Positions 1 through 64,000 of a stretch of 64,000 bases of DNA are shown here, in pieces. The translations under genes and the position numbers were made by a program. The notes under the pieces were generated by a model that did not search any database, was not told where the DNA came from, and saw only the letters and a program-made list of their open reading frames with translations. This DNA comes from Candidatus Zhuqueibacterota bacterium (GTDB lineage Bacteria > Zhuqueibacterota > Zhuqueibacteria > Oceanimicrobiales > Oceanimicrobiaceae). Location of the stretch: positions 1 through 64,000 of the forward strand of contig JAJDAD010000024.1 in NCBI GenBank assembly GCA_029262055.1, read 5' to 3'. How positions within the stretch are numbered: position 1 is the stretch's first letter; each line of letters begins with the position of its first letter.

Positions 1-155
1 TTGTAGAGAGAGGCCTGCCCGACTTTCGCGTTCTCGGGCGCCACACTGAGGCCGCTCTGCGCAAACCCGACGGTCCAGGACAAGAGCAGCAAGACAGCCG
101 CACAGGGCCAGGCCCGCAGGAAGGTTTTTGTATCAGGCAAAAATAAATGTTTCAT
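1..155 (-). CDS. secreted protein, N-terminal fragment (runs off left edge)
   Basis: Only the first 51 codons are in the window and the rest lies to the left. The start ATG is at 155-153. The translation opens with a basic stretch, then a hydrophobic core (AVLLLLSWTVG) ending in FAQ|SG, a typical Sec signal peptide with an AXA-like cleavage site. The mature part begins SGLSVAPENAKVGQ. No domain can be named from so short a piece. A second in-frame ATG lies four codons upstream, but the supposed ribosome site would then touch the start. Secreted or periplasmic location is inferred from the signal only. Confidence 0.6.
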   Translation of the reverse strand, partial: MKHLFLPDTKTFLRAWPCAAVLLLLSWTVGFAQSGLSVAPENAKVGQASLY

Positions 156-224
156 AGCGGCACACATATCCTGTTTTTTGGAAAATGGGCTCCCCTGGAG
201 GTTTCCTGCTCTTTGCAAACTTTG

Positions 225-256
225 TACCACAACAAACAAGCTTGCCGGTGCAAGCT
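225..256 (-). terminator. intrinsic terminator after the TPR gene
   Basis: A perfect 7-bp inverted repeat (AGCTTGC / GCAAGCT, 239-245 with 250-256) with a 4-base loop. Read on the minus strand it is followed by a T-rich tail (TTGTTTGTTG). It lies 8 bases beyond the stop codon of the minus-strand TPR gene. Confidence 0.6.
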
Positions 257-263
257 GTACAGC

Positions 264-1388
264 TTATTTCAAGATAGCTCTGAGAAGAATCAAGAATCCC
301 TTCCCGTCGTTCTCGGCCAGTTTGAGATTCTTTTCGGCTTTCCGAAAGGCCGGATTGATTTTCAGCGCAGCACGGAACTCGTCCAGTGACCGTAAGAACA
401 AGTTGCGGCACTGAATCAAGTTGGCGACCCCAAGATTGTTTCTGGCATCCGCATAGTCCGGATGCTCCCGGATTACGCGCTGCAGGTTTTCGACGTATGT
501 GGATATGAACTGCTCATCCTTGCCCTTGCCGCCATACATAAACTTGAGATAGAACTCATTTTCAATATTAAAGAAGCGCGACAGAACATCAGCGGGCTTG
601 CTGAGCAAGAATTCGTCAACAGCTTTGTCGTATGCCTTCTCTCGCACCAACGCCATAACCTGGTCAAAGTTTCCGATCTGATGATTGACAAAGCGCTCGG
701 ACGCATGCTCTAGTGACTCGAGGGCGCGAGTCAGCTCATCCCCGGCTTGCTCGTTGCTTTCATCGTCGAGCTTGCGATAGTTGGCGAGCAACGCCACTCC
801 GAGGTGGTAGTGAGCTCCGATATAGTTTTTACTCAACTCAATCGCACGACCCAGGTGCTCGATGGCGGCGGGGTAGTCCTCTTTGTACAGATATGCCACG
901 CCTAGGTAGTTCTGAATATCAGCATATTCCGGGGCATACTCAGCGCCGCGCTTAAGCGCCTCAATGGCCTCGTCATAGCGGTTGGTCATCAAGTGCAATT
1001 TACCAAGATTGCCCAGTGCCTCGGGGTGCGTCGGCTCGATCTCCAGAGCCAGCAGCAGTTGTCCCTCAGCCTCCTCATGTAAACTCTTTTCCAAGAAAAC
1101 CTGCCCTAGCTTGATTGCGGAGGGTGCATGACGGACAGCTTTAACCTTTTCAGAAATGTAATAGAGGATTTCGATCTCTGTGATCAGGTCATTGTGCAAT
1201 TGCTGCAGCTGCTCATGCCGCGCCGCATCATCGCCTTCCGTGCCGGCCGGGCTCTCCTTCGTTGAGATCACCTGGCCGCTCAAAAAGATGCGTGATACCA
1301 GCTGCTGCTCGGCTTCGACATAACTTGTCTCAACGTGGAATTCTCTGCCACCGAGTGAAACGTCACTGTTCAGGCCCTGGCTCTCCAT
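264..1388 (-). CDS. TPR-repeat protein, probably cytoplasmic
   Basis: A 374-residue protein with no signal peptide or membrane segment. Residues about 110-215 carry consecutive tetratricopeptide repeats (patterns like A-L-G-N-L-G-K-L and A-I-E-A-L-K-R-G), and at least one more repeat lies near the C-terminus (ARNNLGVANLIQ). TPR arrays mediate protein-protein contacts, so no enzymatic role can be assigned. The start at 1388 is supported by an AAGGA sequence 6 bases upstream. It stands alone between an upstream gap of about 250 bases and a terminator. Confidence 0.75.
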   Translation of the reverse strand: MESQGLNSDVSLGGREFHVETSYVEAEQQLVSRIFLSGQVISTKESPAGTEGDDAARHEQLQQLHNDLITEIEILYYISEKVKAVRHAPSAIKLGQVFLEKSLHEEAEGQLLLALEIEPTHPEALGNLGKLHLMTNRYDEAIEALKRGAEYAPEYADIQNYLGVAYLYKEDYPAAIEHLGRAIELSKNYIGAHYHLGVALLANYRKLDDESNEQAGDELTRALESLEHASERFVNHQIGNFDQVMALVREKAYDKAVDEFLLSKPADVLSRFFNIENEFYLKFMYGGKGKDEQFISTYVENLQRVIREHPDYADARNNLGVANLIQCRNLFLRSLDEFRAALKINPAFRKAEKNLKLAENDGKGFLILLRAILK

Positions 1389-1638
1389 AATAGTCCTTTT
1401 CCCGTGATGTTAACAATAATGTTGACTCAAGAAGATAGCTTTACGCTGAGAAGGTCCTTTCATCCATGCTCATACGGGACAAGCGCACAAAGTATGAAAC
1501 GGCGTTTGCAAAGTGTTTGAATCAAAAGGTGGGGCCGTTGAGAAATGATTTTGTTTGCAGCTTGAGGCTGTGCTCATCTTGTCCTTGATAGCATTTTGCG
1601 ATTTCCTATCACATTATCGGCTGTATTGCTCCAGCTCT
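1389..1638. other. gene-free stretch between pta and the TPR gene; small operator-like repeat
   Basis: No coding or RNA gene is visible. An 18-base inverted repeat lies at 1409-1426 (GTTAACA, 4-base centre, TGTTGAC; one mismatch between arms). It is about 20 bases upstream of the TPR gene start, where a repressor or activator could bind. No convincing -35/-10 pair was found around it. Confidence 0.3.
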
Positions 1639-2652
1639 TTAATTCCAACTACTTAGGGTGGCTTCAGGCTCGCCCTGGCCTTGCACCGCACAGATGCAGC
1701 TCACATCTACAATATCGCGCCAGGAACACCCGCGTGACAGATCGTTCATCGGCTTGGCCAAACCTTGCAGAATGGGTCCGATGGCCGTGGCGCCTCCCAG
1801 GCGCTCCGCAAGCTTGTAACCGATATTCCCGGCATCCAGGTTGGGGAAGATAAGGACATTCGCACGGCCCGCCACCGGGCTATCCGGCGCTTTTCGCCCA
1901 GCCACCGCCGCAACAATCGCGGCATCCAGTTGCAGCTCACCGTCAACCGTTATGTCCGGACGAACCTTGCGTACGATGTCTACGGCCTGCCTGACCTTGT
2001 CAACCATAGGATGATCAGCGCTCCCCGCGGTCGAAAAAGAGAGCATTGCGACAAGGGGCTCCTGTTCGGTCAAACGCAGATGCGTCCCCGCAGAAGCAAT
2101 AGCTATATCGGCAAGTTGAGCCGCCGTGGGATCCGGAACGACGGCACAATCGCCAAACGTCAGAATCCGGTTCTCCGGCAACACCATCGCAAACGCACTC
2201 GAAACCAGCGAGGCGTTGGCCGCCGTGCCAACCGACCGCAGCGCAGCCCGCAGGACATCGCCGGTGGTATAAACACAACCCGCCACCACGCAGTCGCACG
2301 CGCCCCCGGCAAGCATCATGGCAGCAAAAACCAGCGGGTCGAGGACTTTTTCGGCACACTCCTCTAACGACACTCCCCTCGAACGTTGCGACTCATACAA
2401 CGCATCGCGGTACTGCTCACGCCTGGCTGCATTTTTGGGATCACATATTTCTACGCCGCTCAGGTCTATTCCTTCTGCCGCGGCGGCTTGCACGATCTCG
2501 GATTGCGCGCCGAGCAAAACACACGACAACAATTCCTGCCTGCTTAGGAACTCTGCGGCAGCGAGGACCCGCGGATCGGAACCCTCCGGGAGAGCTACCT
2601 TTTTTCCGGTATTCCCGGCCCGTCGATGAATTGATTCAATAAAATCAAGCAT
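1639..2652 (-). CDS. pta: phosphate acetyltransferase
   Basis: A 337-residue protein matching the short, single-domain Pta family, which interconverts acetyl-CoA plus phosphate with acetyl phosphate plus CoA in the cytoplasm. Visible family segments include [19 protein letters not shown] at the N-terminus, [23 protein letters not shown] mid-protein, [10 protein letters not shown] and [13 protein letters not shown] towards the C-terminus. The length is that of the catalytic domain, without the DRTGG and DUF-type N-terminal domains of the long enterobacterial form. Its start overlaps the 3' end of coaD by 8 bases, so the two are probably translationally coupled. No ackA is in the window. Confidence 0.9.
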
Positions 2653-3139
2653 CGCGATACTTCAAGGATAGCTGTTCCTGTACGTACGGGGAAACGAAGG
2701 AGCTAACGTCTCCGTCAAACTTTGCTACCTCCTTCACAATGGTCGAGTTCAAGTATGTATACTTTTCGTTTGGCATAAGAAAAACTGTAACAATGTCGTT
2801 GGAGAGCTTTCGGTTCACCAGCGCCATTTGAAACTCAAACTCGAAATCGGTGATCGCGCGCAGACCGCGGACAATGACAGCGGCCTCCCTCCGTTCAGCA
2901 TAATCCATCAGCAAACCGTCGAAACTCTCAACTGTCGCATTGTCCAGTCCGGACAGCTCTTCCTGAATCATCGCAACTCTTTCCTCCACCAAAAACAGAG
3001 GTTGTTTGCCGGGGTTGTTGGTCACAGCCACGACAACGCTGTCAAACAAGCTGGCGGCGCGCTGTACAATATCCATGTGACCATTTGTGACCGGATCAAA
3101 GGTGCCGGGGTAAATGGCCTGCTTTCCTTCACCCTTCAT
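2645..3139 (-). CDS. coaD: phosphopantetheine adenylyltransferase
   Basis: CoaD transfers AMP from ATP to 4'-phosphopantetheine, the penultimate step of coenzyme A synthesis. The nucleotidyltransferase signature is complete: [18 protein letters not shown] near the N-terminus (TNGH is the [H/T]xGH motif), [15 protein letters not shown] in the middle and the [10 protein letters not shown] loop. From ATG at 3139 the protein has 164 residues, typical for the family. An ATG two codons earlier (3145) is equally possible. The reading frame stays open far upstream, but that extension lies inside rsmD. The start overlaps the rsmD stop by about 11 bases; rsmD-coaD is a very common pair. Confidence 0.92.
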
Positions 3140-3680
3140 TGACATAAAAGGAAAGGCGGGAGTCGCCCGCGGTCTTTGTTTTAGCCAAAGCCAGTCCGTC
3201 AATAGCCGCGCCAGGTTCGCCCCGGGAGCTGCCTTCAACGACCAACCTGCCACCGATATCCAGTAGGCCGCTATTGACAATCATGTTAGCCACCTCGACT
3301 GTCGAGTCTGTGTGATAGGGAGGATCCGCGACGATCAAGCTAAAGGTCCGGCCTCTACGGGAGAGTGCGAGCATCGCAGCATTAGCGGAACTCTTGAGTA
3401 CTTCCGATTTATCTGTGAAGCTTGTCCGGGCAAGATTGCGCAGCAAAACCTCGCCAACCGCCCGACTCCTCTCGATAAAAACAGCCTTGGCCGCGCCGCG
3501 GCTCAAGGCTTCGATTCCCAAGCTTCCAGTGCCGGCGTACACGTCTAGTACGTCGATGCCGGAAACATCCTGCAGGACATTAAAAATAATCTCTTTCGTC
3601 CGGTCCGCTGTCGGTCTCAATGAGCGACTTTTCAGAGAGTCTAACCGAAAGCCTCTATGCGTACCAGCAATGATGCGCAT
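3129..3680 (-). CDS. rsmD: 16S rRNA (guanine966-N2)-methyltransferase
   Basis: A 183-residue class I methyltransferase of the RsmD family, which methylates G966 of 16S rRNA in the small ribosomal subunit. It begins MRIIAGTHRGFRL, has the SAM-binding segment LDVYAGTGSLGIEALSRGA (residues about 44-63) and the catalytic DPPY motif at residues 119-122. The gene ends inside the start of coaD. The 15-base gap to the preceding PilN-like gene suggests co-transcription. Confidence 0.92.
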   Translation of the reverse strand: MRIIAGTHRGFRLDSLKSRSLRPTADRTKEIIFNVLQDVSGIDVLDVYAGTGSLGIEALSRGAAKAVFIERSRAVGEVLLRNLARTSFTDKSEVLKSSANAAMLALSRRGRTFSLIVADPPYHTDSTVEVANMIVNSGLLDIGGRLVVEGSSRGEPGAAIDGLALAKTKTAGDSRLSFYVNEG

Positions 3681-3695
3681 GCTACCCGACGTTCG

Positions 3696-4835
3696 TCAAC
3701 TCTGCTCGTAAAGAAACAGATTCAGAATTAGAATCAAGTTGTCGTCCCGGTAAGACACCATGTCCGGAGATACCAGGAGGATCTTTGCAAACTCAAGGTT
3801 GACGGCCTCGTTGCCCATTTCCTCTAAAAAGCTGATAAGAGAAGACTGGTTACCACGAATCCGGCCGAGTAACGGCACTTTTTGGTAACCACCGGCATAA
3901 CTTCCCGCCTGTGTTTTTAGCTCCCGCACGCTCAAACCATAGCGTTCAGCGGTTTTGCGAATCCAGTCGCGGGCCTCGGCCCCGGAATAAAACCGAACGT
4001 TTTCTCCCGAAGAACTCGTGCCACTCGGTGCAATTTTGCCGGACACCAGCACCTTCTCGAGGGACTGGCCGTTGGACGCAACACTGTTTTCCGAGACAAC
4101 GGCAAAGCTGCCCATCGAACTTAGCTGCTTGGCAAAAGCCCGCGCATCAGACGATGAGCTTGCCACAACTTCGAAATGAGCACGTTCACCTGCAAAGGAA
4201 ATCAGGGTTGTGCTGAGGCTGGAAGGCACTGAGCCCATAAGGCTTGTAACAGAACGAACACCGGACCGGGATCTTGAAAACAATTGCTCAGTGACCGGCG
4301 GTTCATTGCGGGATAGCGCTGCCGAAGAGCCACTTGGGCGAGCAGCGGGTCTGACGGGCTCTGGTTCAGGTTCCGCCTCTACAACAGGCCTCGACACAAC
4401 CGGCTCATCTTCAACGGGTTCTAAAAAGTCCTCCCGCGTCACATCCTGTTCGACAACGTCTGAGCTTTCGACATTCTCCCCAGCCAGATCGGACGCAAAC
4501 TGCTGCTCAAGTGAGGCGAGCTCATCATCGGTGGCAGGACTTGAGGCTTGCCCTGAACCACTCGGCCCCTCCGCTATCTCCGGGCCGTCGCCGCCAAGCA
4601 TAAAATAATAGACAGCCCCGCCAAGCAGGACAATCACACTAAACACAATCAAAGTAGAGACCAGTGAAGAGTAGTTTCGCTTTCGTGCAAACCCGGCGGT
4701 TTTTGTAGTGTCGAATGTTTCTGTTCGTTCCTCAAAAGCAAGCTCTTCGGTGTCCATGTTTGCTGTTTGAGTGAACTCCTCCGGCCGTTCCTCTTCCCCG
4801 GTGTTGTCGTCGCCTATCAAATTAATGTCAACCAT
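3696..4835 (-). CDS. PilN-like single-pass membrane protein
   Basis: A 379-residue protein starting MVDINLIGDD, which resembles the conserved cytoplasmic N-terminus of PilN-type proteins (xxINLL) that bind PilM. An acidic cytoplasmic part is followed by one membrane helix at about residues 58-80. Then comes a Ser/Pro/Glu-rich linker, and a C-terminal alpha/beta domain containing repeated 'L-x-S-M-G' segments like the PilN/PilO core. It is longer than classical PilN (about 200 residues). It follows a PilM-like gene by 24 bases. The PilN call rests on the N-terminal motif, topology and context, not on clear overall similarity. Confidence 0.5.
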   Translation of the reverse strand: MVDINLIGDDNTGEEERPEEFTQTANMDTEELAFEERTETFDTTKTAGFARKRNYSSLVSTLIVFSVIVLLGGAVYYFMLGGDGPEIAEGPSGSGQASSPATDDELASLEQQFASDLAGENVESSDVVEQDVTREDFLEPVEDEPVVSRPVVEAEPEPEPVRPAARPSGSSAALSRNEPPVTEQLFSRSRSGVRSVTSLMGSVPSSLSTTLISFAGERAHFEVVASSSSDARAFAKQLSSMGSFAVVSENSVASNGQSLEKVLVSGKIAPSGTSSSGENVRFYSGAEARDWIRKTAERYGLSVRELKTQAGSYAGGYQKVPLLGRIRGNQSSLISFLEEMGNEAVNLEFAKILLVSPDMVSYRDDNLILILNLFLYEQS

Positions 4836-4859
4836 AATTCACTCCATAAATTTGTTTGC

Positions 4860-5822
4860 CTAGTGAATCGCCCTCAGTGCAGCGCCCACCGAAATCATGT
4901 AACGCTCATGACGGGATTCACCCAATTCGTCCTTGGCTTCAGCGCCCACTTTGATCTTTCTGAACGGATCAGCTCGGTTAATTGGCACATCGTTGCCGTT
5001 TTGTAAAGCTTCCAAAACACCGTTCTCTACACGCTCACCATAAAGATAGATCTCGCTCAAATCCTCAATTCCACTACCTATCTGACTGTCGACAATAATC
5101 CTGCGCAGCTCTTTAGAAATCAGGCGGGAGCGAGACTCTTCACCTATTTCCAGATTGTTGTTTCCGAGCCCGGACTCAACTTCCTGCGTGAAGAAGAAAG
5201 CCCCGCCCCTCATGAAAGAGAAGTGGATCTTCTTATCCTCAACATCAACAATGCAGACTTTGTCCTCGTCTTTGTAGTCGTAGTTCAGCAATAGAGAGCG
5301 CTGCGCCGAAAACATGTCGACATCGACGAAACTAAGATGCAAGTCGGTATGCTGAAAGACGGCTTTCAAAAACCGAACTATCTTCTTGCGGACCACGACT
5401 ATTAGGAGGTTGCCTGCCGCATCGGTCCCCCTTTCTATTTCCTCGAAGTCGACAACATAGTCATCAACCGGGGCGACGGTAAACTGGCCGACCTCCCAAT
5501 TAACATGGTCCTCGACGGCATCGCCCTGCAACGATTCTTCCAGCTTAAGCCTCTTGACCAAGACCATGCGGGAATCCAGGGAGAATGCCACCCCCTTTGC
5601 TTGAAACTTTTGGGACTGATACAGCCGCATAATGTCCTCCGCGAACCGCCGAGGAAGACTTCTGTCATCAAAGACATCAAAATCAAAGGGCTGTCTTGTT
5701 CTTCCCTGAGCAACTTGAACGATTTGAAACTCATCCTGAGAAACCCGCCTGCCCTCGACAATTCTCAATTGGTCGTCGACCAACTGAATGCCAAGAACGG
5801 CGTCGTGTTCTTCCTGGCCCAT
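4860..5822 (-). CDS. PilM-like actin-fold ATPase
   Basis: A 320-residue cytoplasmic protein with the layout of PilM/FtsA-type actin-like proteins. There is an N-terminal beta strand pair (AVLGIQLVDDQLRIVEG), a segment like HVNWEVGQFTVAPVDDYVVDF that resembles the PilM 'E-A-x-Q-x-x-P' region, and a second phosphate-loop-like strand pair (VCIVDVEDKKIHFSFMRGG). In type IV pilus and type II secretion systems PilM anchors PilN/PilO to the cytoplasmic membrane. The canonical DxG of PilM's first ATP loop reads GIQLVDD here, so nucleotide binding is uncertain. Confidence 0.6.
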   Translation of the reverse strand: MGQEEHDAVLGIQLVDDQLRIVEGRRVSQDEFQIVQVAQGRTRQPFDFDVFDDRSLPRRFAEDIMRLYQSQKFQAKGVAFSLDSRMVLVKRLKLEESLQGDAVEDHVNWEVGQFTVAPVDDYVVDFEEIERGTDAAGNLLIVVVRKKIVRFLKAVFQHTDLHLSFVDVDMFSAQRSLLLNYDYKDEDKVCIVDVEDKKIHFSFMRGGAFFFTQEVESGLGNNNLEIGEESRSRLISKELRRIIVDSQIGSGIEDLSEIYLYGERVENGVLEALQNGNDVPINRADPFRKIKVGAEAKDELGESRHERYMISVGAALRAIH

Positions 5823-5845
5823 CAGTTTATACCTCCGGTGTAATG

Positions 5846-6745
5846 CTACTCCTCTTCAGTCTCCCAACTCTTTTCACCGCTCTCAATCTTGCCATGATTC
5901 TGAATGGAGAGGCCACCGATTTTGGATTTTAAAAAATCTGCCTCGACCAACGCGATATCGTCTTCATTGATCGGGCTATAAATGTTCAAATACTTCACGA
6001 CTGATGTGTCAACATGAACCAACCGGAATTCACGGCTAGTTGTTGGGCACGAAGCGAGCTGCTCCAAAGATTCTCCCTTGTACGCAGGAACACTGTCACG
6101 AATCTCCTCGAAGCTGGCAATCATGGAAGAGATCACACCTACCACATCAGCACTGGCCTTTGAAGCGGCCTCCAACTGACCACTTGCTACGGAATTTTTC
6201 ACGATCTCCATATCCATGGTAAACTTCTTTGAATCGACAAACTTGAATGCCTCTCTCAAGGGCTCCATAGGCATATTCGGAAGATTTTTCATCCGGTCGT
6301 GCACATACTCCACGTAGCCAGCCAGTGCTCTCGAGTCAAACTTAATGGCGTTTTGTAACTCCGTCAGAGAGTCAATCATAACAGTGTCCATTGCGGATGG
6401 AATGGCCGCAAGTATCAGACCCTGTCTGTCGTTAAAGTCCTGCAGCCGGGTCAAAACTGAGTCGAGGCCACCAACAACCACGGAATCTACATAGTGCGCG
6501 TATTCCGGGTTCGTCCGGATAAAGTCAAATATTTGCGTCAGCGTGTCAGTATAGACACTATTATACTTCTGGTACTGAAGCCCGGCTTTCTGAATCTCGC
6601 TCATGCGATACTGACTCAGTTCCAGACTCTCATGCTCACGATCAGCCAACACTTTAGGGTACAAGATTGACGCTACCAGGGTAACAGCCAGAACCAATAT
6701 TAAGAACTTATATAGAATCGATCCCTTTACTTTTTGTTCTGCCAT
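5846..6745 (-). CDS. unrecognised single-pass membrane protein of the PilMN-like locus
   Basis: A 299-residue protein with a short basic N-terminus and one membrane helix at about residues 11-30. It then has a largely helical domain containing many acidic and polar residues (FDFIRTNPEYAHYVDSVVVG; MDMEIVKNSVASGQLEAASK), predicted to lie outside the cytoplasm. I do not recognise the family. It is 23 bases upstream of the PilM-like gene, so it is likely part of the same envelope complex. The position before rather than after PilM/PilN argues against simply calling it PilO. Confidence 0.6.
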   Translation of the reverse strand: MAEQKVKGSILYKFLILVLAVTLVASILYPKVLADREHESLELSQYRMSEIQKAGLQYQKYNSVYTDTLTQIFDFIRTNPEYAHYVDSVVVGGLDSVLTRLQDFNDRQGLILAAIPSAMDTVMIDSLTELQNAIKFDSRALAGYVEYVHDRMKNLPNMPMEPLREAFKFVDSKKFTMDMEIVKNSVASGQLEAASKASADVVGVISSMIASFEEIRDSVPAYKGESLEQLASCPTTSREFRLVHVDTSVVKYLNIYSPINEDDIALVEADFLKSKIGGLSIQNHGKIESGEKSWETEEE

Positions 6746-6788
6746 TTTTCCTCCCTCAATAAGGTTTGTGGCTGAGTCCGTTGTTCAG

Positions 6789-7268
6789 TTATTTAACAGG
6801 CAACAGAAAAGGCCCGAGCCTTTCCAGGGTTCGCTTACCTACGCCGTTGACTTTGGTCAGGTCTTCGATCTGTGCGAATGGACCATAAGTCGACCTATAG
6901 TCGACAATTCTACCAGCCAATACCGGGCCTATCTTCGGCAGCCGCTGCAACTCCTCTCGGCTAGCCGTGTTCAGATCTATTCTTAAGCCTGACGCCTCGT
7001 TGCTTATCTGTGGCGGCGCAGCTTTACGAGCTGCGGCACCCGCAACAACCTCGATGGCGAACCCAGCCTCCACGGATGCGGAATCACTCGCCGCCAACTC
7101 AAGCTCCTGCGCTTTCAACTTAAAAGACCCAACAACTCCCGCATCCACCGAAGAAGCCCCGGCGGCGCCACCACCCAGACGCTCAACAAGCTTGACACCC
7201 GACCCCACAACCAAACCAAGAGTTAAAATCGCGACAATCCTCTGCTCATCCCCGCTTAGCCCGAACAT
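6789..7268 (-). CDS. ComEA-like helix-hairpin-helix protein
   Basis: A 159-residue protein with an N-terminal membrane helix (about residues 10-26), an Ala/Ser-rich linker and a C-terminal pair of helix-hairpin-helix motifs (about residues 96-156). These hold the family signature IDLNTASREELQRLPKIGP and VNGVGKRTLERLGP. ComEA-type proteins bind double-stranded DNA outside the cytoplasmic membrane during natural transformation, although many HhH proteins of this kind have no proven uptake role. It is 2 bases from the end of dnaJ and 43 bases before the PilMN-like locus, which fits a DNA-uptake or pilus context. No comEC is in the window. Confidence 0.8.
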   Translation of the reverse strand: MFGLSGDEQRIVAILTLGLVVGSGVKLVERLGGGAAGASSVDAGVVGSFKLKAQELELAASDSASVEAGFAIEVVAGAAARKAAPPQISNEASGLRIDLNTASREELQRLPKIGPVLAGRIVDYRSTYGPFAQIEDLTKVNGVGKRTLERLGPFLLPVK

Positions 7269-7270
7269 CG

Positions 7271-8392
7271 CTAAAACACAGCCTCCTTGACACGCTCAAA
7301 AAAGCTCCGCCCTCCCTCGGGCGGTTTAACATTTTCGCCTTGCCCCAGCGTTTTAAGCAACTCTTTTTCCTCCGACGACAGTGTCGTGGGTGTCCAGACC
7401 ACGATACGCACCAACTGGTCCCCCCGGCCGCCACCATCGAGATGAGCAATACCCCTGTTTCTCATCCGGAGAATCTTGTTGGACTGCGTTCCGGCCGGCA
7501 CCTGCAATCTTGCCCGTCCCCCCAAGGTCGGAACCTCAACCTCTGTACCAAGCGCGACCTGGCTAAAACTGAGAGGCAGGTCATAAAGAACATCATCGCC
7601 GTGTCGCTCAAAGTGTTCGTGCTCGAGCTCCTCGATCAAGACAATAACATCGCCATTATCACCACCTCGCAAGGCAGCATCGCCTTCACCGCGAACCGTG
7701 ATATAGTTCCCGGAAGTAACGCCGGCAGGAACATCAACCACGATTGTCGCCTCGCCTCGCGTCCGCCCCTCGCCGCCGCATGCTCGGCAGGACTCCTTCA
7801 CGACCTTGCCCTGACCATGACATTCCGGACAGGTGGTAATATTGACAAACTGCCCGAACAGTGACTGGGAAACCTGCCGGACCTCGCCCGCGCCACGACA
7901 CTGAGAGCATGTTTCCTGTCCTGCACCAGGCGCCGCACCCGAACCACTGCACTGCTCACAAGCCCCGTGCCTGCCCAAACGAATTTTCTTTTCAACGCCG
8001 CCGGCGATCTCTTCCAGTGTCAACCTGATCCTAACCTGAAGATCCTTGCCCCGGCTCCGGCGGGCACCCCCACCACGCCTTCCCATCCCAAAGAAATCTC
8101 CAAACCCCTCAGACATGAACGTGCGAAGGGCATCGCTCAAGTCAAACTCTACGCCAAACCCGCCTGCCCCACCTTTCAAGCCGGCATGCCCAAACTGATC
8201 GTACCTCTGCCGCTTCTGAGGATCGCGTAACACCTCGTAGGCCTCAGTAACTTCTTTAAACTTTTGCTCTGCAGCAGCGTCGCCAGAGTTGCGGTCCGGA
8301 TGATACTCCATCGCCAGCTTGCGATAGGCCTTCTTGATCTCGTCCTCGCCGGCAGCCTTGGCAACACCTAGAATTTCGTAGTAGTCTCGCAT
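7271..8392 (-). CDS. dnaJ: chaperone DnaJ
   Basis: A full-length 373-residue type I DnaJ, the co-chaperone that stimulates DnaK ATPase activity. The J domain covers residues 1-70, with HPD at 31-33. A Gly/Phe-rich segment ([16 protein letters not shown]) follows. Four zinc-binding repeats are intact: [24 protein letters not shown] and CRACGGEG. The C-terminal substrate-binding domains end the protein. It lies 62 bases downstream of grpE. dnaK is not in the window. Confidence 0.95.
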
Positions 8393-8454
8393 ACACCGTA
8401 CACTATGTCGCCGGGCAACCAGGCACAGCCGACCAAGCGCCTCTATTTTTCAAA

Positions 8455-9033
8455 TTACTTGCTTACCAAAACTTGTGAATGACGAATCACTCGCCCATTC
8501 ATGCTGTACCCCCTGAGATGCTCGCCCACAACGAACCCGGACGAGTACTCATCACTGTCAACCTGCAACAACGCCTCGTGCTGCTCAGGGTCAAACTCCC
8601 GCCCAACAGCCTCGATGACGGCAACCCCACACTTTTGCAGCAGTTGTAAAAAATTCTTACAAATCAACTCGACACCACCCAGGAGGCCGTCAAAGTCGCG
8701 CTTCTCATGCGCCGCGGCCAAAGACCGCTCAAGATCATCCAAAGCCGGCAACAACTCCGAAACCACATCGGAGCCGGCGTTTTTGACTATTGCGGCATAC
8801 TCATTTTCCGTGCGCTTCTTAAAGTTGTCGAACTCCGCCGTCCGACGCAGAAGCATATCTTTCAGATCGTCGCGCTCCTTCTTCAGGGCCGCCACCTCTT
8901 TCTTTAGCTTTGCAGCCGAACCCGAAGCCCCAGACTCTTTTGAAGCCTTCCGCTTTGTCCGAGCCCTGGCGGCCACGCCATCCACGCCGACACCATTCAC
9001 CACATTATCCCGCTTTTCATTCTTCGCACTCAT
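8455..9033 (-). CDS. grpE: nucleotide exchange factor GrpE
   Basis: GrpE releases ADP from DnaK. The 192-residue protein has a charged, disordered N-terminus, a long coiled-coil (about residues 40-90: LKKEVAALKKERDDLKDMLL) with the family core RRTAEFDNFKKRTENE, and the beta-wing domain ending VIRHSQVLVSK. The start at 9033 is chosen because AAAGG lies 8 bases upstream. An earlier in-frame ATG at 9066 would overlap hrcA by 20 bases and add an atypical N-terminus. Confidence 0.95.
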   Translation of the reverse strand: MSAKNEKRDNVVNGVGVDGVAARARTKRKASKESGASGSAAKLKKEVAALKKERDDLKDMLLRRTAEFDNFKKRTENEYAAIVKNAGSDVVSELLPALDDLERSLAAAHEKRDFDGLLGGVELICKNFLQLLQKCGVAVIEAVGREFDPEQHEALLQVDSDEYSSGFVVGEHLRGYSMNGRVIRHSQVLVSK

Positions 9034-9046
9034 AAAAGAACCTTTA

Positions 9047-10093
9047 TCAGCTCCAAATAAAACCAATCCGCCGGGTCAGCGCATCACCCATAAAGCCAAC
9101 CAGCGGAATTATCCGGCCGTATTGCATGCGCGTTGGACCAACGACACCTAGCATGCCGGTAACATTCCCAACACGGTACGGAGACGTAACGACACTGCAT
9201 CCCCGGAAAACACTTTCTGCGTTCTCCTGACCAATGCTGACAGAAACCTCTGCCGGCAACTCTCGATCAAACTGGTGGACAAAACTCTCCCTGCTATCAA
9301 GCAGGTCCAGCATCCGGGCAACGTCCGCGGGAGCGGAAAACTCCGGCTTTGAAACGAAGTTGCTCGCACCGCCCAGGTAAACACTCTCGGCACAGTCGAA
9401 ATTAAACAGTTTTTCAGACGACTCCAAAACCAGGCGAATCAAACTGTTGCTTTCTACGGTCACATCTGCCAACCGGCTATCGATCTGCTCTTTCACCTCT
9501 CTCAATGAAAGGCCGCACAGCCGCTCATTAATAAGCCGGCTCGCATCGCTCAACTGTTCGTCGGAGACGTCGGAGGCGATTTCCATTGTAATCGTCCGCA
9601 CCAAGCCCGATTGAATCGATATCACAGCCAGAACACGACTCCCCGAAACGGAAACCAGTTCCATTTTTTGGAAAACGCCCTGATTGAACCTAGGCTCAAG
9701 CACGACACCCAACTGACTGGATATCTTCCCCAAAACCCTGGAGGCTGCGCCCAATATCTCATTTATCTCAGAAAACTTCTCGTCAAGGTTTTCCAGAATC
9801 TTGTCCCGGTCACGCTTGCGCGGCATCTGAAGTGACATCAGAGAGTCAACAAAAAATCGGTAGCCCTTGTCTGTTGGAATCCTGCCTGCCGAAACATGCG
9901 GCTGACACAAATAGCCCAACTCTTCAAGGTCATTCATGACATTGCGAATTGTAGCTGGACTTATCCCCAACCCAAAGGCCTTTGCGAGGTTACGCGATCC
10001 CACGGGAACAGCCGTCTTGACATAGCTCTCCACGACGCAACTCAGGATCATGCTCTCGCGATCGGCGAGTGCCGTGTCTGTCATTTTTCTCAT
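9047..10093 (-). CDS. hrcA: heat-inducible transcription repressor HrcA
   Basis: HrcA represses class I heat-shock operons by binding CIRCE elements. The 348-residue protein has the N-terminal winged-helix domain (about residues 1-80; SPATIRNVMNDLEELGYL is the recognition region) followed by the GAF-like dimer domain. It ends with the family segment GMLGVVGPTRMQYGRIIPLV. It is first in the hrcA-grpE-dnaJ cluster. No canonical CIRCE inverted repeat was found upstream, so autoregulation through CIRCE is not supported here. Confidence 0.95.
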   Translation of the reverse strand: MRKMTDTALADRESMILSCVVESYVKTAVPVGSRNLAKAFGLGISPATIRNVMNDLEELGYLCQPHVSAGRIPTDKGYRFFVDSLMSLQMPRKRDRDKILENLDEKFSEINEILGAASRVLGKISSQLGVVLEPRFNQGVFQKMELVSVSGSRVLAVISIQSGLVRTITMEIASDVSDEQLSDASRLINERLCGLSLREVKEQIDSRLADVTVESNSLIRLVLESSEKLFNFDCAESVYLGGASNFVSKPEFSAPADVARMLDLLDSRESFVHQFDRELPAEVSVSIGQENAESVFRGCSVVTSPYRVGNVTGMLGVVGPTRMQYGRIIPLVGFMGDALTRRIGFIWS

Positions 10094-10148
10094 TTACAGC
10101 TAAACCGTTGTCCCCACGACCGGTTTGGTCGCGTATTAAAATGCTCTT

Positions 10149-10177
10149 AACTTAGTAATTTCTCTGTCGTTTGTCAA
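10149..10177 (-). promoter_or_regulatory. sigma-70-type promoter of the hrcA operon
   Basis: Read on the minus strand: TTGACA (10177-10172), a 17-base spacer, then TAAGTT (10154-10149). The -35 is a perfect consensus hexamer with ideal spacing. It lies about 55 bases upstream of the hrcA start and downstream of the ftsX stop. It probably drives hrcA-grpE-dnaJ and, by readthrough, the comEA/pilMN/rsmD/coaD/pta genes, because the gaps between them are short. Confidence 0.65.
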
Positions 10178-10214
10178 GAGAAAACTCTGCCGCTCAAATG
10201 GCCCAAACAGGCGC

Positions 10215-11084
10215 CTAAAGAAACCGGCGCACAGCCGTCAGGCTGCCTGAAAAGCCCAGCAAGATTCCCAGGACCACGACCAAACCGTAGACTCCGGCGC
10301 CGACCGCGACGATGTCCGGGAGTTCGACCGCCGCAAGCTCTGTGAGCAGAAACAAAAGGACTGCGGCCGCGATCCCCCCGAGGAACCCTTGCAGAAAGCC
10401 CTGAATGAACATCGGCGCCTGAACAAACATCGGGGTCGCACCCACCAGCTTCATCGTTGTTATCAGCCTTTCCCTAGACAGAATAATGAGCCGGACGTTG
10501 TTAGAGACCAACAACAACGCGCCGACACACAAGACCACCCCAATGACAATATCAATCGCCACAATGACCTGCAGGCGGCTCTCCAGGAGCGGCAGGAGAT
10601 TCTTTTCATATTTGATGTCCAGCTCCTCGATCCCGTCAATCGCCTCCAGCTGCTGTACGATTTCCGCCACACCACCGGAAGACAGAAACTCCGCAACAGG
10701 GTGCAACCGGAAAGATGCCGGCAGCGGATTGAAGCCGAGAACTTCTAAATAATCAACATTTAAGCGCTCGGAGTGCTCCCGGAATTCCGCAACAGCCATC
10801 TCTTTGGAGACGTAGTCGACTGACCCAATACTCTGGAGGGCCAGTATATGCTCCCGGATCCGCCGCGTCTTGTCTTCATCAAACGAATCGTCGAGAAAGA
10901 CCGTCACCTCAAGCCGCTTCTTAAGGTTCTCGGCAAACTCGTTCAAGTTCAATGTTACGATCAAAAACAAACCGATGAGCACCAGCGATACGGTGATGGT
11001 AACGATCGCCATGAGCGCAGAGCCGCGTGAACGTAGCAGGCCGACAAACCCCTCTTTAAGCAAAAACAAAAGACTCGGCATCAT
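10215..11084 (-). CDS. ftsX: cell division ABC transporter permease FtsX
   Basis: A 289-residue permease with the FtsX layout. One N-terminal membrane helix (about residues 22-45) precedes a large extracytoplasmic domain (SIGSVDYVSKEMAVAEFREHS region), and three C-terminal helices follow, with the cluster VGATPMFVQAPMFIQGFLQG. With FtsE it signals to cell-wall hydrolases at the division site. The start overlaps the ftsE stop by 4 bases (ATGA). Confidence 0.92.
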   Translation of the reverse strand: MMPSLLFLLKEGFVGLLRSRGSALMAIVTITVSLVLIGLFLIVTLNLNEFAENLKKRLEVTVFLDDSFDEDKTRRIREHILALQSIGSVDYVSKEMAVAEFREHSERLNVDYLEVLGFNPLPASFRLHPVAEFLSSGGVAEIVQQLEAIDGIEELDIKYEKNLLPLLESRLQVIVAIDIVIGVVLCVGALLLVSNNVRLIILSRERLITTMKLVGATPMFVQAPMFIQGFLQGFLGGIAAAVLLFLLTELAAVELPDIVAVGAGVYGLVVVLGILLGFSGSLTAVRRFL

Positions 11085-11743
11085 GGAAGGGTCCTGCCGT
11101 TTTTGATGGAAACGACGCGCTTGCTGGAATAGTTGACCAACTCGTAGTTGTGCGTAGCCATTAAAACAGCGGTGCCGCGCGCGTTAGCCCTGTCAAGAAT
11201 ATTGAGAATTTCGACACTCGTTTTGGGATCCAGGTTGGCCGTAGGCTCATCGGCCAGGAGGATCAGCGGATCGTTGACAATTGCTCTGGCAATAGCAGCC
11301 CGCTGCTGCTCTCCGCCCGAAAGATCGCTCGCCATTTTGCGGCTTTTGTGGCTCAGCCCCACTTCCGCAAGTGCGCGCAACGTCTTCTTCTTAATGTCGC
11401 GCGGGCGGGCGCCAGTTACCCTCAGGACAAATGCAACATTCTCAAAAATATTGCGATCTTCGAACAGCCTGAAGTCCTGAAAAATGATCCCCAGCTTGCG
11501 GCGCACAAAGGGGATCTCGCGCCTCGAAATTTCGCTTGAATTGGCGCCATCCACCACAACATAGCCGGCATCCGGCAACTCTTCCATGTAGATCAGTTTG
11601 AGGACCGTGCTTTTTCCCGCCCCGGTGGAACCAACTAGATAAACGAACTCGCCGCCAGCAACCTCCAGGTTCACGTGGTCCAGGCCGTCTCCGCCGGGGT
11701 ATTTCATCCGGGCATTACGGATTTTGATCATTCCGTTCTTCAT
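11081..11743 (-). CDS. ftsE: cell division ATP-binding protein FtsE
   Basis: A 220-residue ABC ATPase: Walker A GSTGAGKST at residues 38-46, Q-loop FQDFRL, signature LSGGEQQR, Walker B LILLADEPT and the switch histidine in ATHNYELV. It is the ATPase partner of FtsX, coupling divisome assembly to peptidoglycan hydrolysis. The ATG overlaps the stop of the upstream methyltransferase by 4 bases, so the three genes form one transcription unit. An in-frame ATG four codons later is an alternative start. Confidence 0.93.
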   Translation of the reverse strand: MKNGMIKIRNARMKYPGGDGLDHVNLEVAGGEFVYLVGSTGAGKSTVLKLIYMEELPDAGYVVVDGANSSEISRREIPFVRRKLGIIFQDFRLFEDRNIFENVAFVLRVTGARPRDIKKKTLRALAEVGLSHKSRKMASDLSGGEQQRAAIARAIVNDPLILLADEPTANLDPKTSVEILNILDRANARGTAVLMATHNYELVNYSSKRVVSIKNGRTLP

Positions 11744-12513
11744 ACTCGTTGCAATAGAAAGTGCACTCTGTCGGACCTCTCCGTGCCGTCCCTGAGTGTA
11801 AAGCCGTCAAAAACCCCCCTGACTTCAAATAAAGATGACGGTATTGTGCTTATCACCTCATCAATGGCATATATTCGCTGCTCGTGTAGCTCGCGGAACG
11901 TTCTGCTCGCAGGGGCCCGCTGCCAAAGCAGGAACTCGTTCACCTGGATTCGTTCCCTGCTCTTGTAGTAAGACTGACGGATATATTTGTATTCCGGTGT
12001 TTCGTCCTTACAATAGTAATTTTGAAAGTTCCTTTTCGAGTTGTGCCGGGTACTCAGATCGAAAATAAAGACGCCACCTTTGCGCAAAGCCATGGCGGCA
12101 TTGTCAAAAACAGGGCGAACCCGGTCCAGACTTTGGCAGTAATTCAGACTGTCATAAGTGCACAGAACAGCATCGACCAACGTGGCGCAGCTAAATTCTT
12201 GCATGGCTCCTACCCAAACCTGAGGCACAAGCCCCCCGGCGGCCACCTTTGCCCGGGCCAGGCGAACCATATCGACAGAGGAATCGAAGCCACACACGGA
12301 ATACCCGCGAGCGACTAGCTCCAAAAACATGTTGCCCGTACCACACGATATATCAACAACCTCCTCGACTGCAAGGCCGGCTTTCCCGAAAAGGCGCTCA
12401 AGGTAGTCAGCCCATTCGCAATAGTTGACATGGCGCATAAGGTGATCGTAAATGTGCGCAAGCCGGGAATAGGGTTTAACTGCGACACCCGTCGCTGACC
12501 AATCTCTGAGCAA
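11740..12513 (-). CDS. class I SAM-dependent methyltransferase
   Basis: A 257-residue protein with a Rossmann methyltransferase domain. Motif I reads VVDISCGTGNMFLELVARGY (about residues 57-76), the acidic residue after the second strand is in CGFDSSVDMVRLA, and VDAVLCTYDSLNYC matches motif IV. The C-terminus resembles small-molecule methyltransferases with a DUF1698-like cap, but the substrate cannot be told. The annotated start is TTG with a weak ribosome site, and a slightly later start is possible. It is coupled to ftsE. Confidence 0.8.
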   Translation of the reverse strand: MLRDWSATGVAVKPYSRLAHIYDHLMRHVNYCEWADYLERLFGKAGLAVEEVVDISCGTGNMFLELVARGYSVCGFDSSVDMVRLARAKVAAGGLVPQVWVGAMQEFSCATLVDAVLCTYDSLNYCQSLDRVRPVFDNAAMALRKGGVFIFDLSTRHNSKRNFQNYYCKDETPEYKYIRQSYYKSRERIQVNEFLLWQRAPASRTFRELHEQRIYAIDEVISTIPSSLFEVRGVFDGFTLRDGTERSDRVHFLLQRV

Positions 12514-12544
12514 TGTCTCTTGTCTTTTTTAAACCGTTCAGCGG

Positions 12545-13378
12545 CTATTTTGTGGCAAACAGAAAGCTGCGCACGCCTTCGGGTACCAGCTTAACAAAAA
12601 AATCATTCAGGCCGAGATTACAGGAGCACCTGTAGATAAACAGGCTCGCCTTCTCCAGGCACAGTGCATTCAAACGTCCGACCTTATCGCTTTTGAACGT
12701 TACTTTGTTGAGCTTGTCAAACACGTGATAAAACAGGACCGGGCCCCTGGTCGCGTACTTAACCTCCTTCTCAAATGTCCCCACATTAGCAGACCGGAAC
12801 CCGGCAGCCAGGGCCAGCTCCCGCAATTCTTCGGGCCGAAACGCCGTGTGATAATAGTCTGTGCCGCGAACGCCATTGATACCATACTCAGACATCGCAC
12901 CGACCGAAACCCACGACGGGCGGTTTTTCCGGTAGTTCGGGGTGGTTACCAGCAGCTTTCCCCCCGGCCTCAGTACCGCATGGCATTCGCTCAGAACCTT
13001 ATCTGGCTCCAAGACATGTTCAATCATTTCCGAACATAGAATCGCGTCAACGGATTCACGCTTGAGGAAACCTACATTCTGAGCGTCTCCCTGCACAAAG
13101 GGTATGGCTGGATAGCGGCTTCGGGCAATGCCAAGCACGCGCTTTGAAATATCTACCCCGATCACGGTCCCGTTTGAATAAAGGGCGGAATATGCTCCCC
13201 GATTACACCCCAGGTCCAGAAGTGTTCCACTAAAATTCTGCAACTTGGCAACAACGAATCTCTTACGCACCAGCCCTCGCAGGCTTTGATATACGAGCTC
13301 CTCTTCTGGGTAATTCTCGGCGACAGATTCATAAAACTCTCGAAAACTCTCTGTTGCGCCAGTAGATCTGGTGGTCAA
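12545..13378 (-). CDS. class I SAM-dependent methyltransferase (Methyltransf_11 type)
   Basis: A 277-residue protein with motif I LLDLGCNRGAYSALYSNG (about residues 52-69), an acidic post-II residue in VIGVDISKRVL, and motif IV CSEMIEHVLEPDKVL. The pattern 'L-C-S-E-M-I-E-H' followed by 'L-R-P-G-G' is typical of ubiquinone/UbiE-type and many lipid or sugar methyltransferases. The substrate is unknown. The start codon is TTG at 13378. It lies 31 bases upstream of the other methyltransferase and probably begins the ftsE-ftsX unit. Confidence 0.78.
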   Translation of the reverse strand: MTTRSTGATESFREFYESVAENYPEEELVYQSLRGLVRKRFVVAKLQNFSGTLLDLGCNRGAYSALYSNGTVIGVDISKRVLGIARSRYPAIPFVQGDAQNVGFLKRESVDAILCSEMIEHVLEPDKVLSECHAVLRPGGKLLVTTPNYRKNRPSWVSVGAMSEYGINGVRGTDYYHTAFRPEELRELALAAGFRSANVGTFEKEVKYATRGPVLFYHVFDKLNKVTFKSDKVGRLNALCLEKASLFIYRCSCNLGLNDFFVKLVPEGVRSFLFATK

Positions 13379-13451
13379 AGCTATGATCCTGGGTACAGTG
13401 CCTTACGGAAGTGTGAGGGAAACGGTGTATCTCATTTCAGGAGGAAAAGCC

Positions 13452-13486
13452 GGACTGTCCTCGCTTAAGCCAAGCGGGGACAGTCC
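13452..13486 (-). terminator. long-stem terminator after the secreted TPR gene
   Basis: A 15-bp stem with a single G-T pair (13452-13466 with 13472-13486) and a 5-base loop lies 45 bases beyond the TPR gene stop. On the minus strand the hairpin is followed by GGCTTTTCC, a short T run. It separates this gene from the methyltransferase-ftsEX unit. The T run is short, so efficiency is uncertain. Confidence 0.5.
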
Positions 13487-13530
13487 TCTCAAAGTCTTCA
13501 CTATATCGGCGTGCCGGTACTACTGTGGGA

Positions 13531-14952
13531 TCACTTGATCACCATCAAAGCGTCGACCCGGCCGTCTGCGACATAAACATTCAACGGTTCGGGGATTGCG
13601 AGCTTTCCAGCGGCTTTGCTGCGTTCCCTGTATACCCACTCTTCAATATTACCAAACTGTTCCGACTCAAGCGCCTTAACCCTGTCCGGCTCTCCCAGGA
13701 TGGTCTTCAACGCATCCGACGGCATTCCAACGACCACCTTCTCTCCCATTGCGCTTCGTTCGAGTTCTCCTTTGGAAAAGGCGTATCCGGCAAGAGAGAT
13801 CTTGTTCAACTGCCCGGCTATTCGGCCTAGAGTCATCCAGGTGTTCTCGTCGTCCGGGTTCATCTTAATGGACTTCTCAAGAAAGGGAAATGCCGCCTCA
13901 AAATCTGCCAAATAAGACTTGTCCTCAGAGTCCTCGGGTATCGCTTCCCTGGCTGAAACCCCCCTGTTGAGGTAGGCAGCGCCCAGGTTGTAATTAATAT
14001 CCGGGGACTCGGGGTCTAGCTCGTATGCCTTTTCAAGCTGTGTCACTGCGCCGTCATAGTCCTGGACTTCGAGCAGGATGGTTCCGTAATTATAACGGAA
14101 CTGAAAGTTATCCGGGTTCGCGAGGATGGCTTCCTGGTAGATCTTCTTCGCCCCATCAAAGTCTTTGGTACGAACGTAGATTCTGGATAGAACGTCCGCA
14201 ACCGAAGTCGTGCGCTCGCCCTCTTCCCAGAGTTGCTCCAGCAGCCCCAGGGCCTCCTCGTCTCTGCTGTTGTTGGAATAAACCTGGGCGAGCATTAGCC
14301 GGGTTTCCTTGTCATTCGGAGCGATCTCAACGGCCTTTCGCAGAGGTTCGATGCTTTCCTCCGAACGCCCTGCATTCAGCAGAGCGGCAGCCCAATTCCG
14401 GTATGCAAGGGTACTATCGGGCATTATTGTAGCAGCGGTCTTAAAGCCGTCTATCGCCAACCCGAAGCTCTTGTCTCTCGAGGAGTCGTCGGTGGCGTTT
14501 ACAGCATTGTTGAATTGCTTTACCGCGGAATTAAAGGCGTTGCCCCAAACCACTTTCAGGATCATGTCGACGCCAAAGGCGGAGTGGAATTGTGTCCCGC
14601 TATCCTTGCCGATTTTTATCCCTTTGTCATGAAACTTCGACTTCAGCTCAACGGCGCGGTTGAATGCATCCATCATGTCGTCGTACTTTTTCTGACGCGC
14701 GTAGACATAGCCCAGCAAGTACCACGCATCTTCATTCTTATCATTGACCGTGTTTATCTCTTTCATGAGGACGGACAGCGCCTGGTCCAAGTTGTTTTGT
14801 TGAATATAGAGCTTTGCGCCACTAACGTTAGGTCCACCGCCTGCAAGCAAAGCAGGAACGCCGCATGTCAGCGCTACCAGTAAGGTTAACATCATCATTT
14901 TTCCGAGCCAACATTGGCTTGGCATTCGTTCAATCTTGAAGCGAGCCCTCAT
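13531..14952 (-). CDS. exported TPR-repeat protein
   Basis: A 473-residue protein with an N-terminal basic region and hydrophobic stretch (MMMLTLLVALTCGVPALLAG, about residues 20-40) that acts as a signal peptide. The rest is dominated by tetratricopeptide repeats (for example AWYLLGYVYARQKKYDDMMD, FRYNYGTILLEVQDYDGAVT, INYNLGAAYLNRGV). A small C-terminal domain (EEWVYRERSKAAGKLAIPEP) resembles an SmpA/BamE-like tail. It could be a periplasmic scaffold. The start is supported by a strong AGGAGG 5 bases upstream. A weak TTGACT-17-TTATTT promoter-like pair lies about 30-60 bases upstream of the start. Confidence 0.78.
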   Translation of the reverse strand: MRARFKIERMPSQCWLGKMMMLTLLVALTCGVPALLAGGGPNVSGAKLYIQQNNLDQALSVLMKEINTVNDKNEDAWYLLGYVYARQKKYDDMMDAFNRAVELKSKFHDKGIKIGKDSGTQFHSAFGVDMILKVVWGNAFNSAVKQFNNAVNATDDSSRDKSFGLAIDGFKTAATIMPDSTLAYRNWAAALLNAGRSEESIEPLRKAVEIAPNDKETRLMLAQVYSNNSRDEEALGLLEQLWEEGERTTSVADVLSRIYVRTKDFDGAKKIYQEAILANPDNFQFRYNYGTILLEVQDYDGAVTQLEKAYELDPESPDINYNLGAAYLNRGVSAREAIPEDSEDKSYLADFEAAFPFLEKSIKMNPDDENTWMTLGRIAGQLNKISLAGYAFSKGELERSAMGEKVVVGMPSDALKTILGEPDRVKALESEQFGNIEEWVYRERSKAAGKLAIPEPLNVYVADGRVDALMVIK

Positions 14953-15135
14953 AGTTCCTCCTAGTGTTCTTTTGGCTTAAAACTTGATAAATAACAAAGA
15001 AAGTTGGGCAAAGTCAACAGAAATGAACCTGCACGCGACTCCCCCCAACCCGTGGCATTCGCTGACTCGCTGCCAACAATGTAATATTCAACGACGCCCC
15101 CAACGGGAAAGTTCTCCAGCCTACAAGAAATACTC

Positions 15136-16146
15136 TCAGCCAGCCGGGAAGTGGTCAAACCCCTTTCGGGGAAGTTCCTGCCAGGTTTCAGCATCCTGAT
15201 ATAGCCTTACTCCTGTGGCGCCGCCAGAGATCTCGCCTATTTTGGATACCCGCAAGCCAAACTCCGCCGCCGCCTGTGACACGATCGCCGGTGCGCTCTC
15301 GCTCGGGGCCGTAAACAATAGCTCAAAATCTTCGCCGCCGAACATGACGTAGTCGAAAGCGTCCTCTCCCAACAGCTTCGCCACTTCAGTCGTCTGCCGG
15401 TCCGGGAGCAAAGATGGGCGATAAACCCTGGCTCCTACTCCGCTTTGATGGCAGATGTGATGTATCTCCGATGCCAGCCCGTCGCTGAGGTCGATCATTG
15501 CGTGCAGTTCGAAGTTTGCAGTCAGAAATCGCACGAAGTCGACTCTCGGCTGTGGCGTTCGGTGGCTTGCCACCACGCCTTCGTACCGCTCAGCCGTTTC
15601 AGGCCTGCTCGTCAGGATCCGCAGTCCGGCATGCGACCGCCCGGGGGTTCCGGTAACCAGAATGGCATCCTCATCGTGAGCATTTGACCTCAGCTTGAGG
15701 TGCCGAGCCGCAACTTCGCCCATGACGGAAATAGAAATAAACAGGCCGCCCGTTGACGCCACGATGTCCCCGCCGACAATTTCGGTACCGACCAGCGCGG
15801 CCAGGGCGGCGCTGCCCCGATAAAACGCCTCGACATCTTCACTGTTCATCGCTTGCGGAAGCGCCAGGGAAAAGACGGCACAGGTCGGAACTCCCCCCAT
15901 GGCGGCAATATCACTAACCGTAGCCGCCAGAACGCGCCAGCCCAATTGATAAAAACTAAAGTAGGCCAGATCAAAATGAACGCCTTCGACAAAAGCATCC
16001 GTCGAAAGCAGGGTCAGATGATCGCTGTTGCTCCTGATGACGGCGGCGTCATCGCCGATGCCCACGACGGCGTTTCCCGCCGCTCCGGAAACCGTCTCCG
16101 CAATTTTGTCGATCAGTCCAAACTCACCAATGTCCGATACTTTCAT
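15136..16146 (-). CDS. thiL: thiamine-monophosphate kinase
   Basis: ThiL phosphorylates thiamine monophosphate to thiamine diphosphate, the last step of cofactor synthesis. The 336-residue protein has the PurM/ThiL fold signatures: GIGDDAAVI at about residue 31-39, LLSTDAFVEGVHFDLAYFS, TVSDIAAMGGVPTCAVFSLAL, VTGTPGRSHAGL, MIDLSDGLASEIHHIC and FGGEDFELLFTA. It begins 2 bases after the YjbQ-type gene, and both act on thiamine monophosphate. The pairing is functionally coherent with the TPP-riboswitch-controlled thiC at 61.7 kb. Confidence 0.95.
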   Translation of the reverse strand: MKVSDIGEFGLIDKIAETVSGAAGNAVVGIGDDAAVIRSNSDHLTLLSTDAFVEGVHFDLAYFSFYQLGWRVLAATVSDIAAMGGVPTCAVFSLALPQAMNSEDVEAFYRGSAALAALVGTEIVGGDIVASTGGLFISISVMGEVAARHLKLRSNAHDEDAILVTGTPGRSHAGLRILTSRPETAERYEGVVASHRTPQPRVDFVRFLTANFELHAMIDLSDGLASEIHHICHQSGVGARVYRPSLLPDRQTTEVAKLLGEDAFDYVMFGGEDFELLFTAPSESAPAIVSQAAAEFGLRVSKIGEISGGATGVRLYQDAETWQELPRKGFDHFPAG

Positions 16147-16148
16147 TT

Positions 16149-16541
16149 TCAGTCCAGGCGGGCGAAGACCTTGCGCGTTCTTGGTCCGTCAAATTCACAA
16201 AAGAAAATCGCCTGCCAGGTGCCGAGCACCAGCCGGCCGTTTTCAACCAAAACCGTAATGGATGAACCCATCATACTGGCCTTTATGTGCGCGGCGGAAT
16301 TGCCCTCGGCATGCAGGTAGCCATCTTCGAAAGGAACGATCTTGTTGAGTTCCTTCAACATATCGTGGACGACGTCCGGGTCGGCGCCTTCGTTGATGGT
16401 AATCCCTGCTGTAGTATGCGGAACAAAAACCAAACACCGGCCTGAGTCGAAGCCCTGTTCTTCGATGAGCTCCTGCACCCTCTCGGTTAGCCGGACAAAC
16501 TCAGTTTGTCTGCCGGTTTTGACCGTTATTTCATGAATCAT
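16149..16541 (-). CDS. YjbQ family protein, probable secondary thiamine-phosphate synthase
   Basis: A 130-residue member of the YjbQ/UPF0047 family (COG0432). Conserved segments are VFVPHTTAGITINEGADPDV, the histidine in GYLHAEGNSAAHIKASMMG, and GTWQAIFFCEFDGPR near the end. Some family members can replace ThiE weakly, joining the pyrimidine and thiazole precursors to thiamine monophosphate. Adjacency to thiL supports such a role but does not prove it. The start is ATG at 16541, because GGAGGT lies 5 bases upstream; the longer frame to 16565 has no ribosome site. Confidence 0.85.
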   Translation of the reverse strand: MIHEITVKTGRQTEFVRLTERVQELIEEQGFDSGRCLVFVPHTTAGITINEGADPDVVHDMLKELNKIVPFEDGYLHAEGNSAAHIKASMMGSSITVLVENGRLVLGTWQAIFFCEFDGPRTRKVFARLD

Positions 16542-16587
16542 TTCTACCTCCGGTTTTGCGAGCAAGGACTGCTGTGAGGGCTGTAGC

Positions 16588-16618
16588 GGCAGTGGCAGGA
16601 TGGAGCGTTGCCACTGCC
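16588..16618. repeat. intergenic hairpin without T run
   Basis: A perfect 10-bp inverted repeat (GGCAGTGGCA / TGCCACTGCC) with an 11-base loop between the YjbQ gene and the gene ending at 16633. No T run follows on either strand, so it is not a standard terminator. It could be an RNA processing or stability element between the two parts of the gene train. Confidence 0.5.
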
Positions 16619-16632
16619 AGGCGCTGAAGAGC

Positions 16633-17913
16633 TCAGGTCTTGCGCTTCTTCTTTTTTGCGGCAGGAAACAAGATGTTGTTCAGAATCAGCCGGTATCCCG
16701 GGGAGTTTTTGTGTAGCGAAAGCTGGGTTGGCGGATCATAAACGAAATGCTGATAGTCTTCGGGATCGTGGCCACCGTAAAAGGTGAACGTGCCGCGGCC
16801 AAAGTTGCCATGAATATATTTGACTTCTTCTGTGCCTTCGACCTCGCCCAGGATTGTAACCGACTTCTTGATCAAGCTGCGGCGAAACGCGGTAAGTTGC
16901 CCCATGAACCCGTGTACGACTGAGACATGGTTTTGCGTTAGCATGGTCGGCACGGGATCGTATTTTGCGGAAAACTCAAACAGCGTGAAGTAATCCGCCT
17001 CGGCGCTGCGCACGCGTGGCATGTTGCTCGCGGGATAATCAATGTCGGAGTGCTCATAGACCATCGGATTTTGTTCCGGCGTAAACCCCTCGAAGGCAAA
17101 TGATCGCGAATAGTCGAGCCGCGACTGGCTGTCAGCGTCCGGCGGGTCGCCGTCAAAAACTGCCGCAACAATATCTGTTCCGGCCGCGGCAAGCGCGATG
17201 TCAAAAGTGTCGGTAGCCGAACACATGGCAAACAAAAAGCCACCCTTGGCGACATATTCCTGGATCAGGCCGACCAGCGTCTTCTTCTCGCTGGAAACCT
17301 TAGAAAAGCCGTTTCGTTGCGCAACTTCATCATTTTGCCGCACTTGTTCGATGTACCACGGTGCGCTCCTGAAGTTAGCATAAAACTTACCGTATTGGCC
17401 TGTAAAGTCCTCGTGGTGTAAGTGCAGCCAATCATATTTTTCAAGAGCGCCGCGCAGAACCTCGTCGTCCCAAAGCGTTTCGTACGGTATCTCCGCGTAA
17501 CTCAGTGCCAGGGTCACCGCATCGTCCCAGACCTGCTTGTTTGGCGGGGTATAAATAGCGACCCTCGGCGCCTTTTCCAGCAGAACAACATCCATGTTTC
17601 CCTGTTCTACATCCGCGTATATTTGCGTCGTCGCAGCAGCGTCGATGTTGGTAAAGGAAACTCCGCGAAGCCGCAGCTCGCGCTCGATGGCAGGGTAGTA
17701 CTCCAGCATAAAGGCGCCGCCGCGATAGTTCAGTAACCACTCAACGTTGATAGACCTCTCCAGAGCCCAGAACGCAACTCCGTACGCCTTTAGGTGGTCC
17801 GTTTGCTTCAGGTCCATGTTGATGATTATTCTTTGTGCAGCCCCGGGCAGGGGCAGCAGCAGAATGAGGAGGCACCCCCAAAACAGAGTCGCAACCTTGC
17901 TGACCTTGTTCAA
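16633..17913 (-). CDS. secreted protein of the family labelled 'asparagine synthetase B' in databases
   Basis: A 426-residue protein with a clear signal peptide (VATLFWGCLLILLLPLPGAAQ). The body reads like a glutamine-amidotransferase-I/ThuA-type fold, with HLHHEDFTGQYGKF, the nucleophile-elbow-like GGFLFAMCSATDTFD and a later HGNFGRGTFTFYGGHDPED. Relatives from uncultured phyla are commonly labelled asparagine synthetase B. However, there is no N-terminal catalytic Cys2 and no SGG-DS ATP-binding loop, so that enzymatic name is not supported. It lies 37 bases after a TPR gene and belongs to the DUF4175/DUF4159 envelope train. The function is unknown. Confidence 0.65.
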   Translation of the reverse strand: MNKVSKVATLFWGCLLILLLPLPGAAQRIIINMDLKQTDHLKAYGVAFWALERSINVEWLLNYRGGAFMLEYYPAIERELRLRGVSFTNIDAAATTQIYADVEQGNMDVVLLEKAPRVAIYTPPNKQVWDDAVTLALSYAEIPYETLWDDEVLRGALEKYDWLHLHHEDFTGQYGKFYANFRSAPWYIEQVRQNDEVAQRNGFSKVSSEKKTLVGLIQEYVAKGGFLFAMCSATDTFDIALAAAGTDIVAAVFDGDPPDADSQSRLDYSRSFAFEGFTPEQNPMVYEHSDIDYPASNMPRVRSAEADYFTLFEFSAKYDPVPTMLTQNHVSVVHGFMGQLTAFRRSLIKKSVTILGEVEGTEEVKYIHGNFGRGTFTFYGGHDPEDYQHFVYDPPTQLSLHKNSPGYRLILNNILFPAAKKKKRKT

Positions 17914-17950
17914 ACTATCTCCTTGGCTTCAGGTTTTGGCCGAATAACGA

Positions 17951-19849
17951 TCAATTGTTTAGCTGCCTGCCTTGTAAGAGCCGCAGCTTTTGCCGGACCT
18001 CCTCAACGTAGAGGCTGTTAGGGTAGTTGATCAGGACGTTCTCGTACGCTGCAAAGGCCTTTTCCGGTGAATTGAGTCCGACTTCATAAATCTCCGCGAT
18101 GCGCTTCTGGGCCAGGCCACAGTGCACGCTGTCCGGGATTCTTCGCAGGAGAGTGTCCAGGTAGGCGACCGCAGACAGAAATTGGCCTTGCTCGTTTGCT
18201 AATTCTCCCAACTTCAGCAAGGCGTCGTCGACGATCTCTGCATCTTCATGAACCGACAGCAGCCTGGCAAGCGAATCCGCGGCAGCGGCCGGCTTACGCT
18301 GCAATGAAAGCAGCTCGGCCCGGGCATAAATCGCGAGGGCTTCTGCAGATTTTTTCTGATTCTCTTCGATAAGCAGTGTCAACTCCAGCGCGTCATTGAC
18401 ATACTTTTGGTCGACGCCTGCCTGACCCATTTTGTCCAGTATGCCGCCCAGAAGCGCCAGAGACCCTGAATAGTCACCGTTAAGGAATTGCAGGTAGGCG
18501 GCTTTGTAAGTCGCTAAGTCCCGCAGGGGTGCATTGTCGGTAAGGGTCTCCCCGGCACGTTCATACCAGGTCTTTGCGGTTTGCAGATCCCCGGTGGCCG
18601 TGTAACAATCACCGATTCGGAAGAACGCGTCCGTTGTTTTGCGGCCGCGCGGGTATGCCCGAGCCAGGCGTTGATAAGCGGCCAATGCATTTTCCGTTTC
18701 AAACAGCTCATCAAAGTAAATCTCACCGACTTGAAACAGGGACTCCTGCGCCCACGTTGCCTTTGCATCTCTGGCGATCACGGCTTCAAAGAGGGCGATC
18801 GCTTCTCGCGGATGCCCCTGCTTCTGTTTGGAAACCGCGACCCCGTACATCGCTCGCGGGCGATACGGCGATGACGGGTAACCGGAGAGAATGAGAGCGT
18901 ATGCGCCCTCGGCATGATCAAACTTCCCCGCCTTCAGTGCTTTCTCCGCGAAGAAGTAGATTTCTTTCCCGGACTGGTCCAGCACCTTCTGGTTCGGCGG
19001 GCGGGTCTCCTCCAGCAGCTTGAATTGCTGTAGCGCCAGACTAAATTGTTCCTGTCGAAGGTAGAGGTTTGCCAGCAGGCGACGAACAAGGTGGCTCTCC
19101 TTCCGGCGAGAGAGTTGCTCTTTCAGCACCTCGATCACCTGGGTCGCATCATCCTCGGACTTGGTGTAGCCCATTATCCGCCGCTCAACATAGGCAAACT
19201 GATTCGGGTTCCGCGCGAGATGTTTCACGTACTCCGCGGTTGCCTCTTTGTATTTGAGCCGAAGTACGTAAATGTTGGCGAGCTCAAAAACGAACAGATC
19301 GTCACTCTTAAAAATCTTGCGTCCCTGCTGGTAAACCTTAATGCCCTCGTCGTACAGCCGGTTGCTTATCATGGCATTGGCCACGTAGGTGTACGCTGGT
19401 TTCTGGCTCTTAAAAGACTCGATGGCCGCGCTCCAGGTTTTAAGCGCCTGCTCATGCGCGCCTTGATTGTACAGAACATTTCCCAGGTCGGCGTGGAAGC
19501 GCACGCTATTTGTGCGGTTGATTTGCTGCCTGACGATGTCGGCAAGCCCCTCAAACTGCTTCAGCCGAAGCATGTTGCGCTTGACCCCTTCGTAGTATAA
19601 CTGGTTCTGGGGCACCTGGCTGAACAGAGCGCTGTAGATTTTTAGCGCGGCGGAGTGGTGTCCCCGCCTTTCATAGTCCTGCGCGACCCGGATTTGGTTC
19701 CGGCCCGATCCCGCAACTTGTTTTTCCGCGGCCGGTGCTTGGGCCCGGCAAGGGATGACGAACGCCGTCAGAAGCAAGCCAAGCCCCAAGCAAAAAGAGA
19801 CCATGATGGAACCGGGTGATCCGGGCCCCGCCTTGCGATAATGTCCCAC
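17951..19849 (-). CDS. exported TPR-repeat protein of the envelope train
   Basis: A 632-residue protein with an N-terminal hydrophobic signal (SIMVSFCLGLGLLLTAFVIP, about residues 14-33) and cleavage likely after RAQA. Nearly the whole remainder is tetratricopeptide and related helical repeats (AVSKQKQGHPREAIALFEAV; LFQVGEIYFDELFETENAL; ALLKLGELANEQGQFLSAVA), a layout seen in YbgF/BamD-like and other periplasmic scaffolds. Its ATG directly abuts the end of the DUF4175 gene (0-base gap). A partner role for DUF4175 or the DUF4159 protein is inferred from position only. Confidence 0.78.
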   Translation of the reverse strand: MGHYRKAGPGSPGSIMVSFCLGLGLLLTAFVIPCRAQAPAAEKQVAGSGRNQIRVAQDYERRGHHSAALKIYSALFSQVPQNQLYYEGVKRNMLRLKQFEGLADIVRQQINRTNSVRFHADLGNVLYNQGAHEQALKTWSAAIESFKSQKPAYTYVANAMISNRLYDEGIKVYQQGRKIFKSDDLFVFELANIYVLRLKYKEATAEYVKHLARNPNQFAYVERRIMGYTKSEDDATQVIEVLKEQLSRRKESHLVRRLLANLYLRQEQFSLALQQFKLLEETRPPNQKVLDQSGKEIYFFAEKALKAGKFDHAEGAYALILSGYPSSPYRPRAMYGVAVSKQKQGHPREAIALFEAVIARDAKATWAQESLFQVGEIYFDELFETENALAAYQRLARAYPRGRKTTDAFFRIGDCYTATGDLQTAKTWYERAGETLTDNAPLRDLATYKAAYLQFLNGDYSGSLALLGGILDKMGQAGVDQKYVNDALELTLLIEENQKKSAEALAIYARAELLSLQRKPAAAADSLARLLSVHEDAEIVDDALLKLGELANEQGQFLSAVAYLDTLLRRIPDSVHCGLAQKRIAEIYEVGLNSPEKAFAAYENVLINYPNSLYVEEVRQKLRLLQGRQLNN

Positions 19850-22800
19850 CTATTCAGCCTCCTGCTGTTGCGCAAGAGCCTCAAAATATTTCTGAATCAG
19901 CTCTTTGTAGTCCTTTGAGTAATTTTCCTTTAACGAGCGCAGGAGTTCGTTGTGCAGTTGATCCTGCTTTGAGGGCCGCAGCTCAGGCAGCTGGCTGGGG
20001 CTGGCTGTCTCGTAACTCTTGCCGGCCTCTGCTTTTCTCTTCTGGCTGTGGTCGCGATCCTGCATGGAACGCTGTGCATCCAGCAGCCGCGACAGGATCC
20101 TTTTTTGGCGCTGAATCGTCGATCTGTTGACATTGTTGCGCTGCAGCTCCCGCACAACCTCCTCCATCTCTTCGCCGACCTTTCCGAGGTCGCCGAGCAG
20201 CTCCGACTGTTTACCCGCCTCACGCATCAGTTCTTCCAGTGATTTGCGCACAGCGGCCTGCTCGGCTGCGAGACGCGCCATCCCTGCCTGCTGCTGCATC
20301 GACAGCCCGCCCTGCTCCCCCATCTGCGAAGTCTGCTGGTTGACACCCTGCTGCTGGTTCGAGACTCCCATCATCCGTTGCATCATTTCCTCAAAACCCA
20401 CTCCCGACGATGCTCCCTGCAGCCCCTGCATGGAACTGCGCAAGCCGGAAACAGCCTCATTTAACCCGGACATTGCTGTTTGCTGACTCTTTGCGGACTT
20501 TCCGGGGCTACGTGACTCCAGGCCGTTTTGTGATTCCTGCATTCCGCTCATCGCCTTCCCCAGGGCTTTCCCGATCTCTGGTGTCACAAAAAAGGTGTTC
20601 TGCGAAAGCTCATAAAGCTGGCTCGTCGTTCTACCCAGGCCGGAAATCAGGTCCTGCTGGCTTTGCGCTGCATCCCGCAGGCCCGGCGTGTTGCGATCAG
20701 ACCCCTTTGTCTCCTCTAGCAAGCCCTCCTGACGTTTGGACAAATTCAGGAGGTCGTGGGATGATTGCCGCATCGCCTGCATGATTTTGCGTTTTTCTTC
20801 TTCTGACATCTGATCCTTGGCCTGCTGCAGCGACTCAGCCATTTGCTGCAAGCCTTCGGAGATTTCCTGGCCGCTCTGTTGTGCGGCTTGACTCTGTCCG
20901 GACTGAAATTGTTGGGCCGCCTGTTGCATCTTTTGCGAAACCTCGTTCTGCAACTGCGCTTGTGCGGCCTCCACAGCCTCCGTCGGCGTTTGCGGGAGTT
21001 CTTCCATTTGCTTGCGCAACTCGTCTAGCTTTTGAGCGAGGTCCTCCGCGTCCTTCTTGATGTCTTCCTGCTCTTCGGCGTACTTGCTCTGATCCTGCTT
21101 GCTGCCGCCCTCGGACTCTTGGTTCAGCTCTTCCTGGCGGCGCTTGAGATCTTGCGCTTTACGAATCGATTCATCCAGTTGCTGCTCCATTTGCAGTTTC
21201 TTTAAGAGGTTCAACGTCCTTTCCATACTCTGGAGAAAGTCCTCCTGAGACTTGGACAGCTCCTGCATAGCTTTTTGCAGCTCTTGCGGATCCAGTTCGG
21301 CCATAGACTCTTGCAGCTCTTCCAGTTTTTCGCGCATCTCGGGCGTGAGCATTTCCTGAATGAGTGTCTGCAGCTCCTGGTATTTACTCAAGGTCTCCGG
21401 AGAAAGCAGGTCGTTTTGCTCCATGCGCTCGACCATCTCGTCGAGTGCCTCTTGAAATTCCTCCAATTGCTCCTGGGCCTGAGCCTGGGCCTTCGCGGCT
21501 TCCTGAATCTCCTGTTTCTCCTCCCACTCAAGCTCAGGATCGCGCTTCATTTCCTGCACAATCTCATCTACCGCGTCTTTCAAGGACTTGCTCTCCTGGT
21601 AGATTTCCTCCAACTCTTCGTAAGCACTCTCGTGGGTCGACTCTACTTCTTCATACATTTCATAAATAGATGGAAAGCGAGCCTGAAAGGTCGAGCTCAC
21701 CGCTGACTTTGGCCCTGAAACCAGGTCCGTATCAAACACTTCGGCGTAGTAGCTGACCACGTCTTCCGGCTTAAGGTCCAGTGCGGACAGATCCCAGAGA
21801 TAGTTGACCAGCGCGTTATCCGCAGCCTGGGATTCCATCGTAATTGCAACATAGGTCAGAGGCCCCTCGTCAATGCCCTCTTGTAGCACACGATAGCCGA
21901 GACGTAGCCTGGACAGCCCAAGGTCATCCTCGGCTTCAATCGTTAGCGGAAGCACCAGGTTCTTGTTTAAGTCCAGGTCCCGTCCGGGATAGGTGATTTG
22001 CACAAACGGCTCCCGATCGGCTATGACTGAAACGCGATACTCAATTGGGTTCTGGTTTGTAAGATCCGCTGCATCGCGCAGCAAAAGGTGATAGGTGAGT
22101 GCTTTTTCTACCTTAAAGCTGCCGGTGGCCTGGAACCCCGAGACCTGCAGGGGAAGAGCCGGCTCACCCTCAAACTCAACAGAGGCGCTAACAACGGGCT
22201 TGTTGGTTTCCAAGAACAAAGACGCCTTCGTACCAGGCAAAGCCGAAATGTCACCGACGTTCTCGTCAAGGAATTGCGTTCCCAGCCTGGAGTAGCCCGG
22301 ATATTGCAGTTCGATGCGCAACGTTTTGACCAGCGGTTTTTCGACAACTGAAATGGAATACTTGTCGCTGCTAAAATCCCCCGAAGTCACGAAATAAGTC
22401 TTGTCTTGCCGGATGTCGCTCAGAGTGCAAACCAGGCTGCCGTCGCCTTTCTCTGTTAGTGCTGGTCGCTCAGAATGGTTGGCCCCGGCATTTTCTACCG
22501 TGAGCTCTACTGGCCCGGACACCGGACCGGATGGCACAACCCTGATCTGCAACGACTCACCCTTTATGACTTCGGCGTCGCCGGGCTCAACCCGCAGAGA
22601 GAGGCGAAACCGGTCGAAATCCGCGGCCGGGTTTAGCAGCCGTTGCGATGCAGCAGTGAAGGGAGAATGGAATGTCACAAAAATGATGAGGACGGTGGCC
22701 GCGACTCCCGCCAGTAGCTTCAACGCTTTCCTCGCCGGCTCGTCGCTTGCGACACGCAAAAAATCGAGGTCCCTGCTTTCACTGTGAACTCGTTTCAGAG

Positions 22801-23206
22801 AATCCCCGGCCAACTCTTCTGAGTAGAGCTGATCCTTTTGCTCTCTCTGCATAAAAACCTGAAGCGCATCAGCCAACTTGTCGCGCACGGACGAAAAATG
22901 GGTGCCGACTTTGAGCGCCAGCGAGATATCGTCCGGCGTGTTCTTTTTGAAGAAACGAAATAGCAAGGGCCTGGCCACATACCATAGAAATGTAGCTGAC
23001 AGGGCGGCAGAAACGGCGGTCAACAGAACGTAACGCCCGGATGAGGGCAGGCGAAACACTGTTTCGAGCAAAACGGCGAGGGTGCCGGCAGTCACCGCCA
23101 CCAGGCAAAAGGTCGAAATGCCCTGCACAAGTGCCAGGTTCTTAACGCGCTTCCGGAGGGCATGCAGTCGCGCAAGGATGCTCTCGTAGGTCTCTGGTAG
23201 TCCCAT
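19850..23206 (-). CDS. DUF4175-family membrane protein with long coiled coil
   Basis: An 1118-residue protein. Three membrane helices are visible at about residues 24-48, 56-78 and 163-182. A region of beta-sandwich-like segments (about 190-515; for example FDRFRLSLRVEPGDAEVIKG, LRIELQYPGYSRLG) follows. Then comes a very long Glu/Gln-rich coiled coil (about 520-1110) with Met/Gln-rich stretches such as MGVSNQQQGVNQQTSQMG. This order matches the DUF4175 family, which in many genomes lies near DUF4159 and MoxR/VWA (Bat-like) genes. No MoxR or VWA gene is here. The protein probably spans from the cytoplasmic membrane into the periplasm. Confidence 0.75.
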   Translation of the reverse strand: MGLPETYESILARLHALRKRVKNLALVQGISTFCLVAVTAGTLAVLLETVFRLPSSGRYVLLTAVSAALSATFLWYVARPLLFRFFKKNTPDDISLALKVGTHFSSVRDKLADALQVFMQREQKDQLYSEELAGDSLKRVHSESRDLDFLRVASDEPARKALKLLAGVAATVLIIFVTFHSPFTAASQRLLNPAADFDRFRLSLRVEPGDAEVIKGESLQIRVVPSGPVSGPVELTVENAGANHSERPALTEKGDGSLVCTLSDIRQDKTYFVTSGDFSSDKYSISVVEKPLVKTLRIELQYPGYSRLGTQFLDENVGDISALPGTKASLFLETNKPVVSASVEFEGEPALPLQVSGFQATGSFKVEKALTYHLLLRDAADLTNQNPIEYRVSVIADREPFVQITYPGRDLDLNKNLVLPLTIEAEDDLGLSRLRLGYRVLQEGIDEGPLTYVAITMESQAADNALVNYLWDLSALDLKPEDVVSYYAEVFDTDLVSGPKSAVSSTFQARFPSIYEMYEEVESTHESAYEELEEIYQESKSLKDAVDEIVQEMKRDPELEWEEKQEIQEAAKAQAQAQEQLEEFQEALDEMVERMEQNDLLSPETLSKYQELQTLIQEMLTPEMREKLEELQESMAELDPQELQKAMQELSKSQEDFLQSMERTLNLLKKLQMEQQLDESIRKAQDLKRRQEELNQESEGGSKQDQSKYAEEQEDIKKDAEDLAQKLDELRKQMEELPQTPTEAVEAAQAQLQNEVSQKMQQAAQQFQSGQSQAAQQSGQEISEGLQQMAESLQQAKDQMSEEEKRKIMQAMRQSSHDLLNLSKRQEGLLEETKGSDRNTPGLRDAAQSQQDLISGLGRTTSQLYELSQNTFFVTPEIGKALGKAMSGMQESQNGLESRSPGKSAKSQQTAMSGLNEAVSGLRSSMQGLQGASSGVGFEEMMQRMMGVSNQQQGVNQQTSQMGEQGGLSMQQQAGMARLAAEQAAVRKSLEELMREAGKQSELLGDLGKVGEEMEEVVRELQRNNVNRSTIQRQKRILSRLLDAQRSMQDRDHSQKRKAEAGKSYETASPSQLPELRPSKQDQLHNELLRSLKENYSKDYKELIQKYFEALAQQQEAE

Positions 23207-23213
23207 GCTGCTC

Positions 23214-23885
23214 CTAGTTTGTCAAAGCGTAGACCATGATGTTTGTGCCCATCTGCAGGGCCATTTGCCGAATTTCCGGAGGATCTTCGTGGACGCCCGG
23301 ATCTGCCCAGCCATCGGAGATGTTGGTGTTGAACGTGTAAAGGACCACAAGCCGGTTTTCATGAAACAGGCCGTACGTCCTGGGCGGCCCACCGTCATGC
23401 TCATGGATTTTGGGCGCCCCGCCGGGGAACTTGAAATGACTGTAAAACAGCGGGTGGGAAAAGGGCAGCTCAACCCACTCTTCGCCGGGCAAGACTTTCT
23501 TTATTTCAGAGCGAAACGATTTGTCCATACCATAATCATCGTCGGCGTATAAAAAGCCTCCAGCGAACAAGTATTGTCGCAGGCGCGCAGCATCATCCTT
23601 AGAGAAGTGAACCTTGCCGTGCCCGGTCAAAAACAGAACGGGAACGGTGAACAAATTTTCATCCTGTGCCTCAATTGCTGTCTCGGATGCCGCAACGTCG
23701 GTGTTTGTGTTTTCGGACATGTACTTGAGCAGGTTGGGGATAATCGAGGGGTCGTTATACCAGTCGCCGCCGCCACTGTACTTTAGCCGTGCGATCGTGA
23801 AGGCGCTGGCGGGAGAGGCCGGTTGCGCAAGACCGGCTGCGTAGCTCAAGAAAAAAGAAAGAACAAGGGTCCAGCCTATTAACAT
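23214..23885 (-). CDS. DUF4159 family protein, exported
   Basis: A 223-residue protein with an N-terminal signal (MLIGWTLVLSFFLSYAAGLAQP). DUF4159 hallmarks are FTIARLKYSGGGDWYNDPS, LFLTGHGKVHFSKDDAARLRQYL, FAGGFLYADDDYGMDKSFR, LPFSHPLFYSHFKFPGGAP and DGWADPGVHEDPPE. The fold is related to ThuA/GATase-I domains, and its biochemical role is unknown. It sits 7 bases before DUF4175, and the two families are often neighbours. A shared envelope function is likely. Confidence 0.82.
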   Translation of the reverse strand: MLIGWTLVLSFFLSYAAGLAQPASPASAFTIARLKYSGGGDWYNDPSIIPNLLKYMSENTNTDVAASETAIEAQDENLFTVPVLFLTGHGKVHFSKDDAARLRQYLFAGGFLYADDDYGMDKSFRSEIKKVLPGEEWVELPFSHPLFYSHFKFPGGAPKIHEHDGGPPRTYGLFHENRLVVLYTFNTNISDGWADPGVHEDPPEIRQMALQMGTNIMVYALTN

Positions 23886-23888
23886 TTT

Positions 23889-24398
23889 CTAAAACACTTT
23901 AATACCAACGGTTACTACCATTGCCACTGCTGCTGCTATTTTCGTCAATTTGCTGGCCACGGAGCCTAGAAACGCTCCAACCCCGACCCGCAACGCCTTG
24001 TCCATGTCGCGCGAACTCGCAAACTCAAATGCCGTTGCGCCCGCGAAGGCTCCGGCAAAAGCTCCGAGCAACGTTCCGAGGATTGGCAGGAGCGGCGTTG
24101 CTAAAATGGCCCCGGCTATCCCTCCAATTATCGCCCCGGTCATCCCTGCCCTTGATGCGCCGAATTTACCGGCGGTCCCGGCCCCGATGACAAACTCTAG
24201 TACCTCCGCAAACACTGCGATGGCGAACAAGGCAACAATGACCCAGCCGGTGAGTTCAGAGAAGTCGGTGAACCAGCCATACATCAACGCGTTGCCCGCG
24301 ATCAGAAATGTTCCAGGCAAGCCAACCGGGATAACAAAAATTCCCACAATCATAACGATCCAAAACAGGACTTGCGCAAGGACCTCCACAATGATCAT
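23889..24398 (-). CDS. DUF456 family membrane protein
   Basis: A 169-residue, strongly hydrophobic protein. It begins MIIVEVLAQVLFWIVMIVG and contains VIPVGLPGTFLIAGNALMYGW, the glycine-zipper-like stretch FGASRAGMTGAIIGGIAGAI, and GTLLGAFAGAFAGATAFE. These match the DUF456 family of small multi-pass or glycine-zipper membrane proteins of unknown function. The start at 24398 overlaps the upstream SurA-like gene's stop by 4 bases (ATGA). The longer open frame upstream lies wholly inside that gene and is not used. Confidence 0.8.
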   Translation of the reverse strand: MIIVEVLAQVLFWIVMIVGIFVIPVGLPGTFLIAGNALMYGWFTDFSELTGWVIVALFAIAVFAEVLEFVIGAGTAGKFGASRAGMTGAIIGGIAGAILATPLLPILGTLLGAFAGAFAGATAFEFASSRDMDKALRVGVGAFLGSVASKLTKIAAAVAMVVTVGIKVF

Positions 24399-25681
24399 AG
24401 TGCTTTGATTTCTATGTAAACCTCTTTCTTGATCGCTGTGACGTACTTCTGGAACTCCTGCGTGCGCTTCATGTTCAAGGCCCAGCCCTCTATTTGCTCC
24501 CAATCCTTGGTGATCTCGAGTTTACGCTCATCGCGCCTTTCGTCGAGGCGAATAATATGGTGGCCGAACTTTGTTTTTATCGGTGGCGAGATCCCGCCCG
24601 CGTCCAGGTCGGTAACCGCCTCTTTGAACGCCGGAACCTGAAACTCCTCCAGATCGAAGAAGCCCAAATCACCCCCGGTATCAACGGTCGCGACGTCTTT
24701 TGAGTTTTGTTTCACAGCTTCCGCAAAGGTAAGCTCTCCCGTCACTATTCTCTCCCGCAGGGCAGCAAGCTTAGCAACCGTGGCCTTTTCGTCATCCGGC
24801 GACGTATCTACTCTGAAAAGAATGTGACGTGCCCTGATCTTTTCGCCCACTTTTTTGCTCTGCTGAATGATGTGCAGTCCGTACTGAGTTTGAACCAGTT
24901 CCGATGTTTCTCCCGGACTCAACGCAAAGGCTGCTTCCTCGAACGGTTTCACCATATCGCCAGGCTGCACCAGTCCCAAATCTCCACCATTGGCACTGGA
25001 GCCCGGGTCCTCGGAGAACTGCTTTGCCAGCTCTGCGAAGTCCTCTCCCTTTCTCAGGCGCCGCAAAACCTCCTCGGCCTTTACCTTTACCGCCTCGATC
25101 GCCGTGTCACTGGCCTCCACGCTGACGAGGATGTGGCTGATCCTTACACCATCCTTAACCACGGGCAGGCTGTCACGAAAGGTTTTATAAAAGGCCTCGA
25201 CCTCCTTTCGGGAGATCTGGGTTTCAAAATTTTTGCTCTCCTGCAGCTTTTGGACCAACAAGCGCTCTTCGACTTCGGAACGGAACTCACGCCGGATCTG
25301 GCGCAAGGGGCTGCCAAAATACTCTTCGACGCGATCTTCACTGCCAAGTTGCCGGACCATCTGCTGGATCTGCTCCTCCAGGACAGAGTCGATTTGCTGG
25401 TCGCTAACCGTGACACTGTCCTCTTTAGCCTTCACCAGAAGCGCTTTTTGGGTGATAAGGTTATCGAGCGTCTGTTCGAGGATTTTGTTAAACTTGTCCG
25501 GCGACTTTGAGGGGTCAAGCCCGGACTGAATTGCCAGGCTGTACGCAAACTGTTGCACCTCTGAGCGCAGGATTATGTTGTCGTCCACAATCGCCACGAC
25601 TTTCTCGAGCACGTCTTGCGCCTGTAGTGCCGACGCCAGACAAAGAATGCTGATCATTTTAAGAAATTTCTGTCGCCACAT
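24395..25681 (-). CDS. SurA-like periplasmic peptidyl-prolyl isomerase
   Basis: A 428-residue protein with a signal peptide (ISILCLASALQAQ) followed by a SurA_N-type chaperone domain (VVAIVDDNIILRSEVQQF; LDNLITQKALLVKAKED). Two parvulin domains follow: about residues 175-270 (RISHILVSVEAS ... GLHIIQQ) and 280-380 (ARHILFRVDTS ... FGHHIIRLDE). SurA proteins escort outer-membrane proteins through the periplasm, and two parvulin domains plus the SurA core support that role. It is 7 bases downstream of another parvulin gene. Confidence 0.88.
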   Translation of the reverse strand: MWRQKFLKMISILCLASALQAQDVLEKVVAIVDDNIILRSEVQQFAYSLAIQSGLDPSKSPDKFNKILEQTLDNLITQKALLVKAKEDSVTVSDQQIDSVLEEQIQQMVRQLGSEDRVEEYFGSPLRQIRREFRSEVEERLLVQKLQESKNFETQISRKEVEAFYKTFRDSLPVVKDGVRISHILVSVEASDTAIEAVKVKAEEVLRRLRKGEDFAELAKQFSEDPGSSANGGDLGLVQPGDMVKPFEEAAFALSPGETSELVQTQYGLHIIQQSKKVGEKIRARHILFRVDTSPDDEKATVAKLAALRERIVTGELTFAEAVKQNSKDVATVDTGGDLGFFDLEEFQVPAFKEAVTDLDAGGISPPIKTKFGHHIIRLDERRDERKLEITKDWEQIEGWALNMKRTQEFQKYVTAIKKEVYIEIKAL

Positions 25682-25688
25682 CTGTTTG

Positions 25689-26591
25689 TTATTCTCCCAG
25701 GAAGGTTAATGAGTCGCCCGGTGCGCTCAGAAGGTCGAAGTTTGTTTCTATTGTTAGCTTGCTTTTCGTCTCCTGCAAAAACCGCTCGTAGCGCGCCTGA
25801 CGTTTCTTGGTCAACAATTTCCGCTTTATCTCGTTGCGCACTGACTCCAGGGGCTTAACGTCGCCCTTCTTTTGTTTGTCGACTAGTTTGATTAAGTGGT
25901 AACCAAACTTGGACTTTATGGGCTGAGAAATCGCCTCTTTCCTTAACTTAAATGCGACGGTAGAAATTTCCGAGATCACTTCCTCCGCTGAATAGTAGCC
26001 GAAGTCCCACTCGTCGACATCTGTTGAGTCCGTCTGCAGCTCTTTCGCAATCTTCTCAAAGCTTTCCGACTTGAGCAGGCGCTTGCGGATAGCGCTCGCC
26101 TCCGCCCGGGTCTTTAGAAGTAAATGGTACGTTCTCACCAAGTCCTCGGACAGGATGAATGCGTCCTGGCTCATATCGTAGTATTCTTTTATCTCCTCTT
26201 CTCCCACAATCTGCTCGGGCGGCACTGCCACCTCGAGCAGCCGGTTGATCAGTAGCTCGCGGCGAAGTTTCATGAACTCCGCGTTGAGGTCCTCGCTTTC
26301 ATCCAGGCCGCGCACCATGGCCTCCTCATAAAGGGCCTGGTCGTTAATCCATCGCATCGCAAACTCGCGCAGCTCCGCCGGGGAAAGGGTCTGCTGGAAG
26401 CGCTCAGGGATACCCTCGCGCAGCTCGTCGACCGTGAGCACACGTCCCGCGACCCTGGCGACCACTTGTCCCGGGTCGACAGTCTCTCGTTTACAGCTGA
26501 AAGAGATGCCCAGCAAGACAACGGCGCCGGCTAAACATCCAGCGCCGAACCTAGTCCGCGCTCTCCTCCCTGGAATACCTGTTTTCGTCAA
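25689..26591 (-). CDS. parvulin-type peptidyl-prolyl isomerase, predicted lipoprotein (PrsA/SurA-like)
   Basis: About 300 residues. From a TTG at 26591 the protein starts with a basic stretch and hydrophobic core ending GISFSC, a lipobox that places a lipid-anchored Cys at about residue 32. It has a SurA_N-like helical domain and one parvulin domain (about residues 150-250; VRTYHLLLKTRAEA ... KFGYHLIKLVDKQ). TTG is preferred because a perfect GGAGG lies 6 bases upstream (26602-26598). An ATG at 26612 has no ribosome site and would lengthen the signal peptide. The gene starts about 40 bases inside the mfd 3' end. Confidence 0.8.
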   Translation of the reverse strand: MTKTGIPGRRARTRFGAGCLAGAVVLLGISFSCKRETVDPGQVVARVAGRVLTVDELREGIPERFQQTLSPAELREFAMRWINDQALYEEAMVRGLDESEDLNAEFMKLRRELLINRLLEVAVPPEQIVGEEEIKEYYDMSQDAFILSEDLVRTYHLLLKTRAEASAIRKRLLKSESFEKIAKELQTDSTDVDEWDFGYYSAEEVISEISTVAFKLRKEAISQPIKSKFGYHLIKLVDKQKKGDVKPLESVRNEIKRKLLTKKRQARYERFLQETKSKLTIETNFDLLSAPGDSLTFLGE

Positions 26592-29500
26592 TGGCTTCCT
26601 CCAAAAAATCATCCGTGGCTAGGGTGTCGATCTCGATGCTTTCAAAAAACTCCCGCACGGCTTTTAGGGTGTCCGGTTCCTCCGGTGGAACCTTTAGCCG
26701 CAGCCCCAGGCTTTCATTTTGATAAAACTCAAGCGGTTGCGATGCATTTGCCACAATTGAACCAAGGCGCTTTTGTATTTGTTCCCCCTGCCAATCCAAA
26801 AAGGTCGAGGAAAATTCCGCCGTCATTTGATCGCCAGCGATGGCAATCAGCCGCAGCCCCTGCTGTTGCCCAAGAATGCGGATTGCGACAAAGTTGAGCA
26901 GGTTTTGGACCGGTTGCGGCAGACGCCCGAAACGGTCATGCAGCTCGTCCCAGATGTCGCGCAGGTCCGCCGAACGTTTTGACTCTGTCAACCGACGATA
27001 GAGGTGTACGCGTTCGGCGCCCGACTCAACATAGTCCTCCGGCAAAAACGCATCATACGGCATTTCGACCTGAGTCTCGATTGTGGGTGGCTTGGCGCTG
27101 TCGGGCAGGCTCGCCATTTTTAGCTCCTGGACGGCTTCATCGAGTATTTTGTTGTACAAATCAAACCCAAGCGTATCGATGAAGCCGGTCTGCTCTGCCC
27201 CCAGCAGATTGCCCGCACCCCGGATCTCAAGGTCGCGCATGGCTAACTGCGTTCCCGAGCCAATCTCCGAGAACTCTTCTATCGCTCGCAGGCGCTTCAA
27301 GGCTTCTTCGGTCAGAGACGCCACCGGCGGTATGATGAAGTACGCATACGCCCGCTGGTGCGAACGGCCGACTCTGCCGCGCAACTGGTAAAGCTGGGCC
27401 AGTCCCATCTTGTCGGCCCGGTTCACCACAATGGTGTTCACGTTAGGCATATCGAGACCGGACTCGATGATCATGGTCGAGACCAGAATCCGAAACTTGC
27501 CGGCGACAAAGTCCAGCATGATTCGTTCCAGCTCCTTCTCCGGCATCTGCCCATGCGCGACGACGCATTTCGCTTCCGGAACAAGCTCGCTAACCATCCG
27601 CGCCACCCTGTCGATCGACCGCACACGATTATGCACGAAAAAGATCTGTCCGTCGCGATCAATTTCTCGCAAGATCGCCGCCCTGATATACTCGGGATTG
27701 AACGGCAAAATTTCCGTGATAATGGGAAGGCGGTCTTTCGGCGGCGTGGTGATATGAGTCATGTCGCGTGCGCCCATAAGAGAAAACTGCAGCGTCCGCG
27801 GAATTGGGGTCGCAGTTAATGTCAGGACGTCTACCGTTGCCCGGTAGCGTTTCAGCCTTTCCTTGTGGGTGACGCCAAACCTGTGCTCTTCATCAACAAT
27901 CAAAAGTCCCAGATCATGGAACTCGACATCTTTCGAGAGCAGGCGGTGGGTCCCGATCACGATATCGATGCCTCCCGTTTTTAAGGCCGCAAGAATCTCT
28001 TTCTGCTCGCGTTTATTCTTGAAGCGGGACAGCATCTCAACCGTCACGGGAAAGTTTTGCAAGCGTTCACGAAACGTGTTTTGATGCTGGTATGCAAGGA
28101 TGGTCGTCGGCACCAAAAGCGCAACCTGCTTTCCACTTAGAACGCACTTGAAGGCGGCACGCACCGCGATCTCGGTTTTGCCAAAACCAACGTCTCCGCA
28201 GATCAGGCGGTCCATCGGACGCGTGCTTTCCATGTCAGCTTTGACTTCGGCGGTTGCCGCAACCTGATCCGGCGTGTCCTCATAAGGAAAGGAAACCTCC
28301 AGCTCTCGCTGCCACAGGACATCCCCGGAAAACGCAAATCCCTCACGCGCCTTGCGTCTGGCGCAAGTGTCGATAAGGTCCTGCGCAATATCCTTTATCT
28401 TCTTTTTGGTTTTGCTTTTAAGCCTTTGCCACTCCGGCGAACCAAGCTTACTGAGCCGCGGCTCAACACCTTCTTTAGGGGAAAACTTGTTCACCCTGTC
28501 CATGCGCTCGATTCGGACGTAAACCATGTCCCCATCACGATATTGTATTTGCAGGCACTCCCGCTCATGGCCCTGAACGGTTATCTTCTTCAGGCCCTTG
28601 AATGTTCCGACGCCGAAATCGACATGCACAACATGGTCCCCGGGCAACAGGTGTCTGAGCTGCCTGGGGGTGATGCCGGCGCCCCGCCGCTTCGGCAGAC
28701 GCAGCCTGCGGGCCCTTCCGTAGAACTCGTGATCGGTATAAACCGTAAGGTTCTTCTCGGCAAAAGAAAAGCCCCGGTGCAATCGAAGCGGAACAACCTC
28801 GACATGTGAAAGGTCGATTCCCTCTTCGGAAAAAACCTCCGTAACACGCTCTGCCTGAGCGCGGTTGTCACAGCTGTAGAGTATAACTGGCGGACGCCCC
28901 TGGCTTCTTTGTGAAACCTTCTGAGCGAGAACCCCCCGCAATTGTGACACCTTGCCGTGGAAGGCCTCGGGCGCCGTCGCGCCAAAGTCAATAATGTTGT
29001 CGTAATGACTACCAACCGAAACAAGCCGAACAAGAGGAAAGCCCTGCAGTCGGGCTTCCAGGTTGGCCGGGGTCGAAGCAGAGGCGCCCTCCGCCACATC
29101 ACCATCCGGCGCCAGGCTTTCCCATATCCGTTCCGGCTCATCAAGAACAACCACCGTATTGTCAGGAAGGTAGTCCAGGATATTTGCCGCAGATGTCGTC
29201 GCGCCGTCCTCTGGCGCCGTCGAGTATTGCGGAAAAATCTCCAGGCGCGGAACTTCTTGCAGCGAACGTTGAGTTGTCGCATCGAAGACGCGAATCGACT
29301 CTATTTGGTCGCCCCAGAACTCTATCCGGTACGGTTGTTCGGCAGACACCGGGAAAACATCAACCAAGCCGCCTCTCACGGCCATTTCACCGGCATGTTC
29401 AACACGATCCTCGCGGACAAAATCCATTTCCACCAGCGTAGCGACCAGCTCCTCAAAACCTTCGGTGCCGTTTGCCTCGAGTGTGCGCCTAGCTGTTGAA

Positions 29501-29928
29501 AAGGCCCCGGGATCGGGCAGCGCCTCTAAAAGGACAGAGGCGTGCGCAACGACGACGCCCGGGTTGGTCCCGGAAAGCGCCTCCAGCGCCGACAACCGGG
29601 CACGGCGGTTCTCATGGTTAAGGTGGTCTTTGCTGCTGTGCGAAAAGACAGTTGCCGGGAAATAGGCCACGCGGCCGGCACCGAGAAGCTGCTCAAGCTC
29701 CTCCTTTAACTCTTCACCACCCTCCTTATGCAAGGAAAAGTATACGACAGGGCGCGCCTTCTCGAGAAAAAGGTTGGACAGGACGACCGCCCTCAGGGCC
29801 CCGCGCAGCCCCTTAACATACGGCCCGATGTTGCGGCCAAGCCAGTCAGACAGCTCCCGCGCGGGAGCAGATTCCCGAACAAGCCGAAGCAAACGTTCGC
29901 GCGGTTGCAGGGGGCCATTTTTATGCAT
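26551..29928 (-). CDS. mfd: transcription-repair coupling factor Mfd
   Basis: Mfd removes RNA polymerase stalled at DNA damage and recruits UvrA. At 1125 residues it is full length. There is a UvrB-like N-terminal region, the RNA-polymerase-interacting CarD-like domain at about residue 425-440 (LLPGDHVVHVDFGVGTFKGL), Walker A GDVGFGKTE at about residue 577, motif II DEEHRFGV at about residue 677, motif III LTATPIPRTL, and the TRCF C-terminal domain. The start overlaps the rsmG stop by 8 bases. Confidence 0.95.
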   Translation of the reverse strand: MHKNGPLQPRERLLRLVRESAPARELSDWLGRNIGPYVKGLRGALRAVVLSNLFLEKARPVVYFSLHKEGGEELKEELEQLLGAGRVAYFPATVFSHSSKDHLNHENRRARLSALEALSGTNPGVVVAHASVLLEALPDPGAFSTARRTLEANGTEGFEELVATLVEMDFVREDRVEHAGEMAVRGGLVDVFPVSAEQPYRIEFWGDQIESIRVFDATTQRSLQEVPRLEIFPQYSTAPEDGATTSAANILDYLPDNTVVVLDEPERIWESLAPDGDVAEGASASTPANLEARLQGFPLVRLVSVGSHYDNIIDFGATAPEAFHGKVSQLRGVLAQKVSQRSQGRPPVILYSCDNRAQAERVTEVFSEEGIDLSHVEVVPLRLHRGFSFAEKNLTVYTDHEFYGRARRLRLPKRRGAGITPRQLRHLLPGDHVVHVDFGVGTFKGLKKITVQGHERECLQIQYRDGDMVYVRIERMDRVNKFSPKEGVEPRLSKLGSPEWQRLKSKTKKKIKDIAQDLIDTCARRKAREGFAFSGDVLWQRELEVSFPYEDTPDQVAATAEVKADMESTRPMDRLICGDVGFGKTEIAVRAAFKCVLSGKQVALLVPTTILAYQHQNTFRERLQNFPVTVEMLSRFKNKREQKEILAALKTGGIDIVIGTHRLLSKDVEFHDLGLLIVDEEHRFGVTHKERLKRYRATVDVLTLTATPIPRTLQFSLMGARDMTHITTPPKDRLPIITEILPFNPEYIRAAILREIDRDGQIFFVHNRVRSIDRVARMVSELVPEAKCVVAHGQMPEKELERIMLDFVAGKFRILVSTMIIESGLDMPNVNTIVVNRADKMGLAQLYQLRGRVGRSHQRAYAYFIIPPVASLTEEALKRLRAIEEFSEIGSGTQLAMRDLEIRGAGNLLGAEQTGFIDTLGFDLYNKILDEAVQELKMASLPDSAKPPTIETQVEMPYDAFLPEDYVESGAERVHLYRRLTESKRSADLRDIWDELHDRFGRLPQPVQNLLNFVAIRILGQQQGLRLIAIAGDQMTAEFSSTFLDWQGEQIQKRLGSIVANASQPLEFYQNESLGLRLKVPPEEPDTLKAVREFFESIEIDTLATDDFLEEAIDENRYSREESAD

Positions 29929-30589
29929 GGCGCACTGTCACCAGGCAAACGCCCGGGGAGGCGGCACAGCCCCACTCCGACAAGGGCTGCACTGCAACCG
30001 AAACCCCACCCCGCTGCTCACGAAGAGCCTGAATCTCAGCCTTGGCACGTGAGCCGCGAATGGTGAGAAGAGCACCGCCCTGCTTCAAAAAAGGCACAGA
30101 CAGCCCCCAAAGCGAACCCAAGTCCGCCACAGCCCGGCTCAAGACCACGTCAAAGGTTTGGAGGCACTCGTTCCGCAGGGCCAGCTCCTCGGCACGCACG
30201 CAGAAAACATCCACACCCGACAGACCAAGTCGGTCGCACAGGCTTCTTAGAAACAAAGTTTTTTTTCGCTTTGAGTCAAGCAAAGCCAAACAGATCCCCG
30301 ACAGAACAATTTTTATCGGAACACCGGGAAAGCCACCGCCAGTTCCGAGGTCGAGCACCCTGGCGTCCGGCTGCAGGTTCGCGCTCTTTGTCAGGAGCGC
30401 AGACTCCAGGAAATGCCGCTCAAGAATGCGCGCCTCGTCACCCACAGAAACAAGCCCGGCCCGGGCGTTCCAACGTATCAGCTCCGAATGATAGAGCTGA
30501 AACAGATTGACTTGCACCGCATCGAGGAAAATGTTTGCGGCGGAAAATGTGCGCCGAACATCCGAGGCACATAGCTGTGTAGTGCTCAT
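29921..30589 (-). CDS. rsmG: 16S rRNA (guanine527-N7)-methyltransferase
   Basis: A 222-residue RsmG (GidB), which methylates G527 of 16S rRNA. It has the SAM-binding segment VLDLGTGGGFPGVPIKI, the family signature LLDSKRKKTLFLRSL, and VLSRAVADLG with the conserved Arg-Ala pair. ATG overlaps the mnmG stop by 4 bases. The mnmG-rsmG order is conserved in many bacteria, often followed by parA-parB, but here mfd follows instead. Confidence 0.93.
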   Translation of the reverse strand: MSTTQLCASDVRRTFSAANIFLDAVQVNLFQLYHSELIRWNARAGLVSVGDEARILERHFLESALLTKSANLQPDARVLDLGTGGGFPGVPIKIVLSGICLALLDSKRKKTLFLRSLCDRLGLSGVDVFCVRAEELALRNECLQTFDVVLSRAVADLGSLWGLSVPFLKQGGALLTIRGSRAKAEIQALREQRGGVSVAVQPLSEWGCAASPGVCLVTVRHA

Positions 30590-32520
30590 CGCTTTTGTGT
30601 AGATGTTTCACGTGAAACATTGTTCTCTGACCCCGATCGCTGCGCGCCGCGGGTGAGGTGAACCAAAAGAACAGAGACGTCGGCCGGCGAAACTCCGGAA
30701 ATCCTTGATGCTTGCCCGAGTGAACGTGGCCCAATTTGCCGCAGCTTCTCCCTGGCCTCTGCAGAAAGAGCCGCGATTGACGCAAAATCAAAGCCCGGCG
30801 GAATCGCCCGTGCGTCGAGCCTGCGGACTCGTGCAATCTGCTCTTCCTGCCTGCGGATAAAACCCTCGTACTTTATCTCGATTTCCACCTGCTCCCGGAT
30901 GGCCCGCCACAACTCACCGTCCTCGCTATTCAGAACCCGGGCAGACGACAAGCCCCTCAAGTGCGACAAACGCACTTCCGGTCGCTTCAGCAGGTTGCGC
31001 AAGCTTTCCTTTTCTGAAACCGGCGAGGACGGGATCTCCTCCAGGATTTCATTTATTGCCTCGGGCGCAACCATTGTTGCGGTCAGATCTGTCGTTCCGG
31101 CCGCAATCTCTTCCTGTTTCGTTTTCAGGCGCCTGTAGTGCTTTTCCTGAATAAGCCCGAACCCATACCCCCTTTCCATCAGGCGAAGATCCGCATTGTC
31201 CTGACGCAGGAGCAGCCTGTGTTCCGCCCGCGACGTAAACATACGATACGGTTCCGCCGTGCCCTTGGAAACGAGATCGTCTATCAACACCCCGATATAC
31301 GCCTGAAAGCGCTCCAGTACAAACGGCCCTTCGCCCCTCAGCTTCAGAGTAGCATTAATGCCGGCCACCATGCCTTGACAGGCAGCCTCTTCGTATCCGG
31401 TGGTGCCATTGATCTGACCTGCAAAGTAGAGATTCTCCACTCTCTTCGTTTCCAATGTAGAGCGCAGCTGAGTCGGGGAAAAGAAGTCGTACTCAACCGC
31501 GTAACCGAAGCGCGTTACTTTGGCACGCTCAAGCCCCGCCACTGTTCGAATGCCCTCAAGCTGAACCTCCTCGGGCAGACTGGTGGAAAACCCATTAACA
31601 TAGTATTCCTGAGTGTGCCGCCCCTCGGGCTCCAGGAAAACCTGATGCCGATCCCGATCCGAAAACCGATGAATCTTGTCCTCAATGGACGGACAGTAGC
31701 GCGGCCCAATGCCCTTGATCCTGTCCGCAAACATGGGTGAGCGATCAAATCCCTTCGCAAGCGTTGCGTGCGTTCCGCTGTTGGTATACGTCAGGAAGCA
31801 CGGGAGCTGATCAGCTCCGACCGTGTCATGAACATGCGAAAACGGCACCGGTTGTTCGTCCCCGGGCTGGCGCTCGGTTTTTGAAAAATCAATCGTTGAA
31901 CCATCGATGCGAGGCGGCGTGCCCGTTTTCAACCGGCCTGTCTCAAAACCCAAATCTACCAGGCACTCTGTTAGGCCCGTGGCCGCGAACTCGCCGGCCC
32001 GGCCAGCCCGGTACTGGGCCTCACCCACATGAATGACTCCATTAAGAAAAGTGCCTGCGGTAAGAATCACTGCGCGGGCGGAAATAAGCCGGCCCGACTC
32101 CGTCCGCACACCACAACACCTGCCGCTTTCCACCTCTACCGAAACGGCCGCGCCCTGCCTTAAGTCCAGGCGTGGCTCGGCTTCACACGCACGCCGGACC
32201 CTCTCTGCGTAAGCTGCGCGATCGCACTGCGCCCGCGGAGACCAAACCGCCGGCCCCTTAGACCGGTTAAGCATCCTGAACTGAATGCCGGAATCATCAG
32301 CCACTTTGCCCATCTCCCCTCCCAGGGCATCCAGCTCCTTCACCAACTGCCCCTTCGCCAATCCGCCAATCGCCGGATTACAGGACATTTGCCCAATCGT
32401 GAATATGTTCATGGTGAGCAACATCGTCTGCGCCCCCATCCGGGCCGCCCCCAGCGCCGCCTCCGTGCCCGCATGACCTCCGCCCACAACAATCAGGTCG
32501 TACTTCTCCTCGGAACTCAT
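30586..32520 (-). CDS. mnmG: tRNA uridine 5-carboxymethylaminomethyl modification enzyme MnmG
   Basis: MnmG (GidA) works with MnmE to modify U34 of certain tRNAs, using FAD, NADH and methylene-THF. At 644 residues it is full length. There is an FAD-binding GGGHAGTEAA at residues 13-22, then CNPAIGGLAKGQLVKELDALGG, TGTPPRIDGSTIDF, and YFAGQINGTTGYEEAA. Its last codons (NNVSRET) are encoded by a perfect parS site, so the partition site is embedded in coding sequence. A second parS lies just upstream of the start. Confidence 0.96.
   Translation of the reverse strand: MSSEEKYDLIVVGGGHAGTEAALGAARMGAQTMLLTMNIFTIGQMSCNPAIGGLAKGQLVKELDALGGEMGKVADDSGIQFRMLNRSKGPAVWSPRAQCDRAAYAERVRRACEAEPRLDLRQGAAVSVEVESGRCCGVRTESGRLISARAVILTAGTFLNGVIHVGEAQYRAGRAGEFAATGLTECLVDLGFETGRLKTGTPPRIDGSTIDFSKTERQPGDEQPVPFSHVHDTVGADQLPCFLTYTNSGTHATLAKGFDRSPMFADRIKGIGPRYCPSIEDKIHRFSDRDRHQVFLEPEGRHTQEYYVNGFSTSLPEEVQLEGIRTVAGLERAKVTRFGYAVEYDFFSPTQLRSTLETKRVENLYFAGQINGTTGYEEAACQGMVAGINATLKLRGEGPFVLERFQAYIGVLIDDLVSKGTAEPYRMFTSRAEHRLLLRQDNADLRLMERGYGFGLIQEKHYRRLKTKQEEIAAGTTDLTATMVAPEAINEILEEIPSSPVSEKESLRNLLKRPEVRLSHLRGLSSARVLNSEDGELWRAIREQVEIEIKYEGFIRRQEEQIARVRRLDARAIPPGFDFASIAALSAEAREKLRQIGPRSLGQASRISGVSPADVSVLLVHLTRGAQRSGSENNVSRETSTQKR
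30604..30619. promoter_or_regulatory. parS: parS centromere site 1 (within mnmG 3' end)
   Basis: TGTTTCACGTGAAACA, a perfect 16-base palindrome identical to the canonical ParB-binding parS site of Bacillus and most bacteria. It lies about 8 kb from the putative origin, inside the last codons of mnmG. ParB would load here and spread during origin segregation. Confidence 0.93.
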
Positions 32521-32543
32521 TGTGGGATCATCCTCTTTGAAAA

Positions 32544-32559
32544 TGTTTCACGTGAAACA
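32544..32559. promoter_or_regulatory. parS: parS centromere site 2 (mnmE-mnmG intergenic)
   Basis: A second perfect copy of the 16-base palindrome TGTTTCACGTGAAACA, between the mnmE stop and the mnmG start and about 6 kb from the putative origin. The two sites are 1.94 kb apart and flank mnmG. parA and parB are not in the window. Confidence 0.93.
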
Positions 32560-32563
32560 TAGC

Positions 32564-33994
32564 TCACTTGCCTATACAGAACTTTGTAAATATGCTGTCC
32601 AATATGTCTTCCGAGCTAACCGCCCCCATAACCTCTGCCAAAAACCCGAGCGCTGCCCGCATGTCCATAGAAACGAATTCTCCGGACAGCCCCTCTTTGA
32701 GCGATTCGGCTGCGCTCCGCAGACTGTCTACTGCGCACTCCACTCCCTGCTTTTGCCTCATATTAGAAATCACGGCCTCTTCCTGTGTCACTGGGCCGGG
32801 CCCCACAGACATGGAAATAAGAGCGTCCTCCAGCTCAGGCAATCCCATTGACTCCTTCGCTGAAACCTCAACAATCGGTGCCTGCCCACAAATACGCTCC
32901 ACCTCCGCTCTCTCTGCTTTGCGTGCAAGATCCGTTTTGTTTAAAACGAACAGCGCGGGCTTCCCCGTCTCTCTCTCTGTGGGATGTAAAATGCGTTCAG
33001 CGACAGCCCGGTCGCGTGGATCAAGCGTCTCCGAAACGTCAAACAGAACCACTACAATATCGGCGCTCTGCAGGGCTGAAGCTGTTCTCTTCATCCCCTC
33101 CTGCTCTACGATGTCTCCGCCCTCGTGTAGACCGGCCGTGTCGGTTACCCGGAAAAGCACGCCCCGCACATCGAGCTGCTCCTCGATGGTATCGCGCGTC
33201 GTCCCAGGTACCTGCGTGACGATCGCTCGCTCGTGGCGCAAAAGCGCGTTCAATAGGCTGGACTTACCAACGTTCGGCTTGCCGGCCAGGACCACCTTTA
33301 CCCCTTCTCTCAAGAGCCGGCCGCGATCAAATGTGTCTAGCAGAGAAGAAAGATCTGCGCTCACCTCGACTGTCTTCTTGATGACCGCTTCTCTCGAAGC
33401 AAACTCGACGTCCTCCTCCGAAAAGTCCAAGTCCAGCTCCAGCATCGCGCATATCTCGATTAGCTCTGCCCTGATTTGTTCAATCCGTCCCGACATCGCG
33501 CCGCGGTATTGACCAAGTGCGCTCTGCAGGCTGGCCTCAGTCCGGGCGTTGATCAAATCTGCCACCGCCTCCGCCCGGCAAAGGTCTATTTTACCATTCA
33601 CAAAAGCTCTTAAAGAAAACTCCCCTGGCTGGGCCATTCGAACCCCGCGCTGTAGCAAGAGCTTTAGAATCCTCCGGCTCAGGTAGCTGCCGCCGTGACA
33701 GCCAATCTCCACAACGTCTTCACCTGTAAAGGACTGCGGCTTTCTGAAAACCGTCACCAGCACTTCATCCAGGATCTTCGTTCCTGTGCTGCCTGAGTCC
33801 GTGTCTACGCTTGCGTCGTCCAACAGCGCGCCGAAATGTACGGTGCGGGGCTGTGCTGCCGACAGGCGCACCGGACCATCAAAGACACCCTCAACCAGCG
33901 GTATCGCTTCTGATCCGCTTACGCGGACGATGGCTATCGCGCCTGGCCCCATCGCCGTAGCAATTGCGGCAATTGTATCCTGCATTTCGGTCAC
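32564..33994 (-). CDS. mnmE: tRNA modification GTPase MnmE
   Basis: MnmE (TrmE) is the GTPase partner of MnmG. The 476-residue protein has the N-terminal THF-binding domain (IAAIATAMGPGAIAIVRVSG; VEIGCHGG). It has a G domain with GKPNVGKSSLLNAL, the switch region VPGTTRDTIEE, DTAG and NKTD. The C-terminus FCIGK carries the functional cysteine. The start is GTG at 33994 or ATG three codons later, and neither has a strong ribosome site. A strong intrinsic terminator ends only about 20 bases upstream. Confidence 0.95.
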   Translation of the reverse strand: MTEMQDTIAAIATAMGPGAIAIVRVSGSEAIPLVEGVFDGPVRLSAAQPRTVHFGALLDDASVDTDSGSTGTKILDEVLVTVFRKPQSFTGEDVVEIGCHGGSYLSRRILKLLLQRGVRMAQPGEFSLRAFVNGKIDLCRAEAVADLINARTEASLQSALGQYRGAMSGRIEQIRAELIEICAMLELDLDFSEEDVEFASREAVIKKTVEVSADLSSLLDTFDRGRLLREGVKVVLAGKPNVGKSSLLNALLRHERAIVTQVPGTTRDTIEEQLDVRGVLFRVTDTAGLHEGGDIVEQEGMKRTASALQSADIVVVLFDVSETLDPRDRAVAERILHPTERETGKPALFVLNKTDLARKAERAEVERICGQAPIVEVSAKESMGLPELEDALISMSVGPGPVTQEEAVISNMRQKQGVECAVDSLRSAAESLKEGLSGEFVSMDMRAALGFLAEVMGAVSSEDILDSIFTKFCIGK

Positions 33995-34014
33995 AGCAAC
34001 TGTTCTGTTTCTTC

Positions 34015-34045
34015 AAAAAAAATAGCCCCAACAAAGCGGGGCTAT
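34015..34045 (-). terminator. intrinsic terminator after yidC, just before mnmE
   Basis: A perfect 8-bp stem (ATAGCCCC / GGGGCTAT; 34022-34029 with 34038-34045) with an 8-base loop. On the minus strand it is followed by seven or eight Ts. It is a textbook Rho-independent terminator about 28 bases beyond the yidC stop. mnmE begins only some 20-30 bases later, leaving little room for a promoter. Confidence 0.85.
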
Positions 34046-34073
34046 AAAACCTCAATCCTGATACCCGGGCCCG

Positions 34074-35867
34074 CTAATATGTGCGCCCACGATAGTCGTG
34101 TTTCATTCTTCGGCGCTTTGTCTTTGGGCTCTTTTTCTTTGCTTTTAGATCCTCTGCGGTCCTGGTCTTGTACGGAATCAGTTGCTCTTGTGCGATCGAC
34201 AGAACATTGAACAAAGAGTAGTAGAGATTCAATCCCGACGGAAAGCTATTGAAAAGCAGCGTAAAGAAAACAGGCATAAAATATATCATTGCTTTCTGCT
34301 TTGGATCTTTCATGGTCATCTTCTGTTGGATGAACATTGTGACACCCATGAATAGTGGCAAAATGTTCACCGTGTCGCCGTAAAGCGGGATTTGGAATGG
34401 CAGCGTTGCAATCGTGTCCGGGCGCGACAGGTCCGTAATCCAAAAAGCAAACGGGGCGGCGCGCAACTCAATCGTGCTTCTAAAAACATTGAACAGTGCA
34501 ATCAGCAGCGGCATTTGCAGCACCATCGGTATGCAGCCGCCCAACGGATTTATGCCATACTCTTTATATAGCGCCATCGTCTCCTGTTGCTTGCGCTGCG
34601 GATCGTCCTTGTATTTTTCATTCATTTCCTGCATCAGCGGTTGCAGGGCCTGCATCTCCTTCATAGACTGGTAGCTTTTACGCGTCAATGGAAACAGGAG
34701 GATTTTTATCAGAAAAGAAAAAATGATGATCACCACACCATAGTTCGGGATAACCTCGTGCAGCAATCCAAAGCTCCACAGCACAAATCTGCCAAAGGGA
34801 CGAAATGGCGCCCAACCCAAATCCATCATCTCCTCCAGCCCTACATTGTAGCCTGCGACCGTGTCGTAATTGAGCGGGCCCAGATAGATGGTATAATCAT
34901 CGCGTTTCAGCTTGCTCTGGTCGAACGCCATCCTCAGGTCGAAGCCATAGCGCTTGTATGGCTCCTTTTCGCCTACATCCTCCTGGGTGCCGACAAAGCG
35001 GACCGACTGCCCTCCGCTGCGAGGAATAATTGCAGTTGCAAAGTACTTGGTTTTCATCGCCGCCCACTGAGTGGGGTTGTCAAATAACTCGCTCTTGACC
35101 GGCTCGTCCGCATCAAATTCTTCCGTATCACCCTGCATCACAAACCCCTTTGTGACCTGCATATCCAGAGCAAAGTCCGGCTCGGTGGAGGCGATGCCTG
35201 AGCGCCATGCCAGAAAATAAGAGAAGCCGTCGACGAGGCCGTTCATCTTATTCAGCGTCACACTCAAGTCGAAGGAGTAGCGATCAGCATAGAAAGTGTA
35301 CACTTTCGTGACGCGCCGGTCATTCCCAAAATCTAAAATAAACTCTACCTGTGCCTCCTCGCCGGCCCGCGTCAAACTAACAGCTTTTTTGTTTGGCCTG
35401 AAGACATACGGACTCGTATCTACTGTGTCTCCCCCTATCGGAAACAGCAACCCGAGGTTGCCCTGGCCTGGCTGTCCAATGAGCTGCACCGGGCTCTTAT
35501 CATGTAGCTGGTAATCGTGCAGGCTTATGGATTTGATAACCGCGCCCTTGCTGGAGAAGACAGCGCGATACAAATTCGTCTCCACGGTTATGTCCTCTCC
35601 GTCCGAAACCAGGACCTCACCCGTAAACTCATTTACGGACTCTCCCTGGCCAGTCTCTAAGCCACCGGCTACCGGAGCCTCCTCTGCTTTGGTGCTCCGG
35701 GGAAGAGACTCAAGAAGCTCCTCCTTATCTCCGATCTCCTGAGCCGCCTCTTTTGCCGGCGCAGGCGGAGGCGGCATAAACCGCTTTTGATAAAACTCCG
35801 ACTGAATCAATATCAGGATCATTCCGATCAGGACGATCGCTGCGAGTGTCTTTTTGTCAAAATCCAT
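34074..35867 (-). CDS. yidC: membrane protein insertase YidC
   Basis: YidC inserts and folds inner-membrane proteins. The 597-residue protein is of the Gram-negative type. It has an N-terminal anchor (LAAIVLIGMILILIQ), a large periplasmic beta domain (about residues 60-350), and the conserved C-terminal insertase core with NYGVVIIIFSFLIKILLFPLTRKSYQSM, MNEKYKDDPQRKQQETMALYKEYGINPLGGC and FPSGLNLYY. It ends with a basic tail. The large periplasmic domain supports a double-membrane cell envelope. Confidence 0.95.
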   Translation of the reverse strand: MDFDKKTLAAIVLIGMILILIQSEFYQKRFMPPPPAPAKEAAQEIGDKEELLESLPRSTKAEEAPVAGGLETGQGESVNEFTGEVLVSDGEDITVETNLYRAVFSSKGAVIKSISLHDYQLHDKSPVQLIGQPGQGNLGLLFPIGGDTVDTSPYVFRPNKKAVSLTRAGEEAQVEFILDFGNDRRVTKVYTFYADRYSFDLSVTLNKMNGLVDGFSYFLAWRSGIASTEPDFALDMQVTKGFVMQGDTEEFDADEPVKSELFDNPTQWAAMKTKYFATAIIPRSGGQSVRFVGTQEDVGEKEPYKRYGFDLRMAFDQSKLKRDDYTIYLGPLNYDTVAGYNVGLEEMMDLGWAPFRPFGRFVLWSFGLLHEVIPNYGVVIIIFSFLIKILLFPLTRKSYQSMKEMQALQPLMQEMNEKYKDDPQRKQQETMALYKEYGINPLGGCIPMVLQMPLLIALFNVFRSTIELRAAPFAFWITDLSRPDTIATLPFQIPLYGDTVNILPLFMGVTMFIQQKMTMKDPKQKAMIYFMPVFFTLLFNSFPSGLNLYYSLFNVLSIAQEQLIPYKTRTAEDLKAKKKSPKTKRRRMKHDYRGRTY

Positions 35868-35893
35868 ATTTTCTGTTTAGCTGGGAAAAACCA

Positions 35894-36103
35894 TTAGTTA
35901 ACCGGATCAAAGCCTCCGGGATGAAGGGGATGACATTTCGAAAGGCGGACGAGCGCCATCCAGACCCCTTTGCCGAAACCGTGTTTCTGCAAGGCCTGGC
36001 GGGAATATTCTGAACAAGTAGGATAAAACCGGCATGACGGCGGAAAGAGTGGTGAAATGGCTTTTTGATAAAGCCGAACAAGCAAAAGAGCTGTCTTTTT
36101 CAT
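35894..36103 (-). CDS. yidD: membrane protein insertion efficiency factor YidD
   Basis: A 69-residue protein with the UPF0161/YidD signature: [27 protein letters not shown] followed by [27 protein letters not shown] (conserved Cys residues and the C-x-P-x-x-x-G-G-x-D-P end). It helps YidC-dependent insertion. Its ATG overlaps the rnpA stop by 4 bases, in the usual rpmH-rnpA-yidD-yidC order. Confidence 0.95.
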
Positions 36104-36480
36104 CTACTTATCTTTGCGTCTTCGCCTCCTGCTTGACTAAGGAGTCCACAAACCTCATTCTCCAATGTCGTGAATTTGATACGGTCCGCGCCCTTCTTGG
36201 CAAGCAAAACCACTTTTCTGGAACGCGGCAGAAGATCCGTATTCCGAACCACGATATCCCTTAGTCGCCGCTTGGCCTTGTTCCGCTTTGCTGCGCAACC
36301 GATTCTTCGGACAACAGCAATTCCAAAACCGGGCGCAGCAGCCGGCATTTGCACCAACGCAACGTGCCTGGATGAAACTCTGCGTCCATTCGCGAAGATT
36401 TGGGAAAATGCCATTGCGTCCCTAATCTTCACCTCTCTCTGCGCTAGCCTCTCTCCCGGACCTTTTAAGGGGACAGTCAC
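36100..36480 (-). CDS. rnpA: ribonuclease P protein component
   Basis: A 126-residue protein that assists RNase P RNA in 5' maturation of tRNAs. It has the RnpA pattern: [16 protein letters not shown] near the N-terminus and the RNR-like basic motif in [19 protein letters not shown]. The start is GTG at 36480, overlapping the rpmH stop by 4 bases (GTGA). Confidence 0.92.
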
Positions 36481-36620
36481 CTGTCACTGACCGTTAGGCT
36501 CTTTCTTCCTTTAGCGCGTCGATTGCTGATGACTGCTCGTCCAGACTTGGTTTTCATCCTGGCCCGAAAACCATGCTTGTTGACTTTTTTCCGGTTGCTC
36601 GGTTGAAACGTTCTCTTCAT
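36477..36620 (-). CDS. rpmH: 50S ribosomal protein L34
   Basis: A 47-residue, very basic protein of the large ribosomal subunit, with the invariant [21 protein letters not shown] start. The frame stays open upstream, but the start is fixed at 36620 by the family N-terminus and by AAGGA 7 bases upstream. It is the first gene of rpmH-rnpA-yidD-yidC and is divergent from dnaA. Confidence 0.97.
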
Positions 36621-36663
36621 TACTATTCCTTGCGTTAAAAGCTGCGTTCGCGTAAAACTTGAA

Positions 36664-36692
36664 AACGTAGAAATTGTTTCGCTAAAAGTCAA
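36664..36692 (-). promoter_or_regulatory. promoter of the rpmH operon
   Basis: On the minus strand: TTGACT (36692-36687), a 17-base spacer, TACGTT (36669-36664), placed about 44 bases upstream of the rpmH ATG. It has good -35 and spacing, with a moderate -10. Confidence 0.5.
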
Positions 36693-36737
36693 GACTATTC
36701 TCGCAAAAGCAATCTGCCCAAATCATCCGATTTGTTC

Positions 36738-36765
36738 TTGACATTGGGCCGCTTTTTCGTAAATT
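36738..36765 (+). promoter_or_regulatory. candidate dnaA promoter
   Basis: TTGACA (36738-36743), a 16-base spacer, TAAATT (36760-36765), oriented towards dnaA. The transcript would have a leader of about 280 bases, which contains both DnaA boxes of this region. That arrangement would allow DnaA to repress its own synthesis. Confidence 0.5.
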
Positions 36766-36803
36766 CTTCAGGTTTCACCCCCCAACAGCGCTCATTTACA
36801 ACA

Positions 36804-36958
36804 TGTGGATAACTTCTTTTTTGAAGCCCTCCTTCAATCCCCTGAGAGGCGGAAAAGGTGTGCTCAAAAGAATTATTTCTTTCGGCTGTTTGTTCGTTTT
36901 TCAACCTTAACTAGCTTAATTTGAAAGGATGACGATATCAACAAACCCGTGTGGATAA
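36804..36958. promoter_or_regulatory. two perfect DnaA boxes between rpmH and dnaA
   Basis: TGTGGATAA occurs at 36804-36812 and 36950-36958 (TTATCCACA on the minus strand), inside the 435-base rpmH-dnaA gap. With the cluster downstream of dnaA they form a bipartite arrangement like that of Bacillus-type origins. They may also mediate dnaA autoregulation. The rest of this gap is A/T-rich and holds no gene; a short open frame at 36695-36904 is not supported. Confidence 0.85.
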
Positions 36959-37055
36959 TTTGTTGATTACCTCAATTCTCCTTTTGATTCTTTTTGTTTT
37001 TGTAAAGAACATTTTTTTCTCGTCACAACACTCTTTCAACCTTATAGGTGTCTAA

Positions 37056-38420
37056 ATGTCAACACCATATGCCGCCGCCTGGACTGACTGTCTTTCGCGA
37101 ATCAAAGAGAGTATCAACCCCCAGAGCTTCACTACCTGGTTCGAACCAGTCACGCCCGTCAGGCTGGATGAACAACGGTTAACCGTTGAAGTTCCCAGTC
37201 AGTTCTTCTATGAGTGGATCGAGGGGCACTATAGCCATCTCATAAATCAGGCCCTCCTGGATGTTCTGGGAGAGAACGCGAGTCTCAAGTACTCGATTGC
37301 GGTTGGATCAAACGGTACAAACGGCGCCAAACAGCTTTCAGAATTACCTTCGATGGACAACAAAAAAAGACCCTCCTCGTCGGCCGCTAAGAATAATATT
37401 TTGGAACGCTATAATTTCGATAATTTTGTTGAAGGCGCTAACAACCAGTTCGCCCGTGCGGCTGCCCTGGCAGTTGCTGAATCACCGGGCAAGACCACCT
37501 TTAACCCTTTCGTTATCTATGGCGGCGTCGGTCTTGGCAAGACCCACTTAATCCAGGCGATCGGGAATTTTACAGTTGGCATGGGCAGCGCAAAAAAGGT
37601 ACTATATGTGGACAGCGAGAAATTCACCATCGAATTCATAAATTCCATCCAAACTAATAAAACAACCGAGTTCAGCTCTATCTACAGAAACGTCGACTTG
37701 CTGATCGTTGATGACATCCAGTTTTTCATAAATAAGGAAAGAACCCAGGAAGAGTTCTTCCACACCTTCAACGCTCTGTATAATACAGGCAAGCAGATTG
37801 TTTTATCCTCAGATCGTCCGCCTAAAGATCTTAAAGGAGTCGAGGAACGGCTGCTCTCCCGTTTTCAGTGGGGGCTGGTCGCAGACATTCAACCACCTGA
37901 GCTTGAAACCAGAATCGCTATTCTTCAGCAAAAGGCCGAAGAGAATGGAATTACCCTCTCGGGTGAAATCATCGACTTTATCGCATCGAACGTCACATCC
38001 AATATCCGCGAACTGGAAGGCGCGCTCATTCGCCTACTGGCATATTCATCCTTAAACGGTCAGGACATTAACCTGGACGTCGCCCGGGATGTCTTGAAGA
38101 ATCTTAGTCTAAACAAGAAGCGCAATATTAATGTCGAGGAAATCCAAAGAATCGTCAGCAACCATTTTGATATTGCCGAGGACATGCTCAGGGCTAAAAC
38201 CCGAAAAAAGGAAATTGCATTTATCAGGCAACTGGCGATGTACTTATCTAAGGAAATGACCAAAAGCTCCTTAAAAACCATCGGTCTTCATTTTGGCGGA
38301 CGCGACCACAGCACGGTGATTCATGCCATTCAAACCATTGAAAAGCAGTTACAGGCCGACAAAAGTTTACATGGCGATGTCAATGATCTGAAAAGGAAAA
38401 TCGAAGTTGCGGGAGCTTGA
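37056..38420 (+). CDS. dnaA: chromosomal replication initiator protein DnaA
   Basis: A 454-residue initiator. Domain I is at residues 1-80 (SFTTWFEPV). A short linker follows, then the AAA+ domain with Walker A GGVGLGKT at 156-163 and Walker B LLIVDDIQ at 215-222. The C-terminal DNA-binding domain ends with the signature FGGRDHSTVIHAI, which contacts DnaA boxes. It is the first plus-strand gene after the strand switch and lies between two groups of DnaA boxes. Confidence 0.97.
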   Translation: MSTPYAAAWTDCLSRIKESINPQSFTTWFEPVTPVRLDEQRLTVEVPSQFFYEWIEGHYSHLINQALLDVLGENASLKYSIAVGSNGTNGAKQLSELPSMDNKKRPSSSAAKNNILERYNFDNFVEGANNQFARAAALAVAESPGKTTFNPFVIYGGVGLGKTHLIQAIGNFTVGMGSAKKVLYVDSEKFTIEFINSIQTNKTTEFSSIYRNVDLLIVDDIQFFINKERTQEEFFHTFNALYNTGKQIVLSSDRPPKDLKGVEERLLSRFQWGLVADIQPPELETRIAILQQKAEENGITLSGEIIDFIASNVTSNIRELEGALIRLLAYSSLNGQDINLDVARDVLKNLSLNKKRNINVEEIQRIVSNHFDIAEDMLRAKTRKKEIAFIRQLAMYLSKEMTKSSLKTIGLHFGGRDHSTVIHAIQTIEKQLQADKSLHGDVNDLKRKIEVAGA

Positions 38421-38742
38421 AGCATATCCACATTTGCCTGTTGATAACTGCCCTGTTTTTGGTCACAAGGTGTGGATATACTTGTTGAATAGGACAGACA
38501 AATCCCCGCTCCTTTTTTTATCCACACGCGGGCCGCTTCTTCAACAAGATAATAACTTCTTATTCACACTCTTTACTGGTTCGTAACTACTTGATCATTC
38601 TTATAAACATAAGTACTTAGCTTAATGATTATTACCTTATCAACATATCCACACCCTCTATAATAATAACAAGTATAATTACCTTGTATTATATATTATA
38701 GTTTTCTAAGTTCTTGACTGGGCAAAAGAAGCAGAGGCTCTT
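38421..38742. other. putative chromosomal origin of replication (oriC)
   Basis: A 322-base gap between dnaA and dnaN containing seven DnaA-box matches. Two fit the consensus TTWTNCACA exactly: TTATCCACA at 38518-38526 and TTATTCACA at 38560-38568. Five are one-mismatch variants: 38424-38432, 38439-38447, 38471-38479, 38637-38645 and 38645-38653. The last two are back to back and are followed by CCCTC. Then comes a strongly A/T stretch (38658-38709) starting with three TAA triplets, which could be the unwinding element with DnaA-trio-like repeats. Gene orientation flips at this locus, as expected of an origin. Confidence 0.85.
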
Positions 38743-39861
38743 ATGAAATTTAAAGTCAATCGAAAAGAAATCCACCAGGCAGTCCAAAACATAATCGGCG
38801 TTGTCCCGGTCAAGACAACCATTCCGATCCTTGCCAATATTCTGTTTGACCTGCAGGGAAACGTTTTGACTCTCACCGGCACCGATCTGGAAGTCTCTAT
38901 CTCTACACAAGTGGACGTGCAGGGAGAGCATGATGGATCTGTTGCCATCCCCGCCAAGATGTTCTTCGAGATTGTCCGGGAACTGCCCAATATCCCGATT
39001 GAGTTACTTTGTGACGATGAAAACAAGATTTCTCTAAACACTGAAAAGGGCTTCTATCGTCTTTCTGGGGAAACCAAAGATGATTTCCCCAGGATTAAAA
39101 AGACTGAGGATCACGAGAGCGTTACTGTTGATGCAAACCAGTTCGACTCCATGATCGCGAAAACCTTGTTTGCGGTTTCGTCCGACGAATTGCGGACGAC
39201 GCTTATGGGCGTTTTTGCAAAAATAACCGCAAATCAAATTCGACTGGTGGCAACCGATGGGCACAGACTTGTAAAGATAGTCAATACGAATTTTGTTTCT
39301 TCCAATCTGGACCGCGAAGCAATTGTACCGACCAAAGCGCTCAACCTACTCTCAAAGAACCTGCAGGGTTGTGAAAAAATAGACCTGACGATGAGCGATG
39401 AACACACGGTCTTTGAGCTTGCCGGAACAACCATTTTCAGCAAAAACATAGAGGGCCAATTTCCGAATTACGAGAGAGTCATTCCACAAGACAATGATAA
39501 GTCGGTTATTGTTAATCGTGAGCTTCTCAGTTCATCGGTGAAGCGCGTTTCGATTTTCTCGAATTCAATTACGCATCAGATAAGGTTGTCCATCTCTGAC
39601 GGGCAGTTGGCGATTCAATCCGAAGATATCGAGTTTGGCGGCGAGGCCAGGGAAAAAATAGATGCCGACTATTCCGGCGACAGCATCGATATCGGTTATA
39701 ACGCATTGTACCTACTCGATATCCTTAAACACTTAGATTCCGAAGAAGTCGAATTGGTATTGAAAGATTCCTCCAGCGCCGGCATTGTCTATCCACAGGC
39801 CAAAAAGGAGGGTGAGGACATCCTGATGCTCTTGATGCCAATCAGGTTGAACGACGAATAA
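38743..39861 (+). CDS. dnaN: DNA polymerase III beta subunit (sliding clamp)
   Basis: A 372-residue three-domain clamp that tethers polymerase III to DNA. It has the typical N-terminus (MKFKVNRKEIHQAVQNIIGVVPVK), the G-T-D-L-E-V strand, the DDFPRIK loop of domain 1, VATDGHRLVK in domain 2 and the C-terminal LMPIRL. It lies next to oriC in the standard dnaA-dnaN-recF order. Confidence 0.97.
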   Translation: MKFKVNRKEIHQAVQNIIGVVPVKTTIPILANILFDLQGNVLTLTGTDLEVSISTQVDVQGEHDGSVAIPAKMFFEIVRELPNIPIELLCDDENKISLNTEKGFYRLSGETKDDFPRIKKTEDHESVTVDANQFDSMIAKTLFAVSSDELRTTLMGVFAKITANQIRLVATDGHRLVKIVNTNFVSSNLDREAIVPTKALNLLSKNLQGCEKIDLTMSDEHTVFELAGTTIFSKNIEGQFPNYERVIPQDNDKSVIVNRELLSSSVKRVSIFSNSITHQIRLSISDGQLAIQSEDIEFGGEAREKIDADYSGDSIDIGYNALYLLDILKHLDSEEVELVLKDSSSAGIVYPQAKKEGEDILMLLMPIRLNDE

Positions 39862-39875
39862 CCACTTTGCCCTAG

Positions 39876-41000
39876 ATGTATGTTCGGGATTTAACGCTCA
39901 CAGATTTTAGAAATTACAGCGCGCTCAAGACTGAGTTATCCCCGGACCTCAATCTAATTTTCGGAAAGAACGCGCAAGGAAAAACAAATTTTCTGGAGGC
40001 GCTATACCTTCTCTGCCTAGGCAGAAGTTTTAGAGCAGCACAAAACCAGGACCTCGTAAAGACCGCCAAAGAGAGTTTCATCATACAGGGAACGATAGCA
40101 ACAGACAATGAAATAGAAAGATCTGTTGGTATCAAATATATCAGGGACGGAAAAAAAGAGATTAGCGTTGATAGGAAGAGGTTGCCGAGCCACTCCGCGA
40201 TTTTTGGGCACTTTCCCATCGTTGTAATGGCTCCGGACGAGTTTAGGATAACAACTTCTGGTCCATCCGAAAGAAGAAGATTTGTTGATTTACTCCTCTC
40301 GCAAGTAAGCCTTTCTTACCTTTCCGACCTGCAGAGTTATAACAGGACCCTAAAACAACGCAACAGGATCTTGCATGACCTCCGGGATGGAGTCAGCGTC
40401 GATGACGCTGCGATTGAACCCTGGTCGCAAAAATTAGTCGACTCCGGCACCCGCATTATCAAAAGCCGCGAACGGTTTCTGCGAGATTTTTCTGTTTTGC
40501 TTAACTCTGTGTATGCTACGCTTACCGACACAAGAGAGCAATTGACGGTTGTTGTTGAATCAACCGTTCCTTTTGACGAAGAGCAACAGATAGAGGCACA
40601 TTTTCACGAGAAGCTAAAGCAGAACAGCCGCAAGGAACGCATTCTGGGCAACACATTGGTCGGACCGCATCGGGACGACGTTCTTTTCACGGTCCACGAC
40701 CTGGATCTAAGAAAATACGGTTCCCGTGGCGAACATAAGTCGGTTCTAATAGCCATGAAAATCGCTGAGTTCAACTACCTGAGAGACGCAAGGGCGGAGA
40801 CGCCCGTTCTTTTGTTGGACGACTGTTATTCGGAACTGGATGAAAGCCGCGAGAGAAGCGTTTTTGCTTCCTTGACCGGTCTGGGTCAAATATTTCTTAC
40901 CAGCCCAAAACAAACATTGCTAGAGAACCACCCCGAACTATATGGTCACGAGATCTCGAAATTTAACGTTGACGGAGGAACTATTGAGCGCTTCAACTAA
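39876..41000 (+). CDS. recF: DNA replication and repair protein RecF
   Basis: RecF is an SMC-like ATPase that helps load RecA at gaps. The 374-residue protein starts MYVRDLTLTDFRNYSAL, has Walker A GKNAQGKTNFLEAL at about residue 29-42, and the RecF signature LVGPHRDD. Walker B is LLLDDCYSELDESR, and ITS-like ILTSP is near the end. It is 14 bases downstream of dnaN. Confidence 0.96.
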   Translation: MYVRDLTLTDFRNYSALKTELSPDLNLIFGKNAQGKTNFLEALYLLCLGRSFRAAQNQDLVKTAKESFIIQGTIATDNEIERSVGIKYIRDGKKEISVDRKRLPSHSAIFGHFPIVVMAPDEFRITTSGPSERRRFVDLLLSQVSLSYLSDLQSYNRTLKQRNRILHDLRDGVSVDDAAIEPWSQKLVDSGTRIIKSRERFLRDFSVLLNSVYATLTDTREQLTVVVESTVPFDEEQQIEAHFHEKLKQNSRKERILGNTLVGPHRDDVLFTVHDLDLRKYGSRGEHKSVLIAMKIAEFNYLRDARAETPVLLLDDCYSELDESRERSVFASLTGLGQIFLTSPKQTLLENHPELYGHEISKFNVDGGTIERFN

Positions 41001-41280
41001 TGGCCCCCAGTCTTTGGCGCATTCTCTTTCCTCTCTTTTGAAGGGGATGGGTGTGGACAATAAAATGAAAGAGTTTGAGGCCCTTGCGAGCTGGTCATCA
41101 GTTGTCGGGGAGACGGTCGGCCAGGTGACAAAACCGGAAAAAGTTTTGAACGGAGTCCTCTTTGTCAAAGTAAAAAACAGCGTTTGGCGCAATGAACTCA
41201 TTTATATGAAAGCCGAGATCCTGAGCAACATTTCAAAGGCCGTTGGGGACAATGTGATCAACGACATAAAGTATATCTAA
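40984..41280 (+). CDS. DUF721/DciA-like protein
   Basis: About 98 residues of the DUF721 family (DciA), which in many bacteria loads or stabilises the replicative helicase DnaB. Visible features are the segment LASWSSVVGETVGQVTKPEKV and the strand-rich VLFVKVKNSVWRNELIYM. The start is taken as TTG at 40984, because GGAGG lies 5 bases upstream. An ATG at 40942 has no ribosome site and would overlap recF by 59 bases instead of 17. The place between recF and gyrB is the usual one for this family. Confidence 0.82.
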   Translation: MSASTNGPQSLAHSLSSLLKGMGVDNKMKEFEALASWSSVVGETVGQVTKPEKVLNGVLFVKVKNSVWRNELIYMKAEILSNISKAVGDNVINDIKYI

Positions 41281-41298
41281 ACCGAGGATTTGCAGTAA

Positions 41299-43230
<1,932 letters not shown>

Positions 43231-43244
43231 TTTAAGGCGACAGT

Positions 43245-45704
43245 ATGGAGAACCAGCGCGACAGAATAATTTCAGTCCTCATCGAAGAACAGATGAAGGA
43301 TTCATATATCGATTACTCGATGTCGGTAATCGTGGCCCGGGCTCTGCCCGACGTACGGGACGGCCTGAAACCCGTACACCGCCGCGTTCTTTTCGGGATG
43401 ACGGAACTCGGTCTGCGGCCGAGCTCCGCCTATAAGAAGAGCGCAAGGATCGTGGGTGAGGTTCTGGGTAAATATCATCCACACGGCGACACCGCGGTTT
43501 ATGACAGCATGGTTAGAATGGTGCAGGACTTCTCTTTGCGCTATCCATTGGTGGACGGCCAGGGAAACTTTGGTTCAGTGGACGGCGACTCGCCGGCGGC
43601 AATGCGCTATACCGAAGCGCGCCTGACCAAAATAGCCGAAGAGATCCTCCGGGACCTCGAGAAGAACACCGTTGATTTTACCACCAACTTTGATGAGTCC
43701 CTCAAAGAGCCCACCGTTATGCCGTCGGTCCTGCCCAATCTTCTGGTGAACGGATCGTCGGGTATCGCAGTCGGCATGGCAACCAACATCCCGCCGCACA
43801 ACCTTACGGAAGTTATCGATGCCCTGGTGGTTTTGATCGATGAGCCGGATTGTAGTATCGACGCGCTGATGGCGCACGTAAAAGGACCCGACTTTCCGAC
43901 CGCCGGAATTATTTATGGCGATACCGGAATTGACGAAGCTTATCGGTCCGGAAGAGGCCGGGTCGTCATCCGGTCGCGCTCAAACCTCGAAACACAGAAG
44001 AACGGCAGAGAAAGCATTATTGTCAGTGAATTGCCCTACCAGGTCAACAAGGCAAATCTGATAGAAAAGATCGCGGAGCTGGTCAGAGGCAAAAAAATAG
44101 AGGGCATCAGCGATGTCCGGGACGAATCGGATAGAGATGGTATGCGCCTGGTTATTGAGCTGCGGCGCGACGCACATTCCGAAGTGGTGCTCAATCTCTT
44201 GTTCAAGCACACTCAGATGCAAAACACATTTGGGGTTAATCTCCTCGCGCTGGTGGACAACGCCCCGAAAGTTCTAAACCTGAAAGAGATGCTGCAGCAC
44301 TTTGTTGCCTTCAGGCATGAGGTTGTCGTCCGCCGAACGCAGTTTGAGCTGCAGAAAGCGGAGAAACGGGCACACATTCTCGAAGGGCTGAAGATTTGTC
44401 TCGACAATATCGACGCCATCGTCGAGCTCATCAAGAAAGCAGCGAATCCGGAAGCAGCAAAAACAGCCTTGATGAAGCGGTTTAAACTCTCGGATGTGCA
44501 GGCCCAGGCGATCCTCGATATGCGCCTGCAACGATTGACCGGTCTCGAACGCAAGAAAATAGAAGACGAGTATCTCAAACTGATCAAGCACATTGAACAC
44601 CTGCGTTCGATTTTGGACAGCAAAGACAAGCGCATGTTACTGATAAAAGAGGAGCTTCTTGAGCTCAGAGACAAGTACGGAGATGAACGCCGGACAGAGA
44701 TCATATCCGAGACGGAAGAGTTTACCATCGAAGACATGATCGCCGAAGAAGAGGTTGTAATCACGATTTCTCATACAGGCTTTATCAAGCGCATTCCTGT
44801 CACAACCTATCGGCGGCAGTTGCGTGGCGGCCGTGGACTGACGGCGGCCTCAACCAAAGAAGAGGATTTTATCGAGCACCTTTTCATTGCCTCGACACAT
44901 AATTACATCCTGTTCTTTACCTCTTCCGGCCGCTGCCACTGGCTCAAGGTGCACGAGATCCCGCAGGCAGGCCGGGCGACAAAAGGCCGCGCCATCGTAA
45001 ACCTCCTGCAAATTTCCAAAGACGAAAGAATTGCCGCAATTCTCAACGTGCGCGACTTCAAGGAAGAGTTTTACATCGTGATGGCCACCAAGAATGGCAT
45101 AGTTAAGAAATCACACTTGGCGGCCTACAGCAATCCGCGCAAAGGCGGCATCAACGCAATTACGATTCGGGAAGGAGATGCCTTAATCGACGCCCGCCTT
45201 TCCAACGGCAACCACGACGTCCTGCTCGGGACCAGAAAGGGCCTCTCGATCCGGTTTCACGAAAAAGAAGTTCGTGAAATGGGCCGTACAGCCGCCGGAG
45301 TGAAGGGCATCAACCTCGGCAAGGACGACAGTGTCGTCGGTATGATTGTGATCAAACGTGAGGGCACTGTACTCGTTGTCACCGAATTGGGCCTCGGCAA
45401 ACGCACGGATCTTAGAGAGTACCGCGTTAGCCACCGTGGCGGAAAGGGTGTTTTCACCTTGAAAACGTCCGAGCGCACCGGCGACCTGGTTGGCCTGAAG
45501 GAGGTCGTCAATGAAGATGACATCATGATTATCACAACAAATGGCGTTGTTATTCGTCAGAGCGTTGACAAGTTGAAGACGCAAGGACGCAACACGCAAG
45601 GCTTCCGTCTGATTCGCCTGGATTCGGAAGACCGTGTTGCCGATGTCGCCAGAGTCATAAAAGAAGAGGGGACAGACGAAGAAGGGACAGACGATGACGA
45701 CTGA
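43245..45704 (+). CDS. gyrA: DNA gyrase subunit A
   Basis: The DNA-cutting subunit of gyrase, 819 residues. The catalytic tyrosine is Y122 (RYTEARL). The quinolone-determining region reads [15 protein letters not shown], with Thr at position 83 where Escherichia coli has Ser, and Asp at 87. The C-terminal beta-pinwheel has the GyrA-box-like RQLRGGRGL. The acidic tail [13 protein letters not shown] is encoded by a short direct repeat (GGGACAGACGA twice). Its 3' end overlaps the next gene by 11 bases. Confidence 0.96.
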
Positions 45705-46593
45705 GTTTTGGCATGCCCGGATTGATCGCTATGTAAGCCGTCTTGTGGCACGGGCGACAGGCGGACAGGGCCGGAATGTTCTCCGACTGATCCTGGACCA
45801 GGAGCTTCCCCGGATCTTCAAAAACCGTCTGCTCGCATTTGCCTCCGAAGTCTTCTTAGACGAGCAGCCCGTCGAACTAAAGGCCTCGGCCCGTTACGAC
45901 CATGGGGATCCGCGCCTGGCTGCTCAAAAAAACCAGCTACAAAAGGAGCTGATCCGCGCAACCTTTGTTACCCAGGCCGAACTCAGGACCATCTCAGAAA
46001 AAGCGGTACAAGAAGAAGTCGACCTCTTGCTCCGTCCGAGACAGAAGCTGCTGGACGAGCTGTTTGCCGACAAAGGCGGGGCGGAAGAAGAGGATGTGCT
46101 CGCCACGCTTGCGGAGCACGCAAAGAGCCGAAGCGCTGTCACTGCAATTCTTGCCGCGATTTCGGGGCAGCGGCATGAGAATATGTTGCGACAGGAAGCC
46201 GAGCTTCTCCTAAAGCGGGCAGAGCGGAAACACTATGAGCACAGTCCGATATCAGCCCTTCTCTCTGAGATAAATGCTTATCTTGAGTTTGAGTCTCTGG
46301 TGATGGGCGAGGACGTCTCAACACTGCACCCCACCATTTTGCTAACCATGCTGAAGGAGCGTAACCTGCTCGGACTGTACAGAGAGTACGGGCAGGTCGG
46401 GAAAGAGAAAGCGCGCTGGACCCTGCCGGAAATAGAGAGCACACTGCAGCGCTATATTCTGATCGGGAGCGACGAGCAAGATTTGTCTTTGCCGGACGAT
46501 GGCAGCGCAAACACCGAATCACCCCTAAGCAACTTCGACCTGCTGAGCGACCTGTTACGAGTTCCTGCCGGCGTAGACGTGAAAACGCCATAG
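45694..46593 (+). CDS. unrecognised protein coupled to gyrA
   Basis: A 299-residue, mostly helical, charged cytoplasmic protein without signal or membrane segment. A basic N-terminal part ([19 protein letters not shown]) is followed by long helices ([38 protein letters not shown]) and a divergent C-terminus. I do not recognise the family. Its ATG lies inside the last codons of gyrA (11-base overlap), so translation is probably coupled to gyrase. A role linked to DNA topology or replication is only an inference from position. Confidence 0.7.
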
Positions 46594-46600
46594 CCGCACG

Positions 46601-47212
46601 GTGACGATGCCCGTAAACACAAGCCGGACACGACTTTATATCATGGCCAGTCTGTTTGCGGCCCTGACCGCTGTCGGTGCCTTTGTTCGTGTTCCTATTC
46701 CGTATGTGCCCCTGACACTGCAGACGTTGTTTGTGCTTTTGGCCGGCGCGGCCCTGGGTCCTGTCTTTGGCGCATGGAGTCAGCTCATCTATTTGCTGGT
46801 TGGTCTCGCGGGAGTGCCTGTTTTTGCAAATGGTGGCGGCCCCGGGTATGTTTTGCAGCCGACCTTCGGTTATCTTCTCGCCTACCCGGTAGCAGCCTAT
46901 GTAGTAGGCTATTTGCTTCGCGGGAAAAATGCGCCACCGTACTCTCGTCCCGTCCCGGTTCACAAGATCTTGTTCTCCAATATCGCCGGGACCCTTATAA
47001 TATTTGCGGTGGGTGTTCCCGTCTTGTTCTTTAACCTGAATCATGTTGTCGGCACACCAACATCGCTTGAGCGCGCAGTGTGGATTGGTTTCCTGGTCTT
47101 CATCCCCGCAAGCCTGATCAAGCTGACAGCAAGTACGCTGCTGACGAACAAAGTAAGTCGCATGCTTGCAATCAAGTCGGGCAGAGTGGATCTATCGACA
47201 AACAATGGCTGA
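46601..47212 (+). CDS. bioY: biotin transporter substrate-binding subunit BioY
   Basis: BioY is the membrane S component of ECF-type biotin uptake. The 203-residue protein has about six membrane helices and the family signatures FVRVPIPYVPLTLQTLFVLLAG, GPVFGAWSQLIYLLVGLAGVPVFANGGGP and PTFGYLLAYPVAAYVVG. The start is GTG at 46601, or the ATG two codons later. The energising EcfA/EcfT subunits are not in the window; some BioY proteins work alone. Confidence 0.92.
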   Translation: MTMPVNTSRTRLYIMASLFAALTAVGAFVRVPIPYVPLTLQTLFVLLAGAALGPVFGAWSQLIYLLVGLAGVPVFANGGGPGYVLQPTFGYLLAYPVAAYVVGYLLRGKNAPPYSRPVPVHKILFSNIAGTLIIFAVGVPVLFFNLNHVVGTPTSLERAVWIGFLVFIPASLIKLTASTLLTNKVSRMLAIKSGRVDLSTNNG

Positions 47213-47245
47213 ACGAGCGTGCTCTGCTGCGGATCTAAAATTACC

Positions 47246-47275
47246 TTGACTAACGGCCGATGATATAGCTATATT
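47246..47275 (+). promoter_or_regulatory. promoter before the cNMP-binding gene
   Basis: TTGACT (47246-47251), an 18-base spacer, TATATT (47270-47275), about 33 bases upstream of the next gene. It separates bioY from the downstream unit. Confidence 0.5.
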
Positions 47276-47307
47276 TTGTCCTACTCTTAACGGTCAATGA
47301 TCAAAAG

Positions 47308-47883
47308 ATGGCCCCCAATAACAAGAACACCAATCACTCCAGCCCGAAACAGCAACGAGGAAGCGCCCTGTGGAGCAACATTTTCAACAAGACCTCTAGC
47401 CACACGGAAACCACCATCGCCATTCTGAGGAGAATTCCACTGTTCAAGGGCATGCGAAAGCCGGAACTATTGGAGTTCGAAAGGTTGATGCACCGCCGCG
47501 ACTATCGGGAAGACGAGACGGTCTTTTTCGAGGGAGAGCCAGGCGTGGGGATGTACATTGTCCAGGAAGGCTCCGTCATTATCTGCAAAAACGACGGAGA
47601 CGGGCAACGAGAAATCCTGGCCGAACTGAGCAAGGGCGAGTTTTTTGGCGAGCTGGCCCTTTTGGACGAGTCGCCCCGCTCCGCCACCGCCGTCGCGCGG
47701 GACGAGTCCAAGGTTCTGGGCTTGTTCCGTCCGGACCTGCTCGAGTTGATCGAAAGAAAACCACGCCTCGGCAACAAAATGTTGTTCCAGCTCGCGCTCA
47801 TGATCGGCGACCGCCTCAAGCGGACGAATGATGACCTGCAGTCATCCCGGGACCAGCTGGAGAAGTCGAAGTTGATTACGTGA
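47308..47883 (+). CDS. cyclic-nucleotide-binding-domain protein
   Basis: A 191-residue protein with one cNMP-binding domain (about residues 45-150): LFKGMRKPELLEFERLM, ETVFFEGEPGVGMYIVQEGSV and the phosphate-binding cassette GEFFGELALLDESPRSATAVA. The cassette is well conserved, with Glu and Arg in the expected places. There is no C-terminal helix-turn-helix, so it is not a Crp/Fnr-type DNA-binding regulator. It may be a stand-alone sensor for a partner, perhaps the membrane protein encoded next, whose frame touches its stop codon. Confidence 0.82.
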   Translation: MAPNNKNTNHSSPKQQRGSALWSNIFNKTSSHTETTIAILRRIPLFKGMRKPELLEFERLMHRRDYREDETVFFEGEPGVGMYIVQEGSVIICKNDGDGQREILAELSKGEFFGELALLDESPRSATAVARDESKVLGLFRPDLLELIERKPRLGNKMLFQLALMIGDRLKRTNDDLQSSRDQLEKSKLIT

Positions 47884-49007
47884 CCGCGGTCGGCCGGCCC
47901 GGCACACAAGCCACAACCCGTCACAACGGTCCTGATAGAATGAAAGCTCCCGATCGAAATTACACCATTCATATACGGCCCCAAACCGTGCGCAAGGCTA
48001 TCGCGTGGACCGTTCTGGCGATCACGCTTATTGCTTTTTTGTCGTTGATGCCGGCCGTACAGTCGGTTCTTACCCTGGTCGCCTTTGCGATCTTCCTGGC
48101 TTTCATCCTCGATCCGGTCGTTTCTGCGATGGAAAACCGCGGCGTGAACCGCCTGCTTGCGGCAGCGCTGGTTTTTGTCGGGCTTGGCAGCCTGGTCGTG
48201 CTCTTGTTTATGGTGCTTGCGCCTGTTGTTTCGGATGAGGTGAGCCAGTTAACCAAGAGCATGGAAGACCCGAACTCCGGCAGCCTTTGGGACAAGCTGA
48301 AGGAAAACCTGGGCGACTCTGTGCCCTTGCTCAACAACCCAACCGTTGATCAGGAAATCCGTGGCAAGCTCGATGAAATCGCACGAAGGAGCTTTTCCGT
48401 TGTCGCAGGCGTTGTTCCGGCAGTCATTTCGTTTGTAATGTTGGCCTTCATGACCTTTTTCTTTGTCGTCGATGCCCGGCGCATGAAAAAGGGTGTGGTC
48501 AGTTGGGTGCCAAACCGCTACTTTGAGATGTCACTTAGTATTCTCTACAAGATCAACGCCCAGCTCGGACGGTACATACGCGGGCAGTTGCTGGTAGCTC
48601 TCATCGTCGGGACCTTGAGTGTCTGTGCACTGAAGATGCTGGATGTTCGCTATGCCTTTTTCATCGGTGCGGTGGCGGGCTTTGCAAATATGATCCCCTA
48701 TTTCGGCCCAGTTGTCGGTGCGGTGCCCGCCATCGTGATTGTGTTTGTAGATACGGGATCCGTTGGCGCTGTCGCCACAGTTGCTGTGGCCTTCGCGAGC
48801 ATTCAGCTTTTTGAGAATGTCTTTGTGTCACCGTTTATTGTTTCTAAAAGCGTGTCGCTACACCCACTTACGATCATTGTTGTGATTCTGATCGGGGGCC
48901 AGCTCATGGGGATCATGGGAATGCTGCTCGCGGTCCCAACGGCCAGCATCGTAAAGGTGACGGGCCAGGAGCTGACCTGGGGGATTAAAAATTACAGGAT
49001 CTTTTAG
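47880..49007 (+). CDS. AI-2E family transporter (PerM-like)
   Basis: A membrane protein of 355-375 residues in the AI-2E/UPF0118 family, with about eight helices. It starts with IAWTVLAITLIAFLSLMPAV, has the soluble loop VSQLTKSMEDPNSGSLW, and the conserved end GFANMIPYFGPVVGAVPAIVIV and VSLHPLTIIVVILIGGQLMGIMGMLLAVP. Members export varied small molecules or ions, so the substrate is not known here. The start may be GTG at 47880, overlapping the upstream stop, or ATG at 47940; neither has a clear ribosome site. Confidence 0.85.
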   Translation: MTAVGRPGTQATTRHNGPDRMKAPDRNYTIHIRPQTVRKAIAWTVLAITLIAFLSLMPAVQSVLTLVAFAIFLAFILDPVVSAMENRGVNRLLAAALVFVGLGSLVVLLFMVLAPVVSDEVSQLTKSMEDPNSGSLWDKLKENLGDSVPLLNNPTVDQEIRGKLDEIARRSFSVVAGVVPAVISFVMLAFMTFFFVVDARRMKKGVVSWVPNRYFEMSLSILYKINAQLGRYIRGQLLVALIVGTLSVCALKMLDVRYAFFIGAVAGFANMIPYFGPVVGAVPAIVIVFVDTGSVGAVATVAVAFASIQLFENVFVSPFIVSKSVSLHPLTIIVVILIGGQLMGIMGMLLAVPTASIVKVTGQELTWGIKNYRIF

Positions 49008-49049
49008 ACCGCACGGACCCAGAGGCGCCTTTTTGCCGGGCCCGGCCGA

Positions 49050-49715
49050 ATGCTGAAACCGACGAACCCAGGACTCTGGCTGTTCATCTGTTTGTGCGCG
49101 TGTGGTAGACCCGCGGGACAAAGCATCATTTCCAGACCAATTCCTTTCGGTGCTCAGCGCGAGCAGTTAACCCTCGATTATATCCGGCAGCATTATGATA
49201 GTGGTGCAACCGACATTCAGACCACCCCGCAGATCATCGTTATACACTGGACGGTGACTCCCACTTTGGAATCTCTATATGCTGTCTTCGGGCCCGACAC
49301 GCTGGCTGCATCCCGGAACGCAATTCGCAGGGGTGGGCGCGTAAATGTCTCTTCGCAATTCGCCGTCGACCGGGACGGGACCATCTATCAGCTCATGCCC
49401 GGTAACCGGATGGCCCGGCACACGATTGGGCTGAACCGTATCTCTATTGGCATCGAGAATATCGGAGGGCCCGAACAACCGCTGACCAGCTCACAGCTGC
49501 AGGCGAATGCATGGTTGGTGAGGCGCCTGTGCAAAGAATATCCCGGGATTCGTTTCCTCATCGGTCATCACGAGTACTTGGCCTTTCGTGCAACACCCTT
49601 TTGGCAAGAGAAAGACCCGACCTATGTTACCAGTAAACAAGACCCGGGGGCTGACTTTATGCTGCGCTTGCGGCAGAGCGTGTCGGAGCTGATGCTCCTC
49701 GCGGGGCCTCCTTAA
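49050..49715 (+). CDS. N-acetylmuramoyl-L-alanine amidase (amidase_2), predicted lipoprotein
   Basis: A 221-residue protein with a lipoprotein-type signal (LFICLCACGRP; the lipid-bearing Cys lies at about residue 16-18). An amidase_2 domain follows: first zinc histidine in IIVIHWTVTP, MARHTIGLNRISIGIENIGG, and IGHHEY with the C-terminal DPGADF. Such enzymes cut the bond between muramic acid and the peptide stem, in cell-wall turnover. Lipid anchoring places it facing the periplasm. Confidence 0.85.
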   Translation: MLKPTNPGLWLFICLCACGRPAGQSIISRPIPFGAQREQLTLDYIRQHYDSGATDIQTTPQIIVIHWTVTPTLESLYAVFGPDTLAASRNAIRRGGRVNVSSQFAVDRDGTIYQLMPGNRMARHTIGLNRISIGIENIGGPEQPLTSSQLQANAWLVRRLCKEYPGIRFLIGHHEYLAFRATPFWQEKDPTYVTSKQDPGADFMLRLRQSVSELMLLAGPP

Positions 49716-49801
49716 CCCGGCGGCCTCTTCTTGCAAGTTAGGCTCTGTCTAAGTAAAACAGATCGCCCTACATCTTATAAAAAGGAAAGGATGAGCAGAA
49801 A

Positions 49802-50143
49802 ATGAAAGTAGACTGGTACTATCACCGCAACGGCTGAACCACCTGCGGGAGAACGCAAGAGTTTCTTGCGAAGGAAAAGGTTGAGGTAGAAGAGCAGGTG
49901 AGCGCATCAAAAAAGCTTCGGTTTTCCGACGGGCTTGCATTGCTTGACAGGGCGGATCATCTTTATTGGAGCAAAGGAAAGAAGGCCGGTTATTTCGACT
50001 TAACGCGCGTCAAGCCGGACGAGGAAGAGTTGCGGAAAATGTTGCTAGGCCCAACCGGCAACCTGAGATCACCCACCGTTCTGAAGGGCAGAACATTGCT
50101 CGTCGGCTTTAACCAGGACCAGTACAGCGAGGTCTTTGGTTAG
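49802..50143 (+). CDS. ArsC/Spx-like thiol-redox selenoprotein (in-frame TGA read as selenocysteine)
   Basis: A 113-residue protein if the TGA at 49835-49837 is read as selenocysteine (U). The start MKVDWYYHRNG-U-TTCGRTQEFL matches the thioredoxin-fold ArsC/YffB/Spx family (COG1393), whose redox motif is CxxC; here it is U12-T-T-C15. The frame continues without another stop through the family's C-terminal region (LRSPTVLKGRTLLVGFNQDQY), with the cis-proline in the SPT motif. A SECIS-like hairpin follows the TGA. The ATG has AAAGGA about 10 bases upstream. Without recoding, only an N-terminally truncated frame from 49898 would remain. Sense-codon mutation or sequencing error is the alternative. 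The substrate is unknown. Confidence 0.85.
49854..49870 (+). promoter_or_regulatory. putative bacterial SECIS element
   Basis: A perfect 6-bp stem (CGCAAG 49854-49859 with CTTGCG 49865-49870) closing the 5-base loop AGTTT, whose second base is G. The loop begins 22 bases after the in-frame TGA. Bacterial SECIS elements lie directly downstream of the UGA and carry a guanine near the start of a small apical loop, so size and distance both fit. Confidence 0.7.
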
Positions 50144-50158
50144 AGAGGTCCCGCCGCG

Positions 50159-50782
50159 TTAAGGACTTAACCGCCTCAGTTGCCAGCGTTTGTCTTCAGT
50201 CCAGGTATATTCGAACCGGTCATGCATTCTGCGAGCCCCGGCTTGCCAGAACTCCATTCTGCGTGGCCTGACGGCATAACCCTGCCAGTAAGCGGGGCGC
50301 GGAATGTCCTCGCCGGCCAGCTCATATTTCTTATCCGCCTGTTCAAGTTGGCGCTCTAGCTCCGCCCGGCTCACCGTTGCGCAGCTCTGATGAGATGCCC
50401 AGGTGATGATTTTGCTGCCCCGGGGTCTTTCGGAAAACATTTCATCCGAAAGCCGATCCGTTGTCGGCTCCACGGTTCCCTGAATTCTGATTTGTCGCTC
50501 CAGCGGCTCCCAATAAAATGTCAGGGCCGCCGCGCGGTGACGGGCCAGCGACCGGCCTTTTTCGGAGCGCGAATCAGTGAAGAAACACAACGGCTGTTCC
50601 TGAAATTGGTGCAGGAGAACAATGCGCCCCTCCGGAAATCCGTCCGGCGAAACGGTGGACAGGCACATTGCATGCGGGTATCGTATTTCCCGGCTGCCCA
50701 GAGCCAGATCAAACCACGTCCTGAAAAGCAAGAGAGGGTCAGGTGGTAGATCTTTCAGCCTTAGAATAGCGTTACCGATCAT
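50159..50782 (-). CDS. pdxH: pyridoxine/pyridoxamine 5'-phosphate oxidase
   Basis: A 207-residue FMN enzyme that oxidises pyridoxamine or pyridoxine phosphate to pyridoxal phosphate. Signatures are AMCLSTVSPDGFPEGRIVLLHQF, FFTDSRSEKGRSLARHRAAALTFYWEPLERQIRIQG, and the C-terminal RPAYWQGYAVRPRRMEFWQ with R-L-x-P at the end. Its start overlaps the upstream btpA-like gene by 11 bases. It converges on the selenoprotein gene with a 15-base gap. Confidence 0.95.
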   Translation of the reverse strand: MIGNAILRLKDLPPDPLLLFRTWFDLALGSREIRYPHAMCLSTVSPDGFPEGRIVLLHQFQEQPLCFFTDSRSEKGRSLARHRAAALTFYWEPLERQIRIQGTVEPTTDRLSDEMFSERPRGSKIITWASHQSCATVSRAELERQLEQADKKYELAGEDIPRPAYWQGYAVRPRRMEFWQAGARRMHDRFEYTWTEDKRWQLRRLSP

Positions 50783-51587
50783 TTTGCTGGAGCTCCCGGA
50801 ATACCGACATAAACGCCTCGAACCGTCCCCGCTCTAGTCGCCCAAGGAAAGCACCGCTCTCGCGAAAGGTCGAGCCAACGATAAAGCCGTCGGCGTGAGC
50901 GTAGTAGCGCCCGATATTCTCTGCCGTCATTCCGGATCCGATCAGCACCGGCAACGACGTCGCCTGTTTCACTTTCTGCAGCTCCGCCAGGTTAGGCGCT
51001 TCTGCGGTCCGCGCGCCGGTGACGATAAGGCCGTCCGCCAGAAAAAAAGCGGCCTGCTTTGCCTCGTCAGTAATGTCCTGGTCCCCTGTCAGGGCGTGTG
51101 AGCAATGCTTCTTTTTGATGTCCGCGAAAACGCGAATATGCTCACAACCCAGTTTTTTTCGCAAACGAAGAAGCTTGCCGGCGCATCCCTCGATCAGGCC
51201 TGCCCCGCCGATGTGAGCAAAAACGTAAGACTCGACACGCAAGAAGTCCAGGCCCGCCTGTTCCGCAACGCGCAGCGCCGTTTCATTTGCCGCTTCCAGA
51301 AGTTGAATTCCAAGAAGCCCCGGAAAATTGCTGCGTATGGCCTGTGCCACCGTGCCTATGAGAGAAACGGCCTCATCAGGCAGGGGTGGCTTGATGTAGG
51401 GCAGATCGTGGCTGTTCTCCAGCACGATGCAGTCGACCCCGAGGGATGCATAAATTTCAAGGTCGCTGAGCGTGGAAGACAGCACCTTGCTGTCGTCACC
51501 CTGGTAGAGGGGGGAGCCCGGCAGTGGCGGCACCGCGATCATTGCTGCAAGAAACTTGGGAGGCAACGGTTTCTGGGATTGGGTCAA
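50772..51587 (-). CDS. BtpA/SgcQ family TIM-barrel protein
   Basis: A 271-residue protein with the BtpA family layout: MIAVPPLPGSPLYQG near the start, YASLGVDCIVLENSHDLPY, GIQLLEAANETALRVAEQAGLDFLRVES, FADIKKKHCSHAL and LIGSGMTAENIGRYYAHADGFIVGS. In cyanobacteria BtpA affects photosystem I stability. Elsewhere the family is thought to act in nucleoside or sugar metabolism, so no specific reaction can be given. It is co-transcribed with pdxH and divergent from the oxidoreductase gene. Confidence 0.85.
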   Translation of the reverse strand: MTQSQKPLPPKFLAAMIAVPPLPGSPLYQGDDSKVLSSTLSDLEIYASLGVDCIVLENSHDLPYIKPPLPDEAVSLIGTVAQAIRSNFPGLLGIQLLEAANETALRVAEQAGLDFLRVESYVFAHIGGAGLIEGCAGKLLRLRKKLGCEHIRVFADIKKKHCSHALTGDQDITDEAKQAAFFLADGLIVTGARTAEAPNLAELQKVKQATSLPVLIGSGMTAENIGRYYAHADGFIVGSTFRESGAFLGRLERGRFEAFMSVFRELQQNDR

Positions 51588-51729
51588 GCAATTCTCCGGA
51601 GAAAACGATAAATGGGCCAGATCTGCTATTTTTAGAAATAGGAATAATTCGCCTTCTTTGCAAGCGAGAAGATTCGTATTTTTCTGGCGGACTGGAACAC
51701 TCTCTCTATTATAATGAAGGATGGAACGT

Positions 51730-52734
51730 ATGCGGGCTGCGGTCTTAAGCGGAACCGGACTACCGATCGAAATAGAAGAAGTCGAATGCAGGCAGCCGTC
51801 CGGGACGGAGGTCCGCCTGCGAGTACGCTACGCAGCACTCAACCATAGGGATGTCTGGATTCAGGAGGGCCAATATCCGGGCAACGCCACGGGCCCCGTC
51901 CTCGGGTCTGACGCCTGCGGCATTGTGGAAGCTGTCGGCGACTCGGCCGAGTCCAATTTGCTTGGAAAAGAGGTCCTGGTTAACCCAAGTCATAGCTGGG
52001 GTGAGGACGAGCGCTATCAGGGAGCGCAGTACAAAGTCCTCGGAAACCCGGACGCCGGCGCCTTGGCCGAATATCTGATCGTCCCGCAAGAGTATATCTT
52101 CCTTAAACCCAGGTACCTGGAGTGGCAGGAGGCCGCGGCGCTTCCGCTTGCCGGTTTAACCGCGTTTCGGGCCTTGTTCAGCCGGGCGCAACTGCGGGCA
52201 GGTGAGAAGATCCTGATCACCGGCATCGGAGGCGGGGTTGCTCTTTTTGCCCTGCAGTTTGCCCTGGCAGCGGGCGCGCAGGCCTTTGTCACGTCCGGCT
52301 CCGAGGAAAAGCTCCAAAAAGCTGTGGCCCTGGGTGCGCGCGCCGGCTTCAACTATCGCCGGCAAGACTGGGTGAGAGAAGCACAATCTGAGGCCGGGGG
52401 ATTTGATGTTATTGTCGATGGCGCGGCGGGGCCGGATTTTGCCCGACTGATTGAGGTCGCGAACCCCGGCGGCAGAATTGTGATTTACGGTCAGACCGCC
52501 GGTCCCACGGGTAGTCTGTCCATGGCCAGGCTTTTCTGGCGGCAGCTATCTGTTCTTGGAACGACCATGGGTTCGACCGGTGACTTTGCCGCCATGCTGG
52601 CTTTTTGCGAGGCGAACGAAATCAGGCCTGTGCTGGACAAGACTTTGCCTCTCGAGCAGACCGAGACCGCGTTTCGCAGGATGGCCGCCGGCCGGCAATT
52701 TGGGAAGATTGTTGTGGAGGTTTCAGGAGATTGA
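51730..52734 (+). CDS. zinc-independent MDR-family oxidoreductase (quinone oxidoreductase-like)
   Basis: A 334-residue medium-chain dehydrogenase/reductase. The N-terminal GroES-like domain has RVRYAALNHRDVWIQEGQYPG and GSDACGIVEAVG. The NAD(P)-binding domain has ILITGIGGGVALFALQFALAAGAQ. The catalytic and structural zinc cysteines are absent, as in quinone-oxidoreductase-like members. The start is set at 51730, because GAAGG lies 9 bases upstream; an ATG at 51721 is too close to it. Its stop abuts the thrB stop with no base between them (convergent genes). Confidence 0.85.
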   Translation: MRAAVLSGTGLPIEIEEVECRQPSGTEVRLRVRYAALNHRDVWIQEGQYPGNATGPVLGSDACGIVEAVGDSAESNLLGKEVLVNPSHSWGEDERYQGAQYKVLGNPDAGALAEYLIVPQEYIFLKPRYLEWQEAAALPLAGLTAFRALFSRAQLRAGEKILITGIGGGVALFALQFALAAGAQAFVTSGSEEKLQKAVALGARAGFNYRRQDWVREAQSEAGGFDVIVDGAAGPDFARLIEVANPGGRIVIYGQTAGPTGSLSMARLFWRQLSVLGTTMGSTGDFAAMLAFCEANEIRPVLDKTLPLEQTETAFRRMAAGRQFGKIVVEVSGD

Positions 52735-53643
52735 CTACTGCACGCACGCCGTAACTTCGGCTCCCCTATTTTCAACCTGAGTGACCCGAACCGCCATATC
52801 CAGGTTCTGTTCGAGCGCCTTGTGCCGCAGCGCCCGGGTCAGCGGAGCCGTGTTCTTTTGTGAAAAGCACAGCATCGTCGATCCCGACCCGCTAATGCAG
52901 AAACCGAGCGCACCGTAATCGTAGGCCGTTTGTTCAAATTGCTCGTACCCGGGAATCAGTGACTGGCGGTAGGGCTGGTGTATTTTGTCCTGCATGGCCG
53001 TGCGCAGTGCGTCATAATCTCGCGTCAGAAAGGCATGCGCCAAAAGGGCGCTGCGCTGGATATTAAACACAGCATTGGAGTGCGGTATATTTGCTGGCAG
53101 GACCTTGCGGGCGGCATTCGTGGAAATCGCAATCCTCGGGATCATGAGCACGACCTGCAGGGCCTCGTCCGCGGCAACTTTGTGCGAAATAACCTGCTGC
53201 TCTGTAACACAGTTGACCGTGAGCCCACCGAATAAAGAGGCCGCCACGTTTTCAGCGTGCCCCTCAAGTTCGGTCGCCAGCTTGAGCAACTCCTCATCCG
53301 AAATGCGGCTCGCCGCCAGCTCTCTGCCGCAAACCAGGCCGGCGATGATGGCTGCACCGCTGCTGCCCAGGCCCCTTGACAGGGGGATGTCGTTTCTCAT
53401 CGACAACTCCACCGCAGGGACGGCTGCGCCGGCTTGATCGCAAAGGCGTTCCATGGCGCGAAAAACAAGGTTGTTTCTGTCCGCGGGCAGATCTTCGGCG
53501 CCGGCGCCATAGGTTTCAATGACAAGCTCTCCGTCCGTCTCCTCCACCGTCACTTGCAGATAGATCCGTAAGGCCAGTCCGAAGGTGTCAAATCCGGAGC
53601 CGAGGTTGGAGGTTGAGCCGGGGACCGTTACTTTGAAAGCCAT
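52735..53643 (-). CDS. thrB: homoserine kinase
   Basis: A GHMP-family kinase of 302 residues that phosphorylates homoserine in threonine synthesis. It has an N-terminal VTVPGSTSNLGSGFDTFGLAL, the ATP-binding PLSRGLGSSGAAIIAGLV, and the C-terminal GFCISGSGSTMLCF. thrA and thrC are not near; it is followed by pyrE-pyrF upstream in the transcript, 12 bases away. Confidence 0.93.
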   Translation of the reverse strand: MAFKVTVPGSTSNLGSGFDTFGLALRIYLQVTVEETDGELVIETYGAGAEDLPADRNNLVFRAMERLCDQAGAAVPAVELSMRNDIPLSRGLGSSGAAIIAGLVCGRELAASRISDEELLKLATELEGHAENVAASLFGGLTVNCVTEQQVISHKVAADEALQVVLMIPRIAISTNAARKVLPANIPHSNAVFNIQRSALLAHAFLTRDYDALRTAMQDKIHQPYRQSLIPGYEQFEQTAYDYGALGFCISGSGSTMLCFSQKNTAPLTRALRHKALEQNLDMAVRVTQVENRGAEVTACVQ

Positions 53644-53655
53644 GGGTGGTTTGTT

Positions 53656-54228
53656 TTAGTTAAGCGCTCGACTGCCGGGCTTGATAGCCGGGCCCAGCTC
53701 TATCAGCCGGGGATCGTCCGGAGAAAACGCCTCTGTTTCCATGGCGATCAATGCGCGGTAAGAAACCCCGAGAGCGATACTTCCGCCGCTGCGATCGACG
53801 AGACACCCGACTCCGGCCACGACTGCGCCAAGTTCCCCGACAAGATCTATCACTTCGCGCACCGAGCCGCCAGTCGTCATCACATCTTCCACAACCAGGG
53901 CCCTGGTGCCGGGAGCAAGGGAAAACCCGCGGCGGAGGACCATTTTGCCAGCCTCTCGTTCGGTAAAGAGCGCCGGCACGCCCAGGGCGCGCGCCACTTC
54001 GTGGGCTACGAGAATACCTCCGACGGCCGGGGCAACGACAGTGTCGATGCCCTCACCTGTGAAGTGTCCGGCGAGCGCTGCGCACAGGCGCTGCGCATAG
54101 TCCGGATGACTCAAAACCTTTGCGCACTGAAAATAGCGCGTGCTGTGCAATCCCGATGTCAGGATAAAGTGTCCGTGCAGCAGCGCGCCTGTTTCTTCAA
54201 ATAGATACAGTATTTCCTTTTCCGTCAC
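53656..54228 (-). CDS. pyrE: orotate phosphoribosyltransferase
   Basis: A 190-residue PRPP-binding transferase that joins orotate to PRPP in pyrimidine synthesis. Signatures are GHFILTSGLHSTRYFQCAKVL, VVAPAVGGILVAHEVARALG and the PRPP loop VVEDVMTTGGSVREVIDLV. The start is GTG at 54228, overlapping the pyrF stop by 4 bases. Confidence 0.94.
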   Translation of the reverse strand: MTEKEILYLFEETGALLHGHFILTSGLHSTRYFQCAKVLSHPDYAQRLCAALAGHFTGEGIDTVVAPAVGGILVAHEVARALGVPALFTEREAGKMVLRRGFSLAPGTRALVVEDVMTTGGSVREVIDLVGELGAVVAGVGCLVDRSGGSIALGVSYRALIAMETEAFSPDDPRLIELGPAIKPGSRALN

Positions 54229-55064
54229 GAATTCTGCAAAGCCTCTCGTTTTTGATCTTGATGTGCTTTCATTTGACTGTGTAGGGACTGTGCCTCGTCC
54301 CTTGCCGCATCCGCAAAGTCCGCTCCGTCAGACCTGTAGAGAATGCTGCGGCTAGCGTTGATAAAGGCCAGGTGGCCGCAGTCGTCGGTGCCGAACTGAA
54401 CCGCCTGCTGCAAGCCGCCTCCCTGGGCCCCGACACCCGGAATCAGAAAAGGCAGGCCGGGAGCAAGGGTCCGCAGGGCAGCCAGCGGGGCCCCGTGAGT
54501 GGCCCCGGCGACCAAACCACAGTTGCCGGAGCTGTTCCAGGTTACGACCTCCTCAGCAACGTTCTCGTAGAGGTGCCTGCCGTCCGCGGCTTTCAGGTGT
54601 TGGAATGTTTTTGAACCGGGATTGGAGGTCAGGCAGAGAACAAAAGCCCCTTTCTCCGGCCACTGCAGAAAGGGCGCAATAGAATCAAACCCCATGTAAG
54701 GGTTGACCGTGACAGCGTCGAAGTATAGGCGCTCCAGTATAGCGTGGGCATACATGCCGGACGTGTTACCGATATCAGCGCGTTTAGCGTCTGCGATCTT
54801 TATGATGTTGTTGGGAAGCGAGTGAACCAAATGCTCCAGCGCGTTCCATCCGGCAGCGCCTTCGGCCTCAAAGAACGCAAAGTTGATTTTATAAGCGGCG
54901 GCGAAGTCTTCGGTTGCAGAGATGATTTCCCTGCAAAACTTCAAGGTCGGCTCTTTTTCATTGTGCAGGCACGACGGTAGTTTGCTTCTGTCCGGATCAA
55001 GGCCGACACACAGGAGGCTATCGCGAGTTTCGTTTGTTAGACGGACACGGTCCGCAAAAGTCAT
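54225..55064 (-). CDS. pyrF: orotidine 5'-phosphate decarboxylase (long type)
   Basis: A 279-residue enzyme making UMP from OMP. It belongs to the longer PyrF type: LCVGLDPDRSKLP, AYKINFAFFEAEGAAGWNAL, and the catalytic IKIADAKRADIGNTSGMYA with the Lys-Asp array. VNPYMGFDSIAPFL and FLIPGVGAQGG are near the end. It precedes pyrE, giving a pyrF-pyrE-thrB transcript divergent from the transporter at 55254. Confidence 0.94.
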   Translation of the reverse strand: MTFADRVRLTNETRDSLLCVGLDPDRSKLPSCLHNEKEPTLKFCREIISATEDFAAAYKINFAFFEAEGAAGWNALEHLVHSLPNNIIKIADAKRADIGNTSGMYAHAILERLYFDAVTVNPYMGFDSIAPFLQWPEKGAFVLCLTSNPGSKTFQHLKAADGRHLYENVAEEVVTWNSSGNCGLVAGATHGAPLAALRTLAPGLPFLIPGVGAQGGGLQQAVQFGTDDCGHLAFINASRSILYRSDGADFADAARDEAQSLHSQMKAHQDQKREALQNS

Positions 55065-55253
55065 GATCTGCCTTCCATAATATGAGGTGAAAGCCGGACT
55101 GATTTCGATTGAAAGTAAAATGCCCCCCGCAAAGAAGCAATGAAAAAACAGCTCCGGGTTTTTCTTTACTTATTCTGTGCAGATCACTACCTTTCGCACT
55201 TTGACTCGCCTATTTCCTCAAAAAAACCACCTGTTCGAACCAACGGAGGACTT

Positions 55254-56564
55254 ATGAAGCATAAACTGCACTGGCAGATTGCTCTGGGATTGGCGCTTGC
55301 ATTGATTTTGTCGGTGACAATAAAGGTCGGCGGCCTGGGGGACACTGCTTTTGCCGTAGGACTTACGGCCGCGTGCGAGTTTTTGGGAAAACTCTTCATG
55401 AATGCCCTGAAGATGATTATCGTCCCTCTGATTGTGTCGTCGATTATTTGTGGCATCATGGGCCTCGGGTCGGACAAAAACTTCGGCAGGATGGGAGTCA
55501 AGGTCTTGGCTTACTACTCGCTGACGGGTCTGCTCGCCATCATGGTCGGCCTCGTGATCGTGAACCTCGTCAGGCCCGGCGATGTTGACCTGGCGTTGGC
55601 ACAGCAGATTATCGGCCAGGCAGAAACGTCTGAGGATTTTGTCGGAAAGTTTGAGGGCCGGGGAACAGGCGACCTGATAAATATCTTTCTTCGTATGTTG
55701 CCACCCAACATCATAGCGGCGGCAACCGACAACGGCCAGTTGCTCGGCCTGATAACGTTTAGTCTTCTTTTCGGGTTCTTCATCAGCCAGCTGCCGGACA
55801 GGCTGCGCTCTTTCCAGGTCGACTTTTGGGAGAGCCTGCAGGGCGTAATGATGCGTATCACGGACCTGGTGATCCGGTTCGCGCCCATCGGTGTTTTTGG
55901 TCTTGTGACTCCAATATTGATCCGGACGGGCTTCGAGGCCTTCCGGCCGCTGGCCCTGTTTTTTTTCACGGTCATCCTGGGCCTGGGCTTCCATGTTTTC
56001 GTAACTCTTGGCGTTCTTCTGAAACTGGTGGGTAAGGTAAGCCCCTTGCAACATTACAAAACCATGTCGCCGGTCTTGCTCACTGCTTTCTCGACGGCGT
56101 CGTCTTCAGCCACTCTTCCGGTGACGATGGAAACGGTTGAAAAAGAGGCCGGAGTGTCGAAGAGCACCGCAAGCTTTACATTGCCCCTGGGAGCGACGGT
56201 CAACATGGACGGGACCGCTCTTTACGAATGTGTGGTGGTGATCTTTATAGGTCAGATTTATGGCGTTATCCAGGGATTTGAAATTGGGTTCGTAACCCAG
56301 TTCACGGTAGTGTTGCTCGCACTGCTGACCTCCATTGGCGTTGCCGGTATCCCGGCGGCAAGTCTGGTTGCAATTACGGTAATTTTGGGAGTAGTCGGGC
56401 TGCCCCTTGAAGCCGTCGGGCTGGTCTGGGTTACGGATCGCATTCTCGATATGTGTCGAACGTCAGTAAATGTTTTTAGCGACACATGTGGGGCTGTTAT
56501 CATCGGTAAGTCCGAAGGTGAGCGTGGAATTTATGAGGAAAGCGGCTCAGGCACAGCTCAATAA
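55254..56564 (+). CDS. dicarboxylate/amino acid:cation symporter (DAACS family)
   Basis: A 436-residue carrier of the GltP/DctA family, which imports glutamate, aspartate or C4-dicarboxylates with Na+ or H+. Family motifs are NALKMIIVPLIVSSIICGI, LLTAFSTASSSATLPVTMET (serine-rich hairpin), LPLGATVNMDGTALYE and VFSDTCGAVIIGKSEGE. The start at 55254 has GGAGG 5 bases upstream. The frame is open to 55140, but that extension lacks a ribosome site and family similarity. Substrate specificity cannot be told. Confidence 0.9.
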   Translation: MKHKLHWQIALGLALALILSVTIKVGGLGDTAFAVGLTAACEFLGKLFMNALKMIIVPLIVSSIICGIMGLGSDKNFGRMGVKVLAYYSLTGLLAIMVGLVIVNLVRPGDVDLALAQQIIGQAETSEDFVGKFEGRGTGDLINIFLRMLPPNIIAAATDNGQLLGLITFSLLFGFFISQLPDRLRSFQVDFWESLQGVMMRITDLVIRFAPIGVFGLVTPILIRTGFEAFRPLALFFFTVILGLGFHVFVTLGVLLKLVGKVSPLQHYKTMSPVLLTAFSTASSSATLPVTMETVEKEAGVSKSTASFTLPLGATVNMDGTALYECVVVIFIGQIYGVIQGFEIGFVTQFTVVLLALLTSIGVAGIPAASLVAITVILGVVGLPLEAVGLVWVTDRILDMCRTSVNVFSDTCGAVIIGKSEGERGIYEESGSGTAQ

Positions 56565-56762
56565 AAAAGATGATCTTTTCTCTTGACCCGTGCTTTTTGA
56601 GGGCATAATTCATTTGTGAATAGAATGTGGATAACTTTTGTGGATAAGGAGGTCGCCTTTTTTTTTCTTGTCAGAACGTTGAGCTCAAGAAATTGCGACC
56701 GGCCTCCGTTGGGCCGAGCTTGTTTGGTCGTTATGGTGGTGTTCGCATAACAGACTGTTAAT

Positions 56763-56869
56763 TTGACACTTATGGGTGATGCTGTTTTTGCGGCGTGGAT
56801 CAAGCCGCCCCGTTAGGGCTGAAAAATCAAGGAGATATCGATTCTCGCACGTTGTTGCGAGGCTTTTTT
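56763..56869 (+). ncRNA. possible small RNA with terminator
   Basis: TTGACA at 56763-56768 (17-base spacer to a poor TTTTGC -10) could start a transcript near 56797. The sequence then has a small GCGGC/GCCGC hairpin. It ends with CTCGCA-6 bases-TGCGAG (56844-56849 / 56856-56861) followed by GC and six Ts, a good intrinsic terminator. No open frame of note lies between. It does not match an RNA family I recognise. The terminator is the firm part; the RNA gene is inference. Confidence 0.3.
56844..56869 (+). terminator. intrinsic terminator in the 56.6-57.2 kb intergenic region
   Basis: A 6-bp perfect stem (CTCGCA / TGCGAG), a 6-base loop, then GC and TTTTTT. It could end a short RNA or readthrough from the DAACS transporter gene 280 bases upstream. 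Confidence 0.6.
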
Positions 56870-57118
56870 GCTTCACTTAGCGTTCACGGCGGGCATGTGG
56901 ATAACCCAACAAGAAAACCGCGTTTTTGAATAAGAATTCTACGTCTTTTCCGCAACGGATTGATTTCGGCCTGGGCATCAGGTACAATCTACCTAAAAAA
57001 ACCGAGTTAAGTACTTTCGTTAATTTCTGTGCAGAGTAAAGTCATTGAGAGTTCTTCGTAATAAGCAGAAGTGGGCCGGAAGGGGAAATTTTTGCCTATG
57101 CCTCCTGAGTCATCTTTT

Positions 57119-57140
57119 GGGCCGGGAGGGCCCCCGGCCC
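57119..57140. repeat. GC-only hairpin upstream of the DUF92 promoter
   Basis: A perfect 8-bp G/C stem (GGGCCGGG 57119-57126 with CCCGGCCC 57133-57140) and a 6-base loop, in otherwise A/T-rich intergenic DNA. It ends 25 bases before a -35 element. No T run follows, so it is not a simple terminator. Confidence 0.55.
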
Positions 57141-57165
57141 GGGAGTGTCGGTCTCCAATTATCTG

Positions 57166-57193
57166 TTGACTTTTAGGCGATTTTTCTTTAAAT
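57166..57193 (+). promoter_or_regulatory. promoter of the DUF92 gene
   Basis: TTGACT (57166-57171), a 16-base spacer, TTAAAT (57188-57193). It immediately precedes a GTG at 57195. A transcript from this promoter would start at about 57200, which argues that the real translation start is downstream. Confidence 0.5.
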
Positions 57194-57224
57194 AGTGCAA
57201 TCCAAGTGCTTGAGGGAAATCGTT

Positions 57225-58031
57225 TTGGCATGGTTCATTGCCGCCATAATTGCCGGCTTGATAGCTGGGATTGCATACAACCTTCGTTTGTTAACCGGCG
57301 CTGCGGCAGTGACTGCCTTTTGCATCGGCTGTCTGGCTTATGGATTCGGCCAGCTTACCTTTAGCGTTCCGCTTGTGTTTTTCTTCGTGTCTTCAAGCCT
57401 TTTGTCCCGCATTCAGAATGACCATAAAGCAGGCGCTGTCTTATGTGTTGCAAAACCAGGTGCTCGCGACAGCGTCCAGGTGCTGGCCAACGGCGGTGTG
57501 CCGGTCATCCTGCTTTTGCTGTGGACATACTCACAGGAGCCACTTTTCTGTCTTTTGTATGTTACCGCGCTTGCGGCTGCGACCGCGGACACCTGGGCCA
57601 CTGAGCTGGGTGCCCTTTCATCAGGAGTGCCGCGCCTCATCTGGGGGTTCAACAAAGTACCGGCGGGAACGTCCGGAGGGGTGACCACCCTGGGGACGTT
57701 TGCCGCATTGTCTGGTGCGAGCATTGTCATTGCTCTGGGAGCGCTTTTTCTGTTTCTTGAGCACGGATACCGTCTTCCGGGCACGGTCCTGCTGGTCATG
57801 CTTGGTGCTTCGCTTTTTGGCCAGCTTTTGGACAGCTTTCTCGGGTGCCTGGTCCAGGTAAAATATAGATGTTCGGCCTGCGGCAGCACGACGGAGAGAA
57901 AGGAACACTGTCCAGACCGGCCGGTAGAAAGGACCGCCGGAATTGTTGCAGTCAACAATGACACCGTTAATTTTTTGTCTGTCTTGGCTAGCGTCGCGGC
58001 AGCGGGTTTTTGTATCAGGTTAAACTGGTAA
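57225..58031 (+). CDS. DUF92 family membrane protein
   Basis: A 268-residue protein with about six membrane helices and the DUF92 (COG1836) signatures: LTGAAAVTAFCIGCLAYGF near the start, VLANGGVPVILLLLW, ATADTWATELGALSSGVPRLI and VPAGTSGGVTTLGT. Eukaryotic and plant relatives act in phytol/prenol phosphorylation (VTE6-type, CTP-dependent), so a prenyl-phosphate kinase role is possible but not shown. The start is TTG at 57225 with AGGG 8 bases upstream. GTG at 57195 lies too close to the promoter. Confidence 0.82.
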   Translation: MAWFIAAIIAGLIAGIAYNLRLLTGAAAVTAFCIGCLAYGFGQLTFSVPLVFFFVSSSLLSRIQNDHKAGAVLCVAKPGARDSVQVLANGGVPVILLLLWTYSQEPLFCLLYVTALAAATADTWATELGALSSGVPRLIWGFNKVPAGTSGGVTTLGTFAALSGASIVIALGALFLFLEHGYRLPGTVLLVMLGASLFGQLLDSFLGCLVQVKYRCSACGSTTERKEHCPDRPVERTAGIVAVNNDTVNFLSVLASVAAAGFCIRLNW

Positions 58032-58036
58032 AGAGG

Positions 58037-58333
58037 ATGATTCGAAAAAAGTCATGGAGGAGAACTGTTTGGCCCCTACTCGGTGCCGGGGCGCTATTGT
58101 ACCTGTTTTTGGGTGGCGAGTATAATGTCTACCATTATTGGCGGGCCATTCAGGAGGAAAAGGGACTCAAAATGCGACTGGTTGAGATGGAGCAGGAACA
58201 TAAGCGGCTGGTTGAAGAAAGCCGGCGGCTCAGGGATGATCCGGTCTACATAGAAAAGGTAGCCCGTGAGCGCTTCAATATGGGGCGGCCCGGTGAGAAG
58301 ATCTACTTGACTGCAGGCAACGAAAACAAGTGA
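58037..58333 (+). CDS. DivIC/FtsB-like septum formation initiator
   Basis: A small bitopic protein of 98 residues. Basic residues lead into one membrane helix (WPLLGAGALLYLFLGGEY), then a coiled coil (LKMRLVEMEQEHKRLVEESRRL) and the family end DPVYIEKVARERFNMGRPGEK. FtsB/DivIC proteins join FtsL and FtsQ at the division site. The ATG at 58037 is preferred. A TTG at 58010 would overlap the DUF92 gene. Confidence 0.85.
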   Translation: MIRKKSWRRTVWPLLGAGALLYLFLGGEYNVYHYWRAIQEEKGLKMRLVEMEQEHKRLVEESRRLRDDPVYIEKVARERFNMGRPGEKIYLTAGNENK

Positions 58334-59013
58334 GCGACGGACAGATGGCACCGACTAAAGGTGGGCTCGGCAGGCGCTTGCGCATGTACTTTGTTACCGG
58401 ACTACTGGTTCTGGTACCCCTCGTGCTTACGGGCTATATAATATGGAACCTGTTTCTGGCAATCGATGGGATTCTGCGAGGCGTTGTCTACAATTTGCTG
58501 CTGGAACAGTTTGGGGTCAGCTTCGGGAAAACACAGATTCCGGGGATCGGTTTTATCACACTGATTTTCGTAATTATCCTGACAGGCGCCGTCACTAGAA
58601 ATTATTTCGGCCGTAAGGTCGTTGCGTTCGGGGACCAGGTTGTTGATCGTATCCCTCTGATTAATCGGGTTTATGGCGCGATCAAGCAAATTAGCCAGGC
58701 GCTGTTTTCTTCAAAGCGCGAGGTGTTTGAAAAGGCCGTCTTGTTCGAATATCCGCGGAAAGGAATATACTCAATCGGGTTTTATACCCAGGACACCCGT
58801 GGCGTCGTTCAGGAATCACTCGATGTTGATGTTGTCAGCGTCTTTTTGCCGACGACTCCTAATCCCACGTCCGGGTTCTTGTTGTTTGTGCCGAAGAACG
58901 AAATCGTCGACTTAGACCTTAGCATTGAGGATGCGTTAAAGCTGGTGATTTCGGGAGGCGCCGTCGTGCCAAAACGCGATGGTTCCGCCTCTGTCACGAC
59001 CGACCTTATTTGA
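58330..59013 (+). CDS. DUF502 family membrane protein
   Basis: A 227-residue protein with two membrane helices near the N-terminus (YFVTGLLVLVPLVLTGYIIW and GFITLIFVIILTGAVTRNYFG) and the DUF502 signatures IPLINRVYGAIKQISQALF and VSVFLPTTPNPTSGFLLFVPKNEI. The family is widespread and uncharacterised. The start is GTG at 58330, overlapping the DivIC-like gene's stop (GTGA). Confidence 0.88.
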   Translation: MSDGQMAPTKGGLGRRLRMYFVTGLLVLVPLVLTGYIIWNLFLAIDGILRGVVYNLLLEQFGVSFGKTQIPGIGFITLIFVIILTGAVTRNYFGRKVVAFGDQVVDRIPLINRVYGAIKQISQALFSSKREVFEKAVLFEYPRKGIYSIGFYTQDTRGVVQESLDVDVVSVFLPTTPNPTSGFLLFVPKNEIVDLDLSIEDALKLVISGGAVVPKRDGSASVTTDLI

Positions 59014-59040
59014 CACCGGGTATCAGGGATAGGCAGGCAG

Positions 59041-60942
59041 TTGAAACAGAAGGATGGCGAACACGACCACCGCTCAGCGGCACGCTGGTGTCTTTTTGTT
59101 GTGCTGCTCATTAGCACAAACAGTGGAATTGCCCAATTGAAACAAGAGCCCACGTTCCACGCGAATCGACCCCTGCGAACAAAGGTGACATTTGGTCAAA
59201 GGCTAAATATCTACGACTGGCTATATGTACTCGACTACCAAAAAGACCTGGATAACCGATTGAGCCTAGCTGTGAACGAGAGCTTCCAGTCAACGCTACA
59301 GAGCATCTCGTCTGACGATTTGTGGAAAGACAACCAGAAGCTATCCATTGCAATGGCATATCGGGTTTCTGACAGGCTTGCCGCAGAGGCGAACGTTCTG
59401 TCGCACGTTCTATCTGACCAGTTGGCTGGTTTTGATAACGACGTTGTCTTCAATTCAGCCACCACCAGGTTGATCTACAAGCCTTTGCCCAGGGTGCAGA
59501 TGCGGCCGTGGGTCGGCAGCCACTGGCAGACCCAAACAGACCAAAGTGATCGCGGCACCGTCTATGGCTTCGATGCGTCTGTTGCCGACCTGGCGCTGCA
59601 CGGCTACCGCAACGACCTGAACCTTTTGGGCGAGCAGGCGGTCTTCCCCCGGCGCAAAAACCAGGACCTTAGAATCAACTATCGCTTGGAGCGGCAATTC
59701 TACGAATCGACGGCCGATACACTCACTCTGGTCGCGGAACGGCTGCGCCGGGATAGTTTTGATGCCGACGCAGATGGCCTGTTCGTGCGCGATCTGGTAC
59801 AGACCAATCGTGGATTCGACAACCGTTTGAGTTACAGGATCTCGTCCGACGCCGGGCTGCATTTCACCAATGCTCTTTTTGCGACAGGCTTCCGGGTTAC
59901 CAATGTGAAAGATGATACCTCAGAAGTCCGGCGTGATGATGAAGGGTTTGAGTCACGCCATGCTGTCAGGGTGCACGTGGCAAAGAGAGGCTGGTTTGGC
60001 AGTCTCGGCTGGAGCTTCCGGTTCCGTGAGCGCAACGACCAGCGGCCAAGGAGCAGCAAGCCGGACCCGTTCGGCCGTTTTCCGAGCATTGGGTTTGATA
60101 CGGAAGATGCGCTGGTTACTTTGACCGGCCGCACCGGCTTTGCCGTAAGCCGTTCAGACTCTCTGAGCTTGTTTGCGTCCGCATCCAAATTTCAGTTTGA
60201 CACATCAGACACCACCAACTCAAACAGTCACGACCAGCAGCGCTGGCAGGTCACGGTTTCGCATGTGCATAGGTTTGACCGCAGCTTGCAGCTCGCTTGG
60301 CGCGCGAGCGCCTTTCTGAACCACTTCGTTTTTATTTCCGGGCGGTTTAGCAGTGGCAACAATTGGGAACGCAACCTTCAACTGACGCCGGAGATCGTTT
60401 ATGCCCCGGGGCGTCGCCTGCATGTACGCCAGAGCTTTACGGTCAGGGCAAAGTATCAGACGTTTGACTTCGACGATCCGGCCACCAGCAACCGGAACCT
60501 CGTGAACCGACAATTCATCCTGACCAATGCCAGCAGGTACCGCTTCTCTGCCCGAAATCGCCTGGAGTTACGCTTCAACCTGGAGCTGGCGGAACAAGGG
60601 AAGTTTTTCTACAGGTTGTGGCGGCAGCAGCGCGCATTGTCCTGGCGCAATAGCGAAGTTCAGGGAACCTTCAAGCACCAGGCTGGTTCCGGATGGCAAT
60701 TTTCTACAGGCTTCAGCTTTTTTCAACAAACCCGGTGGGAGCACAGAGTTGGTTCTGCTGGTCGTTCGGAGCGGTTTCTCAATGAAAGACACACCAGCGT
60801 AGGTCCGACTGCGGAGGTGTTTTATAGGCCGGGACCGACTATAGAGGTAGCGTTCGCAGGTAATGTTCAGTTCTCAACGTCCACTCGCCGTAGATCCGAA
60901 CGTGTAAACCTCTTTGATCTTAACTTAAACTGGTCTCTATAA
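59041..60942 (+). CDS. large exported protein, probably outer-membrane beta-barrel; family not recognised
   Basis: A 633-residue protein starting at TTG 59041 with a signal peptide (RWCLFVVLLISTNSGIAQL). The rest is rich in alternating polar/aromatic strands (LYVLDYQKDLDNRLSLAVNE; QLAWRASAFLNHFVFISGRF; NARSYRFSARNRLELRFNLE-like segments). It ends with a strand finishing in aromatic residues (NLFDLNLNWSL), as in outer-membrane barrels. There are no TonB plug or TPR features. It is placed between DUF502 and an RsbW-like kinase, and the function is unknown. Confidence 0.6.
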   Translation: MKQKDGEHDHRSAARWCLFVVLLISTNSGIAQLKQEPTFHANRPLRTKVTFGQRLNIYDWLYVLDYQKDLDNRLSLAVNESFQSTLQSISSDDLWKDNQKLSIAMAYRVSDRLAAEANVLSHVLSDQLAGFDNDVVFNSATTRLIYKPLPRVQMRPWVGSHWQTQTDQSDRGTVYGFDASVADLALHGYRNDLNLLGEQAVFPRRKNQDLRINYRLERQFYESTADTLTLVAERLRRDSFDADADGLFVRDLVQTNRGFDNRLSYRISSDAGLHFTNALFATGFRVTNVKDDTSEVRRDDEGFESRHAVRVHVAKRGWFGSLGWSFRFRERNDQRPRSSKPDPFGRFPSIGFDTEDALVTLTGRTGFAVSRSDSLSLFASASKFQFDTSDTTNSNSHDQQRWQVTVSHVHRFDRSLQLAWRASAFLNHFVFISGRFSSGNNWERNLQLTPEIVYAPGRRLHVRQSFTVRAKYQTFDFDDPATSNRNLVNRQFILTNASRYRFSARNRLELRFNLELAEQGKFFYRLWRQQRALSWRNSEVQGTFKHQAGSGWQFSTGFSFFQQTRWEHRVGSAGRSERFLNERHTSVGPTAEVFYRPGPTIEVAFAGNVQFSTSTRRRSERVNLFDLNLNWSL

Positions 60943-60955
60943 GGAAGGAGCATCT

Positions 60956-61375
60956 GTGGTCGATAGAAGATCCGAACCCCTTGACTTGACTATCCCCAGC
61001 AGCCTGGAACACATTGAGGCTGTCGAAAAGCTGGCGGAGCAGGCAGCCGACCGAATGCAGTTCGATGAGGATCAAAAGGACAGTCTCGCGATTGCCGTAA
61101 CAGAAGCGGTCAACAATGCGATTCTGCACGGGAACCAACAGGATAAGAGCAAAAGGGTCTTTATCAAGTTTTTGTTCGAAAAGGAGCGGCTGGTCGTACG
61201 AATTAGAGACGAGGGCCCTGGGTTTAATCCGGATAAGGTCAGCGACCCGCTCGCGCCCGAAAACTTGCTCAAGGAAAGCGGCAGAGGTATTTTTATCCTC
61301 TCCTCTTTGATGGACGACGTAAAGTATGAATTTGGGAAAGGCGGAACGGAGCTTGTTTTAGTCAAAAACAAATAA
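60956..61375 (+). CDS. RsbW-like ATP-binding protein (anti-sigma factor kinase fold)
   Basis: A 139-residue HATPase_c_2 protein with N box TEAVNNAILHGN (residues 49-60), G1 box DEGPGF (85-90) and G2 box GRGIFIL (109-115). Such single-domain kinases bind and inhibit sigma factors, or phosphorylate STAS anti-anti-sigma proteins. No sigma factor or STAS gene is adjacent. The start is GTG at 60956 with AAGGAG 6 bases upstream. Confidence 0.88.
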   Translation: MVDRRSEPLDLTIPSSLEHIEAVEKLAEQAADRMQFDEDQKDSLAIAVTEAVNNAILHGNQQDKSKRVFIKFLFEKERLVVRIRDEGPGFNPDKVSDPLAPENLLKESGRGIFILSSLMDDVKYEFGKGGTELVLVKNK

Positions 61376-61476
61376 CGACCGTCAGGCGTTACCGAACCAT
61401 CCGCAAGAGAGACATCATCAGCAAGAACTTATTGGTTGCGAATTTCATGAGAAAACCATAAACTGAATTTACCACC

Positions 61477-63064
<1,588 letters not shown>

Positions 63065-63067
63065 CCC

Positions 63068-64000
63068 TTACTTTCGTAGAGCCGCCACCATCTCCTCAAC
63101 ACTATTGGTTGGCGCCTTGCACGCGAAGTTTTGGCAAACATAAGCCGTTGCCTTACCGGCGATGCTGCGTTGATATTCGGTGTACCCGGCCAGCTTCGTG
63201 ATTTCCGGCAGATCTTCATTCTGCGGTCGGAACACCAGAACTTTGTTTGGCTGGAAGTGCCGGTGGATGCCCCGGATCATTTCCTGCGTGTCTTGGGCTC
63301 CTAACTCACCGGCGAGGACCACTTCGTAGGATGGCCCGCGCCAGAAATCAAATGCCGACATGAGTTGTGTATGGCCGAGCGGTCCGCGGTCAACTTGCCG
63401 TGAGAACGCACGGCCTATGGCAATGGCCTTTCTCTCCAACTCTTCGTTTGCTGTAATTCGACTCAACCGGATGAGGTTCAGAGCTGCAACGGAGTTTGCC
63501 GATGGCAAGGCGCCATCATAGATTTCCTTGCTGCGGACCAGAAGCGACTCTTCGGCTCTCGCAGAAGTAAAATAGAATCCACCGTTCTCCCCATCCCAAA
63601 AGTCACGCAAAAGAATGTCATTCAAAGCAATCGCCTGCTGTAGATTGCGCACTTCGAACGTGGCTTCATACAGCTCCAGCAGTCCCCAAACCATGAAGGC
63701 GTAATCTTCGGCATGCGCCGGTAGAGCGGCTTCGCCATCGCGGTATCGTTTTAGCAAAGTGCCATCGGCGTTGCGCAGCCGTGACAAAACGAAGTCTGCG
63801 GCTTTTTGTGCGGCCTTGGCGTACGAAGGATTGTCGAGCACGGCAGCGCCTTTCGCCAGCGCAGCGATCATCAGGCCGTTCCAGTCAGTCAGGACTTTGT
63901 CATCCTTCAGTGGGTGAATTCGTTTTTCACGGGCGGCAAACAGTTTTGCACGCGCATCGCCCCAAGTCTCGCGCAGCTCCTCCGCGGAGCGCCCCGTCTG
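63068..64000 (-). CDS. YyaL/DUF255 thioredoxin-domain protein, C-terminal part (runs off right edge)
   Basis: A partial gene of 310 codons without a start in the window. It has the YyaL (SPATA20-like) signature DDKVLTDWNGLMIAALAK at 63872 and upstream, and further matches to its six-hairpin glycosidase-like domain: YAFMVWGLLELYEATFE, GFYFTSARAEESLLVRSKEIYDGALPSANSVAA, and near the end CQNFACKAPTNSVEEM. The N-terminal thioredoxin-like DUF255 domain would lie beyond 64000. It converges on thiC. The function is unknown. Confidence 0.85.
   Translation of the reverse strand, partial: QTGRSAEELRETWGDARAKLFAAREKRIHPLKDDKVLTDWNGLMIAALAKGAAVLDNPSYAKAAQKAADFVLSRLRNADGTLLKRYRDGEAALPAHAEDYAFMVWGLLELYEATFEVRNLQQAIALNDILLRDFWDGENGGFYFTSARAEESLLVRSKEIYDGALPSANSVAALNLIRLSRITANEELERKAIAIGRAFSRQVDRGPLGHTQLMSAFDFWRGPSYEVVLAGELGAQDTQEMIRGIHRHFQPNKVLVFRPQNEDLPEITKLAGYTEYQRSIAGKATAYVCQNFACKAPTNSVEEMVAALRK

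Follow-up and report, generated by a model that had tools for sequence, protein, structure and literature searches.

Does the in-frame TGA near the start of a short gene in the window (by which we mean the whole stretch of 64,000 nucleotides analysed here) terminate translation or is it read as selenocysteine (Sec), and, in the latter case, which signal directs the insertion and which kind of protein is made? The original prediction placed at this locus an open reading frame of 113 codons with a single TGA at codon 12, and this description of the frame was correct: on the forward strand, 49802-50143 holds 113 codons followed by TAG, and the sole in-frame interruption is the TGA at codon 12 (49835-49837), the translation running MKVDWYYHRNG-[TGA]-TTCGRTQEFLA... 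up to the TAG. The gene is flanked by an AmpD-like amidase gene and by pdxH, the latter convergent, and it is missed by the program-made list of open reading frames, in which its sole entry is an 81-amino-acid, GTG-started piece (49898-50143), as had been foreseen of an ORF caller. The features on which the argument turns are the following.

49778..49801, forward strand: purine-rich, putative ribosome-binding region AAAAGGAAAGGA, upstream of ATG 49802 (judged from the sequence)
49802..50143, forward strand: very probable selenoprotein gene, 113 residues, with Sec12 and a U-T-T-C motif, ArsC family (seleno)protein NF041106 (open reading frame, NF041106 at 123.2 bits versus a cut-off of 85, relatives)
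49835..49837, forward strand: in-frame TGA, very probably the Sec codon, residue 12, aligned with Spx C10 (translation, relatives, profile alignment)
49844..49846, forward strand: Cys15, putative resolving residue of the UxxC motif, unchanged in all 38 homologues of the alignment
49853..49870, forward strand: codons 18-23 (T-Q-E-F-L-A), with probable dual coding for peptide and SECIS, synonymous sites being nearly frozen in 71 Sec genes (codon-choice test)
49854..49870, forward strand: probable bacterial SECIS apical hairpin CGCAAG-AGTTT-CTTGCG, 7 bp counting the A-U closing pair (position, covariation, codon choice, published model)
50063..50074, forward strand: L-R-S-P segment (R89, P91), probable cis-Pro loop of the Spx/ArsC fold, with Ser replacing Arg next to Pro (profile alignment)

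The host genome (5.7 Mb, 97% complete, a draft of 114 contigs) is a Sec-decoding genome as judged by selA, selB, selC and selD, the four genes proposed as a check of the prediction and all present: selA (E 1.4e-164), selB (E 8e-100), selD (E 2.6e-108, adjoining selB) and the tRNA-Sec gene selC, which scores over the cut-off and on which ARAGORN agrees. The host's own selD (G000:C3:90805-91731, L017) is likewise interrupted in frame by a TGA, at the place where SelD classically has Sec.

Whether relatives carry TGA or a cysteine codon at the same place was examined in three samples. The search of the phylum covered 60 genomes (the host and 59 relatives) and gave matches in ten, nine besides the host; all nine phylum relatives covering the codon have TGA at the position of codon 12, and none has further interruptions except one frame-shifted draft copy. 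In that copy (L031/L127, G006:C264) the TGA and the TQEFLA segment are kept and the frame is shifted mid-gene, probably through a draft assembly error. The wide scan took one genome per species from about 85,000 species and yielded 195 relatives, and the best 80 of these 195, from many phyla, have 70 TGA, 8 TGC and 2 TGT at the Sec codon (thus ten cysteine codons), their nearest named records being candidate division KSB1 genomes. Because the wide scan used the TQEFLA pattern, so that the 80-locus sample, chosen partly by it, exaggerates the conservation of this peptide, the NCBIfam NF041106 HMM was also run over 246 planctomycete genomes; the 58 matches over the cut-off comprise 49 with TGA, 8 with Cys codons and one with Asp at the Sec position, and this sample, like the codon-choice test below, is without the TQEFLA selection bias. 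The Asp (GAC) belongs to planctomycete genome G134, which has two copies, one with Asp in place of Sec and the second Cys kept (L158, G134:C12) and one with TGA (L169, G134:C5). On a tree of 142 rows the Sec/Cys label changes 8 times, versus about 18 with shuffled labels. One locus in this tree (L097), from a metagenome-assembled contig titled Klebsiella pneumoniae, groups with a Deltaproteobacteria MAG and is probably mislabelled.

These data bear on the simplest alternative, namely that the TGA is a true stop, or arose by a sequencing error where the gene encodes Cys, and that the gene is broken or mis-assembled. That the source is an assembled draft genome of 114 contigs, and that one relative has a frame-shifted copy, would fit such a reading, but the same TGA stands in all the homologues from the phylum and recurs across dozens of assemblies made independently; it invariably occupies the redox position, no second stop accompanies it, and the hairpin co-varies. 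Because relatives carry TGA, its origin from a misread TGC or TGT is very unlikely, and the comparative data appear in effect to refute this alternative, to which we attach a negligible probability. We therefore regard 49802-50143 as very probably a selenoprotein gene translated through its TGA, whereby a gene model that annotation splits or drops is corrected and a KSB1-type genome joins the Sec users that carry the NF041106 family.

The signal directing the insertion had been predicted as a SECIS-like hairpin 22 bases after the TGA, a distance that is right for the start of the loop (22 nt) and wrong for the start of the stem (16 nt) in the hairpin at 49854-49870. The published bacterial SECIS model (PMC13188914) asks for a loop of 3-9 nt, a stem of 4-16 bp, a G within the first two loop positions, 16-37 nt from the UGA to the apical loop and a minimum free energy of at most -7.5 kcal/mol. 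The present hairpin has the loop AGTTT (G in the first two places, then U) on 6-7 bp, 22 nt between UGA and loop, and -8.5 kcal/mol for 49853-49871, although over the longer region it is not the structure of lowest energy. Set beside the consensus as drawn in Fig 2A of that source, it is alike in its A-GUU-U loop, the placement of the G, the spacing and the energy, and unlike in that its stem sequence is almost fixed within the NF041106 family. Energy folding of the single sequence over 56 nt prefers a competing structure (z -1.17, not significant), and Rfam models, scanned over the region of the gene, yielded no SECIS match and one sub-threshold SAM-SAH chance match. Single-sequence folding does not select the hairpin as the minimum; its support is comparative evidence.

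The first line of this evidence is codon choice. When the same peptide was recoded 20,000 times with the codon usage of the window, an equally strong G-bearing hairpin arose at the site in 0.065% of the recodings. Across 71 Sec genes, the codon for Leu22 is CTT in 70, versus 11% of the Leu codons elsewhere in the same genes (binomial p 1e-66, a kind of value that overstates the strength because related rows are not independent); codon 18 is ACG in 70 of the 71, versus 36% elsewhere in the same genes, codon 20 is GAG in all 71, versus 46%, and TTT and GCG are found in 66 and 61 of them. Within codons 18-23 these genes vary freely at the CAA/CAG site only, where A-U or G-U pairing is retained. 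The same 17-18 bases are thus near-fixed at synonymous sites in genomes of Acidobacteriota, Planctomycetota, Methylomirabilota, Actinomycetota and KSB1, and these dual-coding bases vanish once Cys replaces Sec.

The second line is covariation. In distant Sec genes the stem persists although the bases of both its arms have changed, as in the compensatory variants CCCAGG-AGTT-CCTGGG, GCTCAGG-AGTT-CCTGAGC and GCCGACG-AGTT-CGTCGGC, and shuffling of the arms among the class A variants lowered the paired positions from 172 of 192 to a mean of 142 (maximum 156). RNAalifold returned no structure for the mixed class-A set because the class-A registers are offset from one another by one to three bases, a problem solved by counting by register. 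A hairpin score of at least 12 at site A or site B is reached by 127 of 129 Sec rows versus 3 of 22 Cys rows, a contrast that is descriptive because both sites were chosen after the sequences had been viewed. The predicted hairpin is hence upheld by the fit to the published model, by covariation and by its loss in Cys genes, and the identification of 49854-49870 as a SECIS element is supported, with covariation as its backing.

Planctomycete Sec genes without the usual hairpin present a further case. In 16 of 17 such genes there is another hairpin that co-varies; its register is always the same, and its loop lies 51 nt after the UGA and so outside the 16-37 nt of the published model (class B; for example GACCGTC-CGTGA-GACGGTC; loci L139, L147, L148, L151, L152, L159, L161, L162, L169, L173, L174, L176, L178, L182, L184 and L185). 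Arm shuffling of this class gave 115 of 119 pairs versus a shuffled mean of 96 and a maximum of 106. We somewhat favour the reading that the SECIS has moved within one selenoprotein family, from a loop at 22 nt, inside the TQEFLA codons, to one at 51 nt after the UGA in this planctomycete subgroup. If this is true, the NF041106 family would be a natural experiment on the maximum distance between SECIS and UGA, and its two hairpin sites would make this spacing testable inside one gene family. A three-way closing stem around the class-B hairpin was considered and rejected: the sum-80 register suggested by single-sequence folds was also the best one in Cys and class-A rows, and therefore reflects codons and not structure. 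In the portions of the literature covered by our search, which was not exhaustive, we found no description of the near-fixed SECIS codons or of the displaced class-B hairpin.

As for the protein, the prediction of an ArsC/Spx type (COG1393) agrees with our results, which place it in the ArsC/Spx (COG1393/PF03960-like) superfamily. Its best match is NF041106 (ArsC_rel_Se_1, 'ArsC family (seleno)protein'), at 123.2 bits against a curated cut-off of 85 and over the full profile (1-107 of 107), and the Sec (or Cys) followed by xxC that defines the first redox position of this family is present as UTTC. By this full-length match above the cut-off, the UxxC motif and the position of Sec, the predicted product joins NCBIfam NF041106 as a new member, with nothing essential setting it apart other than its coming from a KSB1-type genome. 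The claim of a new selenoprotein must be given up, because the family is already catalogued: relevant entries of the sources concerned are the ArsC-like and distant ArsC selenoproteins of Genome Biol 2006 (PMC1794560), 'arsenate reductase 2, UxxC' of PLoS Genet 2008 (PMC2398784), the COG1393 UxxC selenoprotein of Biomolecules 2022 (PMC9312934) and, by the accession NF041106, the 'arsenate reductase-like protein, UxxC' of a 2026 AEM review (PMC13188914). The arsenate reductase selenoprotein UxxS, as it appears in the Sargasso Sea 2005 entry (PMC1088965) and under TIGR00014 in PMC13188914, shares the COG1393 superfamily and Sec as the first redox residue, and differs in having UxxS where the present product has UxxC and in belonging to the true ArsC family.

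The AlphaFold2 model built from 38 sequences is a confident one, with a pLDDT of 94.9 and a pTM of 0.87, and a fold search of the PDB with it returned Spx as the best match (E 2.3e-4, TM 0.56), then ArsC-related proteins and glutaredoxins. The profile against PDB sequences also found Spx (E 6e-10), aligning Sec12 with C10, Cys15 with C13 and R89-S90-P91 with R91-R92-P93, in accordance with the predicted placement of the TGA at the first redox cysteine. With Spx (1z3e, 6gho) and the YffB/ArsC fold proteins the product shares the fold, the position of CxxC/UxxC, and the G-x-L-R-x-P and VGF/VGY motifs; it differs from them in carrying Sec instead of Cys and Ser or Ala instead of the Arg that precedes the cis-Pro, and its model has a beta hairpin at mid-length (residues 53-66) and a shorter C-terminus.

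Could the protein then be an arsenate reductase of the glutaredoxin-coupled ArsC type in which Sec serves as nucleophile? The nearest Pfam family is ArsC (E 7e-4, below the curated cut-off) and the literature name of the family is 'arsenate reductase-like', but the NCBIfam profile search with the gene product matched NF041106, with TIGR00014 (arsC) absent from the matches up to E 10, and no arsenic-resistance genes adjoin the gene or occur among the recurring neighbours examined. Moreover, the Arg directly before the cis-Pro (Spx R92), which we take to be the arsenate-binding Arg in E. coli ArsC, is Ser or Ala in the aligned rows of the family (R-S/A-P), a replacement that speaks against its binding arsenate in the manner of ArsC. 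Arsenate reduction by this product thus seems unlikely from its sequence. An Spx-like regulator that binds the alpha CTD of RNA polymerase through a Sec-Cys switch is similarly improbable: although both profile and fold place Spx closest among solved structures, and TIGR01617 (Spx/MgsR) scores 25.9 bits, this score is far under the cut-off of 75, the TM is only 0.56, and the C-terminus is shorter (113 versus 131 residues).

The explanation that we prefer, and whose whole we hold with high confidence, is read-through with Sec12, directed by the SECIS, to give a UxxC oxidoreductase of the Spx/ArsC fold within NF041106. Sec decoding in bacteria is established and is the basis of the insertion mechanism proposed here, in which the tRNA-Sec from selC would be charged via SelA and SelD, SelB bound to the hairpin at 49854-49870 would deliver it, and the ribosome would read through codon 12 with Sec. 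The predicted product would be a thioredoxin-fold protein of 113 residues that belongs to the Spx/ArsC type and has U-x-x-C as its active site. Comparison of sequences supports the coding of Sec, the SECIS, the fold family and the family membership; the catalytic cycle is one that we infer from the UxxC motif and the fold, with Sec12 as the presumed attacking selenolate and Cys15 as the presumed resolving thiol. The two would form a selenenylsulfide, and the protein would thus act as a small thiol/selenol-disulfide oxidoreductase.

None of the other loci fetched has the genes that neighbour this one in the window (AmpD-like amidase, pdxH, BtpA family), and the operon context therefore gives no function for the window copy. 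In other genomes, a gene of the TIGR01777 family of oxidoreductases stands near the selenoprotein gene, on either side, in 12 loci from KSB1-class, acidobacterial, planctomycete and other genomes (L026, L028/L101, L029, L030, L037, L038, L042, L043, L049, L051, L056 and L086), and a ferrochelatase does so in four (L037, L069, L076 and L087). This proximity may hint at a shared pathway; the TIGR01777 gene of the host lies elsewhere, on another contig than 49802-50143.

A second ArsC/Spx-like Sec family was also seen, with UDTC or UTTC, the full RRP motif and a position near TIGR01617 (L124/L193, L125/L194, L188 and L189), in KSB1-class and planctomycete genomes and with a hairpin of its own, of the type GCAAGA-AGT-TTCTTGC. 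Elsewhere in the window, on the forward strand at 61475-61574, there is a TPP riboswitch (66.8 bits against a gathering score of 54.3).
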